Assembly (NCBI RefSeq): GCF_038432375.1
Contig: NZ_JBCAUS010000002.1
Span: 124,001-188,000, forward strand
DNA: 64,000 bases
Direction of reading: 5' to 3'
Origin: Methanococcoides sp. LMO-2
GTDB lineage: Archaea; Halobacteriota; Methanosarcinia; Methanosarcinales; Methanosarcinaceae
Made by a program: the position numbers and the translations under genes. A model generated the notes under the pieces. The model made no database searches, was not told where the DNA came from, and saw only the letters and a list, made by a program, of their open reading frames with translations. Each line of letters opens with the position of its first letter. Within the stretch, counting starts at the first letter, position 1. Shown piece by piece: positions 1 to 64,000 of this stretch.

Positions 1-225
1 ACCGGTGCACTGGACAGTAAGACAGGGCGTGAGGTGATGAACATTCTTCAAAGGCTCTGGAAAGAGAAGGGAAAGACCGTGGTTATGGTAACCCACGATA
101 TGAACCTCGCACAGTATGCTGAAAGACACATCGTCCTGAAGGACGGTCAGATAGTTCGCGATGAACCCAATGATAATTTTTCCGCGGATGGTTCACAGAC
201 AATTTTTGATTATCACAATATCTAA
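1..225 (+). CDS. ABC transporter ATP-binding protein, C-terminal part (MacB/LolD type)
   Basis: This is the last 74 residues of an ABC ATPase; the gene begins before the window. The first in-frame residues, TGALDSKTG, are the end of Walker B plus the D-loop (family form DEPTGALDS), and VVMVTHDMNLAQYAERHIVL holds the switch histidine (H-loop). The closing residues match LolD/MacB-type ATPases, which energise an FtsX-like permease acting on exported substrates rather than classical transport. The gene lies 14 bases before a secreted CARDB-like protein and is followed by an FtsX-type permease, so the three form one operon. The substrate cannot be told from sequence. Family assignment is secure; the 5' part is not visible. 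Confidence 0.93.
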   Translation, partial: TGALDSKTGREVMNILQRLWKEKGKTVVMVTHDMNLAQYAERHIVLKDGQIVRDEPNDNFSADGSQTIFDYHNI

Positions 226-239
226 ACAAAGTGATCGAT

Positions 240-1490
240 ATGAATTTTAAAAAGCTTTCAAGTATTTTAGTATTATTTCTCTTCATTTCAATGGCATTCG
301 GACAAACTGCAATGGCCCTGACCAATTCAGACAGGGGCTTGATCGTCGATCTCCTGAACCAGAACCCTGATCCGGTAAAACCCGGTGATATCCTCGAGAT
401 CAGGTTTTCCGTCCAGAACACCAGATCAAGTACAACCGATAACGTTGTTGTTGAGCTTGTACCCAAATATCCTTTCAGCAAAGTTTCCGGACAGCCGATC
501 ATCGAGAACATCGGTAAGCTTGGAAAACGTTATGAGGATGAGAACAGCAAGGTCGTAAAGTTCGAACTTCTTGTTGATAACAATGTGAATGCAGGTCAAT
601 ATCCTCTGGAGGTACTGGTCTATGAGCAGGGTAACAGGGATCATGCTTCCCTGAAACAGGAGGTCATGATCGATGTAGACAGTGAATCAAATGCCGAGAT
701 CGAATCCATCAGCCTTGAAAAACTTGTTCCGGGGAAGAAGACCAATCTCTCCTTTGTGATAAAGAACGTCGGTAACTCTCCTTTGAAGAACGCAATGTTT
801 TCCTGGGAAAGCACAAGTGACCTTATTCTTCCTGTCGGTTCAAGCAATGTGAAGTACATTAATTTCATCGATATTGGTGAGAATGCCACAGTGGAGTATC
901 AGGTATTGACGAACGTCAACACAAAACCCGGATTATACAAGCTGGATATGACACTTGTTTACGATGATGTGGAGGAACTGCAGACCATCACACAGGCCGG
1001 AACGCTGGAGAACCAGAAACGCAAGACAATTGAGAGCAAAGCAGGTATCTACATCGGAGGCACAACTGATTTCGATATCGTTTTCGTTGAGCAGACCATG
1101 AGAGGGGATTACTCGTTCTCCGTATCCAACATCGGTAACAACAAGGCAAGTTCGGTGACCATATCCATTCCTGATCAGGAAGGCTGGAGTGTGAACGGTG
1201 GGTCGAATTCTGTTGTTCTTGGCAGTCTCCAGAAGGGTGACTACACAATAGCAGATTTTGGCATCACTCCTGATACTTACGGTGAATTCCTTCCACTGAA
1301 ATTCCAGATCGCATATACCTCAAGTGATGGTGAAAGGGAAGTCCAGGACAAGGAATTGTCAGTTCTTGCATCAAAACCGGTGATAATACAGGAATCCGCT
1401 AAAAACAGCGGCTCAAAGAGCTGGATGGTCCTTGCCTTTGCAGTAGCCTGTGTTGCAGGTTTTGTGTTCTATAAGAAGAAAAAGCTCTGA
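240..1490 (+). CDS. Secreted, membrane-anchored CARDB/S-layer-like protein of an ABC operon
   Basis: A protein of 416 residues with an N-terminal signal peptide (hydrophobic stretch about residues 7-24, ending near GQTAMA), repeated beta-rich segments of the CARDB/COG1361 kind (for example LEIRFSVQNT, LSFVIKNVGN, YSFSVSNIGN) and a C-terminal membrane anchor followed by a KKKKL tail. It should sit outside the cytoplasmic membrane, tethered at its C terminus. ATG 240 is chosen over GTG 231 because the ribosome binding site GTGAT at 231-235 lies 4 bases before it. It lies between an ABC ATPase and an FtsX-type permease, so it is probably the extracellular partner of that exporter. Related proteins are found next to MacB-like transporters in methanogens; the exact role is unknown. 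Confidence 0.85.
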   Translation: MNFKKLSSILVLFLFISMAFGQTAMALTNSDRGLIVDLLNQNPDPVKPGDILEIRFSVQNTRSSTTDNVVVELVPKYPFSKVSGQPIIENIGKLGKRYEDENSKVVKFELLVDNNVNAGQYPLEVLVYEQGNRDHASLKQEVMIDVDSESNAEIESISLEKLVPGKKTNLSFVIKNVGNSPLKNAMFSWESTSDLILPVGSSNVKYINFIDIGENATVEYQVLTNVNTKPGLYKLDMTLVYDDVEELQTITQAGTLENQKRKTIESKAGIYIGGTTDFDIVFVEQTMRGDYSFSVSNIGNNKASSVTISIPDQEGWSVNGGSNSVVLGSLQKGDYTIADFGITPDTYGEFLPLKFQIAYTSSDGEREVQDKELSVLASKPVIIQESAKNSGSKSWMVLAFAVACVAGFVFYKKKKL

Positions 1491-1517
1491 TGCTTCTTCT
1501 TTTGCAGGGTGTTCATA

Positions 1518-2825
1518 ATGAAACCGGCGAAGATATTAAAGATATCATTGAACATGGTCAAGGGCAACAAGCTGAGAAGCTGGCTTACCATAATTGGAGT
1601 TATCATAGGCATAGCCTCTGTTATGACAGTGGTGACCACTGGTGAGTTCTTCCAGGACCAGGTTACAAAGACACTGGAAGGGTTTGGAGGTGATACAATC
1701 ACCATAGTCGCTTCCACTCCTTTCCAGGTCATCGATGAAGAAGAAGTAGGTGCTGATCCGGCTGAGGGGCAGGAGTACAATGAGTACCTTGAAGACCCTG
1801 ACATGGATTCACAGGCGAAGCTGACAAGGAAAGATGTACTGACCCTTGAGAGGATCCCTGAGGTCGAGTACATCAATGTCAAAGTGGAAAGCAGTGCATT
1901 ACTGGAAATGGGCACCGAAGAGACCTCCGTATGGATAAGCGGTGTGGACCCGAAGGTCTGGGAAAAGATGGCCACGGAGAAGATCGCTGAAGGCAGGATG
2001 TTAAAACCAGGTGACAGGAATGTTGTTGTGATCTCTGATTCACTTGCTAACGAGGCTTTCAAGGATAAGAAGATAAGGCTTAACCAGATGATCGTCCTGA
2101 ATGAAAGGTCATACAGGGTTGTCGGTATCCTGGCAAAGGGCGATGGCCTGCTCGGAGGTATTAGCAGTATGTTCGGAAGCAGTGTATACATGTCATGCGA
2201 CGATGTATATGATCTTCAGGCCGAGGATGATGCTTTTGCAAAAGAGGAAGGGGTCTACGATTCCATTGAAGTGATGCTTTACGAGGGTTCCGATGTGAAC
2301 TCTGTTCTTGATGAAATGGACGAAAAGCTGAAGTTATCAAGACGTGTCGATGAGGATACAAAGGACTTCTACATCTCCTCACAGAAAGAAATAATGGAAG
2401 GTACCAACAAGCTGATCACCGCTCTGACAGCGTTCCTTGCTTTCATTGCAGGCATCTCCCTGCTGGTAGGCTCAGTTGGCATTGCCAACACCATGTTCAC
2501 TTCAGTGCTTGAGAAGACAAAGGAGATCGGTATAATGAAAGCGATAGGTGCCAGAAATGAGGACATCCTCATGATATTCCTGTGCAATGCTGCCTTAATA
2601 GGTCTTGTAGGCGGTCTGCTTGGTATCCTTCTGGGAACGGCCATCGTTCAGGTCATCGTGTTCCTGATCTCCATGCAGCTGAAGATACCATTTGCATTCA
2701 CACTGAGTCTGAAGGCAACAGCGGTGGCAACCATCGTTTCGATCGGAGTTGGCCTGGTGGCTGGCCTGATGCCTGCAAAGAATGCATCGAAGCTGAATCC
2801 GGTGGATGCTTTGAGGTATGAGTAA
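1518..2825 (+). CDS. ABC transporter permease, FtsX/MacB family
   Basis: A protein of 435 residues with the MacB/FtsX plan: an N-terminal membrane segment (LTIIGVIIGIASVMTVV, about residues 20-38), a large extracytoplasmic MacB_PCD domain to about residue 290, then three closely spaced C-terminal membrane helices. The segment SVLEKTKEIGIMKAIGAR, just after the first helix of the C-terminal bundle, is the cytoplasmic coupling motif that contacts the ATPase. ATG 1518 is preferred to GTG 1509 because AGGGTG (1506-1511) is its ribosome binding site. It follows the ATPase and the CARDB-like protein and completes the exporter. Such systems move lipids, peptides or lipoproteins mechanically; the substrate here is unknown. 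Confidence 0.92.
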   Translation: MKPAKILKISLNMVKGNKLRSWLTIIGVIIGIASVMTVVTTGEFFQDQVTKTLEGFGGDTITIVASTPFQVIDEEEVGADPAEGQEYNEYLEDPDMDSQAKLTRKDVLTLERIPEVEYINVKVESSALLEMGTEETSVWISGVDPKVWEKMATEKIAEGRMLKPGDRNVVVISDSLANEAFKDKKIRLNQMIVLNERSYRVVGILAKGDGLLGGISSMFGSSVYMSCDDVYDLQAEDDAFAKEEGVYDSIEVMLYEGSDVNSVLDEMDEKLKLSRRVDEDTKDFYISSQKEIMEGTNKLITALTAFLAFIAGISLLVGSVGIANTMFTSVLEKTKEIGIMKAIGARNEDILMIFLCNAALIGLVGGLLGILLGTAIVQVIVFLISMQLKIPFAFTLSLKATAVATIVSIGVGLVAGLMPAKNASKLNPVDALRYE

Positions 2826-2931
2826 GTCGAGAAGGACCGATCACTAAATACTGAGGAACATTGGTTTGTTTCTCAGGTCTTCTCTATTTGTGCAAGTCCG
2901 TATTATTATCAAGATCTAATTAACGAATAGA

Positions 2932-3081
2932 TCAGCATTTTTTCAGACTGAAAAGATGAAAGCCAGGTCCAACTTCTTTACAAATGCAATTTTGGCAACC
3001 TTCCTTTAATGATAAATCCGGGTTTCTTTCACAAAAACAATTTCCACAATTAAGACATGTGCAGATTCTTTTATCGACCAT
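2932..3081 (-). CDS. Possible small cysteine-rich protein
   Basis: A 49-residue reading frame with nine cysteines arranged in clusters (CTCLNCGNCFC near the N terminus, CQNCIC in the middle, one Cys at the C terminus). The spacing suggests metal binding, zinc or iron-sulphur, but I do not recognise the family. An in-frame ATG at 3126 would add 15 residues of unremarkable sequence; the shorter start is chosen because it begins right before the cysteine-rich part. No strong ribosome binding site is visible for either. Methanogens encode many such small Cys-rich proteins, and the cysteine content is unlikely by chance, but the surrounding DNA is A+T-rich and the call is tentative. Confidence 0.4.
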   Translation of the reverse strand: MVDKRICTCLNCGNCFCERNPDLSLKEGCQNCICKEVGPGFHLFSLKKC

Positions 3082-3337
3082 TTTGATCAACTGTTTCCCA
3101 TTTCTTTTCCAACATATATGTGTCAAAACTTACAAAATATATAACTTTGTAATTGTAATTCTATGTTATGCGTAAAGATAAGATTAGAAAAGCAGTTGTT
3201 TATGAGGGAAAGCTTTTCTTCATAAAGAAACTCTGGAATAAGGAATAATTCAGTGTTTATGAGATCCTGTTTTCTTTTGGCACGATCTGGACAATATATA
3301 TATCTGTTCTTAATATCCCATATTATGGGGTGATACA

Positions 3338-3559
3338 ATAGAACGTAAAAACAAATTCCCGGTTCTTGAAGGATGGATCGAGAACTGTCCCTAGCTTAAC
3401 AGGGATATCGAGCTGCTGGAATGCATGAAGTGTGAACATTTCACAAAGATCGACTGCATCTTCATTGTCTGTGGATACAAGGAGAGATATTCCAAGCGGC
3501 GGAAAACATATCGCGATGCTGAGACCGGGGAAGAGGCTATCAGGTGTGACCTGTCCTGA
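3338..3559 (+). pseudogene. Small Cys-containing gene with in-frame TAG and no standard start codon
   Basis: From 3338 a 73-codon frame reads like real protein (FPVLEGWIENCP, then LLECMKCEHFTKIDC, then CGYKERYSKRRKTYRDAETG, ending TGA at 3557-3559) but is interrupted by TAG at 3392-3394 and has no ATG, GTG or TTG in frame after the upstream stop at 3311. An excellent ribosome binding site, GGGGTGAT (3327-3334), precedes an ATA codon at 3338, so either ATA starts translation or the original ATG was mutated. Pattern and composition on both sides of the TAG are protein-like, with four Cys in two CxxC-like pairs. Two readings are possible: a decaying gene, or a pyrrolysine-type amber readthrough, which Methanosarcinales can carry out. 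The missing start favours decay. Product family not recognised. Confidence 0.5.
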
Positions 3560-3608
3560 AGTAAAGCACTAATTACTGCTTATTTTCGATATTTTCCTTA
3601 AAATAGTT

Positions 3609-4478
3609 TCAGCTACGTTCGGAGAGGTAAACTCCTGCAAGTACAAGCACTGCACCGATCATAACATAGATATTCGGAACATTGCCGATTATTATGCTGT
3701 CCCCAATTATCGTCACAAGCGGGAGTAGGTAGATCCCATTGGTGGTCGTGCTTGATCCTGCAAGGTGTATTGCTTTGTTCCAAAAAAGGAAGCCAAGTGC
3801 TGAGCAGAAAACTCCCAGGTAGAGGATGGCAGCTATGACCACCAGCAGATCGTTTTGTGAGAATATATCTACCCGCAGGTCCTGTGCCTCATAAAGTGCG
3901 AAGGGGAGGAGGAAGGCAGTACCTGACAATGTGAGGTCCCGTGAAACAATGAGAATGTTCCTTGAACCCATGCGATCGATGATCATTGTGTAGAAGACCC
4001 AGGAGAAGACCGATCCGAACATCAGGAAGTCTCCCAATGGGTTCAAATTGAGGTTGAACTTTCCGTTCAGTATAAGCAAAGCAACTCCGACAAAAGCAAC
4101 AAAGGCGCCAATATACTTTATTGGTATTGAGAACTTCTTCCTTAGAACATCTAAGGTCAACAGGAAGAAGACCGGTACTGTGGCACTTATCAGGGATGAG
4201 TTGGTGGCTGTTGTGAATGTCAGTGCCACGTTCTCGAACATGTAATAACAGGTGATGCCCAGGAATCCGGCGATAGCAACATATATTTTCTCATCCGGGC
4301 TGTAGGTCTCCCTTTTTCTGCAGATCGCGAACAACAGGACGGTGGCAATAAAAAAGCGGGTGAAGGCAATGATCGCAGGATCAAGATAATTAAGCAAAAT
4401 CTTTGTGGCAACGAATGAGAATCCCCAGATGGCAACGACCATCAGCATGTAAAGAATTCCTTTTGTACGATCTTCCAT
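3609..4478 (-). CDS. EamA/DMT-family transporter
   Basis: An integral membrane protein of 289 residues with about ten hydrophobic helices in two five-helix halves, the plan of the drug/metabolite transporter superfamily (EamA). Typical signatures are the N-terminal GILYMLMVVAIWGFSFVATK, AFTRFFIATVLL, and in the second half FLFWNKAIHLAGSSTT followed by LLPLVTIIGDSIIIG. Members export amino acids, metabolites or other small molecules; the substrate cannot be inferred. The start ATG 4478 is preceded by GTGGT. The gene stands alone and is transcribed divergently from nicotinate phosphoribosyltransferase, with the shared promoter region at 4479-4608. Confidence 0.9.
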   Translation of the reverse strand: MEDRTKGILYMLMVVAIWGFSFVATKILLNYLDPAIIAFTRFFIATVLLFAICRKRETYSPDEKIYVAIAGFLGITCYYMFENVALTFTTATNSSLISATVPVFFLLTLDVLRKKFSIPIKYIGAFVAFVGVALLILNGKFNLNLNPLGDFLMFGSVFSWVFYTMIIDRMGSRNILIVSRDLTLSGTAFLLPFALYEAQDLRVDIFSQNDLLVVIAAILYLGVFCSALGFLFWNKAIHLAGSSTTTNGIYLLPLVTIIGDSIIIGNVPNIYVMIGAVLVLAGVYLSERS

Positions 4479-4608
4479 TTTACCACTTTTAATAATCTGT
4501 TAGTACCCTGGTTGCATTTGACAGCCTGTATTTTTATATATTGGTTTCGATATGTACATTCATAATAAGGCAATGCTATAAGTCAGCGCCTAAAAAGGAA
4601 GACCTCAT

Positions 4609-5820
4609 GTGATCCGATCGATACTGGACAATGACCTTTACAAGTTCACAATGCAGATGGCTGTGCTGGAACTTTTCCCTGATGCCCGTGCAGGGTATCA
4701 TTTCATAAACCGGGGAGACCAGCGGTTCACTGCTGAGTTCGTGGCTGAAATGCGCCGGACCATCGATGAGGACATTGTCGGACTGGCATTGACCGATGAG
4801 GAATACCTCTGGCTTAAGGAAAGTTGCCCTTTTTTCAAACCATCCTATCTTGAATACCTTAAGAACTTCCGTTTCGATCCTTCAGAAGTGAGCCTGTCCC
4901 TCACCGACGATGGCGACCTTGACCTCTGGGTAGAAGGTCCCTGGCACAGTTCCATCCTCTGGGAGATCGTCCTTATGGCTACCATTTCGGAACTCTATTT
5001 CACTGTCGTTGAAAAGGACTGGCTGAACAGGTTTGCATCTAATGGCGATGACCCTGAGACAACCTTAATGAACGAGTATGGAAACCTCATGAGCGAGATG
5101 GGTGAAGAGCTCGACTCCAATGGATGCATCTTCTCTGAATTTGGAACCCGTCGCCGCAGGGGATTCAAGCTCCACGACAAGGTTGTTGACGTATTGCACA
5201 GGTTGGATTCATTTGCAGGCACAAGCAATGTCTATCTTGCCAAAAAATATGGTGTCAGGCCAATAGGAACTATCGGCCATGAATGGATCATGGGCAATTC
5301 CGCTCTGGTGGGACTCCGGAATGCAAACCTGTTCGCCTTCGAGAACTGGGTGAAGGTCTACAAAGGTGACCTTGGAATTGCACTGAGCGATACATTCGGG
5401 TCAAAACCCTTCTTCAGGAACTTCGGTCTTGAGCTTGCCAAACTCTATGATGGTGTCCGCCATGACAGCGGAGATCCCTTTAAGTTTGCAGATGAGGTCA
5501 TTGAGCATTACAAAAAGCTGGGAATCGATCCCATGAAGAAGTCACTTGTATTCAGTGATTCCCTTCACGTGAAGGATGCTGTCAGGCTGAAAAAGTATTG
5601 TGAAGGCAGGATCAACTGCAGTTTTGGTATAGGTACAAGCCTGACGAACAATTCGGATTTCTTCAGTTACAGCCCACCGCTTAACATGGTGATCAAGCTC
5701 CATAAGATAGACGGCATACCTGTGGTGAAACTGAGCGATTCTGTGGATAAGGCCACCGGGGATCGTGATGCTTTGCGGGTTGCCAACTATGTTTTCGGCA
5801 GGAAAGGGCTGGACGATTGA
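4609..5820 (+). CDS. pncB: Nicotinate phosphoribosyltransferase
   Basis: A cytoplasmic enzyme of 403 residues that makes nicotinate mononucleotide from nicotinate and PRPP in the Preiss-Handler NAD salvage route. The N terminus [18 protein letters not shown] is the family signature, and GVRHDSGDP contains the catalytic region around the phosphorylated histidine and PRPP site of the enterobacterial-type PncB. C-terminal [10 protein letters not shown] binds phosphate. Length fits the PncB class (about 400 residues). The start is GTG 4609; the ATG two bases earlier runs straight into a stop. AGGAAG upstream serves as ribosome binding site. It is monocistronic, ending about 290 bases before the A+T-rich island that begins at 6115. 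Confidence 0.95.
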
Positions 5821-6114
5821 ATTTTTCCGGAGTTATTTTCCTTAGTATTTCAGGTCAGCTAATAGTCTGTGAGAAAATTACGGATTATATTATGTCTAAT
5901 TTAAAATAAAAACATTGAGGGAGAGAGGAAGACTACTGTAGGTAAATACTATTATTTACTTCTTCACATATTTTAGTTAAGCTTTGCCACTGTTTTATTT
6001 CTGGTTAAATCCATTTATACATGGTGACTAGTAATATAAATAAAAAATTCAATGATAAACATTTAAATAATTTGTACTCTTGTATAAATCAAAATTTAGT
6101 TTGGGGATTACGAT

Positions 6115-7392
6115 TTGAAAGATATTATTCTAATGCATATTGGGGATATTCATTTTAAAAATATTATCAAAATGGATATGCCCATTAATATAGTTGATAC
6201 TCAAGAATCTCTGAATGTGATTGATCGAAATATTCATGTTAGCAGAAATAAATATGAAATAATTTCTGAATCATTACTTGCTGAGATTCAAAACTCAACG
6301 GTAGCAATTTTGATATCTGGTGATTTAACTACAAATGGGGAAGTTGAATCATATAATGATTGTTTAGATTTCTTGAAAAGTCGAATAGATTCTGAATTTT
6401 TGGATAGTGAATGTTTTCAAAAGCTTTTTTTAGTACCTGGAAATCATGATATTGACAGAAAGAAAATAGACGATAATGATTATATTCCAAAATTTGAGCC
6501 AATGATAGATGCCTTGCAGACTAAAAATTTCCCTGATGTACCTTGTGATGACATCATGGTAGAAAAAATATGTGAAGAAGACTCATTTTCAAAATTGCTT
6601 GTTATCTCAGTAAACTCTTGCATTGGTTGTGGTGAAAATAAATATTTCCCACCAGAAATCAGAGACCACTTAACTCCATTATTGACAGATTATGAAGTAA
6701 TGGATACTCCATTAATAGCAAATGATCACATCGATAAAATGATTGAAGCTATCATGGAAAATAATGATTTTTTACCATTAATTTTAACTCATCACAACTT
6801 ACTACCTTTGAAACGAACAAATTATGTTACGATACATGCAGACCTCATAAATAGTGGAATTCTACGTGAGAAATTATTGATGTTAAACAAACCAATATTG
6901 TATCTTCATGGACATATTCATGACGATCCTATTGAAATAATTCAGTCGCCTAATTATGAGAAATCTAAAATAATATGTATTTCTGCACCTTTATTGTTTC
7001 CCATTGAAAAAATAAGAGGGAGTCCCAAATTCGGCTTTAATAAAATCAGAATTATTTCTGGAAATAGTAGCCCAATTGGGTGTGAAATTATAAGTTACAG
7101 ACTGATTAACAATAAAGTAGAAAAGATAAGTAAACGTATTCCATTTTTTTGTCCTCCAAAAAGCATGGCTTTAATAACAGATGATGATGAATTTGTTTTA
7201 GGTATGCTTGAAGATAACACAAATCTTTATTTTAACAAGGTTGCAAGCAAAATCAGAAAGTCTGGTCAAAATATTGAAGATGAAGAACTTATAGATATTT
7301 TAGAGAGACTAAGTTGGTTAGGATTAATCGAATATGGCGATGATGACGATGACATTAAAATGAGATGCATGAAAAGGTTGGTCCCAAAATGA
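6115..7392 (+). CDS. Calcineurin-like metallophosphoesterase of a four-gene accessory operon
   Basis: A protein of 425 residues whose first 270 form a calcineurin-like phosphoesterase. All metal ligands are visible: GDIH (D11, H13), GDLTTNGE (D70), GNHD (N110, H111), the histidines of LTHHN (225-229) and GHIH (266-269). About 150 further residues, acidic near the end, are not recognised. Such enzymes hydrolyse phosphodiesters, either nucleotide second messengers or DNA/RNA; which applies here cannot be told. Translation starts at TTG 6115 with GGGGAT upstream; ATG 6133 is an alternative. It overlaps the next gene by 4 bases (ATGA), so the two are translationally coupled. A+T content is clearly higher than in neighbouring core genes, suggesting transfer. 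Likely a defence-type component by context (inference). Confidence 0.85.
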   Translation: MKDIILMHIGDIHFKNIIKMDMPINIVDTQESLNVIDRNIHVSRNKYEIISESLLAEIQNSTVAILISGDLTTNGEVESYNDCLDFLKSRIDSEFLDSECFQKLFLVPGNHDIDRKKIDDNDYIPKFEPMIDALQTKNFPDVPCDDIMVEKICEEDSFSKLLVISVNSCIGCGENKYFPPEIRDHLTPLLTDYEVMDTPLIANDHIDKMIEAIMENNDFLPLILTHHNLLPLKRTNYVTIHADLINSGILREKLLMLNKPILYLHGHIHDDPIEIIQSPNYEKSKIICISAPLLFPIEKIRGSPKFGFNKIRIISGNSSPIGCEIISYRLINNKVEKISKRIPFFCPPKSMALITDDDEFVLGMLEDNTNLYFNKVASKIRKSGQNIEDEELIDILERLSWLGLIEYGDDDDDIKMRCMKRLVPK

Positions 7393-9428
7393 ATAAACAT
7401 CAATCACCTTTCCAGTACAATCGATGGGAATCTGATACTGAACATTTGATTTGGATTCCAGAACGACTTTCTGAATGGGAAAAAAAGAGATCAATCTATA
7501 TTAGTGGTTCCAGGGGAACTGGTAAAACTACGCTATTACGTGCTTTTGAGTGGAAACAACGATTACACAATGAATCACTTAAATCACAATTAGATAAACA
7601 TCCCTTTTCAAACCGTTATATTGGTGTTTACTTAAGTATGCCAGATTTTATTACAAACCACTTCAGAAATTGGCCTCCTAAAGAGAATCATATGGATGAT
7701 GAGACATGGGAAGAAGAAAAAGCTCGAGTTTATTCACTGTACATAGAGTACCAAATACTACAGTTGTTTGTTGCTGCTATTAAAGATTTGAGAGGTAATC
7801 AAATTCTCAATTTTACTCCTAATGAAGAAGAGGATTGTGTTCAAAAAATACTAGAGGAAAGGCCTGAAATAAAACATTTTTTAGTTAGTGACAAAGATGT
7901 AATTAGGTTAAATGATTTAAAAATATGTTTTAAGCTAATGCATGAAAAAATTAGACTTTATGCTATAAAAAATGTTCAACTTCCTTATGAAGAAATGTAT
8001 CCTGTATTACAAATGGGAAAAATGTTAGATGAAATTGCAGATATTCTACTGAATCTTTGTTCCCAAAGTGATGACTATAATGATGGCGATGATACTAAGC
8101 TTAATTCTTGGACATTAAAAGTATGTCTAGATCAAGTTGAAAGCCCTGAAAATTATCAACTGAGGGCAATTAACACAATGGTTGCAAGATTGAGTGGTTC
8201 TAACGTTTCTTTTGCCATAGCAACGGTAAAGAAAAACATGGACATAATTTCTACGTACATTCCAAATCATCCGCTTACAGATGCGGATAGAATGCATTAT
8301 GACTTGGATGAAATTTATAGAAAAGAACCTGGTAAGTTCAAAGAATTTATTTCGAATGTATCTGAATTGAGATTTAGAAAATATACTGGCAAAGATGATA
8401 TTTCTGTAGACCTCCCTTATATATTGGGAGAGTGGGATATTAATACTTTGTTGTATCCACTTATTAACAAATCAGAAAATAAAAATGCAAAAGAACTTTT
8501 GAAAAGAGCTAAGCTAAATATGGGTAATAAGTTCTTTGAGTTTGATCGAAAAGATTTGCCATTAGATCAATTAATTGATGATGGCTTATGTGAAAAAACT
8601 GAAATATCTGAAGCTCAAGAAATCTTAATACCCCCAATCTTCCAAACATATTTGGTTGAGAAATTAAATTTAAATATTGACGACTCAAAAGCCACAAATT
8701 ACGAAATAAGAGCCTTTAAAAGTTCTACAGTAAGAAAAGAAATGGTAGTAGCAATGCTATGTTTGTGCAAAGAGTATGGTCTTCCGGTACCTTATGCTGG
8801 ATATAATATGGTTGTTGATATGAGTGACCAATGCATTCGTGATTTTTTATTACAAATGCATCATATATATGTCGTGCAAGCTAAATCTCCAGAAGAGTTT
8901 GTTCAAAAACCGGTAAACATAAGAAAACAGTTTAAAGCCCTAAAAAATGCAAGTAATGCTAGATATGATGGGATAAAAAATGATGTTTCATACGAAATTG
9001 GACAACTTATATATTCTATTGGCAAAATTACTGCAGAAGTCCAATCTGCTTACAATGACTCTTCTTCATTTAAAAGAGATGAAAAAGGTCGGTTTTACAT
9101 CAATTATGCTTTAATAAAATCTAACAAGGATAAAGAAAGGTTGAAAAGAATATTAAAACTTGCAAGAGATAGTTTTTGCATAAAGGTTTTAGAAGAATCT
9201 CAAGAGTCAATTGTTTTCCGTTTACATAATTTATTTGCTCCGAAATTTTCTTTTTCATATAGGGGTTCATATTCTAATGTCAAAATCTCAGGTGAAGATT
9301 TGTTGTATCTTTGTATAACCGATAATGAAAAAGATGTTAATTCAAAAATTGACAAAGTTACTTCCAAATTAATAAAAACAGGTCAAAATATGACGCTTGA
9401 GATGTGGGGTCTTGACAATGCCAACTGA
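7389..9428 (+). CDS. P-loop ATPase (ORC/Cdc6- or STAND-like) of the accessory operon
   Basis: A protein of 679 residues. The Walker A motif GSRGTGKT is at residues 40-47, a Walker B-like strand VCLDQVE at 245-251 and a sensor-1-like strand VSFAIATV some 30 residues later, together an AAA+/ORC-Cdc6 or STAND-like NTPase core in about the first 330 residues. The C-terminal half is not recognised; it is mixed and charged, as expected for winged-helix or effector segments. ATG 7389, overlapping the upstream stop, is preferred to ATG 7365 because it sits after GGTTGGT and makes a 4-base ATGA overlap. The arrangement phosphoesterase plus ATPase is common in antiviral islands, where the ATPase senses or regulates and the enzyme acts. 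No nuclease motif could be seen. Confidence 0.8.
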   Translation: MNKHQSPFQYNRWESDTEHLIWIPERLSEWEKKRSIYISGSRGTGKTTLLRAFEWKQRLHNESLKSQLDKHPFSNRYIGVYLSMPDFITNHFRNWPPKENHMDDETWEEEKARVYSLYIEYQILQLFVAAIKDLRGNQILNFTPNEEEDCVQKILEERPEIKHFLVSDKDVIRLNDLKICFKLMHEKIRLYAIKNVQLPYEEMYPVLQMGKMLDEIADILLNLCSQSDDYNDGDDTKLNSWTLKVCLDQVESPENYQLRAINTMVARLSGSNVSFAIATVKKNMDIISTYIPNHPLTDADRMHYDLDEIYRKEPGKFKEFISNVSELRFRKYTGKDDISVDLPYILGEWDINTLLYPLINKSENKNAKELLKRAKLNMGNKFFEFDRKDLPLDQLIDDGLCEKTEISEAQEILIPPIFQTYLVEKLNLNIDDSKATNYEIRAFKSSTVRKEMVVAMLCLCKEYGLPVPYAGYNMVVDMSDQCIRDFLLQMHHIYVVQAKSPEEFVQKPVNIRKQFKALKNASNARYDGIKNDVSYEIGQLIYSIGKITAEVQSAYNDSSSFKRDEKGRFYINYALIKSNKDKERLKRILKLARDSFCIKVLEESQESIVFRLHNLFAPKFSFSYRGSYSNVKISGEDLLYLCITDNEKDVNSKIDKVTSKLIKTGQNMTLEMWGLDNAN

Positions 9429-10428
9429 ATTTATGGAAAAACATCTACACGGCAGTTCAAAACTTATCAATAAATCAGAAGGAATTGATGGTAATTTTGA
9501 TTTGTTCTTTTTCTCAGTAGGATGGGAATCTAGATGCACTAAAATTGCCGAATACGATCAAGGTCGTTTCAATTTTAAATCTGCTATTATATTGTCATTT
9601 AATTTGAATGATGAAAAAGGTTATTTAGATTCATACATGGATAAAATTACATCTTTTGCTGAAAAAAAATCTGTTTTTGTTAATGTTGGAGAAGCAGTAG
9701 ATAATTATGATAATTTGGATTTTATTGGAAGAAAACTTGAAAAGATTATAATAAATCATTTCAACACATTAAATAGACCTTTAAAGATAGGTTTCGATAT
9801 TTCAAGTTGTCCACGATACTTTTATTTGCGTATCTTAGGATTTTGCTTAAAATACAATATAACACAAAAAATATCCTTTTTTTATTCGGAAGGCGTCTAT
9901 AAAAGTAGTGGTAAAAATTTTGTTCATTCTGAAGGTGACTGGAAGATTGTAGAAATGACTGATTTTTCCAGCTCCTTTGACCCAGAATATCAAAATTTCT
10001 ATGTTGTAGCAGCAGGCTTCGAAGGATCTAAGTATAGAAATCTGATATATCAGTATGAACCAGATGAAATAGGTATTCTTGTACCCAAGCCAGGTTTTAA
10101 ACCTGAATATGTAAAAAAATCTATAATTGAATATGAAATTCTAAGGGACAAGTACTATATACCAGATGAGAATATTGTGGAAGCACCTGCTGGAGATGCG
10201 GTAGCGGCATGGAAAGCACTTACAAATTCACATCTGAATAAAGATAATTACAATATCACATATCTGACTGTGGGACCTAAACCCCATGTTCTTGCGATGG
10301 GTGTTCATGGATTCCTATCTAAAAATATAATCATAACATATCGTGTTCCTGATGGATATACTCGAATGGAAGTAGAAGCATCTAAAAATTTTTGGCAATA
10401 TGATATTGAAAATATGATTTTTATTTAA
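9418..10428 (+). CDS. Unknown protein with two similar Rossmann-like halves, accessory operon
   Basis: A 336-residue protein that I do not recognise. Its two halves resemble each other: a strand ending in a glycine-aromatic-glutamate motif (FFFSVGWESRC near residue 28; YVVAAGFEGSKYRN near 200), then a hydrophobic strand (AIILSFN; IGILVPKPG), then a later strand-loop (LKIGFDISSCPR; ITYLTVGPKP). This is compatible with a duplicated Rossmann-like ligand-sensing fold such as CARF/SAVED, but that is inference only. No signal peptide or membrane segment. ATG 9418 is chosen over 9397 since it gives an 11-base overlap with the upstream gene, in line with translational coupling. It sits between the ATPase and the adenine methyltransferase and shares their A+T-rich composition. 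Confidence 0.75.
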   Translation: MPTEFMEKHLHGSSKLINKSEGIDGNFDLFFFSVGWESRCTKIAEYDQGRFNFKSAIILSFNLNDEKGYLDSYMDKITSFAEKKSVFVNVGEAVDNYDNLDFIGRKLEKIIINHFNTLNRPLKIGFDISSCPRYFYLRILGFCLKYNITQKISFFYSEGVYKSSGKNFVHSEGDWKIVEMTDFSSSFDPEYQNFYVVAAGFEGSKYRNLIYQYEPDEIGILVPKPGFKPEYVKKSIIEYEILRDKYYIPDENIVEAPAGDAVAAWKALTNSHLNKDNYNITYLTVGPKPHVLAMGVHGFLSKNIIITYRVPDGYTRMEVEASKNFWQYDIENMIFI

Positions 10429-10451
10429 ATATTTCTTAAATATGGAAAAAC

Positions 10452-11330
<879 letters not shown>

Positions 11331-11398
11331 CAAAATTGAACTTTTATTTTCTCTCTATCTCATTCACTTAACATTTTCATTCGTTGCCCCGTTAATGT

Positions 11399-11408
11399 CA
11401 TATATAGC
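11399..11408 (+). promoter_or_regulatory. Probable TATA box of the aconitase gene
   Basis: CATATATAGC lies in the 201-base space after the A+T-rich operon and would place the transcript start near 11425-11435, giving an untranslated leader of about 100 bases before acnB. Position and sequence fit an archaeal TATA element; no mapping data. Confidence 0.45.
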
Positions 11409-11531
11409 AAACACGGATTATCAGCATCATATTTACAGGCAATCAAATGCTTTTTTTAGGGCAATCACACAGGGAAAAAGCTATACAGTTGCCAATGCGG
11501 CGAAAACGCAATTTCTAATGGAGGATAAAAG

Positions 11532-14063
11532 ATGATCGAAGCTTATCTAAAACACGAAGAAGAGAGGAACGCTCAGGGTATTCCTGCACTTCCTCTGAAT
11601 CCGGAACAGACCTCTGAACTTTGTGAATTGTTACAAAATCCTCCTGCAGGTAAGGAAGAGTTCCTGCTCAACCTGTTCACTGAAAGGATCTCTCCAGGTG
11701 TGGACCCGGCTGCAAAGGTCAAGGCAGATTTCCTTGGTAAGATACTCTCAGGAGATGCTTCTTCTCCGTTTATAGACAAGAAAGAAGCCATCAGGATCCT
11801 CGGGACCATGATCGGCGGTTACAATGTCGAATACCTTATCGAAGCCCTCAAAGATGGCGAAGTAGCAGATGATGCTGCATGTGCACTTTCAGGCATAACT
11901 CTTGTCTACGAAGCCTTTGACGAGATCGTGGAACTGGCAAAGACAAATGAAGCTGCCAAGAAGGTCCTTGAGAGCTGGGCCAAAGCAGAGTGGTTCACAA
12001 GCAGACCGGGCATCCCTGAGACCATCACTGTAAAGGTGTTCAAGGTCGACGGCGAGATCAACACTGATGATTTCTCCCCTGCAAGTGCTGCATGGAGCCG
12101 CCCGGACATACCTCTTCATGCACTGGAAATGGGCAATACCCGCTTCCCCGGTGGAATCGAGGAAATGGCAGAATGGCGTGAGGAAGGACACGAGGTTGCC
12201 TTTGTGGCTGACGTTGTGGGAACCGGTTCTTCCCGTAAGTCTGCCTGTAACAGTGTGCTCTGGCACATCGGCCAGGACATACCATACGTTCCGAACAAAC
12301 GCCGTGGCTGCGTGATCATTGGTACCGCCATCGCTCCTATCTTCTTTAACACAGCTGAGGACTCAGGTGCACTGCCTCTTCAAATGGACATCAGCAAGAT
12401 CAACAAAGATGACATCATCACCATCAACACCGTAAAGGGTGAGGTAACAGATGAGAGTGGCAATATCCTCTCCACTTTTGACCTCAAACCCAACACCATT
12501 GCAGACGAATACCGTGCCGGAGGTCGTATTCCTTTAATTATCGGTCGCTCTTTGACCACCAAGGCCCGTGAGGCACTTGGACTGCCTGAGACAGACATAT
12601 TCACAAAGCCAGATAATCCGGTCCCGGCACAGGGACAGGGCTACTCTCTTGCACAGAAGATAGTTGGTCGTGCATGTGGTGTGGATGGAATTCTCCCAGG
12701 TACTGCCTGTGAGCCAATAATGACCACAGTGGGTTCCCAGGATACCACAGGTCCAATGACCGCTGACGAGCTTACAGAGCTTGCCTGCCTGAAGTTCCAG
12801 GCACCAATGTTCATGCAGTCATTCTGTCACACTGCAGCTTACCCCAAGCCTGCAGATGTGAAGATGCACAAATCACTTCCGAACTTCGTTTCCGATCGTG
12901 CTGGTGTAGCTTTGAAACCCGGGGATGGAGTAATCCACAGCTGGCTCAACCGCCTGCTTGTCCCGGACACAGTAGGTACCGGTGGCGACTCTCACACCAG
13001 GTTCCCTATAGGCATATCATTCCCTGCAGGCTCCGGACTGGTGGCTTTCGCAGGTGCCCTTGGTTTCATGCCTCTGGACATGCCGGAATCCGTTCTGGTA
13101 CGTTTCAGTGGGAAGCTTAACCCGGGCATAACACTGCGTGATGTTGTTAACGCTATACCATACTATGCTATCAAGCAGGGCCTGATGACCGTACCAAAGA
13201 AGAACAAGATCAACATCTTCAACGGTCGTATCCTCGAGATAGAAGGACTTCCTGACCTTACAGCCGAGCAGGCTTTCGAACTTACAGATTCCGCTGCAGA
13301 GCGCTCAGCTGCAGCCGGTTGCATCCAGCTTAGTGAGGAGTCTGTATCCACTTTCCTGCGCTCCAACCTTGCACTGATGAAGAAGATGATCAGGGACGGA
13401 TACAGTGATGCAGATACTCTCCAGAAGCGTATCGAAGCTGTTGAGGAGTGGCTGGAATCCCCAAGCCTGCTCAAGGCTGATCCGAATGCTGAATATGCAG
13501 CTGTCATAGAGATCGATCTTGCAGATATCAAGGAACCGATCCTCGCATGTCCGAACGATCCTGATGATGTCAAACTGCTTTCCGAGGTTGCAGGTACTGA
13601 GATCCAGGACGTTTTCATAGGCTCATGCATGACAAACATCGGACACTTCCGCGCCGCTGCAGCTATCTGGAGCGACCAGAAGTTCAATCCTGACGTCCGT
13701 ACCTGGATCTGCCCACCTACAAAAATGGATCAGGCACAGCTCAAGGAAGAATCCGTTTTTTCAGTGTACAGTCAGGTTGGTGCTCGCATCGAGATCGCAG
13801 GATGCTCACTGTGCATGGGTAACCAGGCTCGTGTACCGGATGGATCCACAGTGTTCTCCACAAGCACCCGTAACTTTGACAACCGTGTGGGTGACGGAGC
13901 TCAGGTCTACCTTGGTTCAGCAGAGCTTGGAGCTGTAGTTACCAACCTTGGCAGGATGCCAACTGTTGAGGAGTACATGGAAGCTTACAAAGAGAAGATC
14001 GAGCCAAAACAGGATGAGATCTACAGGTACCTCCAGTTCGATGAGATGGAAGAATACCAGTAA
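11532..14063 (+). CDS. acnB: Aconitate hydratase, AcnB type
   Basis: An 843-residue [4Fe-4S] enzyme that interconverts citrate and isocitrate. The domain order is that of AcnB: an N-terminal HEAT-like domain (about 1-160), the swivel domain (about 165-370, containing GTGSSRKSACNSV) and the three catalytic domains. Cluster ligands are C699 (GSCMTN) and C758/C761 (GCSLCMGN). Length is normal for AcnB (about 850). ATG 11532 is preceded by GGAGGAT. Together with the 2-oxoacid:ferredoxin oxidoreductase genes at 14760-17358 it belongs to the partial tricarboxylic acid pathway to 2-oxoglutarate used for glutamate synthesis. A strong hairpin terminator follows, so it is probably transcribed alone. 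Confidence 0.95.
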   Translation: MIEAYLKHEEERNAQGIPALPLNPEQTSELCELLQNPPAGKEEFLLNLFTERISPGVDPAAKVKADFLGKILSGDASSPFIDKKEAIRILGTMIGGYNVEYLIEALKDGEVADDAACALSGITLVYEAFDEIVELAKTNEAAKKVLESWAKAEWFTSRPGIPETITVKVFKVDGEINTDDFSPASAAWSRPDIPLHALEMGNTRFPGGIEEMAEWREEGHEVAFVADVVGTGSSRKSACNSVLWHIGQDIPYVPNKRRGCVIIGTAIAPIFFNTAEDSGALPLQMDISKINKDDIITINTVKGEVTDESGNILSTFDLKPNTIADEYRAGGRIPLIIGRSLTTKAREALGLPETDIFTKPDNPVPAQGQGYSLAQKIVGRACGVDGILPGTACEPIMTTVGSQDTTGPMTADELTELACLKFQAPMFMQSFCHTAAYPKPADVKMHKSLPNFVSDRAGVALKPGDGVIHSWLNRLLVPDTVGTGGDSHTRFPIGISFPAGSGLVAFAGALGFMPLDMPESVLVRFSGKLNPGITLRDVVNAIPYYAIKQGLMTVPKKNKINIFNGRILEIEGLPDLTAEQAFELTDSAAERSAAAGCIQLSEESVSTFLRSNLALMKKMIRDGYSDADTLQKRIEAVEEWLESPSLLKADPNAEYAAVIEIDLADIKEPILACPNDPDDVKLLSEVAGTEIQDVFIGSCMTNIGHFRAAAAIWSDQKFNPDVRTWICPPTKMDQAQLKEESVFSVYSQVGARIEIAGCSLCMGNQARVPDGSTVFSTSTRNFDNRVGDGAQVYLGSAELGAVVTNLGRMPTVEEYMEAYKEKIEPKQDEIYRYLQFDEMEEYQ

Positions 14064-14122
14064 TCGAATTGTAGAATCATCTGTGAATACTTCTAAAATG
14101 CGTAATTTCAAAGCGCATTAAC

Positions 14123-14158
14123 AATGGGCATATATAATGCCCATTTTCTGTCTTTTTT
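14123..14158 (+). terminator. Hairpin plus T-rich tract after acnB
   Basis: A perfect 8-base stem AATGGGCA (14123-14130) and TGCCCATT (14138-14145) with a 7-base loop is followed by a T-rich run to 14158. A smaller inverted pair AATGCG/CGCATT lies just upstream (14097-14119). Placed 60 bases after the acnB stop, this looks like a transcription terminator. Confidence 0.75.
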
Positions 14159-14299
14159 GTAAATCCTTATTTCTAAGAGCTCATCAAATCAGTATGGCAA
14201 AATTTGTGAGCTGATTTAGTGGACTTAATTATATAGCTCATTCTCCACCAAAAACTTAAATCAGTTCAAACTCATATTTGAGTTGGGAGTGATAATTGT

Positions 14300-14671
14300 A
14301 TGCCAGCTATTGCACATTTTGACCTGCCGGCCGATGACCTTGAGCGGGCAAGGAAGTTCTATACTGAACTATTTGACTGGAAAATAGAGAAAGTTGAGGG
14401 ACCATTTGAGTATTACTTCATCGAGACCACAGACCTTGAAGGCAATCCAGGTGTAGCAGGAGGGATGGGTCTTCGAGGAAGTCCTGAACAGAGGATAACC
14501 AATTTTGTTGAAGTAACCTCGGTGGACGAATATTGCGACCGCGTGAAGGAACTCGGTGGCATGGTGCTTCAGACAAAGATGCCCGTGCCGGGCTATGGTT
14601 ATCTTGCAGTTTGCATGGATACCGAAGAGAACACTTTTGGTTTATGGGAAATTGATGAGAACGCAGAGTAA
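14300..14671 (+). CDS. VOC (glyoxalase/bleomycin resistance) family protein
   Basis: A 123-residue single-domain protein of the vicinal oxygen chelate superfamily. The start AIAHFDLPADDLERARKFY, with the metal-ligand histidine H6, and the end FGLWEID are standard for this family (DUF/VOC proteins of the CFP-30 kind). The family covers glyoxalases, dioxygenases and resistance proteins; the substrate is unknown. ATG 14300 follows GTGAT at 14289-14293. It lies between acnB and korA but has its own upstream A+T-rich promoter region and a spacing of 88 bases to korA, so co-transcription is uncertain. Confidence 0.88.
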   Translation: MPAIAHFDLPADDLERARKFYTELFDWKIEKVEGPFEYYFIETTDLEGNPGVAGGMGLRGSPEQRITNFVEVTSVDEYCDRVKELGGMVLQTKMPVPGYGYLAVCMDTEENTFGLWEIDENAE

Positions 14672-14759
14672 GGTCGTGATCTGGATAAATTGATCTTGAT
14701 AGGCGCCTTAAGTTCAATTTGATCTGGTCTGATCTGCTACTGACTAAAGGGGAAACAAA

Positions 14760-16496
14760 ATGAGTACAGATCTTGTAATAAGAGTAGGAGGAACCGCAGG
14801 CCAGGGATTGCAGACCATAGGGGTCGCACTTGCAAAGACCTTCAAGAAAAGCGGTTTCAACGTATTTGCCACACAGTTCTATCTTTCAAGGGTAAGAGGT
14901 GGTCATAACACGTTCCAGGTACGTGTAAGCGATGAACCAATAAGGGCAATGACCGAGAGGGTGGATATACTGATAGCTCTCGATGAGGAATCCATTGAGG
15001 AGCAGGTCGAGGAAATGACCGATGGGGTCATCATATTTGATAGTGATGTCATTAAGATCGATAACAACACTGATACTAACAACGGTCTCTTTTTCCACGT
15101 CCCGATGCTGAAGATCGCAAAGGATGTCTGTGGTAACAAGATCTATTCCAATTCCGTGGCAAGTGGTGCTGCCCTCGGCCTGATGTGCTTTGAGTTCGAT
15201 TACCTTGCAAAGGTGCTGACAGAAGCTTTCAGGAAGAAAGGTGATGAGATCGTTGATAACAACGTCAAGGCAGCACGAGCAGGTTATGATTATGCCAGGG
15301 AGAACTACTCTTCAGGTTGCAAGTTCTCTGTGGGTGAACCTACGGACAGGGATGGGAGGATGCTCATTGCAGGCAACGATGCGGTAGGACTTGGTGCTCT
15401 TGCTGCAGGCTTACAGTTCCTGGCAGCATATCCCATGACACCATCTACCGGGGTCATGACCTATGTGGCTGCAAATGCTGATGATTTCAACGTTGTCGTC
15501 GAGCAGGCGGAAGATGAGATCGCTGCTCTGAATATGGTCCTCGGCGCTTCCTTTGCCGGTGCCAGGGCGATGACAACGACCTCGGGTGGCGGATTTTCCC
15601 TTATGGCCGAGGCCTTGGGACTTGCCGGAATAACAGAGACGCCTGCCGTAATATTCCTGTCCCAGCGGCCCGGGCCTGCTACGGGACTTCCTACTATGAC
15701 CGAGCAGGGTGACCTTCAGTTCGTGCTGACCGCAGCACAGGGTGAGTTCCCTCGCTGTGTGCTGGCTCCGGGAACACCTGATGATTGCTTCTACCTGACA
15801 GCTGAAGCGTTCAATATTGCTGACAAATACCAGATCCCGGTCTTCGTCATGAGCGACCAGTATCTTGCAGATTCCCTTTTCACGTGTGAGAAGTTCGATC
15901 CGTCAAAGGTTACGATCAACAGGTATCTCCTATCAGACGAAGAACTGGACGAAAAAGGTGAGTATAAACGTTATGAGATCACCCCGACAGGTATATCACC
16001 GCGTGCTATTCCCGGCCAGGCAGGAGCGTTGGTGGCAGCTGACAGTGATGAACACAATGAATACGGTCACATTGACCAGACCATTGAGAACCGCATCCTG
16101 ATGAACGAAAAGAGGATGAAGAAACTTGAGCTCCTGAGAGAGGAGATTAAACCACCACATCTGTACGGTCCCAAAGATGCTCAGATAACACTTGTTGGCT
16201 GGGGTTCCACCTATGGTCCTCTCATGGAGGTTGTGAACATCCTCATAAATGAAGGACATTCGGTGAACCACTTGCACTTCACCCATGTTTTCCCTCTGCC
16301 TGTAGAGTCCGTCAGTGACGTTCTTGGAAATTCAGAGAAGATCGTCTGCGTGGAGAACAACGCAACAGGACAGTTCGCAAGATTGCTGGAATGTGAGACC
16401 GGGGTAAAGATCTCCGAAAAGATCCTGAGGTCGGATGGTAAACCATACAGTCCGGAATCCATAATTCGTGAGCTGAGAGAAAAGGAGGTGATCTGA
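14760..16496 (+). CDS. korA: 2-oxoacid:ferredoxin oxidoreductase, fused gamma-alpha subunit (KorA type)
   Basis: A 578-residue subunit. Residues 1-190 are the gamma domain (VGGTAGQGLQTIGVALAK, then FYLSRVRGGHNTFQVRV); from about 200 comes the alpha/pyrimidine domain (GNDAVGLGALAAGLQFL, YPMTPSTGV), and the last 120 residues are the C-terminal domain of the alpha chain (LVGWGSTYGP). This gamma-alpha fusion with a separate beta chain is the two-subunit 2-oxoacid oxidoreductase. Probable reaction: interconversion of 2-oxoglutarate, CoA and ferredoxin with succinyl-CoA, though the substrate range of the class is broad. AGGGGAAA precedes ATG 14760. The beta subunit begins 1 base after its stop, so the two are one operon. 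Confidence 0.93.
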   Translation: MSTDLVIRVGGTAGQGLQTIGVALAKTFKKSGFNVFATQFYLSRVRGGHNTFQVRVSDEPIRAMTERVDILIALDEESIEEQVEEMTDGVIIFDSDVIKIDNNTDTNNGLFFHVPMLKIAKDVCGNKIYSNSVASGAALGLMCFEFDYLAKVLTEAFRKKGDEIVDNNVKAARAGYDYARENYSSGCKFSVGEPTDRDGRMLIAGNDAVGLGALAAGLQFLAAYPMTPSTGVMTYVAANADDFNVVVEQAEDEIAALNMVLGASFAGARAMTTTSGGGFSLMAEALGLAGITETPAVIFLSQRPGPATGLPTMTEQGDLQFVLTAAQGEFPRCVLAPGTPDDCFYLTAEAFNIADKYQIPVFVMSDQYLADSLFTCEKFDPSKVTINRYLLSDEELDEKGEYKRYEITPTGISPRAIPGQAGALVAADSDEHNEYGHIDQTIENRILMNEKRMKKLELLREEIKPPHLYGPKDAQITLVGWGSTYGPLMEVVNILINEGHSVNHLHFTHVFPLPVESVSDVLGNSEKIVCVENNATGQFARLLECETGVKISEKILRSDGKPYSPESIIRELREKEVI

Positions 16497-16497
16497 T

Positions 16498-17358
16498 ATG
16501 GTCAGTGTGGAAGATTACGGTGAATTTGAGACGGAATGGTGTCCCGGTTGCGGGAATTTCATGATACTAAAGGCTGTGAAGCGTGCTCTTGCAGAACTTG
16601 GAAGATCTCCTGATGAGGTATTGATCACATCAGGTATCGGACAATCAAGCAAATTGCCACATTACCTGAAATGCAATCTCTTCAATGGGCTTCATGGAAG
16701 GTCCCTGCCTCCTGCGATAGGTGCTAAGGTTGCAAACCATGAACTGACGGTTCTTGCTGTTACGGGAGACGGTGATTGCTATGGTGAAGGTGGAAATCAT
16801 TTCATACACAACGTCAGGAGAAATCCAAATATAACCCTGATCGTGCATGACAACCAGATATATGGCCTTACCAAAGGGCAGGCTTCGCCTACAAGTGAGC
16901 CTGGAATGAAAACTAAGGTGCAGACACATGGAGTATTCAACACTCCGCTGAACCCACTGTCCCTTGCTATCTCTCTTGACTGCTCATTTGTAAGCAGGGG
17001 TTTTGCAGGTGATGTCTCTCACCTTACAGAGCTTATCAAAAAAGCCATACAGCACAAGGGTTTCTCTCTTGTGGACGTGCTTCAGCCATGTGTTTCCTTT
17101 AACAAGCTCAACACTTTCAGCTGGTACTCGGAAAGGGTCTACAGGATGGAAGAAGAGGGTGATGGGTATGATCCGGGTGATCGGGTGCAGGCCTTTGAAA
17201 GATCACTGGAATGGGGAGAAAGGATACCTCTTGGTGTCTTTTACGTGAATGAGAAACCTACGTTCGAAGACCATCTTGATGTGTTGAGGTCAGGGCCTTT
17301 GGTTACCAATAAAGCTGATCCAAAGAAAGTGGATGAACTTCTTGAAAGGTTCATCTGA
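16498..17358 (+). CDS. korB: 2-oxoacid:ferredoxin oxidoreductase, beta subunit (KorB type)
   Basis: A 286-residue thiamine pyrophosphate-binding subunit. WCPGCGNF at residues 13-20 supplies two cluster cysteines, TGDGDCYGEGGNHFIHNVR is the TPP/Mg motif (GDG...N), and PCVSFNKLNTF holds the third-region cysteine typical of KorB. Length fits the family (about 280-300). It starts 1 base after korA and pairs with it to form the enzyme. No ferredoxin-domain (delta) gene is next to it, so electrons presumably go to a free ferredoxin. The gene ends 13 bases from a convergent transporter gene. Confidence 0.94.
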   Translation: MVSVEDYGEFETEWCPGCGNFMILKAVKRALAELGRSPDEVLITSGIGQSSKLPHYLKCNLFNGLHGRSLPPAIGAKVANHELTVLAVTGDGDCYGEGGNHFIHNVRRNPNITLIVHDNQIYGLTKGQASPTSEPGMKTKVQTHGVFNTPLNPLSLAISLDCSFVSRGFAGDVSHLTELIKKAIQHKGFSLVDVLQPCVSFNKLNTFSWYSERVYRMEEEGDGYDPGDRVQAFERSLEWGERIPLGVFYVNEKPTFEDHLDVLRSGPLVTNKADPKKVDELLERFI

Positions 17359-17371
17359 TCTTTCTTTTTTA

Positions 17372-18019
17372 TCACATCAGCATGGAAATTTTGTTGTAAT
17401 TGAAAATGAACCAGCCACCAAATATCATCATGAGACTACCACATAGGTACAATACTTTCTTGTGGGTTCTTCTGGAGATGAACTCGTTACCTTTTGCTGC
17501 TGATGAGGATACTGTAACAAGGAAACCAAGATCAGCAATCCAGTGTCCGATCACAAATGCAACTATTGCAACAGCTCCTATAAGGTATTCCTGAAGTATT
17601 ATGGCACTTCCTGCTGTAAGCCACCAGAGTACATAGGTTGGGTTTAGTGCAGAGGTCAGAATTCCTGCAAGGATCGGATTCTTTACTATCTTAGCTTTTC
17701 TGGCCGCTCCGGATATGTCCATGGTGGAGATGTCTTTTGCACTTTTAAAGATCACCAGGCCGAACAGTATCATTATAATGCCACCAACAATTGACATGTA
17801 GGCAATTGTATCATTTCCGATTAGGGAGGATATTCCTCCGATTATCAGGAGTATCAGGGCTATCTCTACCAGTGAGTGCCCAATGAAGACAAATGGACCG
17901 CTACGCCAGCCTTTTTCAAGCGACAATCCAATTGTGGCGAACATCATGGGTCCGGGGATCAGTGCAGCAGAAACGCCGATGGTAAATCCCAGGATCATTG
18001 CTTTGATAAGTTCTATCAT
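17372..18019 (-). CDS. LysE-family transporter
   Basis: A membrane protein of about 215 residues with six hydrophobic helices, matching the LysE/RhtB exporters of amino acids. The N-terminal GFTIGVSAALIPGPMMFATI carries the conserved PGP motif, and NPTYVLWWLTAG is the second conserved loop. An upstream ATG at 18049 would add ten residues (MGYITEPLII), but the family normally starts with the short sequence used here, and an A+T-rich TATA-like stretch GTTATATAAC (18036-18045) overlaps the extension. Substrate unknown. It converges on korB and is followed upstream by a separate membrane-protein gene on the same strand. Confidence 0.88.
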   Translation of the reverse strand: MIELIKAMILGFTIGVSAALIPGPMMFATIGLSLEKGWRSGPFVFIGHSLVEIALILLIIGGISSLIGNDTIAYMSIVGGIIMILFGLVIFKSAKDISTMDISGAARKAKIVKNPILAGILTSALNPTYVLWWLTAGSAIILQEYLIGAVAIVAFVIGHWIADLGFLVTVSSSAAKGNEFISRRTHKKVLYLCGSLMMIFGGWFIFNYNKISMLM

Positions 18020-18117
18020 AATTATCAGGGGTTCAGTTATATAACCCAATTATAAAATTATGTGTATAAATATTTGATGGCGCTGCAACTTGAAATGTTT
18101 TGCAATCCTCGATATAT

Positions 18118-18954
18118 TTAGTGGAAGTCAATAGATATATTCCTGATAAAAAGTCGGTATAACCCTATTCCTGTTGCAATGCACCACAGTAAAGGCCAGA
18201 ATCCGTTTTGATCGATATCTATCAAAGTAAATGTAATTACAGTCAGCAGGAATAGTACCATTGTAAGTTTTACTCTTATTGTTTCAAGAGGTTCACCGGT
18301 CCGGTCACTTTTGCTTTTGATCTTTTCCGAGCTGAGTAAAGGAAGCAGGAACAAAAATATCATGGAAATGAGGGCTACAATTCTTGTTATTGAGAACTCT
18401 GCAATTGCATTCTCATTTCCTTTTTGGATCATGAATAAAGTGATAACTGCCATTATTATCGCTGCGGACAGATGGACCTTCTCAGGACCAGATAGCCTGC
18501 TGTCAATAAAAAGGGCAGCAGCTGTAAGTATTCCAAAGATCCAGAAGATCTCGTGGGAGAGATACGCCGCTATCAGTAATGCAGCCATGATGTCCAGTAT
18601 CCCTGCTTTTGATCCGGTCGAACGGTTCACTATGCGTGATATAAGAAGGATCCAATACATGGCAAGCAATGGCTGTATTCCATAGATCATTGCAGGGATG
18701 AGTGAAAGTATAACAGGAACAAAGGCTGCTATCTCATGGTCAGGATCGATCTCTCTAGAGATTGCCCAGACCAGAAATACGGATATGCCTGCCTTTAAGC
18801 CATATATGGCTGCAGCGATGACATCTTTGTTAGAAGCAAAATTAAAGAGTGAAGAAATGATAATGACGATCAGGCATATCAGCAAGATAAGGCGGTTGGT
18901 AGGATAGTCCGGGTCCAGTGAACGATTTATGGATGTTATCCGGTATCTGTCCAT
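18118..18954 (-). CDS. Multi-pass membrane protein of unknown function
   Basis: A 278-residue protein with about eight or nine hydrophobic helices (for example LILLICLIVIIISSLFNFA, AAIYGLKAGISVFLVWAIS, LISMIFLFLLPLLSS). I do not recognise a family; charged residues lie mostly in the N-terminal 17 residues and in short loops. There is no signal peptide apart from the first helix and no enzymatic motif is evident. It lies 99 bases upstream of the LysE-family gene on the same strand and shares an intergenic region with a divergent small basic protein gene. The reading frame is well supported by length and hydrophobic periodicity; the function is not. Confidence 0.75.
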   Translation of the reverse strand: MDRYRITSINRSLDPDYPTNRLILLICLIVIIISSLFNFASNKDVIAAAIYGLKAGISVFLVWAISREIDPDHEIAAFVPVILSLIPAMIYGIQPLLAMYWILLISRIVNRSTGSKAGILDIMAALLIAAYLSHEIFWIFGILTAAALFIDSRLSGPEKVHLSAAIIMAVITLFMIQKGNENAIAEFSITRIVALISMIFLFLLPLLSSEKIKSKSDRTGEPLETIRVKLTMVLFLLTVITFTLIDIDQNGFWPLLWCIATGIGLYRLFIRNISIDFH

Positions 18955-19034
18955 ACATTAAATGTGTTGTTCTTAAACTTTAAAGTTTCTGATCCCGGAT
19001 CTAAAAAATTCCATATCAGAATCGAATGCCATCA

Positions 19035-19044
19035 TTTTATATAG
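19035..19044 (+). promoter_or_regulatory. TATA box of the small basic protein gene
   Basis: TTTTATATAG is centred about 29 bases before ATG 19069, which predicts a transcript start within a few bases of the ATG, i.e. a leaderless or nearly leaderless mRNA. Confidence 0.6.
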
Positions 19045-19068
19045 TTTGGACTTCAAAATAAGCACCCT

Positions 19069-19200
19069 ATGGCAATGTCTAAGAAGGATCTGGCAAGGAA
19101 AAGTGGAAAGAAGAAAGAGAAACTTGCTGAGCTTGAAGAAAAAGCAGCTGCCGGTGATGGAGCCGCTAAGAAGAAGCTCGCAAAACTGAAAAAGAAATAA
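19069..19200 (+). CDS. Small, highly basic 43-residue protein
   Basis: A 43-residue protein consisting almost entirely of Lys, Ala, Glu and Leu: MAMSKKDLARKSGKKKEKL, then ELEEKAAAGDGAAKKKLAK and a lysine-rich end. It should form a basic amphipathic helix and could bind nucleic acid or ribosomes; this is inference. ATG 19069 is placed about 29 bases after a clear TATA box with no ribosome binding site, so translation is probably leaderless; a second ATG at 19075 is possible. The stop is followed by T-rich runs (19208-19238) that can act as terminator. I do not recall a named family. Confidence 0.65.
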   Translation: MAMSKKDLARKSGKKKEKLAELEEKAAAGDGAAKKKLAKLKKK

Positions 19201-19359
19201 GATCGATTATCTCTTTTTCATTTTTCATCTCTTTTTTACAAAAGTATTTCAACATTATTTGAAGCGTAGCTGTTAAATGCTCATATTGTCCATTCTTATT
19301 TTGACTATTGGTAGAATATTGGTACTCTATCATAACAGAAAAATAAGGATTGGATCAAA

Positions 19360-19692
19360 ATGAGAATGCTAGAAGAATTCTTCCCGGAATTCACTGAAAA
19401 ACTGGATGAGATCGACAAATTATATGCCGATACGAGGACGATCGATGAAAAGACCTATCAGTTCATCTGCTTTGCCCTTTCTATCAAAGCAAGGTCAAAG
19501 CCCTGTGTGCTCAAGCATTTCAAAGGTGCTCTTGAAGCAGGTGCCACTGTCAAGGAACTCTCGTATATCTTTGCCCTGACAATGAGAGAAGCTGCAGGTG
19601 CCGATGACTGCTGGACACATGATGTCGTCGGGGACTGGAAAGAAATACTCAAAGGTAATGTATCCTGCAGTTGCTGTGGCGACGAGGAATGA
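19360..19692 (+). CDS. Carboxymuconolactone decarboxylase/AhpD-like protein
   Basis: A 110-residue protein of the AhpD-like fold. The central pattern, KARSKPCVLKHFKGALEAGA followed by TVKELSYIFALTMREAAGAD, matches CMD-family proteins, where the Cys-X2-His part is the redox or base motif; here only one cysteine (C48) is present in place of the CxxC of AhpD. A C-terminal cluster CSCCGDEE adds three more cysteines, unusual for the family and possibly metal-binding or redox-active. Members remove peroxides or handle hydroperoxides, or are decarboxylases; the reaction here is unknown. The gene is single and converges on the cation ATPase. Confidence 0.82.
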   Translation: MRMLEEFFPEFTEKLDEIDKLYADTRTIDEKTYQFICFALSIKARSKPCVLKHFKGALEAGATVKELSYIFALTMREAAGADDCWTHDVVGDWKEILKGNVSCSCCGDEE

Positions 19693-19765
19693 CTTTCCCT
19701 CTCTTTCATCTTTAAATGACCAGACAACGGATCAATTTCTCAATTATCTCAACATTCCGGCTTTT

Positions 19766-22432
19766 TTAATTGGTCGATTGATCCGTTTTCCTTTTATTTT
19801 TTACATATTTCTCCAGTTCTATCAGGAAGAATACTGAGCTTGATGTAAGTGCTATTATCACCCAGTCCGTAGCTTCAAGGGGACTTGTCCGGAGTATCGA
19901 ATTCATAGTAGGACTATATGTGATGAATACCTGCAGGGAAAGGACCAGTGCAATGCCTGCCAGCATGAACTTGTTAGAGAAGAGATCCCTGAATACATTC
20001 TCATGTATCGATTTGCAGCTGAACAGGTAAAATATCTCAAAGAAAACGATCGTATTGAGTGCGATCGTCTGGGCAGTGTTGCTATCCCTGCCGTTCTGCA
20101 TCATCTCGAAGAAATAAAGCAGGAACGTGGCGGTCACCACCAGTAATGCCACTGCGACTATCCTTTGTTTAATTACCGGCAGTAGAAGCGGCTCTTTCGG
20201 GGGCCTTGGTGGCCTGTTAAGCAGCTTCTTTTCCATGGGTTCAAGTGTGATGGGAACTCCCAGCCCCAGTGCAGTGACCGTGTTGATCCAGAGGATGTGT
20301 AGCGGGAGCAACGGTGGGTTCTTCAGTCCCAGGATCACAGCTGCAAGAACGGCCAGCCCTTCTGCAGCATTTGTCGGGAGTGTCCAGAGTATGACCTTCT
20401 GTATCTTGTTGTAGACATTCCTTCCTTCTTCCACTGCATTCACAATAGATGCAAAATTGTCATCTGCAAGTACCATGTCGGATGCATCCTTTGCAACCTC
20501 TGTGCCTGTTTTTCCCATGGCAACGCCAATGTCTGCATTCTCAAGTGCCGGTGCATCGTTGATCCCGTCACCGGTAACTGCCACGACTTCTCCCTGCTGC
20601 TTAAGCAGGCCAACAATTCTGGATTTATCTTCAGGAGATGTTCTTGCAAAGACAGAGACCGTTTTGAGGGTTTCTGTGAGTTCCTCATCTGACATCTTCT
20701 GGATATCGCTTCCTGACAAAGCACCATTTGTTCGTATACCCAGCTGCCTGGCAATGGTGTGTCCGGTAAGGATGTGGTCTCCTGTGATCATTATAACTCT
20801 GATACCGGCGTTGTTGCACTTGAAGATGGATGCTTTTACTTCTTCCCTTGGTGGGTCGATCATACCCTGGAGGCCGAGGAATATAAGGTCCTTTGCATCC
20901 TCTTCTGTGATCTCATCCTTTCCCTGCTCCAGTTTCCTGTATGCTGTTCCAATCACCCGCAGACCCTCGGATGCCATGTCCTCTGCAGCGTCAAGGAACT
21001 TTTCAGGATCGATAGGTGACAGTTCTTTACCGTCAAACTGGTGGCTGCATAGTTCTACCAGTTTTTCCGGTGATCCTTTCAAATATATCCAGCTGTTCCT
21101 GTCCTCGTCCTGATGAAGTGTTGCCATGTACCTTTCTTCGGATTCGAATGGTATGGTGTCAATTCTTTGCATGTAGAATTTTCCGGCTTTGGCAGCAGAT
21201 ACAAGAAGTGCTCCTTCGGTAGGGTCTCCATCGATGCCGCCTTCTTCCCTCAGGTAAGCATCATTGCAAAGTGTTCCGGCCTTGAGTGTTTCCATCAATG
21301 CCGGATGTTTTATCGGATCGGTCTTTTTTCCTTCAAGTTCGAAATCTCCCTCTGTGTTGTAACCAACACCGGTCACATCGAATTCCCCTTCAAGAGTATA
21401 TATCCTTTTGACCGTCATCTCATTTTTGGTAAGGGTACCGGTCTTATCAGAGCAAATGACAGTGGCCGAGCCAAGGCTTTCCACAGAAGGCATTGTACGA
21501 ATTATGGCATTTCGGGATGCCATTCTTTTAATGCCGAATGCCAGTGAGATGGTAATGAGGGCAGGCAGTCCTTCAGGGATAGCTGCAACTGCAAGGCTCA
21601 CAGAGGCAAAGAAGATATCAAGATTGTCAAAACCCCTGAGCTTACCGACGATAAAAGTGAATATTGAAAGACCAAGGATAACGATGGCAAGTGTTTTTGC
21701 CAGCTGGTCTATTGTTCTGACAAGAGGTGTGGATATATTCTCCGTTTTCCGGATCAGTTCGGATATTTTCCCGATCTCGCTTTCAGAGCCAGTTGCAACC
21801 ACAACTCCAAGTCCGTTTCCCTGGGTGACCAGTGTGCCTCCAAAGGCGATGTTCTTCTGCTCGGCTATTGGAAGAGTTTTGGTCTCGATGGGGTCTATTA
21901 TCTTCTCCACAGCCGTTGATTCACCGGTGAGCATGGATTCATCGATACGCAGGTTCTTCACGTACATCAGTCGCAGGTCAGCAGGTATCCTGTTCCCTGT
22001 CTCCAGGAGTACAATGTCACCTGCAACCAGTTCCCTGCTGTGAATTATCATCCTCTTCCCATCCCTTAGAATACTGGTTTCGGGAACCAGCATCTTTGCA
22101 AGGGACTCAAGGGCATTTTCAGCATTTCTTTCCTGGATGAAACCTATAACAGCATTGGCAAGGACAACTCCAAGGATAACGGCCATGTCAGCATATTCTT
22201 CAAGAATGAATGTGACAAGTGAAGCAGCAAGGAGGACATATATGAGCGGGCTTGCGAATTGTCTTGCAAATCGATGGATCGAACTCTCTTTTTCCTTTAC
22301 TTCAACTTCATTGAACCCATACTTTGAAAGACGGATCTGTGCCTCTTCATCAGTAATACCATCTTTATCGGTATCCAGCAGTGTCAGAACCTCATCCACA
22401 GGCACACGGTGCCATTTGATCTCCCCACTCAT
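19766..22432 (-). CDS. P2-type cation-transporting ATPase (Ca2+-ATPase like)
   Basis: An 888-residue P-type ATPase. Order of parts: N-terminal cation-ATPase domain (about 1-70, VPVDEVLTLLDTDKDG), two helices, the actuator domain with TGES (in MLTGESTAVEK), helices with PEGLP, the phosphorylation site DKTGTLT, the nucleotide-binding domain (KGSPEKL), the hinge GDGINDAPAL, and six C-terminal helices. PEGLPALITISLAFG and the overall plan place it in the P2A group (Ca2+ pumps of the PMR1/SERCA kind), though P2 pumps for Na+ or other ions cannot be excluded. It is monocistronic, starting at ATG 22432, with a shared A+T-rich region before the divergent surface protein at 22708. Confidence 0.93.
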   Translation of the reverse strand: MSGEIKWHRVPVDEVLTLLDTDKDGITDEEAQIRLSKYGFNEVEVKEKESSIHRFARQFASPLIYVLLAASLVTFILEEYADMAVILGVVLANAVIGFIQERNAENALESLAKMLVPETSILRDGKRMIIHSRELVAGDIVLLETGNRIPADLRLMYVKNLRIDESMLTGESTAVEKIIDPIETKTLPIAEQKNIAFGGTLVTQGNGLGVVVATGSESEIGKISELIRKTENISTPLVRTIDQLAKTLAIVILGLSIFTFIVGKLRGFDNLDIFFASVSLAVAAIPEGLPALITISLAFGIKRMASRNAIIRTMPSVESLGSATVICSDKTGTLTKNEMTVKRIYTLEGEFDVTGVGYNTEGDFELEGKKTDPIKHPALMETLKAGTLCNDAYLREEGGIDGDPTEGALLVSAAKAGKFYMQRIDTIPFESEERYMATLHQDEDRNSWIYLKGSPEKLVELCSHQFDGKELSPIDPEKFLDAAEDMASEGLRVIGTAYRKLEQGKDEITEEDAKDLIFLGLQGMIDPPREEVKASIFKCNNAGIRVIMITGDHILTGHTIARQLGIRTNGALSGSDIQKMSDEELTETLKTVSVFARTSPEDKSRIVGLLKQQGEVVAVTGDGINDAPALENADIGVAMGKTGTEVAKDASDMVLADDNFASIVNAVEEGRNVYNKIQKVILWTLPTNAAEGLAVLAAVILGLKNPPLLPLHILWINTVTALGLGVPITLEPMEKKLLNRPPRPPKEPLLLPVIKQRIVAVALLVVTATFLLYFFEMMQNGRDSNTAQTIALNTIVFFEIFYLFSCKSIHENVFRDLFSNKFMLAGIALVLSLQVFITYSPTMNSILRTSPLEATDWVIIALTSSSVFFLIELEKYVKNKRKTDQSTN

Positions 22433-22600
22433 AGGTAATTATGTGTTATTGTAGGATGATATTCTTTTTGGTTTTTTGGAAGTTATGTTTTCTTAATTTA
22501 CTTATTTTGAAGAAGTTGAATTCACGTTAATTTGAATTTTTATCTTTAGAGAAATGGTGCTATACATGTTGATATTGATTAAAAGTTATTTTTTATGAAA

Positions 22601-22618
22601 GAATATATATGGTTTTGA
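22601..22618 (+). promoter_or_regulatory. TATA element shared by the two surface-protein genes, copy 1
   Basis: GAATATATATGGTTTTGA, about 90-100 bases before the TTG start at 22708. A nearly identical element stands at 23781-23800 before the subtilase gene, so the two genes are probably controlled alike. Confidence 0.5.
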
Positions 22619-22707
22619 TAACATAGATTTAATTGCAAACTACATCTATCTAAAGTTACAAGAATGTAAAGTGGGTACTTCTTTGTTAATATGAGGGGAG
22701 GGTTAAG

Positions 22708-23640
22708 TTGCAGAATAAAACCATCTGGTTTTTCTTTGTCTTAATTATCACAACGCTATTTCTATCCTTGTTAGCAGGCAATGCTACGGCTGAAGCCTTT
22801 GAGAACATAGATGAAAAGGATGCCAGATCAATATATGTGCTGAGGGAACTCGAAAGATCATTCACATTCAGGAACGAAGCCCTTGACATCACTTATATCA
22901 ATATAACAACAGACCTGAATGTAGGTAATGTAGAAGCAATAGTGGAATGTCTAAAATCGACTTCCTCAATGGTATCAACCCCTCCGGAAGGAAATGTCTA
23001 TAAGAATATCAATATCTGGGTTGGCGATAGTAAACTTCAGCACAGGTTAGTAAGTTCGGAGGTAGGATTCAAGGTGAATCGCACTTGGCTGGAAGACAAT
23101 GAGGTTTCCGAAGAATCTGTAAGATTGAGCATCTATCATAGTGGAAACTGGGATCTTTTACCCACAGAAAAGATAGATGAAGATGCTGAATACGTTTACT
23201 ATGAGGCGAATACATCAGGTGAGATACGCACACATTTTGCAATAGTTGAATACATGGAGGAAGAACCTGTTTCTTCAGATGTTGGTGAAGATTCAGTTGC
23301 TGAAGATGGTATGGATTCCGATCCTTTAAATGATGGTTCTGATATGGCTTCGGAAGGAATTGAAAACACTGATAGAAGTGGTGCCGAAGAAGCAGATCTC
23401 TCGGATCTAAATATGTTGACTTTTGCAATACCGATACTTATGGTGCTTGTGGTGTTATACAGTTCTTATTATGGTACGACAAAAGAAGAAAATATTGGAT
23501 CAGTTGGGAATGGTTGGGGTATCCAGAATGACAAGCAAGTTGGAGAGGATAATGCTTCTGAAAAGATTGCAGATAGAAATGCAGCAAAGGATATCTCCGG
23601 CAAAGATGTTAAGAATGAACCCCATGATAAGGGTAAATGA
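22708..23640 (+). CDS. Surface protein with PGF-pre-PGF domain and membrane anchor
   Basis: A 310-residue protein: signal sequence (residues 6-28, ending near GNATA), one PGF-pre-PGF domain (about 30-180; AFENIDEKDARSIYVLREL, then NINIWVGDSK, VGFKVNRTWLEDNEVS, and ATP-like FAIVEY end), an acidic low-complexity linker, a transmembrane helix (FAIPILMVLVVLYSSYY) and a charged cytoplasmic tail of about 60 residues. It is an archaeal cell-surface protein of unknown role. Translation starts at TTG 22708 after GGGGAGGGT. Its first seven residues (MQNKTIW) are identical to those of the subtilase downstream, and both share the upstream TATA element, so the two are products of a duplication of promoter and leader. 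Confidence 0.8.
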   Translation: MQNKTIWFFFVLIITTLFLSLLAGNATAEAFENIDEKDARSIYVLRELERSFTFRNEALDITYINITTDLNVGNVEAIVECLKSTSSMVSTPPEGNVYKNINIWVGDSKLQHRLVSSEVGFKVNRTWLEDNEVSEESVRLSIYHSGNWDLLPTEKIDEDAEYVYYEANTSGEIRTHFAIVEYMEEEPVSSDVGEDSVAEDGMDSDPLNDGSDMASEGIENTDRSGAEEADLSDLNMLTFAIPILMVLVVLYSSYYGTTKEENIGSVGNGWGIQNDKQVGEDNASEKIADRNAAKDISGKDVKNEPHDKGK

Positions 23641-23780
23641 AACCCACTCAGTATAAATTGATACAATGCTTAATGGAGGGGGAAATTATGGAAATCTCTC
23701 ATCTATTATTAACAATAATAAAGAATAGATCGAGCTATGATTTCAAAGTTTGATCACTTTTAGTGTGAAAGTGTTCATGA

Positions 23781-23800
23781 AATATTATATATGGTTTTGA
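23781..23800 (+). promoter_or_regulatory. TATA element shared by the two surface-protein genes, copy 2
   Basis: AATATTATATATGGTTTTGA, about 90-105 bases before the TTG start at 23888. It matches the element at 22601-22618, base for base over TATATATGGTTTTGA. Confidence 0.5.
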
Positions 23801-23887
23801 AAGTATAGAAATAACTAATTTACTTAACCTGACCCACTGTTATAGAAATGTATTGTGATTACTGCTTTTTAATAAGAGGAGATCGAG

Positions 23888-26800
23888 TTGCAGAACAAAA
23901 CGATATGGATTTCAGGTATCCTTTTAGTGATAGCAACAATGGTTTCCATAATTGCATTATCTTCGGGAACTGCATTGTCTGAGAATTCTAATTTGTCTTT
24001 AGTTGATGATAGCAGTAGATCAATTCCCAATATTTCTAATGATGGTCGCTATATATTGCTCAAAGCTGCACAATTTAACAGCGAAAAAGTTCCCTCTATT
24101 TCCAGTATGTCAACTATGGGTGAAACTTCTTCTTCTTCATCCGAAGACTATTATATTGTTCAGTTCAGAGGCTACATACTTGAAGAGTGGAAACAGGATG
24201 TAAGGAATAGCGGTGCAACTATTTTTCATTATGTTCCAAACAATGCTTTTATTGTACGGATGGAGCCTTCAGTAAGAGTACAAGTTGAAAATTTGGATTG
24301 TGTACAGTGGGTTGGTCCCTATTATCCATCATATAGTGTCAGCCCTGTTCTTATATCTGCCTCTGAAGAATCAGGTCAGGAAGATATCATTGTGATGCTG
24401 TTCGATACGAAGGACAATTCTCGAATTTTGAATGAGATCAGTGCTTTTGGAGGCGAAATAGTTGACAATGCTGGAGGCATAATTCGGGTCAGGATTGATA
24501 AAAAGAATATTTCCGATATTGCAGCTTTGAACGGAGTCAGCTGGATAGAGAAATATGTGCAGCCTGTGATATTGAATGATGTTGCTGCTGATATCATCAG
24601 TGTTTCTTATGTGCGCACTACACATGGATTAACTGGTAGTGGACAGATTGTTGCAGTGGCTGACACAGGTCTGGATACGGGTTTCAACAACGAGTCCATA
24701 CATGATGATCTAGAAGGACGAATTTTATCGTTGATTGACCTCTCTAATAATGGTGCAGCAGACACACATGGACATGGCACGCATGTTGCAGGATCTGTCC
24801 TTGGGAATGGTGCAAACTCCAGTGGTCAGTTCGCAGGAATGGCACCAGAAGCACAACTTGTTTTCCAGGCAATTCAGGATGAAGATGGAAGTCTCGGAGG
24901 CATTCCTACTGACTATGGTGAGCTTTTCCAGCAGGCATACGACCATAATGCAAGAATCCACACCAACAGTTGGGGAGCTTCGGTCTATGGAAGTTATACT
25001 TCAGGTTCACAAAGCCTTGATATCTTTGCATGGGATCATCCGAATATGCTGATACTCTTTTCTGCTGGAAATGACGGTGAGGATTCTAATTCTGATGGTG
25101 TGGTTGATGCTGATTCTATAGGTTCGCCTGCAACTGCAAAGAATTGCCTTACTGTTGGTTCATCAGAAAATTACAGGATCGACAGAACTGATACGTATGG
25201 TGATCGATGGTCAGCAGTTTTTCCGGTAAACCCTATATATAACGATTACATGGCAAACAATACCAAGGGTATTGCAGCATTTAGTAGCAGGGGGCCCACT
25301 GATGATGGTCGTATCAAGCCTGATGTTGTGGCACCAGGTACATTTATCATATCAACAAGGTCAAGCGTGGCAAGTGGGACTGGATGGGGGGTCTACAATG
25401 ATTTTTATCTGTATATGGGAGGGACAAGCATGTCCACACCCATTGTTGCGGGTTCTGCTGCACTTGTGAGACAATATTACGTAGAAAATGAAAGCTTAAA
25501 GACACCATCTGCAGCATTGCTTAAAGCCACAATCATAAATGGTGCTAATAATATGACTCCTGGACAGTACGGGACAGGTTCTGCACAGGAGATTCAAACA
25601 CGTCCGGATGATGCTCAGGGTTGGGGACGTGTGGATATCGAGAAATCACTGTTTCCGGTATCCCCTAGAAAAATCTATTACAATGACACTTCCTCTACTC
25701 CCGATTTGAACACCTCGGAAGAGTGGAATATCAGTTACTATGTAGATAACGGCTCTGAACCACTTAAGGTAACTCTGGTATGGACAGATTATCCTTCGGA
25801 AGCCTATGCAGCGACCACTTTGGTAAACAATCTAGATTTAATAGTGATAGGTTCAAATGATACTTATTTTGGGAACGGTGGTAGCGAGCCTGACAACTTA
25901 AATAATGTAGAGCAGGTTGAATTATTATCTCCTGATGTTGGCTGGTATACAATAAATGTAAAAGGGACCACCATCCCACAGGGTCCACAACCGTTTGCTC
26001 TTGTACTATCCGGAGCACTTTATGATGAATCAGAGGCAATTTACCCTGTTGCTGATTTCATTGCTAATGTCACCGAAGGATACGTTCCACTTACCGTTTC
26101 ATTCAGTGACCTTTCAAGTGATGCAACTTCCTGGTCCTGGGATATTGACAATGATGGAACTGAGGATTATTCCACTCAGGATATTGTTCATACATATGAT
26201 GAAGTTGGTCTGTATAGTGTGAATCTGACTGTAAGCAATATAAATGGCACTGCTTCCGAAGTAAAGGCCGATTACATTAACGTGACGCCTGTCCCAATTC
26301 TTCCTGTTGCTGATTTTAGTACTAATGTGACCGAAGGATACATTCCACTTACCGTTTCATTCAGTGACCTTTCAAGTGATGCAACTTCCTGGTCCTGGGA
26401 TATTGACAATGATGGAACTGAGGATTATTCCACTCAGAATATTATCCATACATATGATGAAGTTGGTCTGTATAGTGTGAATCTGACTGTAAGCAATATA
26501 AATGGCACTGCTTCCGAAGTAAAGGCCGATTACATTAACGTGACGCCTGTCCCAATTCTTCCTGTTGCTGATTTTAGTACTAATGTGACCGAAGGATACG
26601 TTCCACTTACCGTTTCATTCAGTGACCTTTCAAGTGATGCAACTTCCTGGTCCTGGGATATTGACAATGATGGAACTGAGGATTATTCCACTCAGGATAT
26701 TATCCATACATATGATGAAGTTGATCTTTATAGTGTGAATCTGACTGTCAGTAACGTCAATGGCACTGCTTCCGAAGTAAAGGTTAATTACATCAATGTG

Positions 26801-28072
26801 ACGCCTGTCCCAATTCTTCCTGTTGCTGATTTTAGTACTAATGTCACCGAAGGATACGTTCCACTTACCGTTTCATTCAGTGACCTTTCAAGTGATGCAA
26901 CTTCCTGGTCCTGGGATATTGACAATGATGGAACTGAGGATTATTCCACTCAGGATATTGTCCATACATATGATGAAGTTGGTCTGTATAGTGTGAATCT
27001 GACTGTCAGTAACATCAATGGCACTGATTCCGAATTAAAGGTTAATTACATCAATGTGACAGCTGCTCCAATAATACCGGTTGCCGATTTTGCAGCAGCT
27101 CCCAGATCAGGTGATTATCCTTTAGAAGTACAATTCACAGATTTGTCCATTAATGCTGCAAATTGGTCCTGGAACTTTGGTGATGGCAACACTTCAACTC
27201 TGCAAAATCCAATTCACACTTACATTTCTGAAGGAACTTATAATGTTTCTCTAAATGTTAGCAATTCAGGAGATTTCGATCTTGCTGAGAAATCAAATTA
27301 TATCACAGTCTCAAAGCCAGGGTCGGGCACCGGCTCCGGAGGTGGGAGTAGCGGAGGCGGAGCTACCGGTGAAGCTTTTGAGAACATCGCATTCAAGGAC
27401 GTGAAGACAGAGAACATCATAACTGGACTTGCAATTAACTATGTCTTCGATGATGAACAGAATCCAATTAGATACATCAATTTCTCTGCATTGAAGAATA
27501 GTGGAAGAATTTCAACAACTATAGAGGTGCTTAAAAACAGATCTTCAATGGTCGATACAACGGTTCATGGAACTGTTTATAGCAACCTTAATATCTGGGT
27601 CGGTAAATCAGGTTTTGCTACGGAAGACAACATTGCTGATCCTGTAATAGGTTTTAGCGTATCAAAGGAGTGGTTGTCAGAGAATGACATTGATGAGAAT
27701 TCAATTGTCCTATATCGTTATAGTGAAGGCAAATGGAATGCTCTTAATACCGGGAAGATTGGAGAAGATGTATTGTATCTTTACTTTGAAGCAGAAACCC
27801 CGGGTTTCTCACCATTTGCTATTGCAGCAGAAGTGGACGATGGACTTGTAAACGATGTTACCGTTTTAACAGAAGAGGAATCCGGAAGTATTAATGTTTC
27901 CAGTACTTCCACGATCACTGAAACCTCAGTAGAAACAGGGAACGTAACCGAATCTGAAAAAGCAACTGGTTCAGGAACAAATATGCTGTTCATTGCAATA
28001 CTGATGATTATTTTACTCGTATTGCTAACGATTTTGTATGTTGTACTATCAAAAGGTTACCATGCTAAATAA
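23888..28072 (+). CDS. Surface-anchored subtilisin-like protease with five PKD repeats and PGF-pre-PGF domain
   Basis: A 1394-residue secreted S8 peptidase. After the signal sequence comes a prodomain-like region, then the subtilase core with the triad D259 (AVADTG), H296 (GHGTHVAG) and S514 (GTSMSTP), oxyanion N395 (SAGNDG). A beta-rich P-domain-like part follows (about 600-710), then PKD repeats at 721-806, 807-892, 893-978, 979-1064 and a divergent fifth (1065-1145), a Gly/Ser linker, a PGF-pre-PGF domain (about 1157-1320), a Thr/Ser/Glu linker and a C-terminal helix (residues about 1362-1388). The protease is probably active at the cell surface, with PKD domains as spacers or binders. Start TTG 23888 after GGAG. 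Shares leader and promoter with the gene upstream. Confidence 0.92.
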   Translation: MQNKTIWISGILLVIATMVSIIALSSGTALSENSNLSLVDDSSRSIPNISNDGRYILLKAAQFNSEKVPSISSMSTMGETSSSSSEDYYIVQFRGYILEEWKQDVRNSGATIFHYVPNNAFIVRMEPSVRVQVENLDCVQWVGPYYPSYSVSPVLISASEESGQEDIIVMLFDTKDNSRILNEISAFGGEIVDNAGGIIRVRIDKKNISDIAALNGVSWIEKYVQPVILNDVAADIISVSYVRTTHGLTGSGQIVAVADTGLDTGFNNESIHDDLEGRILSLIDLSNNGAADTHGHGTHVAGSVLGNGANSSGQFAGMAPEAQLVFQAIQDEDGSLGGIPTDYGELFQQAYDHNARIHTNSWGASVYGSYTSGSQSLDIFAWDHPNMLILFSAGNDGEDSNSDGVVDADSIGSPATAKNCLTVGSSENYRIDRTDTYGDRWSAVFPVNPIYNDYMANNTKGIAAFSSRGPTDDGRIKPDVVAPGTFIISTRSSVASGTGWGVYNDFYLYMGGTSMSTPIVAGSAALVRQYYVENESLKTPSAALLKATIINGANNMTPGQYGTGSAQEIQTRPDDAQGWGRVDIEKSLFPVSPRKIYYNDTSSTPDLNTSEEWNISYYVDNGSEPLKVTLVWTDYPSEAYAATTLVNNLDLIVIGSNDTYFGNGGSEPDNLNNVEQVELLSPDVGWYTINVKGTTIPQGPQPFALVLSGALYDESEAIYPVADFIANVTEGYVPLTVSFSDLSSDATSWSWDIDNDGTEDYSTQDIVHTYDEVGLYSVNLTVSNINGTASEVKADYINVTPVPILPVADFSTNVTEGYIPLTVSFSDLSSDATSWSWDIDNDGTEDYSTQNIIHTYDEVGLYSVNLTVSNINGTASEVKADYINVTPVPILPVADFSTNVTEGYVPLTVSFSDLSSDATSWSWDIDNDGTEDYSTQDIIHTYDEVDLYSVNLTVSNVNGTASEVKVNYINVTPVPILPVADFSTNVTEGYVPLTVSFSDLSSDATSWSWDIDNDGTEDYSTQDIVHTYDEVGLYSVNLTVSNINGTDSELKVNYINVTAAPIIPVADFAAAPRSGDYPLEVQFTDLSINAANWSWNFGDGNTSTLQNPIHTYISEGTYNVSLNVSNSGDFDLAEKSNYITVSKPGSGTGSGGGSSGGGATGEAFENIAFKDVKTENIITGLAINYVFDDEQNPIRYINFSALKNSGRISTTIEVLKNRSSMVDTTVHGTVYSNLNIWVGKSGFATEDNIADPVIGFSVSKEWLSENDIDENSIVLYRYSEGKWNALNTGKIGEDVLYLYFEAETPGFSPFAIAAEVDDGLVNDVTVLTEEESGSINVSSTSTITETSVETGNVTESEKATGSGTNMLFIAILMIILLVLLTILYVVLSKGYHAK
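26048..27079 (+). repeat. Four tandem 258-base repeats encoding near-identical PKD domains
   Basis: Units begin at 26048, 26306, 26564 and 26822, each exactly 258 bases (86 codons), with almost identical DNA. A fifth PKD domain from 27080 keeps the period but is strongly diverged. The low divergence, including at silent sites, indicates recent expansion or gene conversion. Confidence 0.95.
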
Positions 28073-28119
28073 GAGTGAAACTGATCGGGAAAAAGCGATT
28101 TAAATAATTTCAATTCCGA

Positions 28120-28929
28120 TCACATTCCTTCTTTGTAGATAAGGTTCTCGATCTTTTTCCTTTCGGAAATATCACTGAAGGTTATCAGTACTCCTATCAG
28201 TTTGTCGTTCTCGCTTTTAATAGGTGATCCTATTATATCGACAGGAATCCTTGCGTTGCTCTTTGTGACAAGGAGTGTCTGGCTTGCCAGTCCGTAGAAA
28301 GCGCCTTCACGCATGACCTTCTCGACAGGGTCCTCAACGGCATTGCCGGTCTCTTCACTTTCGACATAGAATATGTCCTTTAGTTGTTTTCCGAGGACTT
28401 CATCCTGCTTCCAGCCGGTAAGTGCTTCTGCGAATGGGTTCATGAACTTCACATAACCTGCTTCATCAGTGGCGATCATTGCATCGCCTGTGTTGTTCAG
28501 TATTGCAGTAAGCCACTTCTGACTCTCTTTCAGTTTTTTCTCCATCTCATGCTTGTAGAGGGCGATCTCGATATTGGTTCTGAGTTCACTTTCCTCGAAA
28601 GGCTTGAGTATGTATCCGAAAGGTTCTGTCAGTTTAGCCCTTTGCATAATGCTTTCATCAGCATATGCGGTGATGTAGACAAGTGGGATGTTGTAGTTTA
28701 CATGGATATGGTCAGCAGCTTCCACACCATCCATTCCGTCCTTTAGCATAATGTCCATCAGAACAAGATCCGGAAGGTCCTGCTGTAAATTTTCCAGTAT
28801 ATTTAGAGCTTCCCTGCCGCTGTATGCTGGAATTATATCATAATCGTATGATAGGTATGCAGTAAGTAATTCGACATTATCAGGTTCGTCGTCGACAACA
28901 AGTATTTTTGTTCTACCATTCTCAGCCAT
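28120..28929 (-). CDS. Response regulator with REC and PAS domains
   Basis: A 269-residue cytoplasmic signalling protein. Residues 8-125 are a receiver domain (ILVVDDEPDNVELL, phospho-acceptor Asp in LVLMDIMLKDGMDG, YITAYAD, KPFEESEL), followed by a short coiled coil and one PAS domain (about 140-262; ILNNTGDAMIATDEAG, NPFAEALTGW, ITFSDISERKKIE). There is no kinase or DNA-binding output, so it either relays to a separate histidine kinase or acts through protein contacts; the sequence usually continues into a kinase in similar methanogen proteins, which is absent here. ATG 28929 is preceded by AGGTGTTAAT. It stands alone, converging on the subtilase gene. Confidence 0.9.
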   Translation of the reverse strand: MAENGRTKILVVDDEPDNVELLTAYLSYDYDIIPAYSGREALNILENLQQDLPDLVLMDIMLKDGMDGVEAADHIHVNYNIPLVYITAYADESIMQRAKLTEPFGYILKPFEESELRTNIEIALYKHEMEKKLKESQKWLTAILNNTGDAMIATDEAGYVKFMNPFAEALTGWKQDEVLGKQLKDIFYVESEETGNAVEDPVEKVMREGAFYGLASQTLLVTKSNARIPVDIIGSPIKSENDKLIGVLITFSDISERKKIENLIYKEGM

Positions 28930-29041
28930 ATTAACACCTAGTAACAGGGTCTCTTCTACAGAGTCATTATTGTAATGAACAATATATAATCATTACTATT
29001 ATAGTATATAGTTATGCTTGATAGCGAAATTATTCACATCT

Positions 29042-30361
29042 TCATCCTACAATGCTCATATTTGATATCTTCAGTGAGGGCGTCACTGTTCCACCAACCT
29101 TACGAATGTCTTTTCCAGCTCCTGTTATATTGCTGAGCATGTCAAAGATATTGCCTGAAAGCATAAGGGACTTGATCGGTTTGTCTATTTCCCCGTCCTT
29201 TATTGTGAAAGCATTCCTGGCTTCCACAGAGAAGTCTCCGGAAATAGCATTTGCCGTATGTGCGCCTATTACGGTATTGATAAAGACGCCTTCCTCAGTT
29301 TCATCAATGATGTCGCTTTGCGGATGGTCCATAATTAGGTTGCGTGAGCCGATCGAAGGCGTGGAAGCATAGGAGTGGCGTATTCCATTTCCAGTGCTTG
29401 TGGTCTTATCCTTTCCTGCAGTGTAACTGTCATAGAGGTAAGAGCTGAAAATCCCTTTCTCGATGATCGTGGTTCGCTGGGAAGGTGTGCCTTCTTCATC
29501 GGAGATAGAGGTCTCGATCCCCCCATGCAGGGTTCCATCGTCGATCATTGTAAGTTCTGATGTGGCGATCTTCTCACCGATCTTACCTATAAGTGATGAT
29601 CTTCCCTTCTGCACATTGTCAGCATCAAGAGATGGTTCAAAGGTATTTCCAAGGATATCTGAGAATGCGAATGGATGTAGTATCACATTTGTCTTCTGCG
29701 GTTCGATGGACATGCCGTTCTGCGATCTTAATGCAAGCTCTGCCGCATTCTTTCCGATATTGAAAGTATCAATGTCAAGAGAGCGTGAGACTTCGAAGTC
29801 ATAGGCTGTGGAGATGTCTCCTTCTGTTGTGATCACATCCACAAAACCGGAAACTCCTGTGCCTTCATCGACCACTTCAACACCGTTGGTGTTCATTATC
29901 ATCTGTCTGGTTACCGTTGTAGAGAAGCTACCTGAGGTCGTGTTGACGTTTGGTATGGATAATGCACCATTGATCATCTCTCCGGTAAGTGAGATACACT
30001 CGTCCAGCCCGAGTTCGTCTATTTTTTTGTCAAAGGTCCCCGATACTTCAGGATATTTTGAATTTGAGGGCAGGGATGTCCAGTCCGGATCGCTTTCCCT
30101 TATCCTTGCAGAAGATACGGCTACTTTTACAGCATCATCGATGCGTTCCACTATGTTAGTGCTTGCGAAACCGACTGCACCATTGACGATAGTGCGGATG
30201 CCTATTCCCTCATTGACCCTTTCTTTACCTGATTCGATCGTTCTCCTTTTCAGGTCCGCAGTGATCGAACGGTTGTGAATGATGAAAACTTCGGCTTCAT
30301 CGGCGCCCAGTTGTTCAGCTATTTTCAGTGTCTTTTCAGCAAGATCGAACATATCAGGCAC
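29042..30361 (-). CDS. pmbA: TldE/PmbA-family protease partner
   Basis: A 439-residue member of the TldD/PmbA family, the subunit without the metal-binding HExxxH motif. Recognisable parts are AEVFIIHNRSITADLKRRTI near the N terminus, NEGIGIRTIVNGAVGFASTN and, towards the end, the stretch FSVEARNAFTIKDGEIDKP followed by MLSGN. In bacteria TldE with TldD forms a heterodimer that degrades unfolded peptides and matures modified peptides. It overlaps tldD by 8 bases and is the third gene of lonB-tldD-pmbA. It follows in frame on the same transcript, so it is probably made in equal amounts with TldD. Confidence 0.92.
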   Translation of the reverse strand: MPDMFDLAEKTLKIAEQLGADEAEVFIIHNRSITADLKRRTIESGKERVNEGIGIRTIVNGAVGFASTNIVERIDDAVKVAVSSARIRESDPDWTSLPSNSKYPEVSGTFDKKIDELGLDECISLTGEMINGALSIPNVNTTSGSFSTTVTRQMIMNTNGVEVVDEGTGVSGFVDVITTEGDISTAYDFEVSRSLDIDTFNIGKNAAELALRSQNGMSIEPQKTNVILHPFAFSDILGNTFEPSLDADNVQKGRSSLIGKIGEKIATSELTMIDDGTLHGGIETSISDEEGTPSQRTTIIEKGIFSSYLYDSYTAGKDKTTSTGNGIRHSYASTPSIGSRNLIMDHPQSDIIDETEEGVFINTVIGAHTANAISGDFSVEARNAFTIKDGEIDKPIKSLMLSGNIFDMLSNITGAGKDIRKVGGTVTPSLKISNMSIVG

Positions 30362-31685
30362 CTCCTACCAGCGCTTTTGAAATGGATATATGTGGAGATC
30401 CGTCCGATACAGGTGCAAGCTGGCCGCCTTTTCCACATCTTCCCGAATGCATCTTAAGATCGTTTCCGACCAGTGTTACATTGTTGAGTATCTCAAGGGT
30501 CTTGCCGGAAAGGGATACGTCACGTAGCAATGTTGTTACTTCCCCGTTCTCAACAAGATAACCTTTCTCGGCATTGAACTGGAATATTCCTTCTCCTGTA
30601 TTGACCTGGCCACCACGTGAGCCGGTAAGGTACATTCCGTCCTTTACTTCCTCGAGCATCTCGTCAAAATTAGAATTTCCGTTGTCGATATATGTGTTGC
30701 TCATCCTGACGATAGGTGATGAATATCCCTGTGCACGGCAATTTCCTGGAATTCCACCAAGGGCTGCTGCTGTTTCCCTTGAATGCAGGTATGAGTTCAG
30801 GACACCATCTTTTATTATCGTGGTCTTTGATGACTGTACACCCTCTGAATCAAAAGGATAGTAACCATATTCATGAAGAGTTGGATCATCTATTATGTTG
30901 ATAAGTGGTGATGCGATCTGCTCACCTATGCGGTTTGCAAGTATGGAACTTCCCTCAAGGACAAGGTCTGCTTCGGAAGCATGGCCCACTGCCTCGTGGG
31001 CAAATACGCCTGCAAGTTCAGGGTCAAGTATGACGGGTAGTGTTCCACCCTTTGCAGCTTTTGCACCTAGCAGTTCAACTGCAGTCCTACCTGCTGATTC
31101 TGCAAGAGCAAAAACGTCGTTCTTCTCGAAAAGCTCATAGCCGGAAACCCCGAATCGGCTTTCCCTGCCGACCTGGTATACTCCTCCTTCGCTTGCTACT
31201 GCACTGATGGCAAATCCTGTTCTGATGAGGTCATATTCGCAATCAATACCCTCTGAATTGATGTATTGAATTTTAACAGAGGTCTCAGAATAGACTGCGG
31301 AAGTGCTGCTTATACCGTCCACTTTTGCGTGGCTGTCAATGTCCTTTAGCAACTGGACCTTCTCTTCAATTGGAATGTCCTGTGGGTCGATCTCAGCGAC
31401 CGGGATGTCCTTTAGAATAGGAGCTTCCATGGACTTGAGCTCAACTTTCTCCTTTGGTGAGATCGTGTCCATCTGCCCTGCAAGCTCTGAAGCAGAAGTG
31501 ATGGCATCCTTGATTTCAAAATTACCTTCTGCTGTGGTTAATCCCCAGGAACCTCCGCATAATGCGCGTGCCCCGCAACCCCTGCTGTAGTTTACAGATA
31601 TCTCTTCAATATTGCCGTTGTCAAGGACGATCGAGGTGGATGTACCATCGATCACCCTGACGTCGTAAAAACAAACTTCAGACAT
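30354..31685 (-). CDS. tldD: TldD-family metalloprotease
   Basis: A 443-residue protein with the zinc motif HEAVGH (in AGVFAHEAVGHASEAD), the catalytic subunit of TldD/TldE. N-terminal RVIDGTSTSIVLDNGNIEE, then YSRGCGARALCGGSWGLTT and the C-terminal stretch MYLTGSRGGQVNTGEGIFQF are typical. It is cytoplasmic. It overlaps lonB upstream by 8 bases and pmbA downstream by 8 bases, so translation of all three genes is coupled. Normal length for the family (about 450). In E. coli the pair matures microcin B17 and degrades the CcdA antitoxin; no such substrate is seen here. Confidence 0.93.
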   Translation of the reverse strand: MSEVCFYDVRVIDGTSTSIVLDNGNIEEISVNYSRGCGARALCGGSWGLTTAEGNFEIKDAITSASELAGQMDTISPKEKVELKSMEAPILKDIPVAEIDPQDIPIEEKVQLLKDIDSHAKVDGISSTSAVYSETSVKIQYINSEGIDCEYDLIRTGFAISAVASEGGVYQVGRESRFGVSGYELFEKNDVFALAESAGRTAVELLGAKAAKGGTLPVILDPELAGVFAHEAVGHASEADLVLEGSSILANRIGEQIASPLINIIDDPTLHEYGYYPFDSEGVQSSKTTIIKDGVLNSYLHSRETAAALGGIPGNCRAQGYSSPIVRMSNTYIDNGNSNFDEMLEEVKDGMYLTGSRGGQVNTGEGIFQFNAEKGYLVENGEVTTLLRDVSLSGKTLEILNNVTLVGNDLKMHSGRCGKGGQLAPVSDGSPHISISKALVGGA

Positions 31686-33591
31686 TGTTGCTTCCTGTGA
31701 GCGCTTCCATCTCGGATTTAGGAATGGCGTTCATTTCGGTCAGTTTCTTCAGCTTTTCGACAATATTTGCTTTGTCAGCACCTACAAGGCTGTGCTCGAT
31801 AACTTCGGCAATGGTTGTTACCGGTATGATCTCGACCATGTCCTTGTAGTTCTCTTCAATAAGGACGTCAGCTTCGTTGGACTTTGGAATGATGACCTTC
31901 TTGATACCTGCTTGTGCTGCAGCTTCTATCTTGTAGGTGGCTCCTCCGATTGGAAGTACATCTCCTCTTACAGAGAGGGAACCTGTCATGGCAACTGTCT
32001 GGTCTATCGGAATGTTCTCCATTGCGGATATCACAGCTGTTGCGATGGATATTGATGCACTGTCACCTTCCACACCTTCATAGGTTCCAATGAACTGGAT
32101 ATGAATATCGTGATTGATCAGGTCTTCTCCGGTTATGTTCTTGATGACGGCTGAAACGTTCTGCACAGCTTCTTTTGCTATATCTTTCAGCATACCAGTG
32201 GCGATAACGTGTCCATGTCCGGTAGATTGTGTTGGTGTGACCTCTGCCATGATAGGAAGCACAATTCCTGAATCTCCGCCCATGACCGCAAGACCGTTGA
32301 CCCTTCCTACAGATGCTCCGATCTTTGTGAAGAGCTGGTAGTCCTTACGCCTTTCCAGATAGCTGTCTGCCAGTTGTTGTTCGATGGAACGTGCGATCTT
32401 CTTTGCTGCAAGTACATGTTTTGCAGTTGTGACCTCTGCATTTTCGGAGTGAGCGATATCACCGGCGACCCTTACAAGTCCGCCAAGGTCACGGAACTTA
32501 AGTGTAAGATGACCTTTACGACCTGCCCTTCTTCTGGCTTCCCTGATGACCTCGTTCACAGCTTCCTTATCAAATGGCGGGATGTGACCGTCGCGTACAA
32601 CTTCCTGTGCTACGAAGCGGACCAGTGTTTTCCTGTTCTCAATTGTGTCTTCCATGGAATCTCTCATGAAGACTTCATACCCGTAACCCTTTATACGTGA
32701 GCGAAGTGCAGGATGCATTTTTTCCATGGCATCCAGGTTACCTGCTGCTACCATGATAAAGTCACATGGCACAGGCTCGGTCTTTACCAGTGCACCGGAA
32801 CTGCGTTCGGACTGCCCGGTAATTGCATATTCTTTCTCCTGCAGTGCTGTGAGCAGGCTCTGCTGGGATTCAAGTTTAAGGGTGTTGATCTCATCAATGA
32901 AGAGAACGCCTTTGTGTGATTTGTGAATGTCTCCGCTCTCGACCCTGTCGTGGGAAGGGGTCTCAAGTCCGCCTGACTGGAACGGGTCGTGCCTGACATC
33001 TCCAAGAAGTGCACCTGCGTGTGTTCCTGTTGCGTCGATGTATGGTGCGTGCTCTTTCTGGTAATTTGAAACGATGAGCTTTGGTATCATCATCTCTTCT
33101 TTTGGCATGAACTGTCTTGTCAGCATCAGTATCATGATAGCTGCAATAATACCCCACAGTAACTGGCCGACGTAAAAGGAATACATCACAATACCAAAGA
33201 CCAGGAACATCATCAGCATGTTGCGTGACTGTGCCTTCTTTCGTGATTCCATCTTATGGGCCAGCACGATCTCCCTGCCTTTTCCGGCAGGTACTTCCCT
33301 GATCTTGGGGTTATTATTGTCCTCAAGATTCGGATATGTCATTATATCCTCAAGTTCTTCCTTTGGCAAAAGTTCAGCCATTGCCTTTGCAAGCATTGAT
33401 TTACCGGTACCAGGAGTACCTATCATCATTACATGACGCCTTTGGCTGGCTGCTTTCTTTACAACTTCAACGGCGTGGTCCTGCCCGATGACCTGGTCTA
33501 TCAGTAACTCAGGTACATCTATTGAACTTGTAGTGTTAAAATCTTCACCGAAAAGTTCGGCTTCTTCATTAGCAGTCATTTCGTTGTCCAT
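31678..33591 (-). CDS. lonB: Archaeal membrane-anchored ATP-dependent protease LonB
   Basis: A 637-residue LonB. Walker A GTPGTGKS is at residues 58-65; two transmembrane helices (about 122-160, MFLVFGIVMYSFYVGQLLWG and the following) are inserted between Walker A and Walker B (KGVLFIDEIN), which is diagnostic for LonB; the C-terminal protease domain shows GDSASISIATA with the catalytic Ser and GGATYKIEAAA with the Lys of the dyad. It degrades membrane and soluble proteins and is essential in several archaea. Promoter: TATA-like AAATATATTT near 33700-33710, giving a leader of roughly 85 bases. First gene of the overlapping operon lonB-tldD-pmbA. Confidence 0.96.
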   Translation of the reverse strand: MDNEMTANEEAELFGEDFNTTSSIDVPELLIDQVIGQDHAVEVVKKAASQRRHVMMIGTPGTGKSMLAKAMAELLPKEELEDIMTYPNLEDNNNPKIREVPAGKGREIVLAHKMESRKKAQSRNMLMMFLVFGIVMYSFYVGQLLWGIIAAIMILMLTRQFMPKEEMMIPKLIVSNYQKEHAPYIDATGTHAGALLGDVRHDPFQSGGLETPSHDRVESGDIHKSHKGVLFIDEINTLKLESQQSLLTALQEKEYAITGQSERSSGALVKTEPVPCDFIMVAAGNLDAMEKMHPALRSRIKGYGYEVFMRDSMEDTIENRKTLVRFVAQEVVRDGHIPPFDKEAVNEVIREARRRAGRKGHLTLKFRDLGGLVRVAGDIAHSENAEVTTAKHVLAAKKIARSIEQQLADSYLERRKDYQLFTKIGASVGRVNGLAVMGGDSGIVLPIMAEVTPTQSTGHGHVIATGMLKDIAKEAVQNVSAVIKNITGEDLINHDIHIQFIGTYEGVEGDSASISIATAVISAMENIPIDQTVAMTGSLSVRGDVLPIGGATYKIEAAAQAGIKKVIIPKSNEADVLIEENYKDMVEIIPVTTIAEVIEHSLVGADKANIVEKLKKLTEMNAIPKSEMEALTGSNNV

Positions 33592-33986
33592 GGTTAACTC
33601 ACAATTTAAACAGTATGATATGCAGTTGTCTATAGGAAATATGTATGAACATAATTATTTCGAGAATTTTCGCTATTATTATACTAGAGGCATTCAAGTA
33701 AATATATTTAACTATTTCAAACCTTTCTGAAAGGTATGAGACGGTATGTTTTCAGATGTATTTTTTATATATGACCGGATGATCTCTTCATAGGCATAAT
33801 GCTAAGATTGCTATGAAGCCTGAATTCTGTTATATATTCTTTAGCAATAGCTAAAAAAAGCATTCAATTAAGTGCGAAGCTTGTTAAAAAAATATAGAAA
33901 AGAGGTGGTAGTAGCCTACCTGCCCGATTATCCATTTATACTGGAATTTAAGTTTCTTTTTTTTGATCGCTTTTTTATCAGCTCTA
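33592..33986. other. 395-base gene-free stretch before lonB
   Basis: A+T-rich spacer upstream of lonB and downstream of purE, both on the minus strand. It holds the TATA-like sequence for lonB (33700-33710, minus strand) and two weak inverted pairs: CTTCATAG/CTATGAAG (33786-33818) and TTTAGC/GCTAAA near 33840-33853. A GGTGGTAGTAGCCTACC stretch near 33905 can fold but has no further support as an RNA gene. No coding pattern is seen. Confidence 0.55.
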
Positions 33987-34376
33987 TCATTCAATAAGGT
34001 CAAGTATCCTTATTGCGAGCTTTGCGGCGTTTGCACCGTTATCGATACCAACGCTGGCAACAGGTACTCCCGGTGGCATCTGCACAACAGAGAGCAATGC
34101 ATCAAGTCCGCCTAGCTTTGCACTGACAGGCACACCTATAACAGGTTTCATTGTCTTGGAAGCGATCACTCCGGGGAGTGCGGCTGAGAGTCCTGCGATG
34201 GCAATGAAGACCTTTGCATCACTGGCAGCGATGTGCTCCTCAAGTTTTTCCGGGTCTCTGTGTGCGGAGATCACATTGACCTCATATGAATATTTTGTAT
34301 CATCCAGCACCTTTGTAACACGGTTTGCGATCGCGTGGTCTGACTCGGAACCCATTAGTATTGAAATGTCTACCAT
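33987..34376 (-). CDS. purE: 5-(carboxyamino)imidazole ribonucleotide mutase
   Basis: A 129-residue PurE that converts N5-CAIR to CAIR in purine synthesis. The start [13 protein letters not shown] and the active-site region [11 protein letters not shown] are characteristic, as are [16 protein letters not shown] and [15 protein letters not shown]. The reading frame is open 19 codons further upstream (34433), but ATG 34376 is chosen because GGAG lies 8 bases before it and the extension overlaps the upstream gene. At about 129 residues it is shorter than bacterial PurE (about 160), as in other archaea. It follows chorismate mutase by 13 bases and belongs to the aroK-aroQ-purE operon. Confidence 0.93.
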
Positions 34377-34389
34377 ATTTTGTCTCCAT

Positions 34390-34683
34390 TCAGGGAAGGT
34401 TTCCTTCCCCGCTAAGTTCATGTTGGCGCTCAATGCTCATCCTGATAAGGATCTCATATATTTCTTTTACAGCGCCGGAATCAAGGTTTTTTTCGGTTGC
34501 AATGTTGGCTGCCCTGTCAAGAACTACCTGGTTCTGTGTATCATCATTGATAGAACGGTGTTCTTCCTTTTTGCTTTCCAGGACCTCTTCTGCAAGATCG
34601 GTCCTTTTCGCGATCAGGCTTATGATGTCCTGATCCAGTTTCTCGATCTTACTGCGAACTTCATCTATAGCGGTCATGTTCAC
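34390..34683 (-). CDS. Chorismate mutase, AroQ class
   Basis: A 97-residue all-helical chorismate mutase, making prephenate for phenylalanine and tyrosine. It has the pattern of the AroQ class: [20 protein letters not shown] (first helix with the Arg and Asp of the active site), [10 protein letters not shown], and the last helix [19 protein letters not shown] with the Gln of the active site. The frame can start at GTG 34683 or ATG 34677; GTGGGTGAACATG leaves both possible. It lies 10 bases after shikimate kinase and 13 bases before purE. Its position next to the shikimate-pathway kinase fits its role. Confidence 0.92.
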
Positions 34684-34692
34684 CCACGTAAA

Positions 34693-35556
34693 TTAAGGTT
34701 TCATTAAACCTTCATTATTAATCTTGGTATTTATGACTTTTCCGCTCGTACCACACTCTTCCCATATTTTTATGAGTTCTTCTGCAAGATCCTTTTCCAC
34801 AAGTGCAGAATATGCAGGTCCCGTGCCTGATAAGCTGACGCCTTTGACTCCGATCCTCAGTGCATCCATCATTATGTCTGTGCTGAAACCAAGTGCTCCG
34901 CAATAGAGGAAACCATTAAGCGTCATGGCCTTTTCATATTCACCTTCAAGCGTAAGCTCATATGCCATATCTACCCAGGGAGCTATAAGCTCGGAGTCCT
35001 GTACGTTGGTCTGCGAACTGAAAGATTGCCTGTCAGGCGCAAAGATGATAACGTCCATCTCTTTCTCTGCACGCCTGACCAGCTCGTTCTTCCTGTTATC
35101 CGTTACGACGATACCGCCAAAAAAAGAAGCACAGGCATCATCAAGGGCGCCTGTGATGGTAACGCCTGCATCCTTTGCAGCCCTTACGCCAAGAAGTACT
35201 GCGTCCATGGGTTCCATTGTCTCGCCAATGGCATCAAGAGTTGCAAGGATAGTTGCATTGGCAGCTGCACTACTGCTTTTGAGGCCGCTTGCCAGTGGTA
35301 CTTCACTGCTGGTGTGGACAGTGCCTCCCATCTCAATGTCAAAATGCTCAAGGACAAGTTCCACTGACCTCTCGATCAGTGTTGTATCTCCCTGTGGAAC
35401 ATTTTCAATGGTGCCGCTTATTGCCGGGCTGCTCTTTGTAAGTTCAACATCGGCAAAGGTCTTCAGGTCGACGCCGAAAGCGGCTCCTTTCCATGTTGCG
35501 ATTGCATTAATGATGGTTCCTGCACCTAGTGCATAGGCATGTCCTGTGAGTGTCAT
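34693..35556 (-). CDS. aroK: Archaeal shikimate kinase (GHMP family)
   Basis: A 287-residue shikimate kinase of the archaeal, GHMP-type family, not related to bacterial AroK. The start TLTGHAYALGAGTIINAIAT and the phosphate-binding motif PLASGLKSSSAAANA are diagnostic, and GVSLSGTGPAYSALVE is the third GHMP motif. It phosphorylates shikimate at the 3-position using ATP in aromatic amino acid synthesis. Normal length (about 285). It is the first gene of a short operon with chorismate mutase and purE. The promoter region (35557-35606) is shared with no other gene; the HyuA gene upstream is on the same strand. Confidence 0.95.
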   Translation of the reverse strand: MTLTGHAYALGAGTIINAIATWKGAAFGVDLKTFADVELTKSSPAISGTIENVPQGDTTLIERSVELVLEHFDIEMGGTVHTSSEVPLASGLKSSSAAANATILATLDAIGETMEPMDAVLLGVRAAKDAGVTITGALDDACASFFGGIVVTDNRKNELVRRAEKEMDVIIFAPDRQSFSSQTNVQDSELIAPWVDMAYELTLEGEYEKAMTLNGFLYCGALGFSTDIMMDALRIGVKGVSLSGTGPAYSALVEKDLAEELIKIWEECGTSGKVINTKINNEGLMKP

Positions 35557-35606
35557 ATCAAATTCCCGGAAATAGAATACGGGATTTTGATATTTAAGGA
35601 TATGAC

Positions 35607-37538
35607 TTACTTGTTGAGTTCAGCAATTCCCATGAATGCATACTTGGTCTCCAGAGGAACTCCGGTATTCAGCGGGTTGATAACTTTCTTTGTCATCTCT
35701 ATGCTGATATTTCCGTCGTCCAGTTCTGCATCTTTCATGTAGTCCATGACCAGTTTGTGACCAAGCTCTTCTGCAAATTCAATTGCTTCCTCGTAGTTGT
35801 TCATCTCGTGTTTTCCATCAGGTGCAAAGACCGTTATGGATGTTGGTTTGAGATTATACTTTGATTCACCGAAGGTTGCCCTGATAAGGAGCTCTATCCT
35901 TTTCACACCTTTTCCTGCAAGGGCGCCGACAGCATTTCCTACCTCAGCATATTCAGGAAGAAGGATCTTTGCAGCTACGAATTTCTTGATCTCTTCGGTG
36001 TATGCACGGACAGGTCCTCCAAGGAGAACAACCGGTACATCGACCTTGAAACCTGCAAGGAACTCACCGTCAAGACCTTTTTCGATCTCTTTTGCATCTA
36101 CGGTTTCCATGAGGTATGATAAAAGGTTCAATACCATGTTCTTTGCAACCTTTTCTTTGACAAGTGTGCATAGTTCCTTTACTTCCATATCTGCAAAGAT
36201 GCACAACTGTTCCGCACCAAGGATTGCCGCTTCTGTGGACCACTCGTCGTAATCTCCAAGCACATGCAATGCATCGGTCGGTGTAAATCCGATGGCCTGG
36301 ATGAGCCTCTTTTGTATAAGGCTGTCAAGTAGCATCGGAGAAGGCATTATATTTTTGTCCCAGTAAATTTCACTTACAGTAAGTGGTTCATCCCCGATCC
36401 TGTTCAGCAGTTCCTCTTCCCTTTGTGTAAGTTCGATAGGTTCCTGCGCTGTCCTGATAAAGAACTTTGTCGGCTGGATGTTCTCGCCCAGCTTCAATCT
36501 TGAAATTGACTGGCCCTGTTTCAGCTTCTTTATGATCCTCGGATATTTTGTAGCTGCCACAGATAGGGGTACGACCCTTCTTGGTCCAATGCTGATCACA
36601 TGGTTCATGACCCATACATGGCTGTCTCCGCCCATTGCAGATGTTTCCATCTTGATGGCCTCGACCTTTGTCTGCCATCCACCTACGATAGCACCGACAT
36701 CGGATATCTGTGGCAGTCCGTTGACAGTCAGGGATACATCGGTACTTGTGCCGCCCACATCGATGACCACACAACTGGGTTCATCTGAAAGGTAAGCTGC
36801 ACCCACAAGGCTGGCGGCAGGTCCTGTAAATATTGATTCTATCGGATGTTTCAATGCTTCCTGCATTCCTACTATGGAACCATCACATTTGAGCATCATC
36901 AGCTTTGCATTTATCCCACGGCGCTTGACCTCAGAAGCCACCGTATTCATGAACTGGTTTGCTATGGGGAGCAGCTGAGCATTCAGGAATGCGGTAATTC
37001 CCCTGTCGTATGCTCCAAGGGACTGGGAAAGCTCGTGTCCGCAGACAACCGGCATTCCGGTAAGTTCTGTAATGACTTCCTTTACCTTGAGTTCGTGCTC
37101 AGGGTTTCTGACGCTGAAATAAGATGAAACGGCAAATGCTGAGACCTTGTTCTTAACTGCCTCTACGAACTCCCTTACCGAATCGATATCCAATGGGGCG
37201 GCCTCATTACCTCCGGAACTATGTCCGCCGTCTACTGAAATGTAATACTTGATCGCTGAATTCTTCGGTGTATCGGTCTTGCCGACAAGGATAAGTCCCA
37301 CAGGGTAGCCGGTCTTTTCCAGGATAGTGTTGGTTGCAAGTGTAGTGGATACAGATACAAGTTCTACCTTTTCGAGAATGGACTGGTCAAGGGCATTAAA
37401 AGCATTCTGTATACCTATCAAAAGGTCCGGGTATGTTGTCCTTGCTTTTGTAGAATCAACGATCTTTCCGTCCGCGTCGCTTATGAGAACGGCGTCGGTA
37501 TAAGTTCCTCCTGCATCAATGCCAAGACTGTATTTCAT
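35607..37538 (-). CDS. Hydantoinase/oxoprolinase A family protein, copy 1
   Basis: A 643-residue ASKHA-fold ATPase of the HyuA/methylhydantoinase A family. N-terminal SLGIDAGGTYTDAVLIS and central CVVIDVGGTSTDVSLTV are the two phosphate motifs, and PGVASLVGAAYLSDE-type glycine-rich segments surround the site. Such proteins act with a HyuB subunit on hydantoins, oxoproline or acetone, but no hyuB lies near. It has about 50 residues less than typical HyuA. A second copy (37876-39795) precedes it on the same strand, with very similar start and active-site segments, so they arose by tandem duplication. Substrate unknown; ATP-dependent ring opening is plausible by family only. Confidence 0.85.
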   Translation of the reverse strand: MKYSLGIDAGGTYTDAVLISDADGKIVDSTKARTTYPDLLIGIQNAFNALDQSILEKVELVSVSTTLATNTILEKTGYPVGLILVGKTDTPKNSAIKYYISVDGGHSSGGNEAAPLDIDSVREFVEAVKNKVSAFAVSSYFSVRNPEHELKVKEVITELTGMPVVCGHELSQSLGAYDRGITAFLNAQLLPIANQFMNTVASEVKRRGINAKLMMLKCDGSIVGMQEALKHPIESIFTGPAASLVGAAYLSDEPSCVVIDVGGTSTDVSLTVNGLPQISDVGAIVGGWQTKVEAIKMETSAMGGDSHVWVMNHVISIGPRRVVPLSVAATKYPRIIKKLKQGQSISRLKLGENIQPTKFFIRTAQEPIELTQREEELLNRIGDEPLTVSEIYWDKNIMPSPMLLDSLIQKRLIQAIGFTPTDALHVLGDYDEWSTEAAILGAEQLCIFADMEVKELCTLVKEKVAKNMVLNLLSYLMETVDAKEIEKGLDGEFLAGFKVDVPVVLLGGPVRAYTEEIKKFVAAKILLPEYAEVGNAVGALAGKGVKRIELLIRATFGESKYNLKPTSITVFAPDGKHEMNNYEEAIEFAEELGHKLVMDYMKDAELDDGNISIEMTKKVINPLNTGVPLETKYAFMGIAELNK

Positions 37539-37875
37539 GATCTTATTCCTTTATAGTGAATTTATTTTATTGCTTAGTGCAATCAGTTTCAAAAACAGCA
37601 TATCATATTGCCGAAACATGCCATTTTACCAGTAGCACTAAAAAGCAGAATCAATTGCTGATCAACATTGTAATCGTTATCCAGCAAGTTAGGAATGATT
37701 CCTGGTATATGAACATTCGGATTTTGTTGTGAAGTTTGAGAAGTTCAATGATAATGAGGACATCTCAATGATCTCAGATTACAGCCTGCCAGTTGATATC
37801 CTGCTGATGCCAGTTTGACCCCTCGTAGAGATCATTATTCATATCGGCAGGCTGTGGTCATTTTCATCCTTGTTC
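37539..37875. other. 337-base spacer between the two HyuA-like genes
   Basis: No convincing gene. On the plus strand a frame from 37699 to the TGA at 37816-37818 reads like protein (VYEHSDFVVKFEKFNDNED, then SDYSLPVDILLMPV) but has no start codon after the stop at 37696-37698, so it is either a remnant or chance. The promoter of the copy-1 gene must lie here. Confidence 0.4.
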
Positions 37876-39795
37876 TCAGATCTCCCTCTTTGGTGTGCCA
37901 ATTCCCACGAAAACGAGCTTTGTTTCCAGTGGCAGGCTGTCGCCATGCATTGTTATGTCGTTCCTGGTCACTTCTATACGCACATCTTCAGCATCAAGTC
38001 CTGCTTCTTTCATATAGCCAAGGACAAGTTCCCGTCCAAGCTTATCTGCATATTTGAGGGCTTCCGGATGTGTCTGGAAGACTGTACGCTGACCCTGTGC
38101 GAACACTATATTACTGATCTTAGATTTCTTCCTGACGTTCTTGATAAGTATCTCGATCCTCTTGATGCCTTTTCCTACAAGAGCCCCTGCAGCATTACCT
38201 ACTTCCGAGTGTTCCGGAAGTATAACATCTGCATCAATCAGGTTCCTTACATCTTCTACGTAGGCGCTTACCGGTCCTCCCAGAAGGACTACCGGGACAT
38301 CAAGCTTGAACTTGGTGTGGAAATCACCTTCAATGACCTTTCTGATCTCTTCCGGTTCGACATTTTTCAGAAGGTATGACATCAGGTAGATGACCATGTT
38401 CTTAGTAACCTCGCTCTTTACCTGCTGGCAGAACTCCATCTTGCTCTGGTGAGTCATCCGGCTAAGCACAGTGGCAGCGGTATTAGAAGCTTCAGTGTTC
38501 CATTCGTTATAGTCGCCAAGGACATGGAGTGCATCCGTTGGGGTGAATCCGATTGCCTGTATCAGCCTTTTCTGGATCAGTGAGTCCAGGAATGCAGGCG
38601 ATGGGAGCTTTTCAAGGAAAATACTGTTAATGGATACCGGATCATCCCCTATCCTGTCAAAGATCTCCTTTTCAGAGGGGCTGAGCTCGGATGTTGGTTC
38701 TTTTCCTGACCGGATGAAGAACTTTGTGGGCTGTATGTTATCGCTGAGAAGCATTCTTGAGGGTATCCTCGACATCTTCAGTTTTTCGATCATTGAAGGA
38801 TACTTTGTTGCAGCCACACAGATCGGGATAACTCTCCTGGGGCCAATGTTGGGTTGCTGGTTCTTTATCCAGATGTGGCTGTCACCGCCCATTGCAGATG
38901 TTTCCATACGGATGGCCTTGACCTTTGTCTGCCAGCCTCCTACGATCGCACCTTCATCACAGAGCTCAGGCAGCTCGTTCTCTATCATAGAGACATCGGT
39001 ACTGGTGCCTCCTACATCAATTACGGTGCAGGTCTTAGCCTTGCTGAGGTATGCAGCTCCCACAAGACTTGCTGCGGGTCCTGAGAAGATCGACTCGATA
39101 GGTTTCTCCTTTGCTTCATCGATACCCACCACAGAGCCGTCACATTTGAGCATAAGCAGCCTTGCCTTTATACTCCTTCTTTCCATCTCGCCGATAATGG
39201 TCTCTATGAAATGGTCTGTGATAGGGATCAGTTGTGCATTAAGGTATGCTGTGATTCCGCGGTTGTAAGCTCCAAGGTCCTGGGACAGTTCATGTCCGCA
39301 AACGGAGGGTAGTCCTGTCAGCTCTTTGATGAGCTCTTTTATGGCAAGCTCATGCTCAGGATTACGGATACTGAAATAGGATGAAATGGCAAATGCAGAG
39401 ACCTTGTCCTTGTTTTCCAGGATGAACTCCCTGGCAGTATCGAGGTCCAGTCTTTTTAGTTCTTCCCCGTTGGGCCCATGCCCGCCTTCAACAATTATGT
39501 AATTTCTAATGGAATGGCTTTCTGGTATAACATAGTCTCCTGCCATTATAAGTGCGACCGGGTAGCCGGTATCTTCAAGAATTGTGTTAGTGGAAAGTGT
39601 GGTGGATACGGAGACAAGCTTTACATCTTTCAGGTAATCCTGGTCCAGTCCGTCAAGTGCGTTCTGAATTCCTATCAAAAGGTCCGGATAGGTTGTTCTG
39701 GCTTTAGTAGAGTCGATGATCTCTCCGTCAGAATCCCTTATTATGACTGCATCGGTATATGTTCCGCCTGCGTCAATGCCCATGCTGTATTGCAT
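37876..39795 (-). CDS. Hydantoinase/oxoprolinase A family protein, copy 2
   Basis: A 639-residue paralogue of the gene at 35607-37538, alike over the full length: SMGIDAGGTYTDAVIIRDSD at the N terminus, CTVIDVGGTSTDVSMIENEL in the middle, and LIQKRLIQAIGFTPTDALHV with identical surroundings. Both have the same C-terminal replacement of the normal HyuA end. Both differ from acetone carboxylase subunits in length. The two copies have diverged substantially in several loops (for example after GKEPTSELSPSEKE), so they may have separate substrates. ATG 39795 follows AGGAGTGATTAAA. No HyuB-type subunit, transporter or ring-opening enzyme is next to it. Confidence 0.85.
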   Translation of the reverse strand: MQYSMGIDAGGTYTDAVIIRDSDGEIIDSTKARTTYPDLLIGIQNALDGLDQDYLKDVKLVSVSTTLSTNTILEDTGYPVALIMAGDYVIPESHSIRNYIIVEGGHGPNGEELKRLDLDTAREFILENKDKVSAFAISSYFSIRNPEHELAIKELIKELTGLPSVCGHELSQDLGAYNRGITAYLNAQLIPITDHFIETIIGEMERRSIKARLLMLKCDGSVVGIDEAKEKPIESIFSGPAASLVGAAYLSKAKTCTVIDVGGTSTDVSMIENELPELCDEGAIVGGWQTKVKAIRMETSAMGGDSHIWIKNQQPNIGPRRVIPICVAATKYPSMIEKLKMSRIPSRMLLSDNIQPTKFFIRSGKEPTSELSPSEKEIFDRIGDDPVSINSIFLEKLPSPAFLDSLIQKRLIQAIGFTPTDALHVLGDYNEWNTEASNTAATVLSRMTHQSKMEFCQQVKSEVTKNMVIYLMSYLLKNVEPEEIRKVIEGDFHTKFKLDVPVVLLGGPVSAYVEDVRNLIDADVILPEHSEVGNAAGALVGKGIKRIEILIKNVRKKSKISNIVFAQGQRTVFQTHPEALKYADKLGRELVLGYMKEAGLDAEDVRIEVTRNDITMHGDSLPLETKLVFVGIGTPKREI

Positions 39796-39981
39796 CTTTT
39801 AATCACTCCTTTTACTCCAATATCAGAATTCACTTCGCATGAAGGTTATAATTAGAACTATATACGGTTTCCCTAAATAAAAATGGTAAGGACTCGTATA
39901 TAAGAGTTGTGTGGAATGTGTGCAAAACCTATGGTGGCCTATGTTTAGAATGTGCTGACGTATTGTGGCAGGCCAAAAATA

Positions 39982-40578
39982 TCAGGGTTGAAGAATACCT
40001 TTCAGGACCACCAGTTCCTCAAAGAAGCAGTCCCTGTCACTTCCGCAGGTCTCAACTTTGAAACCATGGTCTTCCATGCGTTCCTTTACCTGATCTATAC
40101 CTGTTAGTGAGGATATGAGGATCAGCACCATCCCGTAGGCGTTGAGGTATTCCGGGACTTCGTCGATAAAACAGTTAACTGCATCCCTGCCATCAGGTCC
40201 GCCGTCAAAGGCATAATTGAGCCACCCGGGAACTTTCTCATCCTCTGCTGTGGGTAGGTATGGGGGATTAAAAAGGATCAGGTCGAATGTTGTTCCGGCT
40301 CTGAAGCAACTGAACATGTCTGCCCGTATAACCTCTACATTATTGGAACGTGCACATGAGGCGGCGAGGGGGCTGATCTCAGTGGCGATCAGATCAACAT
40401 CAACATTGCTCTGGAGAACAGCTGAAACAAAACCGGTGCCTGCGCCAACTTCCAGGACTTTCATTCCTGGCTTTGCACTATCGATCGCAACATCGGCTAG
40501 AAGGTAGGAATCCTCGGCAGGGTCGTAGACCTGTTCATCAAGGTTTATGTCGGCGTTCCGGTAGGTGATCGTTACCAT
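39982..40578 (-). CDS. HemK/PrmC-like protein methyltransferase
   Basis: A 198-residue AdoMet-dependent methyltransferase of the archaeal/eukaryotic HemK2 (Mtq2) type. YDPAEDSYLLADVAI is the start of the fold, VLEVGAGTGFVSAVL the AdoMet-binding motif I, and NPPYLPT the catalytic NPPY motif that binds the glutamine side chain. It probably methylates the GGQ glutamine of release factor aRF1, needing a Trm112 partner in related systems; the substrate is inferred from family. ATG 40578 lies 5 bases after the ksgA stop, so it is the last gene of the ribosome-related operon. Confidence 0.9.
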   Translation of the reverse strand: MVTITYRNADINLDEQVYDPAEDSYLLADVAIDSAKPGMKVLEVGAGTGFVSAVLQSNVDVDLIATEISPLAASCARSNNVEVIRADMFSCFRAGTTFDLILFNPPYLPTAEDEKVPGWLNYAFDGGPDGRDAVNCFIDEVPEYLNAYGMVLILISSLTGIDQVKERMEDHGFKVETCGSDRDCFFEELVVLKGILQP

Positions 40579-40583
40579 GGTCT

Positions 40584-41396
40584 TTACATCGCATTCTTCA
40601 TTTTGCAGATGTGGTTTGCAATGTCTGCCAGTTCCTGCGGCTCAAGGTTCTCGGCACGTTTGCTCATGAGTTCCTCTGGCAGTTCATCGACGATCTGCTT
40701 GATGTTTGGTACCTTCAGCAAATGGTTGCCTTTGATGATCGCATTCCTGAGCTTTTTTCTTCTCTGGAGGAATCCGGCTGTGACAAGGTTCAGGAAGAAC
40801 TCCGGCTCATCCACATGGAATGGTGCCGGACGGGGGACAACCTTGACGACTGCGGACCACACTTCGGGAGGTGGCGAGAATGCGGATGGTGCTATCTTCA
40901 TAATGATGGATGCATCAGCAAAATAGTGAGTGTTCACAGAAAGCCTGCTGTAGTCTTCTGTATTGGCTTTGGCTACCATCCTCTGTGCAAACTCGTATTG
41001 GTACATCAGTATGCCCAGTTCAAAGTCCTGCTCAAAGAGCTTGAAAGTGATCGGTGAGGATATGGAATATGGAAGATTTGCAACAACTTTGTTGAACTTA
41101 GGGAGATCGACCTTCAGGACATCGCTGTGTATGACCTCAAGTTTTTCATTGTCCGGAAACCGGTCATGAAGGACATCCACAAGCTGCGGGTCGAGCTCTA
41201 TGACTATGACCTTTCCTGCTTTTTCAAGAAGCCTTTCCGTAAGATTGCCGATCCCGCCGCCGATCTCAAGTACAACATCATCTTCGGTGATATTGGCCTC
41301 TTCGACAATGGAGTCGAGAATTCGTTCGTCGATCAAAAAATGTTGGTCATGGCACCCGCCCCGGATGCCATATTTTTGCAGGATCTTTCTTACCAA
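40584..41396 (-). CDS. ksgA: 16S rRNA dimethyladenosine transferase (KsgA/Dim1)
   Basis: A 270-residue AdoMet-dependent enzyme that dimethylates two adjacent adenines in the 3'-end loop of 16S rRNA during small-subunit assembly. GGCHDQHFLID is the family start, VVLEIGGGIGNLTERLL motif I, IELDPQL the acidic loop, and NLPYSISSPITFKL the catalytic NLPY motif. The C-terminal helical domain follows (FLQRRKKLRNAI). Length normal (about 270). It sits between the DUF655 gene (21 bases upstream) and the HemK-like gene (5 bases downstream) in one transcription unit. Confidence 0.95.
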   Translation of the reverse strand: MVRKILQKYGIRGGCHDQHFLIDERILDSIVEEANITEDDVVLEIGGGIGNLTERLLEKAGKVIVIELDPQLVDVLHDRFPDNEKLEVIHSDVLKVDLPKFNKVVANLPYSISSPITFKLFEQDFELGILMYQYEFAQRMVAKANTEDYSRLSVNTHYFADASIIMKIAPSAFSPPPEVWSAVVKVVPRPAPFHVDEPEFFLNLVTAGFLQRRKKLRNAIIKGNHLLKVPNIKQIVDELPEELMSKRAENLEPQELADIANHICKMKNAM

Positions 41397-41417
41397 GGCG
41401 ATTACACCTGTCTTTAA

Positions 41418-42011
41418 TTATTTTTTGGACGGATGCGTTGCTGCTGTAAAGAGCCTGTATTTGATGTTGTCATCCTTAAGCTCTTCAAGTATGCGGTTCA
41501 CAATTACCTTCTCAGGTGTATGGACACCTCCGACACGGTCGTGAAGGTCCTTCAGGCTCTTGAACTCGCCTTTCTTACGCTCGTCGATTATTGCCCACAT
41601 TAGCTTCTTCCCGATACCCGGAAGCAGCTCAAGCATGTGCAGCCTTGTTGTTATCGGATGCGCTTCGTTGAAGAACTTGACGAACTTCTCTTCCTGATGC
41701 CTGACACATTCCTCAAGCACATGAGGGATCTCAAGCTCTGCACCATGGCTCAGTTCCGCATAGTGTATCCTGTGCTTTACGTGGTCGATAACATCGCGGT
41801 CCCCGTCACCAATGTAAACGCGGGACTGTATCTCCGGAGCTGCTCCTTCTTTTGGAACAAGTTCCATAAGTACAAAGTGTTTGTCACCAATAGCCTGGAC
41901 CAGGGGTTTCTTCTGGTATGATGGACGTTTGTCCGTTGTGCTGCCGTATGGCAGGTAGTCAAGAACCCATGCGTAGTCCTCTTTCTCAGGTGGTGTTCCC
42001 CTCTTTCTCAT
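41418..42011 (-). CDS. DUF655 family RNA-binding-like protein
   Basis: A 197-residue archaeal protein of the DUF655 family, always found next to rpoF/ksgA genes. It contains a predicted OB-like N-terminal part (DYAWVLDYLPYG, VQAIGDKHFVLMELVP, VYIGDGDRDVIDHV) and two helix-hairpin-helix motifs (LLPGIGKKLMWAIIDERKKG, DLHDRVGGVHTPEKVIVNRI), indicating nucleic-acid binding. Its role is not established. ATG 42011 is preferred to the ATG at 42035 because GGGAGGAT lies right before it. It lies between rpoF (76 bases upstream) and ksgA (21 bases downstream), which suggests a task in rRNA or transcription/translation. Confidence 0.85.
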   Translation of the reverse strand: MRKRGTPPEKEDYAWVLDYLPYGSTTDKRPSYQKKPLVQAIGDKHFVLMELVPKEGAAPEIQSRVYIGDGDRDVIDHVKHRIHYAELSHGAELEIPHVLEECVRHQEEKFVKFFNEAHPITTRLHMLELLPGIGKKLMWAIIDERKKGEFKSLKDLHDRVGGVHTPEKVIVNRILEELKDDNIKYRLFTAATHPSKK

Positions 42012-42087
42012 AGTATCCTCCCGTATGTTGTGCATCGATGATGAAACTTACTGTTTCCATCAAAAAAAAGTAAGTATGAGATATAAA

Positions 42088-42441
42088 TTATTCCATTGAC
42101 TCAAGCACCAGATTCAATATTGCATCCAGCTCTTCTTCGGTCAGGGTAAATCTCTCTTTTGCATAAAGGGCCCTGAGCTCATCCCTGCTCTGAGGAACGA
42201 TATCAGCAATATGGATTGCGATCTCAGGTTTCATCTTCTCCAGCTCAAGAAGTTTGTTCACAAGTTCTCTGGACTTTTCCGCGTTGATCTTTGCGAACAT
42301 GTCTGCATGGTTGATGGCCTTACGTAGCTCGTATCCCAGTTCTTCGCCACGTTCCGTGCGCTCTTCCATTATATCGTTAAGTATTTCCTTGACTTCGGAA
42401 ACAGTCAATAACTCTTCACTCTGAACTTGTTTGACTATCAT
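42088..42441 (-). CDS. rpoF: DNA-directed RNA polymerase subunit F (Rpo4/Rpb4)
   Basis: A 117-residue archaeal RNA polymerase subunit that pairs with subunit E (Rpo7) to form the stalk of the enzyme. SEELLTVSEVKEILNDIM at the N terminus and the helical body ending PQSRDELRALYAKER-like followed by LTEEELDAILNLV fit the family (the HRDC-like domain). It lies downstream of L21e, separated by 164 bases that contain a perfect hairpin, and upstream of DUF655. Start ATG 42441. Confidence 0.93.
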   Translation of the reverse strand: MIVKQVQSEELLTVSEVKEILNDIMEERTERGEELGYELRKAINHADMFAKINAEKSRELVNKLLELEKMKPEIAIHIADIVPQSRDELRALYAKERFTLTEEELDAILNLVLESME

Positions 42442-42575
42442 TAAAATACACTCTTTGAAATTAAGTATAGATTACCGTTTTGAGGGCCACAGTTGTAGCA
42501 GACGTACTCTTTCAGATAGATGTCGATACAGATATAACTATCGACTATATCTTACGATATCTGAATGAGTAAGTA

Positions 42576-42597
42576 TCCAGACTATTGCTAGTCTGGA
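42576..42597 (-). other. Perfect inverted repeat between rpl21e and rpoF
   Basis: TCCAGACTA (42576-42584), loop TTGC, TAGTCTGGA (42589-42597): a 9-base stem starting 8 bases after the rpl21e stop. It may be a terminator, attenuator or processing site that separates expression of rpl21e from rpoF; no T-run follows on the minus strand. Confidence 0.55.
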
Positions 42598-42605
42598 ACA
42601 TTAAC

Positions 42606-42902
42606 TTAGTTGTATTTCTGTGGTTTAAGGTGCTGTGGGAGGGCGATAACTTCCTTCATGGAGTTTCCGTCCCTGACCTGTAAGAGGTATCCTCTTCCAC
42701 GCTGTCCCATGACCTTTGCGGTCTTGCCCTGGAACTTTGCGTTTGGCATTCCTTTCTGTACGCTTGGATCGATGTCGATGTGGACCATCTGTCCGTTATC
42801 GAATTCCTGGATCGCTTTGCTTACAGGGGAGAGTCCTCTTTCCCTAACAGTCTTCTTCAATTTGTACCTTGTGCAGGCTCTTTCACCGTGTGATGTTGGC
42901 AT
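42606..42902 (-). CDS. rpl21e: Ribosomal protein L21e
   Basis: A 98-residue protein of the large ribosomal subunit, archaeal/eukaryotic type. [20 protein letters not shown] is the family start and [18 protein letters not shown] the KOW-like RNA-binding core, ending in [14 protein letters not shown] 42902 is chosen, since GGAGG lies 8 bases upstream; the frame stays open another 52 codons but those residues are overlapped by pus10 in another frame and are not family-like. It lies 64 bases after the pus10 stop and is the third gene of trmY-pus10-rpl21e-rpoF. Confidence 0.95.
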
Positions 42903-42966
42903 TATTTTCCTCCGTTGTTCAGGTCGTGGATAAGACCTATGTTTGATAAATCTGATGGTTTGCCGA

Positions 42967-44259
42967 TTAGATATCGACACCGATAACGTCCAGCTCGGCA
43001 ACAGTTGCCTGGGTTCCGATAAGTCCTGTAAGGCTTGGCACTGTCCTGCCTTCGTCACTGGATATTAATTCCTTGACATAAAGACCACCCTCGCAATGGA
43101 CTTCGATCATTGCATGGTCTTCTGTCAGTTCATTAAGCTTCATGTCATGAACCGTTCGCTTACGTACCAGATCCGCTCTCCTGTGGGAAACACGCTGTGG
43201 TGTTCTCTGGCCGATCTGTGCACCAATTAGTTCATTGATTGCCGATCTGAGCTTCTCTTCTGGAATTTGCTCTTTGAATGTAACTTTAAGGTTATAAACT
43301 TTATCCGCCTTTGAGGTCTTCAAAGCCTCGATAGTGCCCTTTGGTGTAAAGGTAAGGCCGATAACTTCGATCTTGCCCTCAGCCTGGTCATTGATCTGTT
43401 TCTCAACTTCCTTGAGGTCACATGTCCTGAGCAGTGGTTCCACAGCCTCTACAACGAAAGGCCTGCCGGTTCCCAGCATAAGTGCATCGATATCCTCACG
43501 GCCTGCACCGTGGAACTTAGTGTCCATGCATTTGAGGGCCTCGATAACAGGAGCTTTGGTAAGCTCATCCACGGATTCAGGGTACTGCTTTCCTGTGAAG
43601 TTGCAGGCCTCACATCCCTTTCCTTTGCATGATCGGCATGGCCAGCGTGTCTGCGGGATGGTTCGCACGAACTTCCTGTACCTTCCGAGGATATAGACCG
43701 AGCGGACCTGGAGAATTACTTCCTCATTAGCAAGGTCCAGTGTTACAAGTATATCAGGTGTCTCAAGCTCTACTTCCTTGTTCGTCCTTTTTGCTATGAG
43801 CTTGCCCACTTCACGGTTAAGCTCGGACTTGAACTGCTCTGCATGGGTTGCTTCAGACTCGGTCCAGAGGATCTCCTCGTTCTCGCTCAGGAGCCCGCTC
43901 ATCTTTGTTCCCACAAGGAATGTGGAATACTCATAATTCTTCAGTGCGATCTCGGCCCTTTCAGCCCAATCGTCAAGCTTCTCAAAAAGTCCCAGGCATA
44001 CCCAGCATTTCTCATCTTCGCCTTCTTTTCTCAATGATTTGCGGGCGTTGACACTTGAGCTGCTCAGCTCTTCCAGTATCTCCTTGTCACCCTCGTCCTT
44101 TCTCAGGCGGTCTCCTTCCATGGCAAGTGCCAGCTTAATGGCACTTCCCCTTTGGTCATTGGTCAGTCCGGTGGAGAGCTTTGCAAACTGTCTTCCCATA
44201 CAGTGGTCACAAATAGGTCCTTCCTGGACGATCTTCTTTGCAGTATCGAGTATGTTCAC
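42967..44259 (-). CDS. pus10: tRNA pseudouridine(54/55) synthase Pus10
   Basis: A 430-residue archaeal Pus10, which makes pseudouridine at positions 54 and 55 of tRNA. The N-terminal domain has two zinc cysteine pairs (CDHCMGRQF, and CWVCLGLF) and THUMP-like folding; [20 protein letters not shown] is a further cysteine-rich segment; [19 protein letters not shown] includes the catalytic aspartate, and [15 protein letters not shown] closes the fold. It is placed right after trmY, whose product methylates pseudouridine 54 made by Pus10; the two enzymes work in sequence. ATG 44259. Confidence 0.95.
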
Positions 44260-44289
44260 CTGGTCACTTCCTTGTTCCTGTTCCTTAAA

Positions 44290-44898
44290 TTACTGGACCT
44301 TCTCTGCCATTGTCCTGTCGATCTCATTGTTGATCAGTATTATGCAGTGGTCTGCATGTAATGGTATCGGGCCCAGTGAGATTGTTTCTGCACCCTTTTC
44401 ATCTATCATCTGCTCTTCCTCTTCCGTGACGCCCACATGGTCACCAAGTATGAATACAGCATTGTCGTCAAGGTCCGTCATCTCACGGATATCCTTTCCG
44501 TTCTCGTGCAGGTAGATGAACCTGCGCCCTTTTTCACTGAACTCGGACAGGAGGGTGTCAAGTCCGCCCTTTCTCATGAAAACTCCCGGCGTGGAGCGTG
44601 TCTCCCTTTCCCCGGCTTCCTTCTGGAGTGCTTTTTTAATAAGCGATCCCGCGCTTCTTTCGTCAGGGTTAAGATATCTTATGTATTCACCATCAAAACG
44701 TACTATCTTCCCGGGATCCGGATCGCCAAGCAGTACGAGGTGTACCTGAACGTCCCTTCTCAGGTCATGGGACAGGAACAACGATGAGTTGATGCATCTG
44801 CAAAGGATGTCCATGCGGCCGGCTGAACCGGGCATGTCGTTCAGGGAAAAGTCGCCTTTTGTCACAGCTTTATGGGCAATTATCACAAAATCTCGCAT
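44290..44898 (-). CDS. trmY: tRNA (pseudouridine(54)-N1)-methyltransferase TrmY
   Basis: A 202-residue SPOUT-class methyltransferase that makes 1-methylpseudouridine at tRNA position 54. The start FVIIAHKAVTKGDFSLNDMP, the middle HLVLLGDPDPGKIVRFDGEY, and the AdoMet-knot segment VFILGDHVGVTEEEEQ plus ISLGPIPLHADHCI are characteristic. It is the first gene of the ribosomal and tRNA-modification cluster running to 39982, 30 bases upstream of pus10, whose pseudouridine it uses. The 196 bases upstream (44899-45094) hold its promoter. Confidence 0.94.
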   Translation of the reverse strand: MRDFVIIAHKAVTKGDFSLNDMPGSAGRMDILCRCINSSLFLSHDLRRDVQVHLVLLGDPDPGKIVRFDGEYIRYLNPDERSAGSLIKKALQKEAGERETRSTPGVFMRKGGLDTLLSEFSEKGRRFIYLHENGKDIREMTDLDDNAVFILGDHVGVTEEEEQMIDEKGAETISLGPIPLHADHCIILINNEIDRTMAEKVQ

Positions 44899-45094
44899 TT
44901 TTTAGTATCCTGTCTTGTTGTTGGTGATAGCTATTTCCATTGAATTTAATGCATCATTCGATAAAACAAATACTTTTTTATTTATGTGCATTCCGGAATG
45001 GTTCATAATACAGGATATAGGATAAAAACATATCTGCTTTGGTCAGAACTCAGGACATCAATGTGTCATCAATAAAATGAGTCAATCGTCTTTG

Positions 45095-46132
45095 TTATCT
45101 CATCCTGTTTACGATACCCCTGAACAGCCGACCAAGGATGTCAGAACCTGTTATGACGATCTTTTCAGGATCTTCGTCGTTCCAGTAAAGTATGAGGTCG
45201 TTATCGATGACATCATCCTCTGAATCGACAGGATATACCTTCAGCTTATGGATTACATCCCCTATTTTTTCCTTAGGGCTTTTTACGATTATAGGGACAT
45301 GGCAATATCTTAGTGGATAGAATGGCCTTTTGTAGATCGCATCCCTTATGAACGACGTGGAATCGATGGCCACGACAGGATGATCGTTTTCATCGACAGC
45401 GATTATCCACTTCTTGGCAGGTTTGGCTATCTTCTGTAGCAGTTCCTCGAACTCCGGGGTCCCTATCTCGGGGAAGATCGGTCGATTGTTATATGATTCG
45501 ATCTCAATTATGGAATTCTGGTCTATAATGGAACCTTCCTGCTTTATGCTGAGGTCATCCAGTGAAAGGAAATTGAGGGCACCAACGCCTTCCAGCCTGT
45601 CGATGTCACTGGTATCCTCCCTGATGTGCTTCTGCAGCATTATCCTAAGGGATGTCTCCTTGAAGAACTCAAGTTTCTCCGTACCAAGCCATCTGTCAAG
45701 CACCATTGCGGAAGGTTTTGTGACAGGATACAACAGCATTATGTAGAATTTTACAATAGGTGTCAGTGAAGCTCCCATCTTCAGGGCATTCCTAGTGAAA
45801 TATGCCTGTGGAAGGATCTCTCCGAAACAGGTAATGAATACCGTGGAGAAGATGAAAGCAGAGCTACCTATCATTACTGAGTCCGTTAAGAGGGTGAGCA
45901 GTACGTTGACACCCACATTACCCCACAAAAGGGTGGAAAGCAGCAAGTGCGGGTCTTTTCTCAGCTTCAGGACCTTTATTGCATGTATGTTGTGAGCTTC
46001 AGCCTCGATCTCAAGCCTGAGGCGGCTTAATCCAAAAAGACCGATGGTCAATCCCGAAAACAGAGCCGATTGGCTCAGGCAAAGAAGTATGAGTAACCAG
46101 ATGATGATATCATTCATGATTAAGTGATTCAC
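45095..46132 (-). CDS. CNNM/DUF21 membrane protein (CorC-like)
   Basis: A 345-residue protein. Residues 1-160 form the DUF21 (CNNM) domain with three or four helices (IIWLLILLCLSQSALFSG, LLSTLLWGNVGVNVLLTLL, IFSTVFITCFGEILPQAY), and the rest is a soluble, CBS-pair-like domain lacking a clear C-terminal CorC domain. CNNM/CorC proteins are linked to magnesium or divalent cation export; whether this one transports is inferred. ATG 46132 is used; ATG 46117 is possible. It is separated by 159 bases from the M14 gene upstream on the same strand and has no close partner. Confidence 0.88.
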   Translation of the reverse strand: MNHLIMNDIIIWLLILLCLSQSALFSGLTIGLFGLSRLRLEIEAEAHNIHAIKVLKLRKDPHLLLSTLLWGNVGVNVLLTLLTDSVMIGSSAFIFSTVFITCFGEILPQAYFTRNALKMGASLTPIVKFYIMLLYPVTKPSAMVLDRWLGTEKLEFFKETSLRIMLQKHIREDTSDIDRLEGVGALNFLSLDDLSIKQEGSIIDQNSIIEIESYNNRPIFPEIGTPEFEELLQKIAKPAKKWIIAVDENDHPVVAIDSTSFIRDAIYKRPFYPLRYCHVPIIVKSPKEKIGDVIHKLKVYPVDSEDDVIDNDLILYWNDEDPEKIVITGSDILGRLFRGIVNRMR

Positions 46133-46291
46133 TCCGTGTATGAAACAGTGTTAATCATAATATGCAGGCACGAAATAAAACAATTTCTGTGTGATTGGAT
46201 ATCTTCAATCTTGTTCTGATGTATAATTGTGCTTTCTGGAGTTTTTGAGCTATAGTTCTGTTCATTATTACTGCCATTATAATCCAGAAAT

Positions 46292-47341
46292 TTACACCAG
46301 AGGCACTTGCTCACTTTTTACTTCATCAGTTAGAGGGTCAAGTTCATCGTGATATGTTTCGATGTAATTGGAGATCTCTTCTTCCTTCACAAATTTTGCG
46401 ATATGGAAAATAGCTTCACCTTCATGTGCAAGTGGGAGGTTCGTTTTTCCGATGACGATCCCTGATACTGTGCTTGTTACGTTCGTTTCGATCTCCCCTA
46501 ATGGATCATTTATGTAGGCTAATATATCGCCTTTTTTAACCAGAGTTCCCAGAGGAATAACTGAACGTAGTATTCCACTTTCCGGAGCTCTGACCCATTG
46601 GGTAGATCTGGATATAAGAGTCTCATACTCTTTCTTCTTTCTGCTTTTTGGTCTCATTCCCAAATAAGACATGACTCCGAGGATTCCTCTTACTCCTGCT
46701 CTAATAGAGACTTCGTCAAATCGGAGTGCTTCGCCTGCTTCATACAAAAGGACCGGTATATTGTTATGTTCACGAGCTGCTTCGCGCAACGATCCATCGC
46801 GTAGTTCAGAATTAATAATTACAGGCACACCAAAAGCACGTGCAATAGCTTCGGTTTCTGGTTCCCCTCTCAAACAGGCACGGATCTGTGGTAGATTTTC
46901 CCGAGCAATGGCTCCTGTATGAAGATCTATAACATGGGTACAATGGTCAATTATCTCTGTCATAAGCATATTTGCCAGACGGGATGCCATTGAACCGGAT
47001 CTTGAACCGGGGAATGATCGGTTCAGATCACGTCTGTCAGGCAAATAGCGGGACTGGGAAACAAAGCCGAATACATTTACAATTGGAATTGCAATAAGTG
47101 TACCTTTTATCTTGTTGAGCGTTTTGTGTGTGAGGATACGGCGTATGATCTCAACACCATTGATCTCATCTCCGTGGATAGCAGCACAGATCAACAGACA
47201 AGGTCCCGGTTTATTTCCATGTACAACATGGATCGGCATTGACGCTGAGGTATGTGTATAAAAGCTGGGGATTGGTAATTCAATTGATGTCCTTGTTCCC
47301 GGCTGAACTGTTATACCTGCAATTGTTATCGGTTCCTGCAT
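46292..47341 (-). CDS. Succinylglutamate desuccinylase/aspartoacylase-family hydrolase (M14)
   Basis: A 349-residue zinc hydrolase of the M14/AstE-AspA family. Metal ligands lie in AAIHGDEINGVEI (H and E) and HVIDLHTGA (H), and PVLLYEAGEAL holds the catalytic Glu. N-terminal PITIAGITVQPGTRTSIELP is a beta segment common to the family; after about residue 250 follows a lipoyl-like beta barrel (VKKGDILAYINDPLGE). It starts 3 bases after rimK, the third gene of a retropepsin-like protease-RimK-M14 operon. Such hydrolases trim amide bonds, so here it may remove residues added by RimK (inference). Confidence 0.9.
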   Translation of the reverse strand: MQEPITIAGITVQPGTRTSIELPIPSFYTHTSASMPIHVVHGNKPGPCLLICAAIHGDEINGVEIIRRILTHKTLNKIKGTLIAIPIVNVFGFVSQSRYLPDRRDLNRSFPGSRSGSMASRLANMLMTEIIDHCTHVIDLHTGAIARENLPQIRACLRGEPETEAIARAFGVPVIINSELRDGSLREAAREHNNIPVLLYEAGEALRFDEVSIRAGVRGILGVMSYLGMRPKSRKKKEYETLISRSTQWVRAPESGILRSVIPLGTLVKKGDILAYINDPLGEIETNVTSTVSGIVIGKTNLPLAHEGEAIFHIAKFVKEEEISNYIETYHDELDPLTDEVKSEQVPLV

Positions 47342-47344
47342 AGA

Positions 47345-48250
47345 TTAACCTTTACCACGTGTCCTGGTCTTGCCGGTTTTAGAGTTCTTCTCGACATAGT
47401 CAATGATCATTCCTGCAATATCTTTCCCGGTAGCCTTTTCGATGCCTTCCAATCCGGGGCTGGAATTAACTTCCATTACAAGGGGACCATGATTGGATCG
47501 TAAAAGATCAACACCTGCAACATTGAGTCCCATGATCTTTGCAGCACGTACTGCGGTAGAGCGCTCTTCCGGTGTGATCCTGATGATCTCCGCAGTTCCT
47601 CCCCTGTGTATATTGGACCTGAACTCTCCTGAAGGTGCCTGTCTTTTCATGGATGCGACAACCTTTCCACCGATGACGAAACAGCGGATATCGGCTCCGC
47701 TTGCTTCCTTTATGTATTCCTGGACAAGGATGTTGGCCTTTACGCCCATGAATCCTTCTATGACGCTTTCTGCAGCCTTTTGTGTCTCGGCAAGTACTAC
47801 TCCGATTCCCTGTGTACCTTCAAGAAGTTTGACGACAAGAGGTGCACCTCCTACCATTTTGATCATGTCTTTAATATCATCAGGCTTGCTGGCATAACCT
47901 GTTACAGGGAGCCCTATGCCTTTTCGGGAAAGCAGCTGCAGGGAGCGAAGTTTATCTCTAGAGCGGGTTATGGCTACCGACTCGTTCAAAGGGTATACTC
48001 CCATCATTTCGAATTGCCTGAGGACAGCAGTACCATAGAAAGTAACGGATGCACCGATGCGAGGGATAACTGCATCAAATCCATCAAGCTCCTCACCCTT
48101 GTAGTGAATGGTTGGCCTGTGGGATGTGATGTTCATATAGGCTCTTAGAACATCTATTACCTGAACATCATGTCCTCTTTCTTCTGCTGCTTCGATCAGG
48201 CGGCGGGATGAGTAAAGCTTACGGTTTCTTGATAATAAGGCGATCTTCAT
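47345..48250 (-). CDS. RimK-family alpha-L-glutamate ligase (ATP-grasp)
   Basis: A 301-residue ATP-grasp ligase. N-terminal [20 protein letters not shown], the grasp core [20 protein letters not shown] and the metal-binding end [18 protein letters not shown] are those of RimK/LysX-type ligases. The family adds glutamate to proteins (RimK on S6), to F420 (CofF) or to tetrahydromethanopterin (MptN); which of these applies is open. The four-base overlap with the retropepsin-like gene upstream and the 3-base gap to the M14 gene downstream point to a peptide-tail modification system. Start ATG 48250. Confidence 0.93.
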
Positions 48251-48729
48251 TTGTCAACCTCGGTCTTTAAATTGTATATCTTGTGTGCATCGAGCTTTCC
48301 ATGCATGTAGGATGCAGCAGGATCTACAAATGCCCGATTCTCTATTGCACGACGTCCCAGAAGCATCCTGAAACGCATGGTATCACGGTCTGTAAGTGTA
48401 ATCTCTATCGGATAACGACTGGATGCAACAATGATATCGGTTTCGATGACATACCTCATTTCCCTGTGTCCGCCGGAATCTGTCACCTGTCTGCGGTCTT
48501 TCAGGGGTGCTGTACACTCTACCTGTAGGTCCTTGTTATTTTGTATGGGATGGACCATGAAACGGACCATTTCAATGCCGTTGTCGATGTAATGCTCCAC
48601 ATTGAATGCATGTATTGCAGATGTCTTTGCACCTGTATCCACTTTTGCTTTGATCGCAGGAAGGCCGAGTTCCGGCAATGTGACCCACTCTCTCCACCCA
48701 AGTGTCAGTTTGTGTTCTTCCCTATCCAT
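48247..48729 (-). CDS. Retropepsin-like aspartic protease (DUF785/RimB family)
   Basis: A 160-residue protein of the RimB/DUF785 family of clan AA aspartic proteases. [16 protein letters not shown] carries the DTGA catalytic motif, and [19 protein letters not shown] the conserved second half. In bacteria RimB cuts glutamate residues added by RimK and the two are adjacent; here the same pair is found with an M14 hydrolase. ATG 48729 is preferred over the frame opening at 48756, as the shorter start matches the family ([16 protein letters not shown]). It overlaps rimK by 4 bases, so the three genes are coupled. Confidence 0.9.
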
Positions 48730-48839
48730 AGGATATCTTAAAACGAGAAAGAGCAATTAAGTATAAATTAAATTTGGTGGGATGAAAGGTCCCGGGGACT
48801 CTTCCTTCCCGAAAAAAGAAAAGTTGTTAAATGGTGATC

Positions 48840-49340
48840 TTATTGCTCGGCGATTTCTCCCTTAACAAAGAGCATCCTGTCCCCGTTCTCACCGGTCTCG
48901 AGAACAAGCTGCCCATCTTCCATTGAAACGGCTGTTACATTGCCCAGCAAGGAAAGGTACTGGCTGTCCAGTGAGTCCGGGCCGCAGTAAGCAAGTGTTA
49001 TTGGTCCCGGTGCTATGGTTATCTTGTTGTCTTCCAGTGTGTAGCTTCCACTGCCACGGTTGCAGTCTGCTTTAATGGAGTATGTTCCATCCTCACTGAA
49101 GGTAATTGTGTAGTTTTCCGGATCAGGAACTACGGATTGGCTTGCAGGAAGTGTCTCGATCAGTCCTGACCATTGCCATTCGATGTTGATGATCTCATCA
49201 AGGGTTATGGTGGTTTCTTCGTCGTGTTCGGTCTCAATAACGTCGTTCTCATTGTCAGCTTCAGTACAGCCCAATGCCAGCATGGTACCTGTAAGTACAG
49301 CAAAGATCATGAATATGGATAATATCTTTTGTGTGTTCAT
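48840..49340 (-). CDS. META-domain lipoprotein
   Basis: A 166-residue lipoprotein. The signal peptide ends in the lipobox LALGC (C25), followed by an acidic linker and a META/HslJ-like domain (about 55-165: WSGLIETLPAS, YTITFSEDGTYSIKADCNRG, GSYTLEDNKITIAPGPI, LVLETGENGDRMLF). META domains are found in stress-associated surface proteins; the function here is unknown. ATG 49340 is clear from GGAGGTAATC 5 bases before; the open frame further upstream is not used. It lies divergent from the AIM24 gene. Confidence 0.88.
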   Translation of the reverse strand: MNTQKILSIFMIFAVLTGTMLALGCTEADNENDVIETEHDEETTITLDEIINIEWQWSGLIETLPASQSVVPDPENYTITFSEDGTYSIKADCNRGSGSYTLEDNKITIAPGPITLAYCGPDSLDSQYLSLLGNVTAVSMEDGQLVLETGENGDRMLFVKGEIAEQ

Positions 49341-49599
49341 AATTTGATTACCTCCTGGTTCTCTAAATAACACTATGTCTGGTACCTATATATCGGTTGC
49401 TTAAACTACAGTTCAATTTGAAGTCTTAGCATGCTGATTTTCTCTTGTTTGATTCGTTTGTATAAACACCAGGAGCTCTTTGCAGGCAGAGTTCAGTCTT
49501 TTTAATTACCTACAATATGTTTATTTGTCTTTAAATGCAATATTCCTGCAGAGGGGACGTTCCAAAGTGCGGATGCTGTCCCATAGAGGAGTACTAATA

Positions 49600-50379
49600 A
49601 TGGCAGATGAGATCGATTACAGGATTTATGGAAATGAGATGCAGCTGGTGGAGATCGGCCTTGATAAAGGTGAAACAGTGAAGGCAGAGGCCGGGGCCAT
49701 GATGTTCATGGGCGACGGTATCAAGATGGAAACGTCCACAGGCGGAGGTATCCTGAAAGGCCTTAAAAGAGCAATCTCAGGTGAGAGCTTCTTCATTACT
49801 TCATTCACCCAGACCGGAAGCGGTAAGGGTAGCGTAGCTTTTGGTGCCCCGTATCCTGGTAAGATCATGCCTATCGATCTTAAGGAAGAGGGTGGCAGCT
49901 TCATCTGCCAGAAGGATTCTTTCCTCTGTGCTGCTGATGGTACCGATGTTACTATCGCATTCTCCAAGAGGATCGGAGCAGGCCTTTTCGGAGGCGAGGG
50001 TTTTATCCTCCAGAGACTTCACGGTGACGGTCTTGCATTCATCCATGCAGGCGGTACTGTGCTGAAAAAGGAGCTTGCACCGGGAGAGACCCTGAGGGTG
50101 GACACCGGATGCCTGGTGGCATTCTCTGAAAGCATTGACTACGACATCCAGTTCGTGGGCGGCTTCAAGAACGCACTCTTCGGAGGCGAGGGTGTGGTAC
50201 TGGCAACGGTCAAGGGACCGGGCACGGTATACCTCCAGAGCCTTCCGTTCTCACGCCTTGCTGACAGGATCGCTGCAGCTATCGGTCCTATGGAATCCAA
50301 CAGAGGAGAAAGCGGTGGTATTTCCGGTATCGGTGAGAGTGCTCTTGGTGGCATCCTCGGCGGTGACAGGAAGTTCTGA
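49600..50379 (+). CDS. AIM24/TIGR00266-family protein
   Basis: A 259-residue beta-sandwich protein of the AIM24 family. [40 protein letters not shown] and [20 protein letters not shown] are typical, and the C terminus is Gly-rich ([17 protein letters not shown]). Its biochemical role is not known in archaea; it is related to mitochondrial AIM24, involved in membrane organisation. ATG 49600 is chosen because GAGGAG lies 8-13 bases upstream; the longer frame from 49480 is not needed. It is followed 23 bases later by a phosphoesterase gene on the same strand, possibly an operon. Confidence 0.9.
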
Positions 50380-50402
50380 TATCCTTTTTCGAGGTGTGAA
50401 AA

Positions 50403-51035
50403 ATGAGAATACTTGCTCTTGCGGATGTACATGGTGATCATTCACATATCGATAGCCTGCTGGAGATGGCAGGCAAGATCGATCTTGCAGTGATCAGCGG
50501 AGACCTGACCCAGTTCGGACCTGGCAGTGAAGCTGAAAAAGTCCTGTCGATGTTCGATGTTCCTGTCCTTGCGGTTCCAGGGAACTGCGACCCCAAAGAG
50601 GTCATGGATGTGCTCGATGCATCAGATGTCGTTAACCTGCACAATGCTGTGGAGAAGATAGACGACGTTACGTTCATAGGATTGGGCGGTTCCTGCCCGA
50701 CCCCGTTCAACACTCCTTTCGAACTTGAGGAGGATGAGATCGAGAAGATCCTTGAGCCGCTTTTCGAAGCTGCCGAAGGTACTGTTGTACTGCTTTCACA
50801 CACCCCGCCAAAAGGCCTGCTGGATGATGTAGGCGGCGAGAATGTGGGAAGTACAGCCGTGGCTAAGTTCTTTGACCGTGCAAAACTTGTGATCTGTGCG
50901 CATATCCACGAAGCAAGGGGATTTGCCAGATCAGGCGATACCTTCCTGGTAAATCCGGGCATGGCAGCACAGGGATATGGTGCCCTTATCGAGCTTGATC
51001 ACGACAATGTAAGTGTGGTCTTCCTCGAGGACTAA
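50403..51035 (+). CDS. Metallophosphoesterase (YfcE/MJ0936-like)
   Basis: A 210-residue calcineurin-like phosphoesterase: LALADVHGDH (metal-ligand D and H), VISGDLTQFG, VPGNCDPKEV (the Asn-Cys-Asp form), LLSHTPPKGL and CAHIHEARG. The family hydrolyses phosphodiesters in vitro; physiological substrates are unknown. It lacks the extra domains of the enzyme at 6115-7392 and is not closely related to it. It starts 23 bases after the AIM24 gene with GAGGTG before ATG 50403. The gene converges on an RNase Z-like hydrolase gene. Confidence 0.92.
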   Translation: MRILALADVHGDHSHIDSLLEMAGKIDLAVISGDLTQFGPGSEAEKVLSMFDVPVLAVPGNCDPKEVMDVLDASDVVNLHNAVEKIDDVTFIGLGGSCPTPFNTPFELEEDEIEKILEPLFEAAEGTVVLLSHTPPKGLLDDVGGENVGSTAVAKFFDRAKLVICAHIHEARGFARSGDTFLVNPGMAAQGYGALIELDHDNVSVVFLED

Positions 51036-51083
51036 GATTAAGAATTAAAATCAAAAGGATCCGGCAGGACCTATTGGTTCCTG

Positions 51084-51830
51084 TCAGATCTCAACTACCA
51101 TGAGGTCGGAGGGTATGTGAACCTCCCCCTCGAACTCTTCTTTCAGGTATTCAAGAGCTTCTTCTTCATGCCCCTGCATGTGGGGATAGAGGTGTGTAAG
51201 ATATACTGCCCCGATGCCGTTATCCTTGAGATAGGGCTTCAACATGTCAGGCGTGGTGTGATTCGTCATCTCAAAGTCCAGCGGGAATGAGCACTCATGG
51301 ATAAGCATGTCACAACCCTTTGCCAGTGCCATGATGTCATCACAAGGCTCGGTGTCCCCGGAGTAGACCACGGTCCTGCCATCATAACGGACCTGATACG
51401 CCAGTGAGGGCACGCTGTGTATCCCCGCTGCACATTTAACATCACAGCCATCGAAGAGCCTGAACTCCTCACCCGGCGCAACTTCCACGACATCGACGCT
51501 TACCTTCTCCTTCATGTAAGGATAGAGGTCCATGAGCCTGTCAAGCCACTCCCGCGTGCCTGAGGGACCATAAATGGTGGAATCGAACTTATCGCACAGC
51601 CAGTTCGCCTTGAGAAGGCACATCACATCAGCAACATGGTCCAAATGCAGATGTGAAAGCACAATGGTATCGATGTCCGTATGCGAGTTCCCGCTCTCGA
51701 AAATGCGGTTCAGGACACCTCCTCCGCAATCAAAGAGGACCTTCTTCTCACCAATCTCCATCAGTAATCCTGATTGCACCCTGCCCTTCTGTGGTATTGC
51801 CACACCGGTTCCAAGAAATGTGATCTTCAT
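51084..51830 (-). CDS. Metallo-beta-lactamase fold hydrolase (RNase Z-like)
   Basis: A 248-residue MBL-fold protein. ITFLGTGVAIPQKGRVQSG at the start and LSHLHLDHVADV (HxHxDH) are the metal-binding motifs; VYSGDTEPCDDI and LIHECSF supply the remaining ligands. The length and the start match the ribonuclease Z/arylsulphatase-like branch, but the long exosite arm of RNase Z is not evident, so tRNA 3'-end cleavage is not certain. It is a single gene, followed by the tRNA-Leu region at about 52 kb on the other side. Confidence 0.9.
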   Translation of the reverse strand: MKITFLGTGVAIPQKGRVQSGLLMEIGEKKVLFDCGGGVLNRIFESGNSHTDIDTIVLSHLHLDHVADVMCLLKANWLCDKFDSTIYGPSGTREWLDRLMDLYPYMKEKVSVDVVEVAPGEEFRLFDGCDVKCAAGIHSVPSLAYQVRYDGRTVVYSGDTEPCDDIMALAKGCDMLIHECSFPLDFEMTNHTTPDMLKPYLKDNGIGAVYLTHLYPHMQGHEEEALEYLKEEFEGEVHIPSDLMVVEI

Positions 51831-51911
51831 GCTTCATTAGAATAAGGCTTAAGTAACTTAACTTTAATTATGGGATGTTCAGTGGCACAAGGCATCCGTT
51901 CTATTCTCATA

Positions 51912-51960
51912 CAGGGCTTGCCAGACCGTGTCAAAGGCGTCAGACTTAAGAGATTCTGCG
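51912..51960 (+). pseudogene. Decayed partial copy of tRNA-Leu
   Basis: About 49 bases matching the 5' and anticodon part of the intact tRNA-Leu at 51993-52077 (shared GTCAAAGGCGTC and GACTTAAGA), but with a broken acceptor stem, D-stem and anticodon stem and no variable or T arm. The likeliest origin is duplication at an integration event or plain decay of a tandem copy. Confidence 0.6.
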
Positions 51961-51992
51961 CTGTAATGAACAAAAATTCAAAAAACACATTT

Positions 51993-52077
51993 GCGAGGGT
52001 TGCCCAGCCAGGTCAAAGGCGTCGGACTTAAGATCCGATAACGAAGGTTTTCGTGGGTTCGAATCCCTCCCCTCGCA
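51993..52077 (+). tRNA. tRNA-Leu(UAA)
   Basis: An 85-base class II tRNA. Acceptor stem GCGAGGG (51993-51999) pairs with CCCTCGC (52070-52076), discriminator A at 52077; anticodon stem TCGGA/TCCGA with loop CTTAAGA, anticodon TAA; long variable arm; T arm GGGTTCGAATCCC. No CCA is encoded. The anticodon is UAA, leucine. A decayed copy lies 33 bases upstream and an A+T-rich cluster of orphan genes begins 70 bases downstream, so this could be an integration target. Confidence 0.97.
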
Positions 52078-52145
52078 TCACTAATTTTTTTGGGATATAG
52101 GTAACAGCAAAAAAATGCAACCTTTTAAAAATAATCAATTTTTGA

Positions 52146-52913
52146 TTAAGTTTGATCCTTTCTCTTTTTTAAGGAGAAATTCAAAAAGTACATTCCAATG
52201 GGTATTAAGTAAAGCATAATACTTTTTGCAAACTTATATTTTACATATGAAATATAGTATGCAACTATTAATACAAGAATAAACAAGAAAAATAGGAAAA
52301 TAAATCCCATAATATTGTAAATAATAAATATATTAAACTCTGATGAAAACGGAAGAATTTTTAAAACCCAAAAAACAAAAGAAGTAATGAATAACAGGTA
52401 AACCATCATTCTATGGTTTTTTTCAACCGTTTGCTTATATACTTCTTCTGGATCTAAATTATTATATTTTTCTGAGATCTCATCTAATTCTTTAATTAAT
52501 CTGGCTGTTTGATTAATTTTCCCATCTATTTTTTGGATGAGATATTTATAGAAATATTTAAATGAATCTGAATTTGTGGATTCATCTACAAAAGAATTTT
52601 TTAAATTGACGAGACTGAATTTAACCTCTTCGAATTGGGATTTGGTATTAATAAGTGGTACTATTACATTATTAACCATTTTTTTATTTATGCACAACTT
52701 CTTGTTAATTGGGATTTTATAAATAACCAAAAAAAGTATCATGTAGAATAAAACCGATATCAAAGAAACTAATTCGTTGTCGGGAAAATTGTTTGGAAAA
52801 TGATGTTTGCATAAAACAATAGGTGTAAGTACTGCTAATAGAGAATAGAGTTCTTTCTCATCCTTCTTAATAAGGTTATTAAAAATATTAATAATATTCA
52901 TCTTTGTAATCAT
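52146..52913 (-). CDS. Membrane protein of unknown function, tRNA-Leu island
   Basis: A 255-residue protein with at least four hydrophobic helices (LLAVLTPIVLCKHH, LISVLFYMILFLVIYK, MMVYLLFITSFVFWVLKIL, IMGFIFLFFLFILVLIVAYY) and a coiled-coil-like soluble middle part (about 100-155, FSLVNLKNSFVDES, TARLIKELDEISEKYNNL). Family not recognised. A+T content is very high. It is the first gene after the tRNA-Leu, transcribed towards it, and like its neighbours looks like acquired DNA. Confidence 0.65.
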   Translation of the reverse strand: MITKMNIINIFNNLIKKDEKELYSLLAVLTPIVLCKHHFPNNFPDNELVSLISVLFYMILFLVIYKIPINKKLCINKKMVNNVIVPLINTKSQFEEVKFSLVNLKNSFVDESTNSDSFKYFYKYLIQKIDGKINQTARLIKELDEISEKYNNLDPEEVYKQTVEKNHRMMVYLLFITSFVFWVLKILPFSSEFNIFIIYNIMGFIFLFFLFILVLIVAYYISYVKYKFAKSIMLYLIPIGMYFLNFSLKKRKDQT

Positions 52914-53012
52914 AATTTTATTATGATGGATATATGCTTATGGGTTAGTTAACCATAATCTCCTCACACATGAATAAATAAATTTATATTCTTGGATCCT
53001 TTATCCATATGA

Positions 53013-53465
53013 TTAGATACATTTGCTTTCTTCTTCGCACTTATCCATTATAAAATTGTAAGTATTTTGCATAACCATTGTAAATAGGATTATCCAATCG
53101 AATCCAACAATTCCCATTGTAAATTTCAAATCGCATGGCCAAATGTCAAAGAACAAAAAGGATACAACGTTTAGAATTACAAATAACATTAAGGTAAAGA
53201 AGAAAGAATTCTGCAATATCTCTCTTATTAAATCAAAATCAAACCTTTTATTTTGCTTTTTTGTGCTAACGGTAACTATCTGATAATGAAATCGATCAGG
53301 ATTGTCTTCATTAATACGTTTGCAGGAATATGCAACCATAAATATAAATGAAATTGCTGAAAGGCTGTACATTCCTAAACATGGATCAAGGATGGTTAGC
53401 AAGCAAGCTACAGCAATAGAAATGAACGCTAGAACGTAGATCCAAATAAAATGTTTGCTGTTCAA
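53013..53465 (-). CDS. Membrane protein of unknown function
   Basis: A 150-residue protein with four predicted helices in two pairs (IWIYVLAFISIAVACLL, GMYSLSAISFIFMVAYSC, FFFTLMLFVILNVVSFLF, MGIVGFDWIILFTMVMQN) separated by a short basic loop. No family recognised. Its ATG 53465 overlaps the stop of the upstream zinc-ribbon/glycine-zipper gene by 4 bases, so the two are one operon. A+T-rich like the rest of this cluster. Confidence 0.65.
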   Translation of the reverse strand: MNSKHFIWIYVLAFISIAVACLLTILDPCLGMYSLSAISFIFMVAYSCKRINEDNPDRFHYQIVTVSTKKQNKRFDFDLIREILQNSFFFTLMLFVILNVVSFLFFDIWPCDLKFTMGIVGFDWIILFTMVMQNTYNFIMDKCEEESKCI

Positions 53466-53791
53466 CTCCTATTGAACCTCCTAACTGCATTATCATCATT
53501 TTTGTTTGAATCTGCTCCAATAAGACTTCCCAACCCTGCTCCTATCAAAGCGCCTTCAGGTCCAGCTAATAATCCTATTAGACCACCAATTATGGCACCA
53601 GTTGTTGCATCCGATGAAGATTTTTCAGCATATACATTTCGATTTGTAATTCTACGTCTATTTCTACATCTGGGGCATTTAACAGTCATGTAACTATTCA
53701 AGTCACTTCTTAGTCTAATTGGAGAATCAAATTCAAGATAGATTTTTTCCCCACAGGTACAGATTACGTAGAGTTTCATAATTTGGAACAT
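53462..53791 (-). CDS. Zinc-ribbon plus glycine-zipper protein
   Basis: A 109-residue protein. The N-terminal half is zinc-ribbon-like, with two cysteine pairs (CTCGEK and CPRCRN); the C-terminal half is a glycine-zipper membrane segment (TGAIIGGLIGLLAGPEGALI, then GAGLGSLIGAD). ATG 53791 gives four more residues than ATG 53779; either is possible. It overlaps the next gene by 4 bases. The combination of a cytoplasmic zinc ribbon and a glycine zipper resembles small membrane-associated stress proteins; function unknown. Confidence 0.7.
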   Translation of the reverse strand: MFQIMKLYVICTCGEKIYLEFDSPIRLRSDLNSYMTVKCPRCRNRRRITNRNVYAEKSSSDATTGAIIGGLIGLLAGPEGALIGAGLGSLIGADSNKNDDNAVRRFNRS

Positions 53792-54010
53792 TTTGACTAT
53801 TTTATACTAGATAATACTTTTGCTATCTTTTTACTATTACTAATAATATAAAACTATAGTATTATATAAAAAAGAAAAGAGGATGCTCCACATACTGCAG
53901 GCTTATCAGTCAGTTCAAGAAAGGACAAACTCAATGGTTATAGAAAAAGAGATGATCATCAATTTAGAAAAATTAATGCTGCAATACTTCTAATTGCTAC
54001 ATGTTTATTT

Positions 54011-54193
54011 TTACCCTGTTTTTTCCACAATTAATAGAAAGTCTACTTTAGCTGTTGCTCCCATGAGTTGGAAAGTAGGTTTAACATTTGGAATTACTGC
54101 AATTACTTCTCCATTAAGGTTATTTAAAAACTGTTCCAAATAATCCTGCATATTATCGCTCTTGACATCTATGCGATGGACTTTATATTTCAT
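54011..54193 (-). CDS. Small protein of unknown function, about 60 residues
   Basis: A 60-residue protein (MKYKVHRIDVKSDNMQDYLE, then FLNNLNGEVIAVIPNVKPT, ending in FLLIVEKTG) with a strand-helix-strand-strand layout similar to DUF4177-like small proteins. ATG 54193 is preferred over the open frame to 54256, whose extra residues are Ser/Asn/Pro-rich and unlike protein start regions. An A+T-rich sequence with ATATATCAT upstream may hold the promoter. No known function. Confidence 0.55.
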   Translation of the reverse strand: MKYKVHRIDVKSDNMQDYLEQFLNNLNGEVIAVIPNVKPTFQLMGATAKVDFLLIVEKTG

Positions 54194-54375
54194 AATATTG
54201 AATATATCATAGGGATTATATGAACTGTTCGTAGAAAAGTTGGGTGTTGAGTGCAACTTGGCATCATATAATCTTTGTTATGAAGCTTGAAGGATCTTAA
54301 GAAAAACATTGATGAAAACGCAATCATTATCAGGAGACCACAACAGGTTTAAGCAATTATCTGTTTGATATATTT

Positions 54376-55128
54376 ATGACAGAATCACCGATTTTTGAGA
54401 TATTTGATGGATTGCCCAGACAGGGTCCGGGTAGTAACGAGTGTACTGAAAAAGCCTTTAATTTGCTTTCTTCCCTTCCTGCAGGCAGTAAGATCCTTGA
54501 CATTGGTTGCGGTGTGGGCATGCAGACAATTCATCTTGCTAAGATCTGCAACGACTGTCACATCACTGCAACTGACATTTACCAGCCTTTTCTGGATAAG
54601 CTGATGGAAAATGCAACTAAAGAAGGACTTGATGACAGGATCACCACGGTTCGTGCTTCCATGGATGGCCTGCCTTTTGAAGCAGGAGAATTCGATGTCA
54701 TCTGGGCAGAAGGCTCAATCTTTGTCATTGGTTTTGAAAAAGGACTTAGCTACTGGAAACAGTTTCTGAAAGAAGGGGGTTATATTGCATTGACAGAAAG
54801 CACATGGTTCACGGAGGAACCTTCTTCGGATGTAGTTCAGTTCTGGCAGGACTGTTATCCTGATATCAAGAACATACCTGACACTGAAAAAGTTATCACT
54901 ACAGTAGGATATGATCTCATTGACAGCTTTAGACTGCCAGCTTCTGCCTGGTGGGAATTTTACGACAATCTGGAAAAAAGAGTCGATGACATCGGTGATA
55001 TCTACAAAGGAAACACCGAGGCAGAAGAGATACTTAGCTTTAACAGAAGGGAGATAAAGCTCTTCAGAGAACACCCGGATGAATATGGTTATACGTTCTT
55101 CATTTTACAGAAGAACACAGATAAGTGA
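54376..55128 (+). CDS. Class I SAM-dependent methyltransferase
   Basis: A 250-residue methyltransferase of the UbiE/Methyltransf_11 type. Motif I ILDIGCGVGMQTIHLA at about residues 40-55, acidic loop ATDIYQPFLDKL, and FDVIWAEGSIFVIGFE motif post-I. The substrate is unknown; small-molecule methylation is usual for this group. ATG 54376 follows an A+T-rich promoter region. It converges on rsgA at 55145. Confidence 0.9.
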   Translation: MTESPIFEIFDGLPRQGPGSNECTEKAFNLLSSLPAGSKILDIGCGVGMQTIHLAKICNDCHITATDIYQPFLDKLMENATKEGLDDRITTVRASMDGLPFEAGEFDVIWAEGSIFVIGFEKGLSYWKQFLKEGGYIALTESTWFTEEPSSDVVQFWQDCYPDIKNIPDTEKVITTVGYDLIDSFRLPASAWWEFYDNLEKRVDDIGDIYKGNTEAEEILSFNRREIKLFREHPDEYGYTFFILQKNTDK

Positions 55129-55144
55129 CCCCTCAACCTTTCCT

Positions 55145-56248
55145 TCACTGCCTCTTAGACACAATATATTTTCTGGCGAGCGCTATTCCTTTATACTTTT
55201 TCTTTTCCACTCCCTTCAAACCGATCTCAGCCTTATCTGCCTGGAAGGCCAGCTCATCGTTCAGCTTATGAAAGCTATCAAGCCTTTCTTGTGTGATAAC
55301 TCCTAGATCGACTGCTTCCCTGACGGCACAGCGTGGCTCATTCCGATGAGTACAATCCTTGAAACGGCAATTTTGAGCAAGTTCAGTAATATCGGAAAAT
55401 GTCCTGTCAATGCCATCGGATGAATCTCCAAGCTGGATCTCACGAATACCCGGGTTATCGATGAATATCGTTCCATTTGGGAGAATGAAAAGTTGTCTGA
55501 CAGTGGTTGTGTGCCTGCCTTTATCGTCATCTTCACGAACACCTGATGTCTTCTGGACATCATGATGCAAAAGAGCATTGATGAGGGTTGATTTGCCAAC
55601 TCCGGAAGAACCGATGAGTGCTATGGTTTCAGCCGGTTTCATGAAAGGACCTAATTGTTCCAGATTTGTCTTTGAGAGAGCACTAAGAGCTATCACAGGA
55701 ACATCGCCAGCAATATCCTTTATCTCCTGTATAGTTGCTGATGGGTCATCCGGCAGGTCCTCAGTGAGATCGATCTTGTTAATTAGAATAACAGGTTTTG
55801 CACCGGAAGAATACACGATGGTTAGATATCGTTCAAGCCTTCGCAGGTTAAGATCATGCCCTACTGCAGTGACGATGAAGATCGTATCGATGTTTGCAGC
55901 TATTAGCTGGTCTTCACTTAGATCGCCCGCGGAGCCTCTGGAAAGACAGGAAGTTCGTGGAAGGATATCCACAATGGTGTATGAATTAAGGTCACTTTGA
56001 TCAAGCAGTACTACAAAATCACCGACAACCGGCTGCTTGCCGGCTTTACGCATAGCTCCTGATATTGCTGCCTGCAACTCACCTTTTTCAGTAAGGATAT
56101 TCCATATAGTCTTATGTTGGGTTACGATCCTGCCGGGAATATATGGTCCTTTATAGGCTGAAAATGCAGATGCAAGTGAAGCGTTCCAGCCGGGGATAGA
56201 GGAGATATCTGAATTATCACCCATTTTGTCCCTGTCTTCATCATTCAT
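55145..56248 (-). CDS. rsgA: Ribosome small-subunit-dependent GTPase A (RsgA/YjeQ)
   Basis: A 367-residue circularly permuted GTPase that helps mature the bacterial 30S ribosomal subunit. N-terminal OB-like domain ([20 protein letters not shown]), then G4 INKIDL, G1 [15 protein letters not shown] and G3 [12 protein letters not shown] in the permuted order, and the zinc motif [16 protein letters not shown] at the end. Such a GTPase is a bacterial hallmark; in archaea it occurs in some methanogens and probably came by transfer. Start ATG 56248. It lies directly next to a decayed gene fragment at 56270-56505. Confidence 0.93.
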
Positions 56249-56269
56249 ACCATTAAACTAAAATGTAAA

Positions 56270-56505
56270 TGCAGATAAGCTTTTTGACATTCAACAACAA
56301 TTCCCCAGTTCTCCAACCTCTTCAACCTCCCCATAACATGAGAATTCAGAGTAAATGGATTATCACTCATGTCATTCTACTTCATGTAACGCAACGTTCC
56401 CTTAGCCATCTTTTTCCATTTGATGTAAGACAGAACAAGGATCTTCTTTCTCAACAGATCAGAATAACCCCTCTTACCAACACAAACAGCCTTCTGAGGA
56501 TTATT
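56270..56505 (-). pseudogene. Decayed fragment resembling a Cas1 C-terminal end, copy 1
   Basis: On the minus strand a frame reads SYIKWKKMAKGTLRYMK, then a TAG codon (56377-56379), then NDMSDNPFTLNSHVMGRLK and LENWG. It has no start codon and no complete domain, so it is a remnant. The pattern W-K-K-M..KGTL.YMK.N...PFTLN.HV..RL matches the fragment at 58546-58691. From memory this pattern is the C-terminal tail of some archaeal Cas1 proteins; I could not check it, and a transposase or other protein is not excluded. Confidence 0.5.
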
Positions 56506-56590
56506 TCATAAGAAAACATCACGATATATTTTGTAAAACATGTTTAACAAAAACATAATATTCATATAGTAAAACATCTTTTACTTTTGT

Positions 56591-56788
56591 GTGCAAAACA
56601 AGATCAAAGAATTTAGAAAAAAAAGAAAGATAACACAGGAAGAGTTAGCTTTTGAATTGCGAGTGACAAGACAAACGATCAATGCAATTGAGCAAGGGAA
56701 ATATAGTCCCTCATTGGAATTGGCTTTCAAGATAGCTATTTTCTTCGAAACAACAGTTGATGATCTTTTTATTTTTAAAACGGATTAA
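56591..56788 (+). CDS. XRE/Cro-type helix-turn-helix regulator
   Basis: A 65-residue DNA-binding protein of the XRE family (type found in plasmid and phage repressors and YgzD-like proteins): [40 protein letters not shown], and the end [11 protein letters not shown]. It starts at GTG 56591. A DUF2178 membrane protein gene follows about 20 bases after its stop, an arrangement common in archaea where the HTH protein regulates its own operon. Located between the fragment at 56.3 kb and the FemAB-like gene. Confidence 0.92.
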
Positions 56789-56808
56789 AATTATTGGTGA
56801 TGGTAGAA

Positions 56809-57210
56809 ATGATTGAACAAATTTATGAAAAGACGTATAAGAGATATATTCTAGCAGGATTGATCATAATTTCAATAGGAATAAACCTGGCTATCCAGCA
56901 GAAAAACACTACAATTGCAGCTTTGACAATAATTGCTGCAATCGTTTGGATGGTTTTACTGGTCTCATACAGGAAAAAACACGATCTTGTTGGAAAAGAT
57001 GAAAGATTAAAAAGAATTAGCCAGATGGCTTCTAGCACGACCTTTGCAATTTTTGTGTTTGGATTCTTGTTTATAGGTCTGTTAAATGTGTTCTATCCTT
57101 TGGAAAAAACCATCACAGCACATGGTCTTGCTTCAATACTATCAGGAATTGGTTTGGCTATGCTTTTTTGCAATGCTGTTTTTTATATGTATTACAAAAG
57201 GAGATATTAA
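56809..57210 (+). CDS. DUF2178 membrane protein
   Basis: A 133-residue protein with four helices in two hairpins (YILAGLIIISIGINLAI, TLTIIAAIVWMVLLVSY-like, TTFAIFVFGFLFIGLLNV, LASILSGIGLAMLFCNAVF), with a cytoplasmic loop containing KKHDLVGKDERLKRISQMAS. It belongs to the DUF2178 family, which typically sits beside a small HTH regulator as here; the function is not known. ATG 56809 is selected because GGTGAT at 56796-56801 is placed right for it; the frame is open from TTG 56794. Confidence 0.8.
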   Translation: MIEQIYEKTYKRYILAGLIIISIGINLAIQQKNTTIAALTIIAAIVWMVLLVSYRKKHDLVGKDERLKRISQMASSTTFAIFVFGFLFIGLLNVFYPLEKTITAHGLASILSGIGLAMLFCNAVFYMYYKRRY

Positions 57211-57429
57211 TTATCTCTTTTTTTGGTTCTGTATAAATTTAGATTTTTCGAAGGCTGTTATTCCTAAAAAAGAATAGACAAAAAAAGAGTCTATTTCTTA
57301 TTTATATTAAGATATTAGGCTATAATCTATAAAATAAAATAAGTTTTTATTGTATGTCATTTAAGTATTATTTTAACCAATAATATATTGGGAGTTTGAG
57401 TTAATATTCTTGTAACGGGGATTGCAGAT

Positions 57430-58419
57430 ATGTGTAAAATTGAAGTAAGGGAATTAGATAAACGAGAATACAAAATATGGGACCAATTGGTTGAATTATC
57501 TCCTAATGCTACAATTTTTCATAGCAGTGACTGGTTAACAAGATGTAGTGAATCATTCAACAAAAAACTAAAAATATATGGTTGTTTTGAAAATGATGAA
57601 CTGGTCTGTGGTTGCTCTCTTTTTGTGCACAAACTTAAAAATATCTCTAAAATAGCATCTTCTACATGCCCTATGACACCTTATGGCGGAGTTATATTCA
57701 AACAATTTCCCAGCTTTAAGGTAAGAAAACAGCTTCAAGAACAACAAAAGTGGGTTAGTGTTTTGTGCAGTTCGCTTTATAATGAAGGCTTTATTAGCAT
57801 CGAAATTACTAATTCTCCTGATTTATTAGATATAAGGCCTTTCAAATGGAATAAATGGGGTTGTGATGTTTTCTATGCATACTATTTGGATTTGAACAAA
57901 GATCTTTATGCATCCTTTTCAAAAGATGTCAGGTCTAATGTTAAAAAAGCAATTAATCTGGATTTACAAATAACAAAAATAAACAACATTGACGCTTTTT
58001 ATGAACTTTATACAATGACTTTTGCAAAACATAACCTTAAACCACCAGCAGACAAAAAATTTTTTGTAAACATGATGGATTTATTTGAATCTAAAAATTG
58101 CGGTGAAATGCGGTTTATGAAAACACCTTCTGATGAGTTTGCATCTTCCGAAATAACAATTTGGGACAATAAAAGGGCATATAGTTGGGCTGCAGCTTCA
58201 AATGAAGAATTGAACTATACTGGATCAACTTCTTTTCTTATGTACGATACATGTCAGGACTTTAAAGATAGGGAGTTCAAAGAAATAAACATCATGTCTG
58301 CAAATAGTCTTCATTTAGCAAAATTTGCTTCAGGTTTTAATCCTAAATTGGTGCCTTATTTCCGGGTATACTGGAATAAACCATTGTATAATCTATTCAA
58401 AACAATTCATCGGTTCTAA
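57430..58419 (+). CDS. FemAB/GNAT-like transferase, copy 1
   Basis: A 329-residue protein with two GNAT-like halves, as in the FemAB family. Conserved features are the N-terminal WDQLVELSPNATIFHSSDWL, FSKDVRSNVKKAINLDLQI, and the C-terminal WAAASNEELNYTGSTSFLMY, then NIMSANSLHLAKFASGFNPK and LVPYFRVYW. FemAB enzymes transfer amino acids or acyl groups from activated carriers to cell-envelope precursors; the substrate here is unknown. A related partial protein is at 63607-64000, and the two flank two large surface proteins. A+T-rich compared with core genes. Confidence 0.85.
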   Translation: MCKIEVRELDKREYKIWDQLVELSPNATIFHSSDWLTRCSESFNKKLKIYGCFENDELVCGCSLFVHKLKNISKIASSTCPMTPYGGVIFKQFPSFKVRKQLQEQQKWVSVLCSSLYNEGFISIEITNSPDLLDIRPFKWNKWGCDVFYAYYLDLNKDLYASFSKDVRSNVKKAINLDLQITKINNIDAFYELYTMTFAKHNLKPPADKKFFVNMMDLFESKNCGEMRFMKTPSDEFASSEITIWDNKRAYSWAAASNEELNYTGSTSFLMYDTCQDFKDREFKEINIMSANSLHLAKFASGFNPKLVPYFRVYWNKPLYNLFKTIHRF

Positions 58420-58545
58420 ATCTTGATTCCGGTTTCTGATTTTTATAATCAATTGTTCCAAATCAAACTTAATGAAACATTATTCTGGTGGGGCCAAATA
58501 TTTAATTCCAATCTAGGATAGTTGGGTAATACTAAATTACCTCCT

Positions 58546-58691
58546 TCAGATATACAATCTTTCTCTAACATGAACATTGCGGGAAAACTGTTGATCACAC
58601 CTGGTATTCTGTTTCATTTAATGGAGAGTACTCTTTGAAATCCCATCTTCTTCCAGTGTGCATAAGGCATGTCAATGATCGTTTTCTTCAT
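58546..58691 (-). pseudogene. Decayed fragment resembling a Cas1 C-terminal end, copy 2
   Basis: On the minus strand, from ATG 58691, MKKTIIDMPYAHWKKMGF is followed, after a one-base shift, by SKSTLH, a stop, then MKQNTRCDQQFSRNVHVRER and a stop at 58546-58548. The frame break and the internal stop mark it as a remnant. Joined, it repeats the pattern of the 56.3-kb fragment (HWKKMGFSK.TLH.MKQN...F..N.HVRERL). From memory this resembles the C-terminal tail of some archaeal Cas1 proteins, which I could not check. Confidence 0.5.
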
Positions 58692-58801
58692 AGGTTAATC
58701 ATCCCTCTTCAGCAATAAAAATAGGTTTCATGAACTCAACAAATAAAAAAACGTTGTCTTAATATAAGGATTAAAAAAGAACAGGTTGGAAGAATTGATC
58801 A

Positions 58802-60478
58802 TCAATCCTTCCTTGTATAAATCAAATATGTTGATAGTAGAATACCTACTGTCAGCATTATACTAAATCCGGAAGCTGCTTCCGATTCTGATTCTTCCTC
58901 CAATTCTGGGTTTTCTTCAACAACTTCATCTTCAGTATTTTCCTGCTCCGGAGTAATTATGGTTGCATTACCGACACCATCAGAATTAGAGGTATCATCT
59001 TCTTCCTCCTCTTCAGGCTCTTCCTGAATTGGTATGATTACAGGATTTCCAACACCACCACTACTACCACCTGAGGAAGTAGAGGTTCGTGTAATAGCTA
59101 TAAATGTTGTGTCGGTGTTTCCAGCGCCATCGGTAACATTTGCAGAAATGGTGTTTGCACCGACAACAAGAGGTACCGTTGCTGTGAAAGTGCCATTAAA
59201 ATCGACAAGGGTGGTCGTTGCAGCAACATTATTCACTGTAACCACTGGCAACGAACCGGTTCCATTGACAAGACCTGAAACTGTAATTGAACTTGCTTTT
59301 GTGGAAAGTCCATCTGCGGGTGAAGTAATACTAATCAATGGAGCGATGTCATCAAGACTAAGTGGTAGGTAATCGGTGTTATTCAGATCTAATTCATATT
59401 CACTTAAAGGTGAATCGCAGAACCCGTCGAAATCCGCATCATCATTCATCTGGCTGAAACCTGTTGTGCCATCGGGATGTGCCCAATAATTTCCACCAAG
59501 GTAGGAGCCTCCAATTATATTTGATCCAGCAGCCACAGTAGTGTTCCAAATATTTCCGTTATTAGACCCTAAGAAGTTGGTATTATCTGTGTTGTTGAAA
59601 TAGTTGTCATAAATGAGACTGTTGCTGGAAGAATCCATCCAGATACCATAAGAGTTACCCGATACAAAGTTACCAGTCAACGTGTTGTCACTGGAATCCA
59701 AAAGACCAACACCGATGTCAGTGTTCGATTCTGCAGTATTATCAGTAAGAATATTGTTATTACTGGATTCACCTAAACTTATACCGACATGATCGTTCAG
59801 GGTTGCAGTGTTATCTTCCAGTGTGTTGTCACCAGATTGTAGCAGTCTGATTCCAAACTCAAGATTAAATGAAGCATTATTACTGCTTAGCACATTTCTG
59901 CTGGAATTGAACAACCAAATACCAGTATCGTTGGTCAGGGTTACAATATTGTTGCTCACCGTGTTGTCACTGGAATTCAACAGACCAATACCTGTGTCGT
60001 TGTTCAAGGTTGCAATGTTATAGCTAACCATGTTGTTGATGGATTGATCCAACCTGATACCTACAAAGTTGTTCGATAAGCTGTTTTCAGTGATAGTACA
60101 CCCCTCAACTTCATTGAGAAGTATTCCAATGTTATCATTTGATCCCACCACATTAATGCCATTGATAATGACATTGTTTGCAACAACATTAAATACATAA
60201 GGATTTGGACTGGAAATCTGAACAATTACATCCTCCGAATTATCTGGATGTGACTGAATCGTCATCTCCTTGTCCACATCGACATTCTCTGTATATATGC
60301 CGGAATAAACAAGAATTGTGTCTCCATTACTTGTATTCACATCATTGATAGCAGCATTTATCGAAGTATAATCTGCTACTGGTCCGATACTGTTATTCAC
60401 AGTAAATGTAGTTGCAGATACTGATCCAATAGTCACTAAACTCAAAAGTACTACTAAAATTGTTACATATATTTTCAT
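58802..60478 (-). CDS. NosD-type beta-helix surface protein
   Basis: A 558-residue protein of the NosD/parallel beta-helix class. Signal peptide to about residue 22; beta-helix repeats (Asn-rich, 22-24-residue units such as GIGLLNSSDNTVSNNIVT) to about 370; one glucodextranase-B-like Ig domain (SITVSGLVNGTGSLPVVTV, then FTATVPLVVGANTISAN) to about 470; a Ser/Gly linker and acidic region; and a C-terminal helix (FSIMLTVGILLSTYLIY) anchoring it. It lacks the PGF-pre-PGF domain of its larger paralogue. ATG 60478 is preceded by GGGGAA in a hairpin. Role: surface layer or polysaccharide binding, inferred. Confidence 0.85.
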   Translation of the reverse strand: MKIYVTILVVLLSLVTIGSVSATTFTVNNSIGPVADYTSINAAINDVNTSNGDTILVYSGIYTENVDVDKEMTIQSHPDNSEDVIVQISSPNPYVFNVVANNVIINGINVVGSNDNIGILLNEVEGCTITENSLSNNFVGIRLDQSINNMVSYNIATLNNDTGIGLLNSSDNTVSNNIVTLTNDTGIWLFNSSRNVLSSNNASFNLEFGIRLLQSGDNTLEDNTATLNDHVGISLGESSNNNILTDNTAESNTDIGVGLLDSSDNTLTGNFVSGNSYGIWMDSSSNSLIYDNYFNNTDNTNFLGSNNGNIWNTTVAAGSNIIGGSYLGGNYWAHPDGTTGFSQMNDDADFDGFCDSPLSEYELDLNNTDYLPLSLDDIAPLISITSPADGLSTKASSITVSGLVNGTGSLPVVTVNNVAATTTLVDFNGTFTATVPLVVGANTISANVTDGAGNTDTTFIAITRTSTSSGGSSGGVGNPVIIPIQEEPEEEEEDDTSNSDGVGNATIITPEQENTEDEVVEENPELEEESESEAASGFSIMLTVGILLSTYLIYTRKD

Positions 60479-60488
60479 TTGAATAATT

Positions 60489-60507
60489 CCCCTATTTATA
60501 ATAGGGG
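60489..60507 (-). promoter_or_regulatory. Perfect hairpin overlapping the ribosome binding site
   Basis: CCCCTAT (60489-60495), loop of five, ATAGGGG (60501-60507), ending 10 bases before the start codon of the 558-residue protein on the minus strand. The GGGG of the probable ribosome binding site lies in the stem, so folding could limit translation. Confidence 0.5.
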
Positions 60508-60646
60508 TACTAATTAATAAATGTCTCTATTCACTTGCCTAATAAGTAATAGAATAAGATTAGATTGAAATTTCAGGAATGATGAAGTTCTGTTCTAATA
60601 GGAGACACTATAAGTTTAATATAAAAAAGAAAGAGGAAGTGAAGTA

Positions 60647-63493
60647 TTAGTTTCTCTTCCTCATTATCAAATGGACTCCAACCAGTATCAGGACCATTGA
60701 TCCTGTTGAGATCCATGGAATACCATTAGGCTCTGGTTGTGAATCCTCATTCTCTTCTGCGGGTGCGTCATCTTCTGATGCTGTTGTGTTGTCCTCTCCA
60801 TGCACAATCTCAGCTCCTTCCTCAAAACCGCTTATAGCAAACGGTGAGAATCCAGGAGTTCTTGCCTCAAAGTAGATGTATTCATCATCTTCATCGACAT
60901 TGTTTGTAGAAAGCTGGTTCCACTTTCCACCATTATGGCGGTATAGACTAACACTGGAAGAGTCAATTCCATTTTCAGATAGCCATTCTTTGCTTACCCT
61001 GAAACCTATAACAGAATCTTCTAATTTGTCATCGCTAAATGCAGCATTGCCAACCCAGATGTTCATGTTTTGATACACGATTCCTGGAGCTGAAGAATCT
61101 ACAAGAGTTGAAGTATCTTTCAAAACCTCAATAAGTGTGCTGATCTGACCGGCATTGATCAAGCCACTGAATTGAACATATATAATGTGGCATTTCTCTT
61201 CACCAAAGTCATATCTTGACAACTCTCCTGTGATCACTTTAGATGTTGCAGCATCTTTTACAAGAATATTCTCAAAGGCTTCACCGGTAGCACCACCGCC
61301 GCCACCGCCACCACTGCTGCTTCCGCTACCAGAGGATGAAGATGTGCGTGTGACATTTACAAATGTGGTGTTGGTGTTCCCGGCAGAATCGGTAACATTT
61401 GCATAAATGGTGTTAGAACCCAGAACCAGAGGTACCGTTGCTGTGAAAGTACCGTTGTAATCTACAAGTGTAGTTGCAGCATTAACACCATTGACAGTAA
61501 CTACCGGCACTGAATTGGTTCCATCAACAAGACCGGAAACTGTAATTGAACTTGATTTTGTAGAAGAACCATCTGCGGGTGAGGTTATGTTGATCACTGG
61601 GTCAAATTCGTCAAAGAAAACATTCATAGATGTTGTGCCAGTGTTCCCGGCAGCATCGGTAACATTTGCATAAATGGTATTAGAACCCGCAACCAGCGGA
61701 ACAGTCGCTGTGAAAGTTCCATCGAAATCGACGATAGTGGTTGCTGCAGCAACTCCATTAACTGTTACCAATGGCATTGATCCGGTTCCATTGACAAGAC
61801 CGGAAACCGTAACTGAACTTACATTTGTGCCTGATCCATCTGCAGGTGAGGTTATGTTGATCACAGGCAGCAGATCATCGTTAACAATACTGAGTGGCAG
61901 GAAATCAATATCAAATACAGGATCTGTGAGGTTATACTGCTCGTCACAGATACCATCTCCATTCAGATCATCAGTGACCTGGCTGAAACCTGTGCCATCC
62001 GGATCTGCCCAGAAGTTTCCACCAAGGTAGATACCTCCAACAATGTTTGTTCCAACAATTCTTGTGGTGTTCCAGGTATTATCGTTGGTACCTAAGAAAT
62101 TGGCATTGTTTGTGTTGTTGAAGTAATTGTTGAAAAGCAGATTACTGCTGGCATTTTCGACATAGATACCATAAGAGTTATTCGACACAGTGTTATCTGT
62201 AAACGTGTTTTCGCTGGAATTCAGCAGACCAATACCTATGTCAACGTTCGAGTTTGCAGTGTTGTTGCTCAACGTGTTGGTAGTACTGGACTGGCGCACG
62301 CTTATGCCTGCGTGTTCATTCAAATCTGCGATGTTATCGAGCAATTCGTTGTCACTAGATTCTACTACCCTGATACCGTAATAGTTATCGGAAGCAGTAT
62401 TACTACTCAGCGTGTTGTTGTTGGAATTCTCGAGATAAATACCGTCGTCGAGGTTATACGATAAAACATTGCTGTTCAGGATGTTGTTATTGGAATCAAA
62501 CAGACCAATACCCGTATCATCGTTCCAGCTTACAGTATTGCTACTCAGCGTGTTGTTAATTGAATACAGAAGCTTGATACCTGCATAAGCGGAATCATCA
62601 CTTACATTACCATTCCAGTTTGCAGTGTTACTAAGCAGCATATTATCACTAGAATTCTCAAGGAAAATACCATCATCAAGATTATATGAAACAATGTTAC
62701 TTTCCAGTCTGTTAATGCTGGAATTTTCAAGGATGATACCCTCTGAATTATTCAAAACATTGTTGCTATCAAAGATGTTATTGTTGGAATTCAGCAGATC
62801 GATACCTGTTTCAGTATTCAGGTTCACAATATTCCTATCCAATGTATTATCATCGGAATCCAGCAAGCCAATACCTTTTTCAGTATTCAGGTTTGCAGTG
62901 TTGTCGCTCAGCATATTGTTACTTGAGTTCGACAGCCAGATACCTACATCGAGATTCAGGTTTGCAGTATTGTCGTTCAATGTATTATAGCTGGAATCTT
63001 GCAAACCGATACCTGTATCGTTGTTCAAGCTTGCATTATTACCACTTACCACATTATTGCTGGAATGATCAAGCCTGATGCCGGCAAAGTTGTCTGATAA
63101 AACGTTATCAGAAATAGTACAACCCTCAACTCCACTGAGGAGTATTCCGGTATTGTTGTTCAATCCTACCACACTGAAACCATTGATATTTACGTTGTTT
63201 TCCTCTACCAAAATTACATAATTGCTCGGAGAGGTTATCAGGACAATGGTGTCATCCGGATTCCCGGAGTCTGACTCGATTGTTAATTCTTTATCCACAC
63301 TCACAATTTCTGTATACGTTCCTGAATATACAAGGATAGTATCACCATTTATTGCAGCATCTACAGCGTCCTGTATCGAAGTATAGTTTGCTATTGTTCC
63401 GGTGCTGTTATTCACCGTGATCGTGTCTGCAGAGGCTGTACCAATGGTAATAAAAGCCAAAAGTACTACGAAAATCATACCATATAATTTCAT
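60647..63493 (-). CDS. Large NosD-type beta-helix surface protein with PGF-pre-PGF domain
   Basis: A 948-residue surface protein. Signal peptide to about residue 22; about 20 Asn-rich beta-helix repeats (NTGIGLQDSSYNTLNDNTAN and similar) to about 510; two glucodextranase-like Ig domains (SSVTVSGLVNGTGSMPLVTV and SSITVSGLVDGTNSVPVVTV) to about 720; a Gly/Ser linker (GSGSSSGGGGGGGA); one PGF-pre-PGF domain (about 745-900; AFENILVKDAATSKVITGEL, NMNIWVGNAAF, VSKEWLSENGIDSSS); an acidic linker; and a C-terminal helix followed by RKRN. It shares N-terminal and 5' sequences with the 558-residue protein. Confidence 0.88.
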   Translation of the reverse strand: MKLYGMIFVVLLAFITIGTASADTITVNNSTGTIANYTSIQDAVDAAINGDTILVYSGTYTEIVSVDKELTIESDSGNPDDTIVLITSPSNYVILVEENNVNINGFSVVGLNNNTGILLSGVEGCTISDNVLSDNFAGIRLDHSSNNVVSGNNASLNNDTGIGLQDSSYNTLNDNTANLNLDVGIWLSNSSNNMLSDNTANLNTEKGIGLLDSDDNTLDRNIVNLNTETGIDLLNSNNNIFDSNNVLNNSEGIILENSSINRLESNIVSYNLDDGIFLENSSDNMLLSNTANWNGNVSDDSAYAGIKLLYSINNTLSSNTVSWNDDTGIGLFDSNNNILNSNVLSYNLDDGIYLENSNNNTLSSNTASDNYYGIRVVESSDNELLDNIADLNEHAGISVRQSSTTNTLSNNTANSNVDIGIGLLNSSENTFTDNTVSNNSYGIYVENASSNLLFNNYFNNTNNANFLGTNDNTWNTTRIVGTNIVGGIYLGGNFWADPDGTGFSQVTDDLNGDGICDEQYNLTDPVFDIDFLPLSIVNDDLLPVINITSPADGSGTNVSSVTVSGLVNGTGSMPLVTVNGVAAATTIVDFDGTFTATVPLVAGSNTIYANVTDAAGNTGTTSMNVFFDEFDPVINITSPADGSSTKSSSITVSGLVDGTNSVPVVTVNGVNAATTLVDYNGTFTATVPLVLGSNTIYANVTDSAGNTNTTFVNVTRTSSSSGSGSSSGGGGGGGATGEAFENILVKDAATSKVITGELSRYDFGEEKCHIIYVQFSGLINAGQISTLIEVLKDTSTLVDSSAPGIVYQNMNIWVGNAAFSDDKLEDSVIGFRVSKEWLSENGIDSSSVSLYRHNGGKWNQLSTNNVDEDDEYIYFEARTPGFSPFAISGFEEGAEIVHGEDNTTASEDDAPAEENEDSQPEPNGIPWISTGSMVLILVGVHLIMRKRN

Positions 63494-63606
63494 TTGGATA
63501 ATTCCCCCTAATATATAATAGAAGTAACAGTAAATAAAAGTCTCGATTAACTCAATCCATAACCTGGAGAAAAATAGTGGTGCAGAGAAAGAGATTTACT
63601 TTTAAA

Positions 63607-64000
63607 TCATTTCATGACATTACACAATCGTCTCAAAACAACATCTTTTTTTGTATTCCAGCTAATTGAATAATAGGGAACTAATTTTGGATTGAAACCA
63701 GTTATAAAATTAGTAAATCGAGGAGTGTTTGCTGCCATCATATTCATATATGAATACTTTTGCCCTTGTAGTTTTTTGAACTCATCATAATAAAGCAAAG
63801 TATTAGATCCAGCTTTTCTAAAATCCGGATTTGAGGCTGCAGACCAGGCACATAGTTTATCTTTATCATATAACCTGATATGTGCTGCAACAACTTCTGA
63901 TGTTTCTGTTTCTGAAACCAACATGTAACCTATTTTTTTAGATTCAATAAATTCAAATACTCTTCTAAAAAATTCAATTGGCACAGGTGGTTTCAAATTT
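63607..64000 (-). CDS. FemAB/GNAT-like transferase, C-terminal part, copy 2
   Basis: A partial protein of 130 residues, open at the window end (the gene begins beyond 64000). It begins NLKPPVPIEFFRRVFEFIES and ends ITGFNPKLVPYYSISWNTKK, matching the C-terminal half of the protein at 57430-58419 (NLKPPADKKFFVNMMDL, ASGFNPKLVPYFRVYWN). Segments AWSAASNPDFRKAGSNTLLY and MMAANTPRFTNFITGFNP are shared. It is a second member of the same family at the same locus. Membership is certain within the pair; the function is unknown. Confidence 0.85.
   Translation of the reverse strand, partial: NLKPPVPIEFFRRVFEFIESKKIGYMLVSETETSEVVAAHIRLYDKDKLCAWSAASNPDFRKAGSNTLLYYDEFKKLQGQKYSYMNMMAANTPRFTNFITGFNPKLVPYYSISWNTKKDVVLRRLCNVMK

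Follow-up and report, generated by a model that had tools for sequence, protein, structure and literature searches.

Does a small Cys-rich frame with ATA in place of a start codon and TAG as its nineteenth codon still encode a protein in Methanococcoides, and how would the two odd codons then be read? The frame lies in the window, i.e., the whole stretch of 64,000 nucleotides from Methanococcoides sp. LMO-2 that was analyzed. A preliminary description had regarded readthrough of the TAG as conceivable but had preferred decay as the simpler reading, as the start is missing too. Comparison with related genomes now makes us highly confident that the frame is a functional gene for a 73-residue Cys-rich protein, that its UAG is decoded as pyrrolysine, and that its family is confined to Methanosarcinaceae as far as searched. 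The features discussed here are as follows.

3338..3559, + strand: gene for a small Cys-rich protein of 73 residues, counting pyrrolysine at the UAG, and ending with TGA
3392..3394, + strand: in-frame TAG, codon 19, predicted pyrrolysine by alignment of homologues
3295..3303, + strand: presumed TATA box (TATATATAT), part of a conserved block that extends from 3287 up to the start codon
3314..3332, + strand: dyad around CCCATATTATGGGG, eight possible pairs, which would cover most of the Shine-Dalgarno sequence
3327..3334, + strand: Shine-Dalgarno sequence GGGGTGAT, 3 bases before the ATA
3338..3340, + strand: ATA, probable initiation codon, unchanged in five genomes of the genus

The frame at 3338-3559 (+) translates as I-E-R-K-N-K-F-P-V-L-E-G-W-I-E-N-C-P-[TAG 3392-3394]-L-N-R-D-I-E-L-L-E-C-M-K-C-E-H-F-T-K-I-D-C-... 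and stops at TGA 3557-3559. Homologues (E 0.01 or better) were found in 20 of 111 Methanosarcinaceae genomes, own genome included. A profile search gave matches in 21 of 185 genomes at the level of the order and in 18 of 392 genomes sampled from the phylum, all of them in Methanosarcinaceae except for a weak one in G440 (E 3e-4). As far as these searches extended, the protein apparently represents an orphan family of Methanosarcinaceae. Six of the 11 genomes of the genus carry the gene (own genome, G000, and G018, G019, G020, G024, and G025); one of these loci (L040; G025) belongs to Methanococcoides vulcani SLH 33. The other five copies are 88-97% identical to the window's copy, and the frame is intact from codon 9 to the end in all six, that of G025 being shorter at the N-terminus. 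Related genomes thus do hold homologues in the same reading frame, the lack of which would have spoken against a gene.

No homologue was detected in the remaining five genomes of the genus, one of which is 76% complete. Four of them keep the NAPRTase gene and the adjoining EamA gene and show no remnant of the gene there; in G017, the EamA gene beside NAPRTase consists of two pieces in different frames. The fifth, G022, gave no NAPRTase match. Apparently the gene is dispensable and can be lost within the genus. A functional partner could not be derived from gene context, as neighbors differ by genus: they are EamA and NAPRTase in Methanococcoides, whereas Pfam identifies those in G033 as Maf and a radical SAM protein, similar-looking neighbors occurring in G031, G032, G034, and G035, and G006 has a methyltransferase-domain protein upstream of the homologue. 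A second, decayed gene copy was observed in G024 about 600 bases upstream (L024:1501-1644), with TGA at the amber position and many replacements. Counts of residues and start codons given below leave out the truncated or weak sequences of G080, G074, G029, G048, and G440 and the second matches in G024 and G025. G007 has the same sequence as G006 over the gene and is counted but stands outside alignment A1; G025 is outside the comparisons of codons 1-8 and of the start in five genomes because its frame begins at codon 9.

The genome was checked for pylTSBCD. The genes pylS, pylB, pylC, and pylD lie in a row on contig C6, with scores above the cut-offs, and tRNA-Pyl(CTA) is located upstream. Furthermore, pylS was present in all 19 genomes tested, including all 11 of the genus, and tRNA-Pyl(CTA) adjoins pylS in each of the five loci scanned. 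As a positive control, two of the five MtmB-family matches in the own genome showed one in-frame TAG each. Among ORFs with 150 codons or more, TAG terminates 4 of 287 across 400 kb of the own genome and 7 of 252 across 400 kb of G020, these stretches amounting to about a sixth of each genome. Two of the own genome's four terminal TAGs, those at C2:239657 and C2:259759 described below, are followed by a frame that is conserved in G020; hence, real TAG stops may be rarer still.

In-frame TAGs were also compared between these 400 kb stretches of the own genome and G020; once those overlapping any other frame of at least 100 codons had been dropped, 45 rows with aligned flanks were left. G020 has TAG as well in 21 rows, four of them with dN/dS below 0.35 on both sides, and a sense codon in 24 rows, five of them below 0.35 on both sides. 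In this comparison, the gene described here yielded dN/dS of 0.08 before and 0.02 after the TAG. The sites C2:80765 (0.09 and 0.15; frame of 68 codons) and C2:269819 (0.12 and 0.14; frame of 59 codons) may be shadows of small genes. Three further TAG sites were noticed. At C2:239657 (L052 about 19657-19659, outside the window), the last of the four rows with TAG in both genomes and low dN/dS, a TAG shared with G020 lies inside a 907-codon frame that looks by eye like a histidine kinase ATPase stretch (dN/dS 0.18 before, 0.14 after); this TAG is another candidate pyrrolysine codon. At G000:C2:259759 (L053 about 19759-19761, outside the window), a TAG near the end of a 481-codon frame is matched by TGG (Trp) in G020, and a short conserved tail follows. 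At 56377-56379 (-) of the window, an in-frame TAG in a small frame, with ...KGTLRYMK before it and NDMSDNPFTLNSHV... behind it, aligns to Lys in a G020 relative; dN/dS is 0.14 and 0.07 in a divergent match (59%).

An Rfam search at E up to 5 yielded no PYLIS-type element; it listed two matches, both unrelated and far below their cut-offs. Changes on both sides were seen in one of the 41 predicted pairs of the RNA structure behind the TAG. An excerpt of PMC9499178 states that a dedicated mRNA motif is unnecessary for insertion of pyrrolysine, which competes with the release factor.

At codon 19, five of the six genus copies have TAG, and G018 has TGG (Trp). The preliminary description had proposed that homologues be searched for a sense codon such as Lys at this position, and Lys was indeed present in five of the 11 outgroup copies (G006, G007, G009, G028, and G032), together with Arg in five (G031, G033, G034, G035, and G095) and Met in one (G088). 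With homologues in frame, TAG in five of six genus copies, and pylTSBCD in the genome, the notion of readthrough has gained firm ground; on the sequence comparisons, UAG very probably stands for pyrrolysine, by far the best reading. In the lineage of Methanococcoides, where UAG is tolerated as sense, a codon for Lys or Arg was probably its precursor.

Neutral simulations were run on a tree of length 1.36 derived from 119 fourfold sites of the neighboring EamA gene. TAG was kept in at least five of six genomes in 16% of them (p = 0.161), i.e., within neutral expectation; selected retention of the TAG is therefore unsupported. Retention in the neutral range and Trp in G018 fit a tolerated sense codon, and the chemistry of pyrrolysine at codon 19 presumably need not matter. 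In the G031 homologue (L019 about 1504-1659), a different codon is an in-frame TAG, namely that of residue 28 in the numbering of the window's copy, for which its congeners have Glu or Ala. This would be a separate gain, so that the family seems to have acquired amber codons twice.

Readthrough might instead be regulatory, an 18-residue stub and the 73-residue protein together reporting the supply of charged tRNA-Pyl and the full-length form arising mainly when methylamine metabolism needs pyrrolysine. Such a role would suit a TAG kept in most of the genus copies, the weak start codons of most family copies, and the dyad over the Shine-Dalgarno sequence. We consider it improbable nevertheless: TAG retention does not exceed the neutral range, G018, with Trp at this codon, still has the gene behind the same block of promoter, Shine-Dalgarno sequence, and ATA, and readthrough is probably constant rather than conditional because TAG is rare as a stop.

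On either side of the TAG, pairwise dN/dS lay between 0 and 0.2 in the pairs for which it was defined, with dS among the copies reaching values above 1; the one exception was the pair G020-G024 before the TAG, where a value of 0.67 is based on a single synonymous change. Fitch changes at the first, second, and third codon position numbered 1, 1, and 11 for codons 5-18, 4, 0, and 5 for codons 20-29, and 14, 3, and 48 for codons 30-73. Frames +1 and +2 had no such bias. The amino acid was changed in two of eight variable codons among codons 5-18, in one of six among codons 20-29, and in nine of 32 among codons 30-73, and in 2000 neutral simulations no value as low was reached for any one of these three segments. 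Codons 2-4 are free of constraint, the amino acid varying in all three. The earlier impression that the frame reads like protein on both sides of the TAG was thus confirmed: substitution is of the coding type before and after it, and the other two frames lack this pattern.

These data bear on the idea of two products, namely an 18-residue peptide that the TAG terminates and a separate protein with its start further downstream, e.g., at ATG 3425. An in-frame ATG is present at codon 30 in all six genus copies, and in the window it opens an ORF of 44 codons (3425-3559). However, codons 20-29, which precede this ATG and contain no ATG, GTG, or TTG in the window's copy, are strongly constrained; only readthrough of the TAG explains their constraint, for which a restart downstream cannot account. 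In addition, both halves form one uninterrupted frame in 10 of the 11 outgroup copies, the other being G031 with its TAG at residue 28. Two products are thus very unlikely.

The Shine-Dalgarno sequence GGGGTGAT stands 3 bases ahead of ATA 3338, as had been reported, with ACA at 3335-3337 between them. Taken alone it is no evidence, the window containing two copies against 2.03 expected; it counts as evidence because 45 of the 54 surrounding bases, from -51 to the end of the ATA, are invariant in five genus genomes. From -100 to -52, 3 of 49 bases are invariant, a contrast inflated by indels further up since the comparison was ungapped. GGTGAT-ACA-ATA is identical in all five genomes, and the first G's differ in G019 (GTGGTGAT). 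The DUF655 start had been said to show the same spacing, a parallel that was not confirmed. The window contains one more exact GGGGTGAT, at 15985-15978 on the minus strand, and the ten bases behind it include neither ATG nor GTG nor TTG.

The ATA remained unchanged among the five genomes in 224 of 5000 neutral simulations. Three of codons 5-8 and four of codons 5-10 are variable, yet no amino acid is changed, and none of 5000 neutral simulations was as low. From the preceding stop to codon 5, no in-frame ATG, GTG, or TTG occurs in any of the five genomes; G024 has GTG at codon 9. With a good Shine-Dalgarno sequence and no usual start ahead of the constrained codons, initiation at AUA is likely in these five genomes, no other plausible initiator being available, and AUA there is predicted to act as a weak and unusual initiator. 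It was right that no ATG stands at 3338, but the missing start is no sign of decay, as the ATA is common to five genomes and does not reflect a recent loss. A search of homologues for ATG at this place had been proposed, and none was found: all five that align there have ATA. M. vulcani (G025) has a different upstream sequence and ATG at codon 9. At the matching place, outgroup copies start with TTG in eight of 11 cases and with ATG in one (G032); two have no usual start (G009 and G028), the start region of G028 reading GGTGAT-ATT-ATA. In G006 and G007, the TTG is preceded by a GTG three codons upstream. ATG thus starts 2 of 17 family copies, which are not independent of each other, and its rarity suggests that low output is normal for the family.

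The role of 3295..3303 as a promoter element is assumed from the archaeal consensus. From its position, and with the usual spacing between TATA box and start, the transcript may begin at about 3325. Such a start would fall within the dyad and so argue against an RNA hairpin. In the five genomes, 39 of 40 cells of the dyad are paired, compared to 35-62.5% in slid controls; a shuffle control was uninformative. No pair was changed on both sides among these genomes, and even with 1 mismatch allowed, the own genome contains no second copy of the 14-mer of the dyad. The dyad is possibly an operator, a start-site element, or a hairpin masking the Shine-Dalgarno sequence. Just upstream, on the opposite strand, another small Cys-rich frame of 49 codons was observed (2932-3081 (-); MVDKRICTCLNCGNCFCER...). 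Similar sequence occurs at the equivalent place in four congeners (L005-L008), and the frame gave no Pfam match.

Translation might also start at AUG 3325 (AUG GGG UGA) instead of AUA and enter the frame by a +1 shift, as in the bacterial RF2 gene, where such a +1 frameshift operates. ATG NGG TGA is indeed found just before the frame in five genus genomes, but G019 has TGG before the TGA, which permits no re-pairing after a +1 slip, and the ATG and the TGA are partly products of the GGGGTGAT motif itself. Furthermore, no Shine-Dalgarno sequence is evident before ATG 3325, and the good one serves the ATA; this route, too, deserves very little belief.

A pseudogene with both start and frame lost, for which one could cite the lack of ATG, GTG, or TTG and the internal stop in the window's copy as well as a patchy family with real wrecks (the second copy in G024, G074 with TGA, and the pieces of G029 on two contigs), is extremely unlikely: purifying selection acts before and after the TAG at dS of up to more than 1, and relaxed selection, when tested for, was absent; identical TAG and ATA recur in several genomes; the frame from codon 9 onward is intact throughout the genus copies; every disabling change in the own copy is also found in congeners, which makes a very recent decay of this copy unlikely; and the decayed second copy of G024 looks quite different. 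Decay, the simpler reading at the outset, was hence abandoned.

The functional gene with a pyrrolysine codon and a probable AUA start would be translated as follows. Ribosomes would bind GGGGUGAU and initiate weakly at AUA with methionine; at codon 19, pyrrolysine from tRNA-Pyl(CUA) would enter in competition with the release factor, and translation would end at UGA. C17, C29, and C32 of the protein are invariant, C40 and C45 are conserved in at least 90% of 16 aligned rows, and the tail has a basic motif Y-S/T/A-K-R-R. The five conserved Cys residues and the basic K-R-R tail hint that the protein may bind metal and contact nucleic acid or the ribosome. Searches of Pfam and NCBIfam, including the methylamine methyltransferase profiles (MtmB/MtbB/MttB), gave no relevant match, and a sequence search of the PDB gave no convincing match to a solved structure; AlphaFold modeling (two sequences) reached a mean pLDDT of 57.7, too poor for use. 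On these features the product might be a small metal-binding (zinc-like) protein, perhaps associated with nucleic acid or the ribosome, and made at a low level. Sparing translation could even have a purpose, with AUA, a Shine-Dalgarno sequence within a dyad, and an early pyrrolysine codon tying output to charged tRNA-Pyl, so that the protein reports pyrrolysine or methylamine status; we give this idea little credence.

How does the gene relate to known pyrrolysine genes? In excerpts of the papers cited, MtmB, MtbB, MttB, and a TetR-like protein are the pyrrolysine clusters conserved between species (PMC1914089), further pyrrolysine proteins were proposed, including a CobN homologue (PMC1242214) that the former paper of 2007 disputes (PMC1914089), and a neutral gain of UAG was argued for some genes (PMC3639795). 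M. burtonii is the sole organism of the genus in the 2005 survey, as far as its excerpt goes (PMC1242214), and is named in the comparison of the 2013 paper, likewise seen as an excerpt (PMC3639795). Like MtmB, MtbB, MttB, and the TetR-like protein, the gene has a conserved in-frame UAG at an aligned position, codes onward to another stop, and resides in a pylTSBCD host. It differs from the former three in that it does not encode a methyltransferase, as judged from Pfam and NCBIfam, and from all four in that relatives free of pyrrolysine carry Lys, Arg, Met, or Trp, pyrrolysine not being obviously catalytic. With the neutral amber codons in Methanosarcina transposases it shares a tolerated UAG in a gene outside methylamine metabolism; in contrast to the neutral ambers of Methanosarcina, its TAG is common to five genomes of a genus and belongs to an orphan family. 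The gene for tRNA-His guanylyltransferase is a Methanosarcina gene with a neutral amber codon.

A Science paper of 2025 reportedly describes archaea that read all TAG codons as pyrrolysine; the rarity of TAG as a terminator in 400 kb fits such a code, and the gene models of that work may well include this small Cys-rich family. The start has its nearest parallel in bacterial infC, which begins with a near-cognate AUU. In both cases a good Shine-Dalgarno sequence precedes a weak initiation codon that is conserved, AUA here and AUU in infC; we know of no link of the small Cys-rich gene to initiation factors. Judged by titles and the openings of abstracts, the literature searches listed no paper on such a small protein, nor any that deals with methanogen genes starting at AUA. 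On balance, we favor a small living gene that contains a pyrrolysine codon and probably starts at AUA, i.e., an unusual start on a known kind of protein.

A gene finder that requires ATG, GTG, or TTG and tolerates no internal stop would be expected to miss this gene twice. Its ATA, shared by five genomes, makes it a candidate case of AUA initiation occurring naturally in archaea, and the Lys, Arg, Met, and Trp counterparts at the TAG site make the effect of pyrrolysine testable by swapping a single residue. Should the idea of sparing translation be true, a small metal-binding protein outside the methyltransferases would serve as a reporter of pyrrolysine or methylamine status. As it stands, the gene probably adds a conserved pyrrolysine-containing protein outside methylamine metabolism and is a clear example of UAG serving Methanococcoides as an ordinary sense codon.
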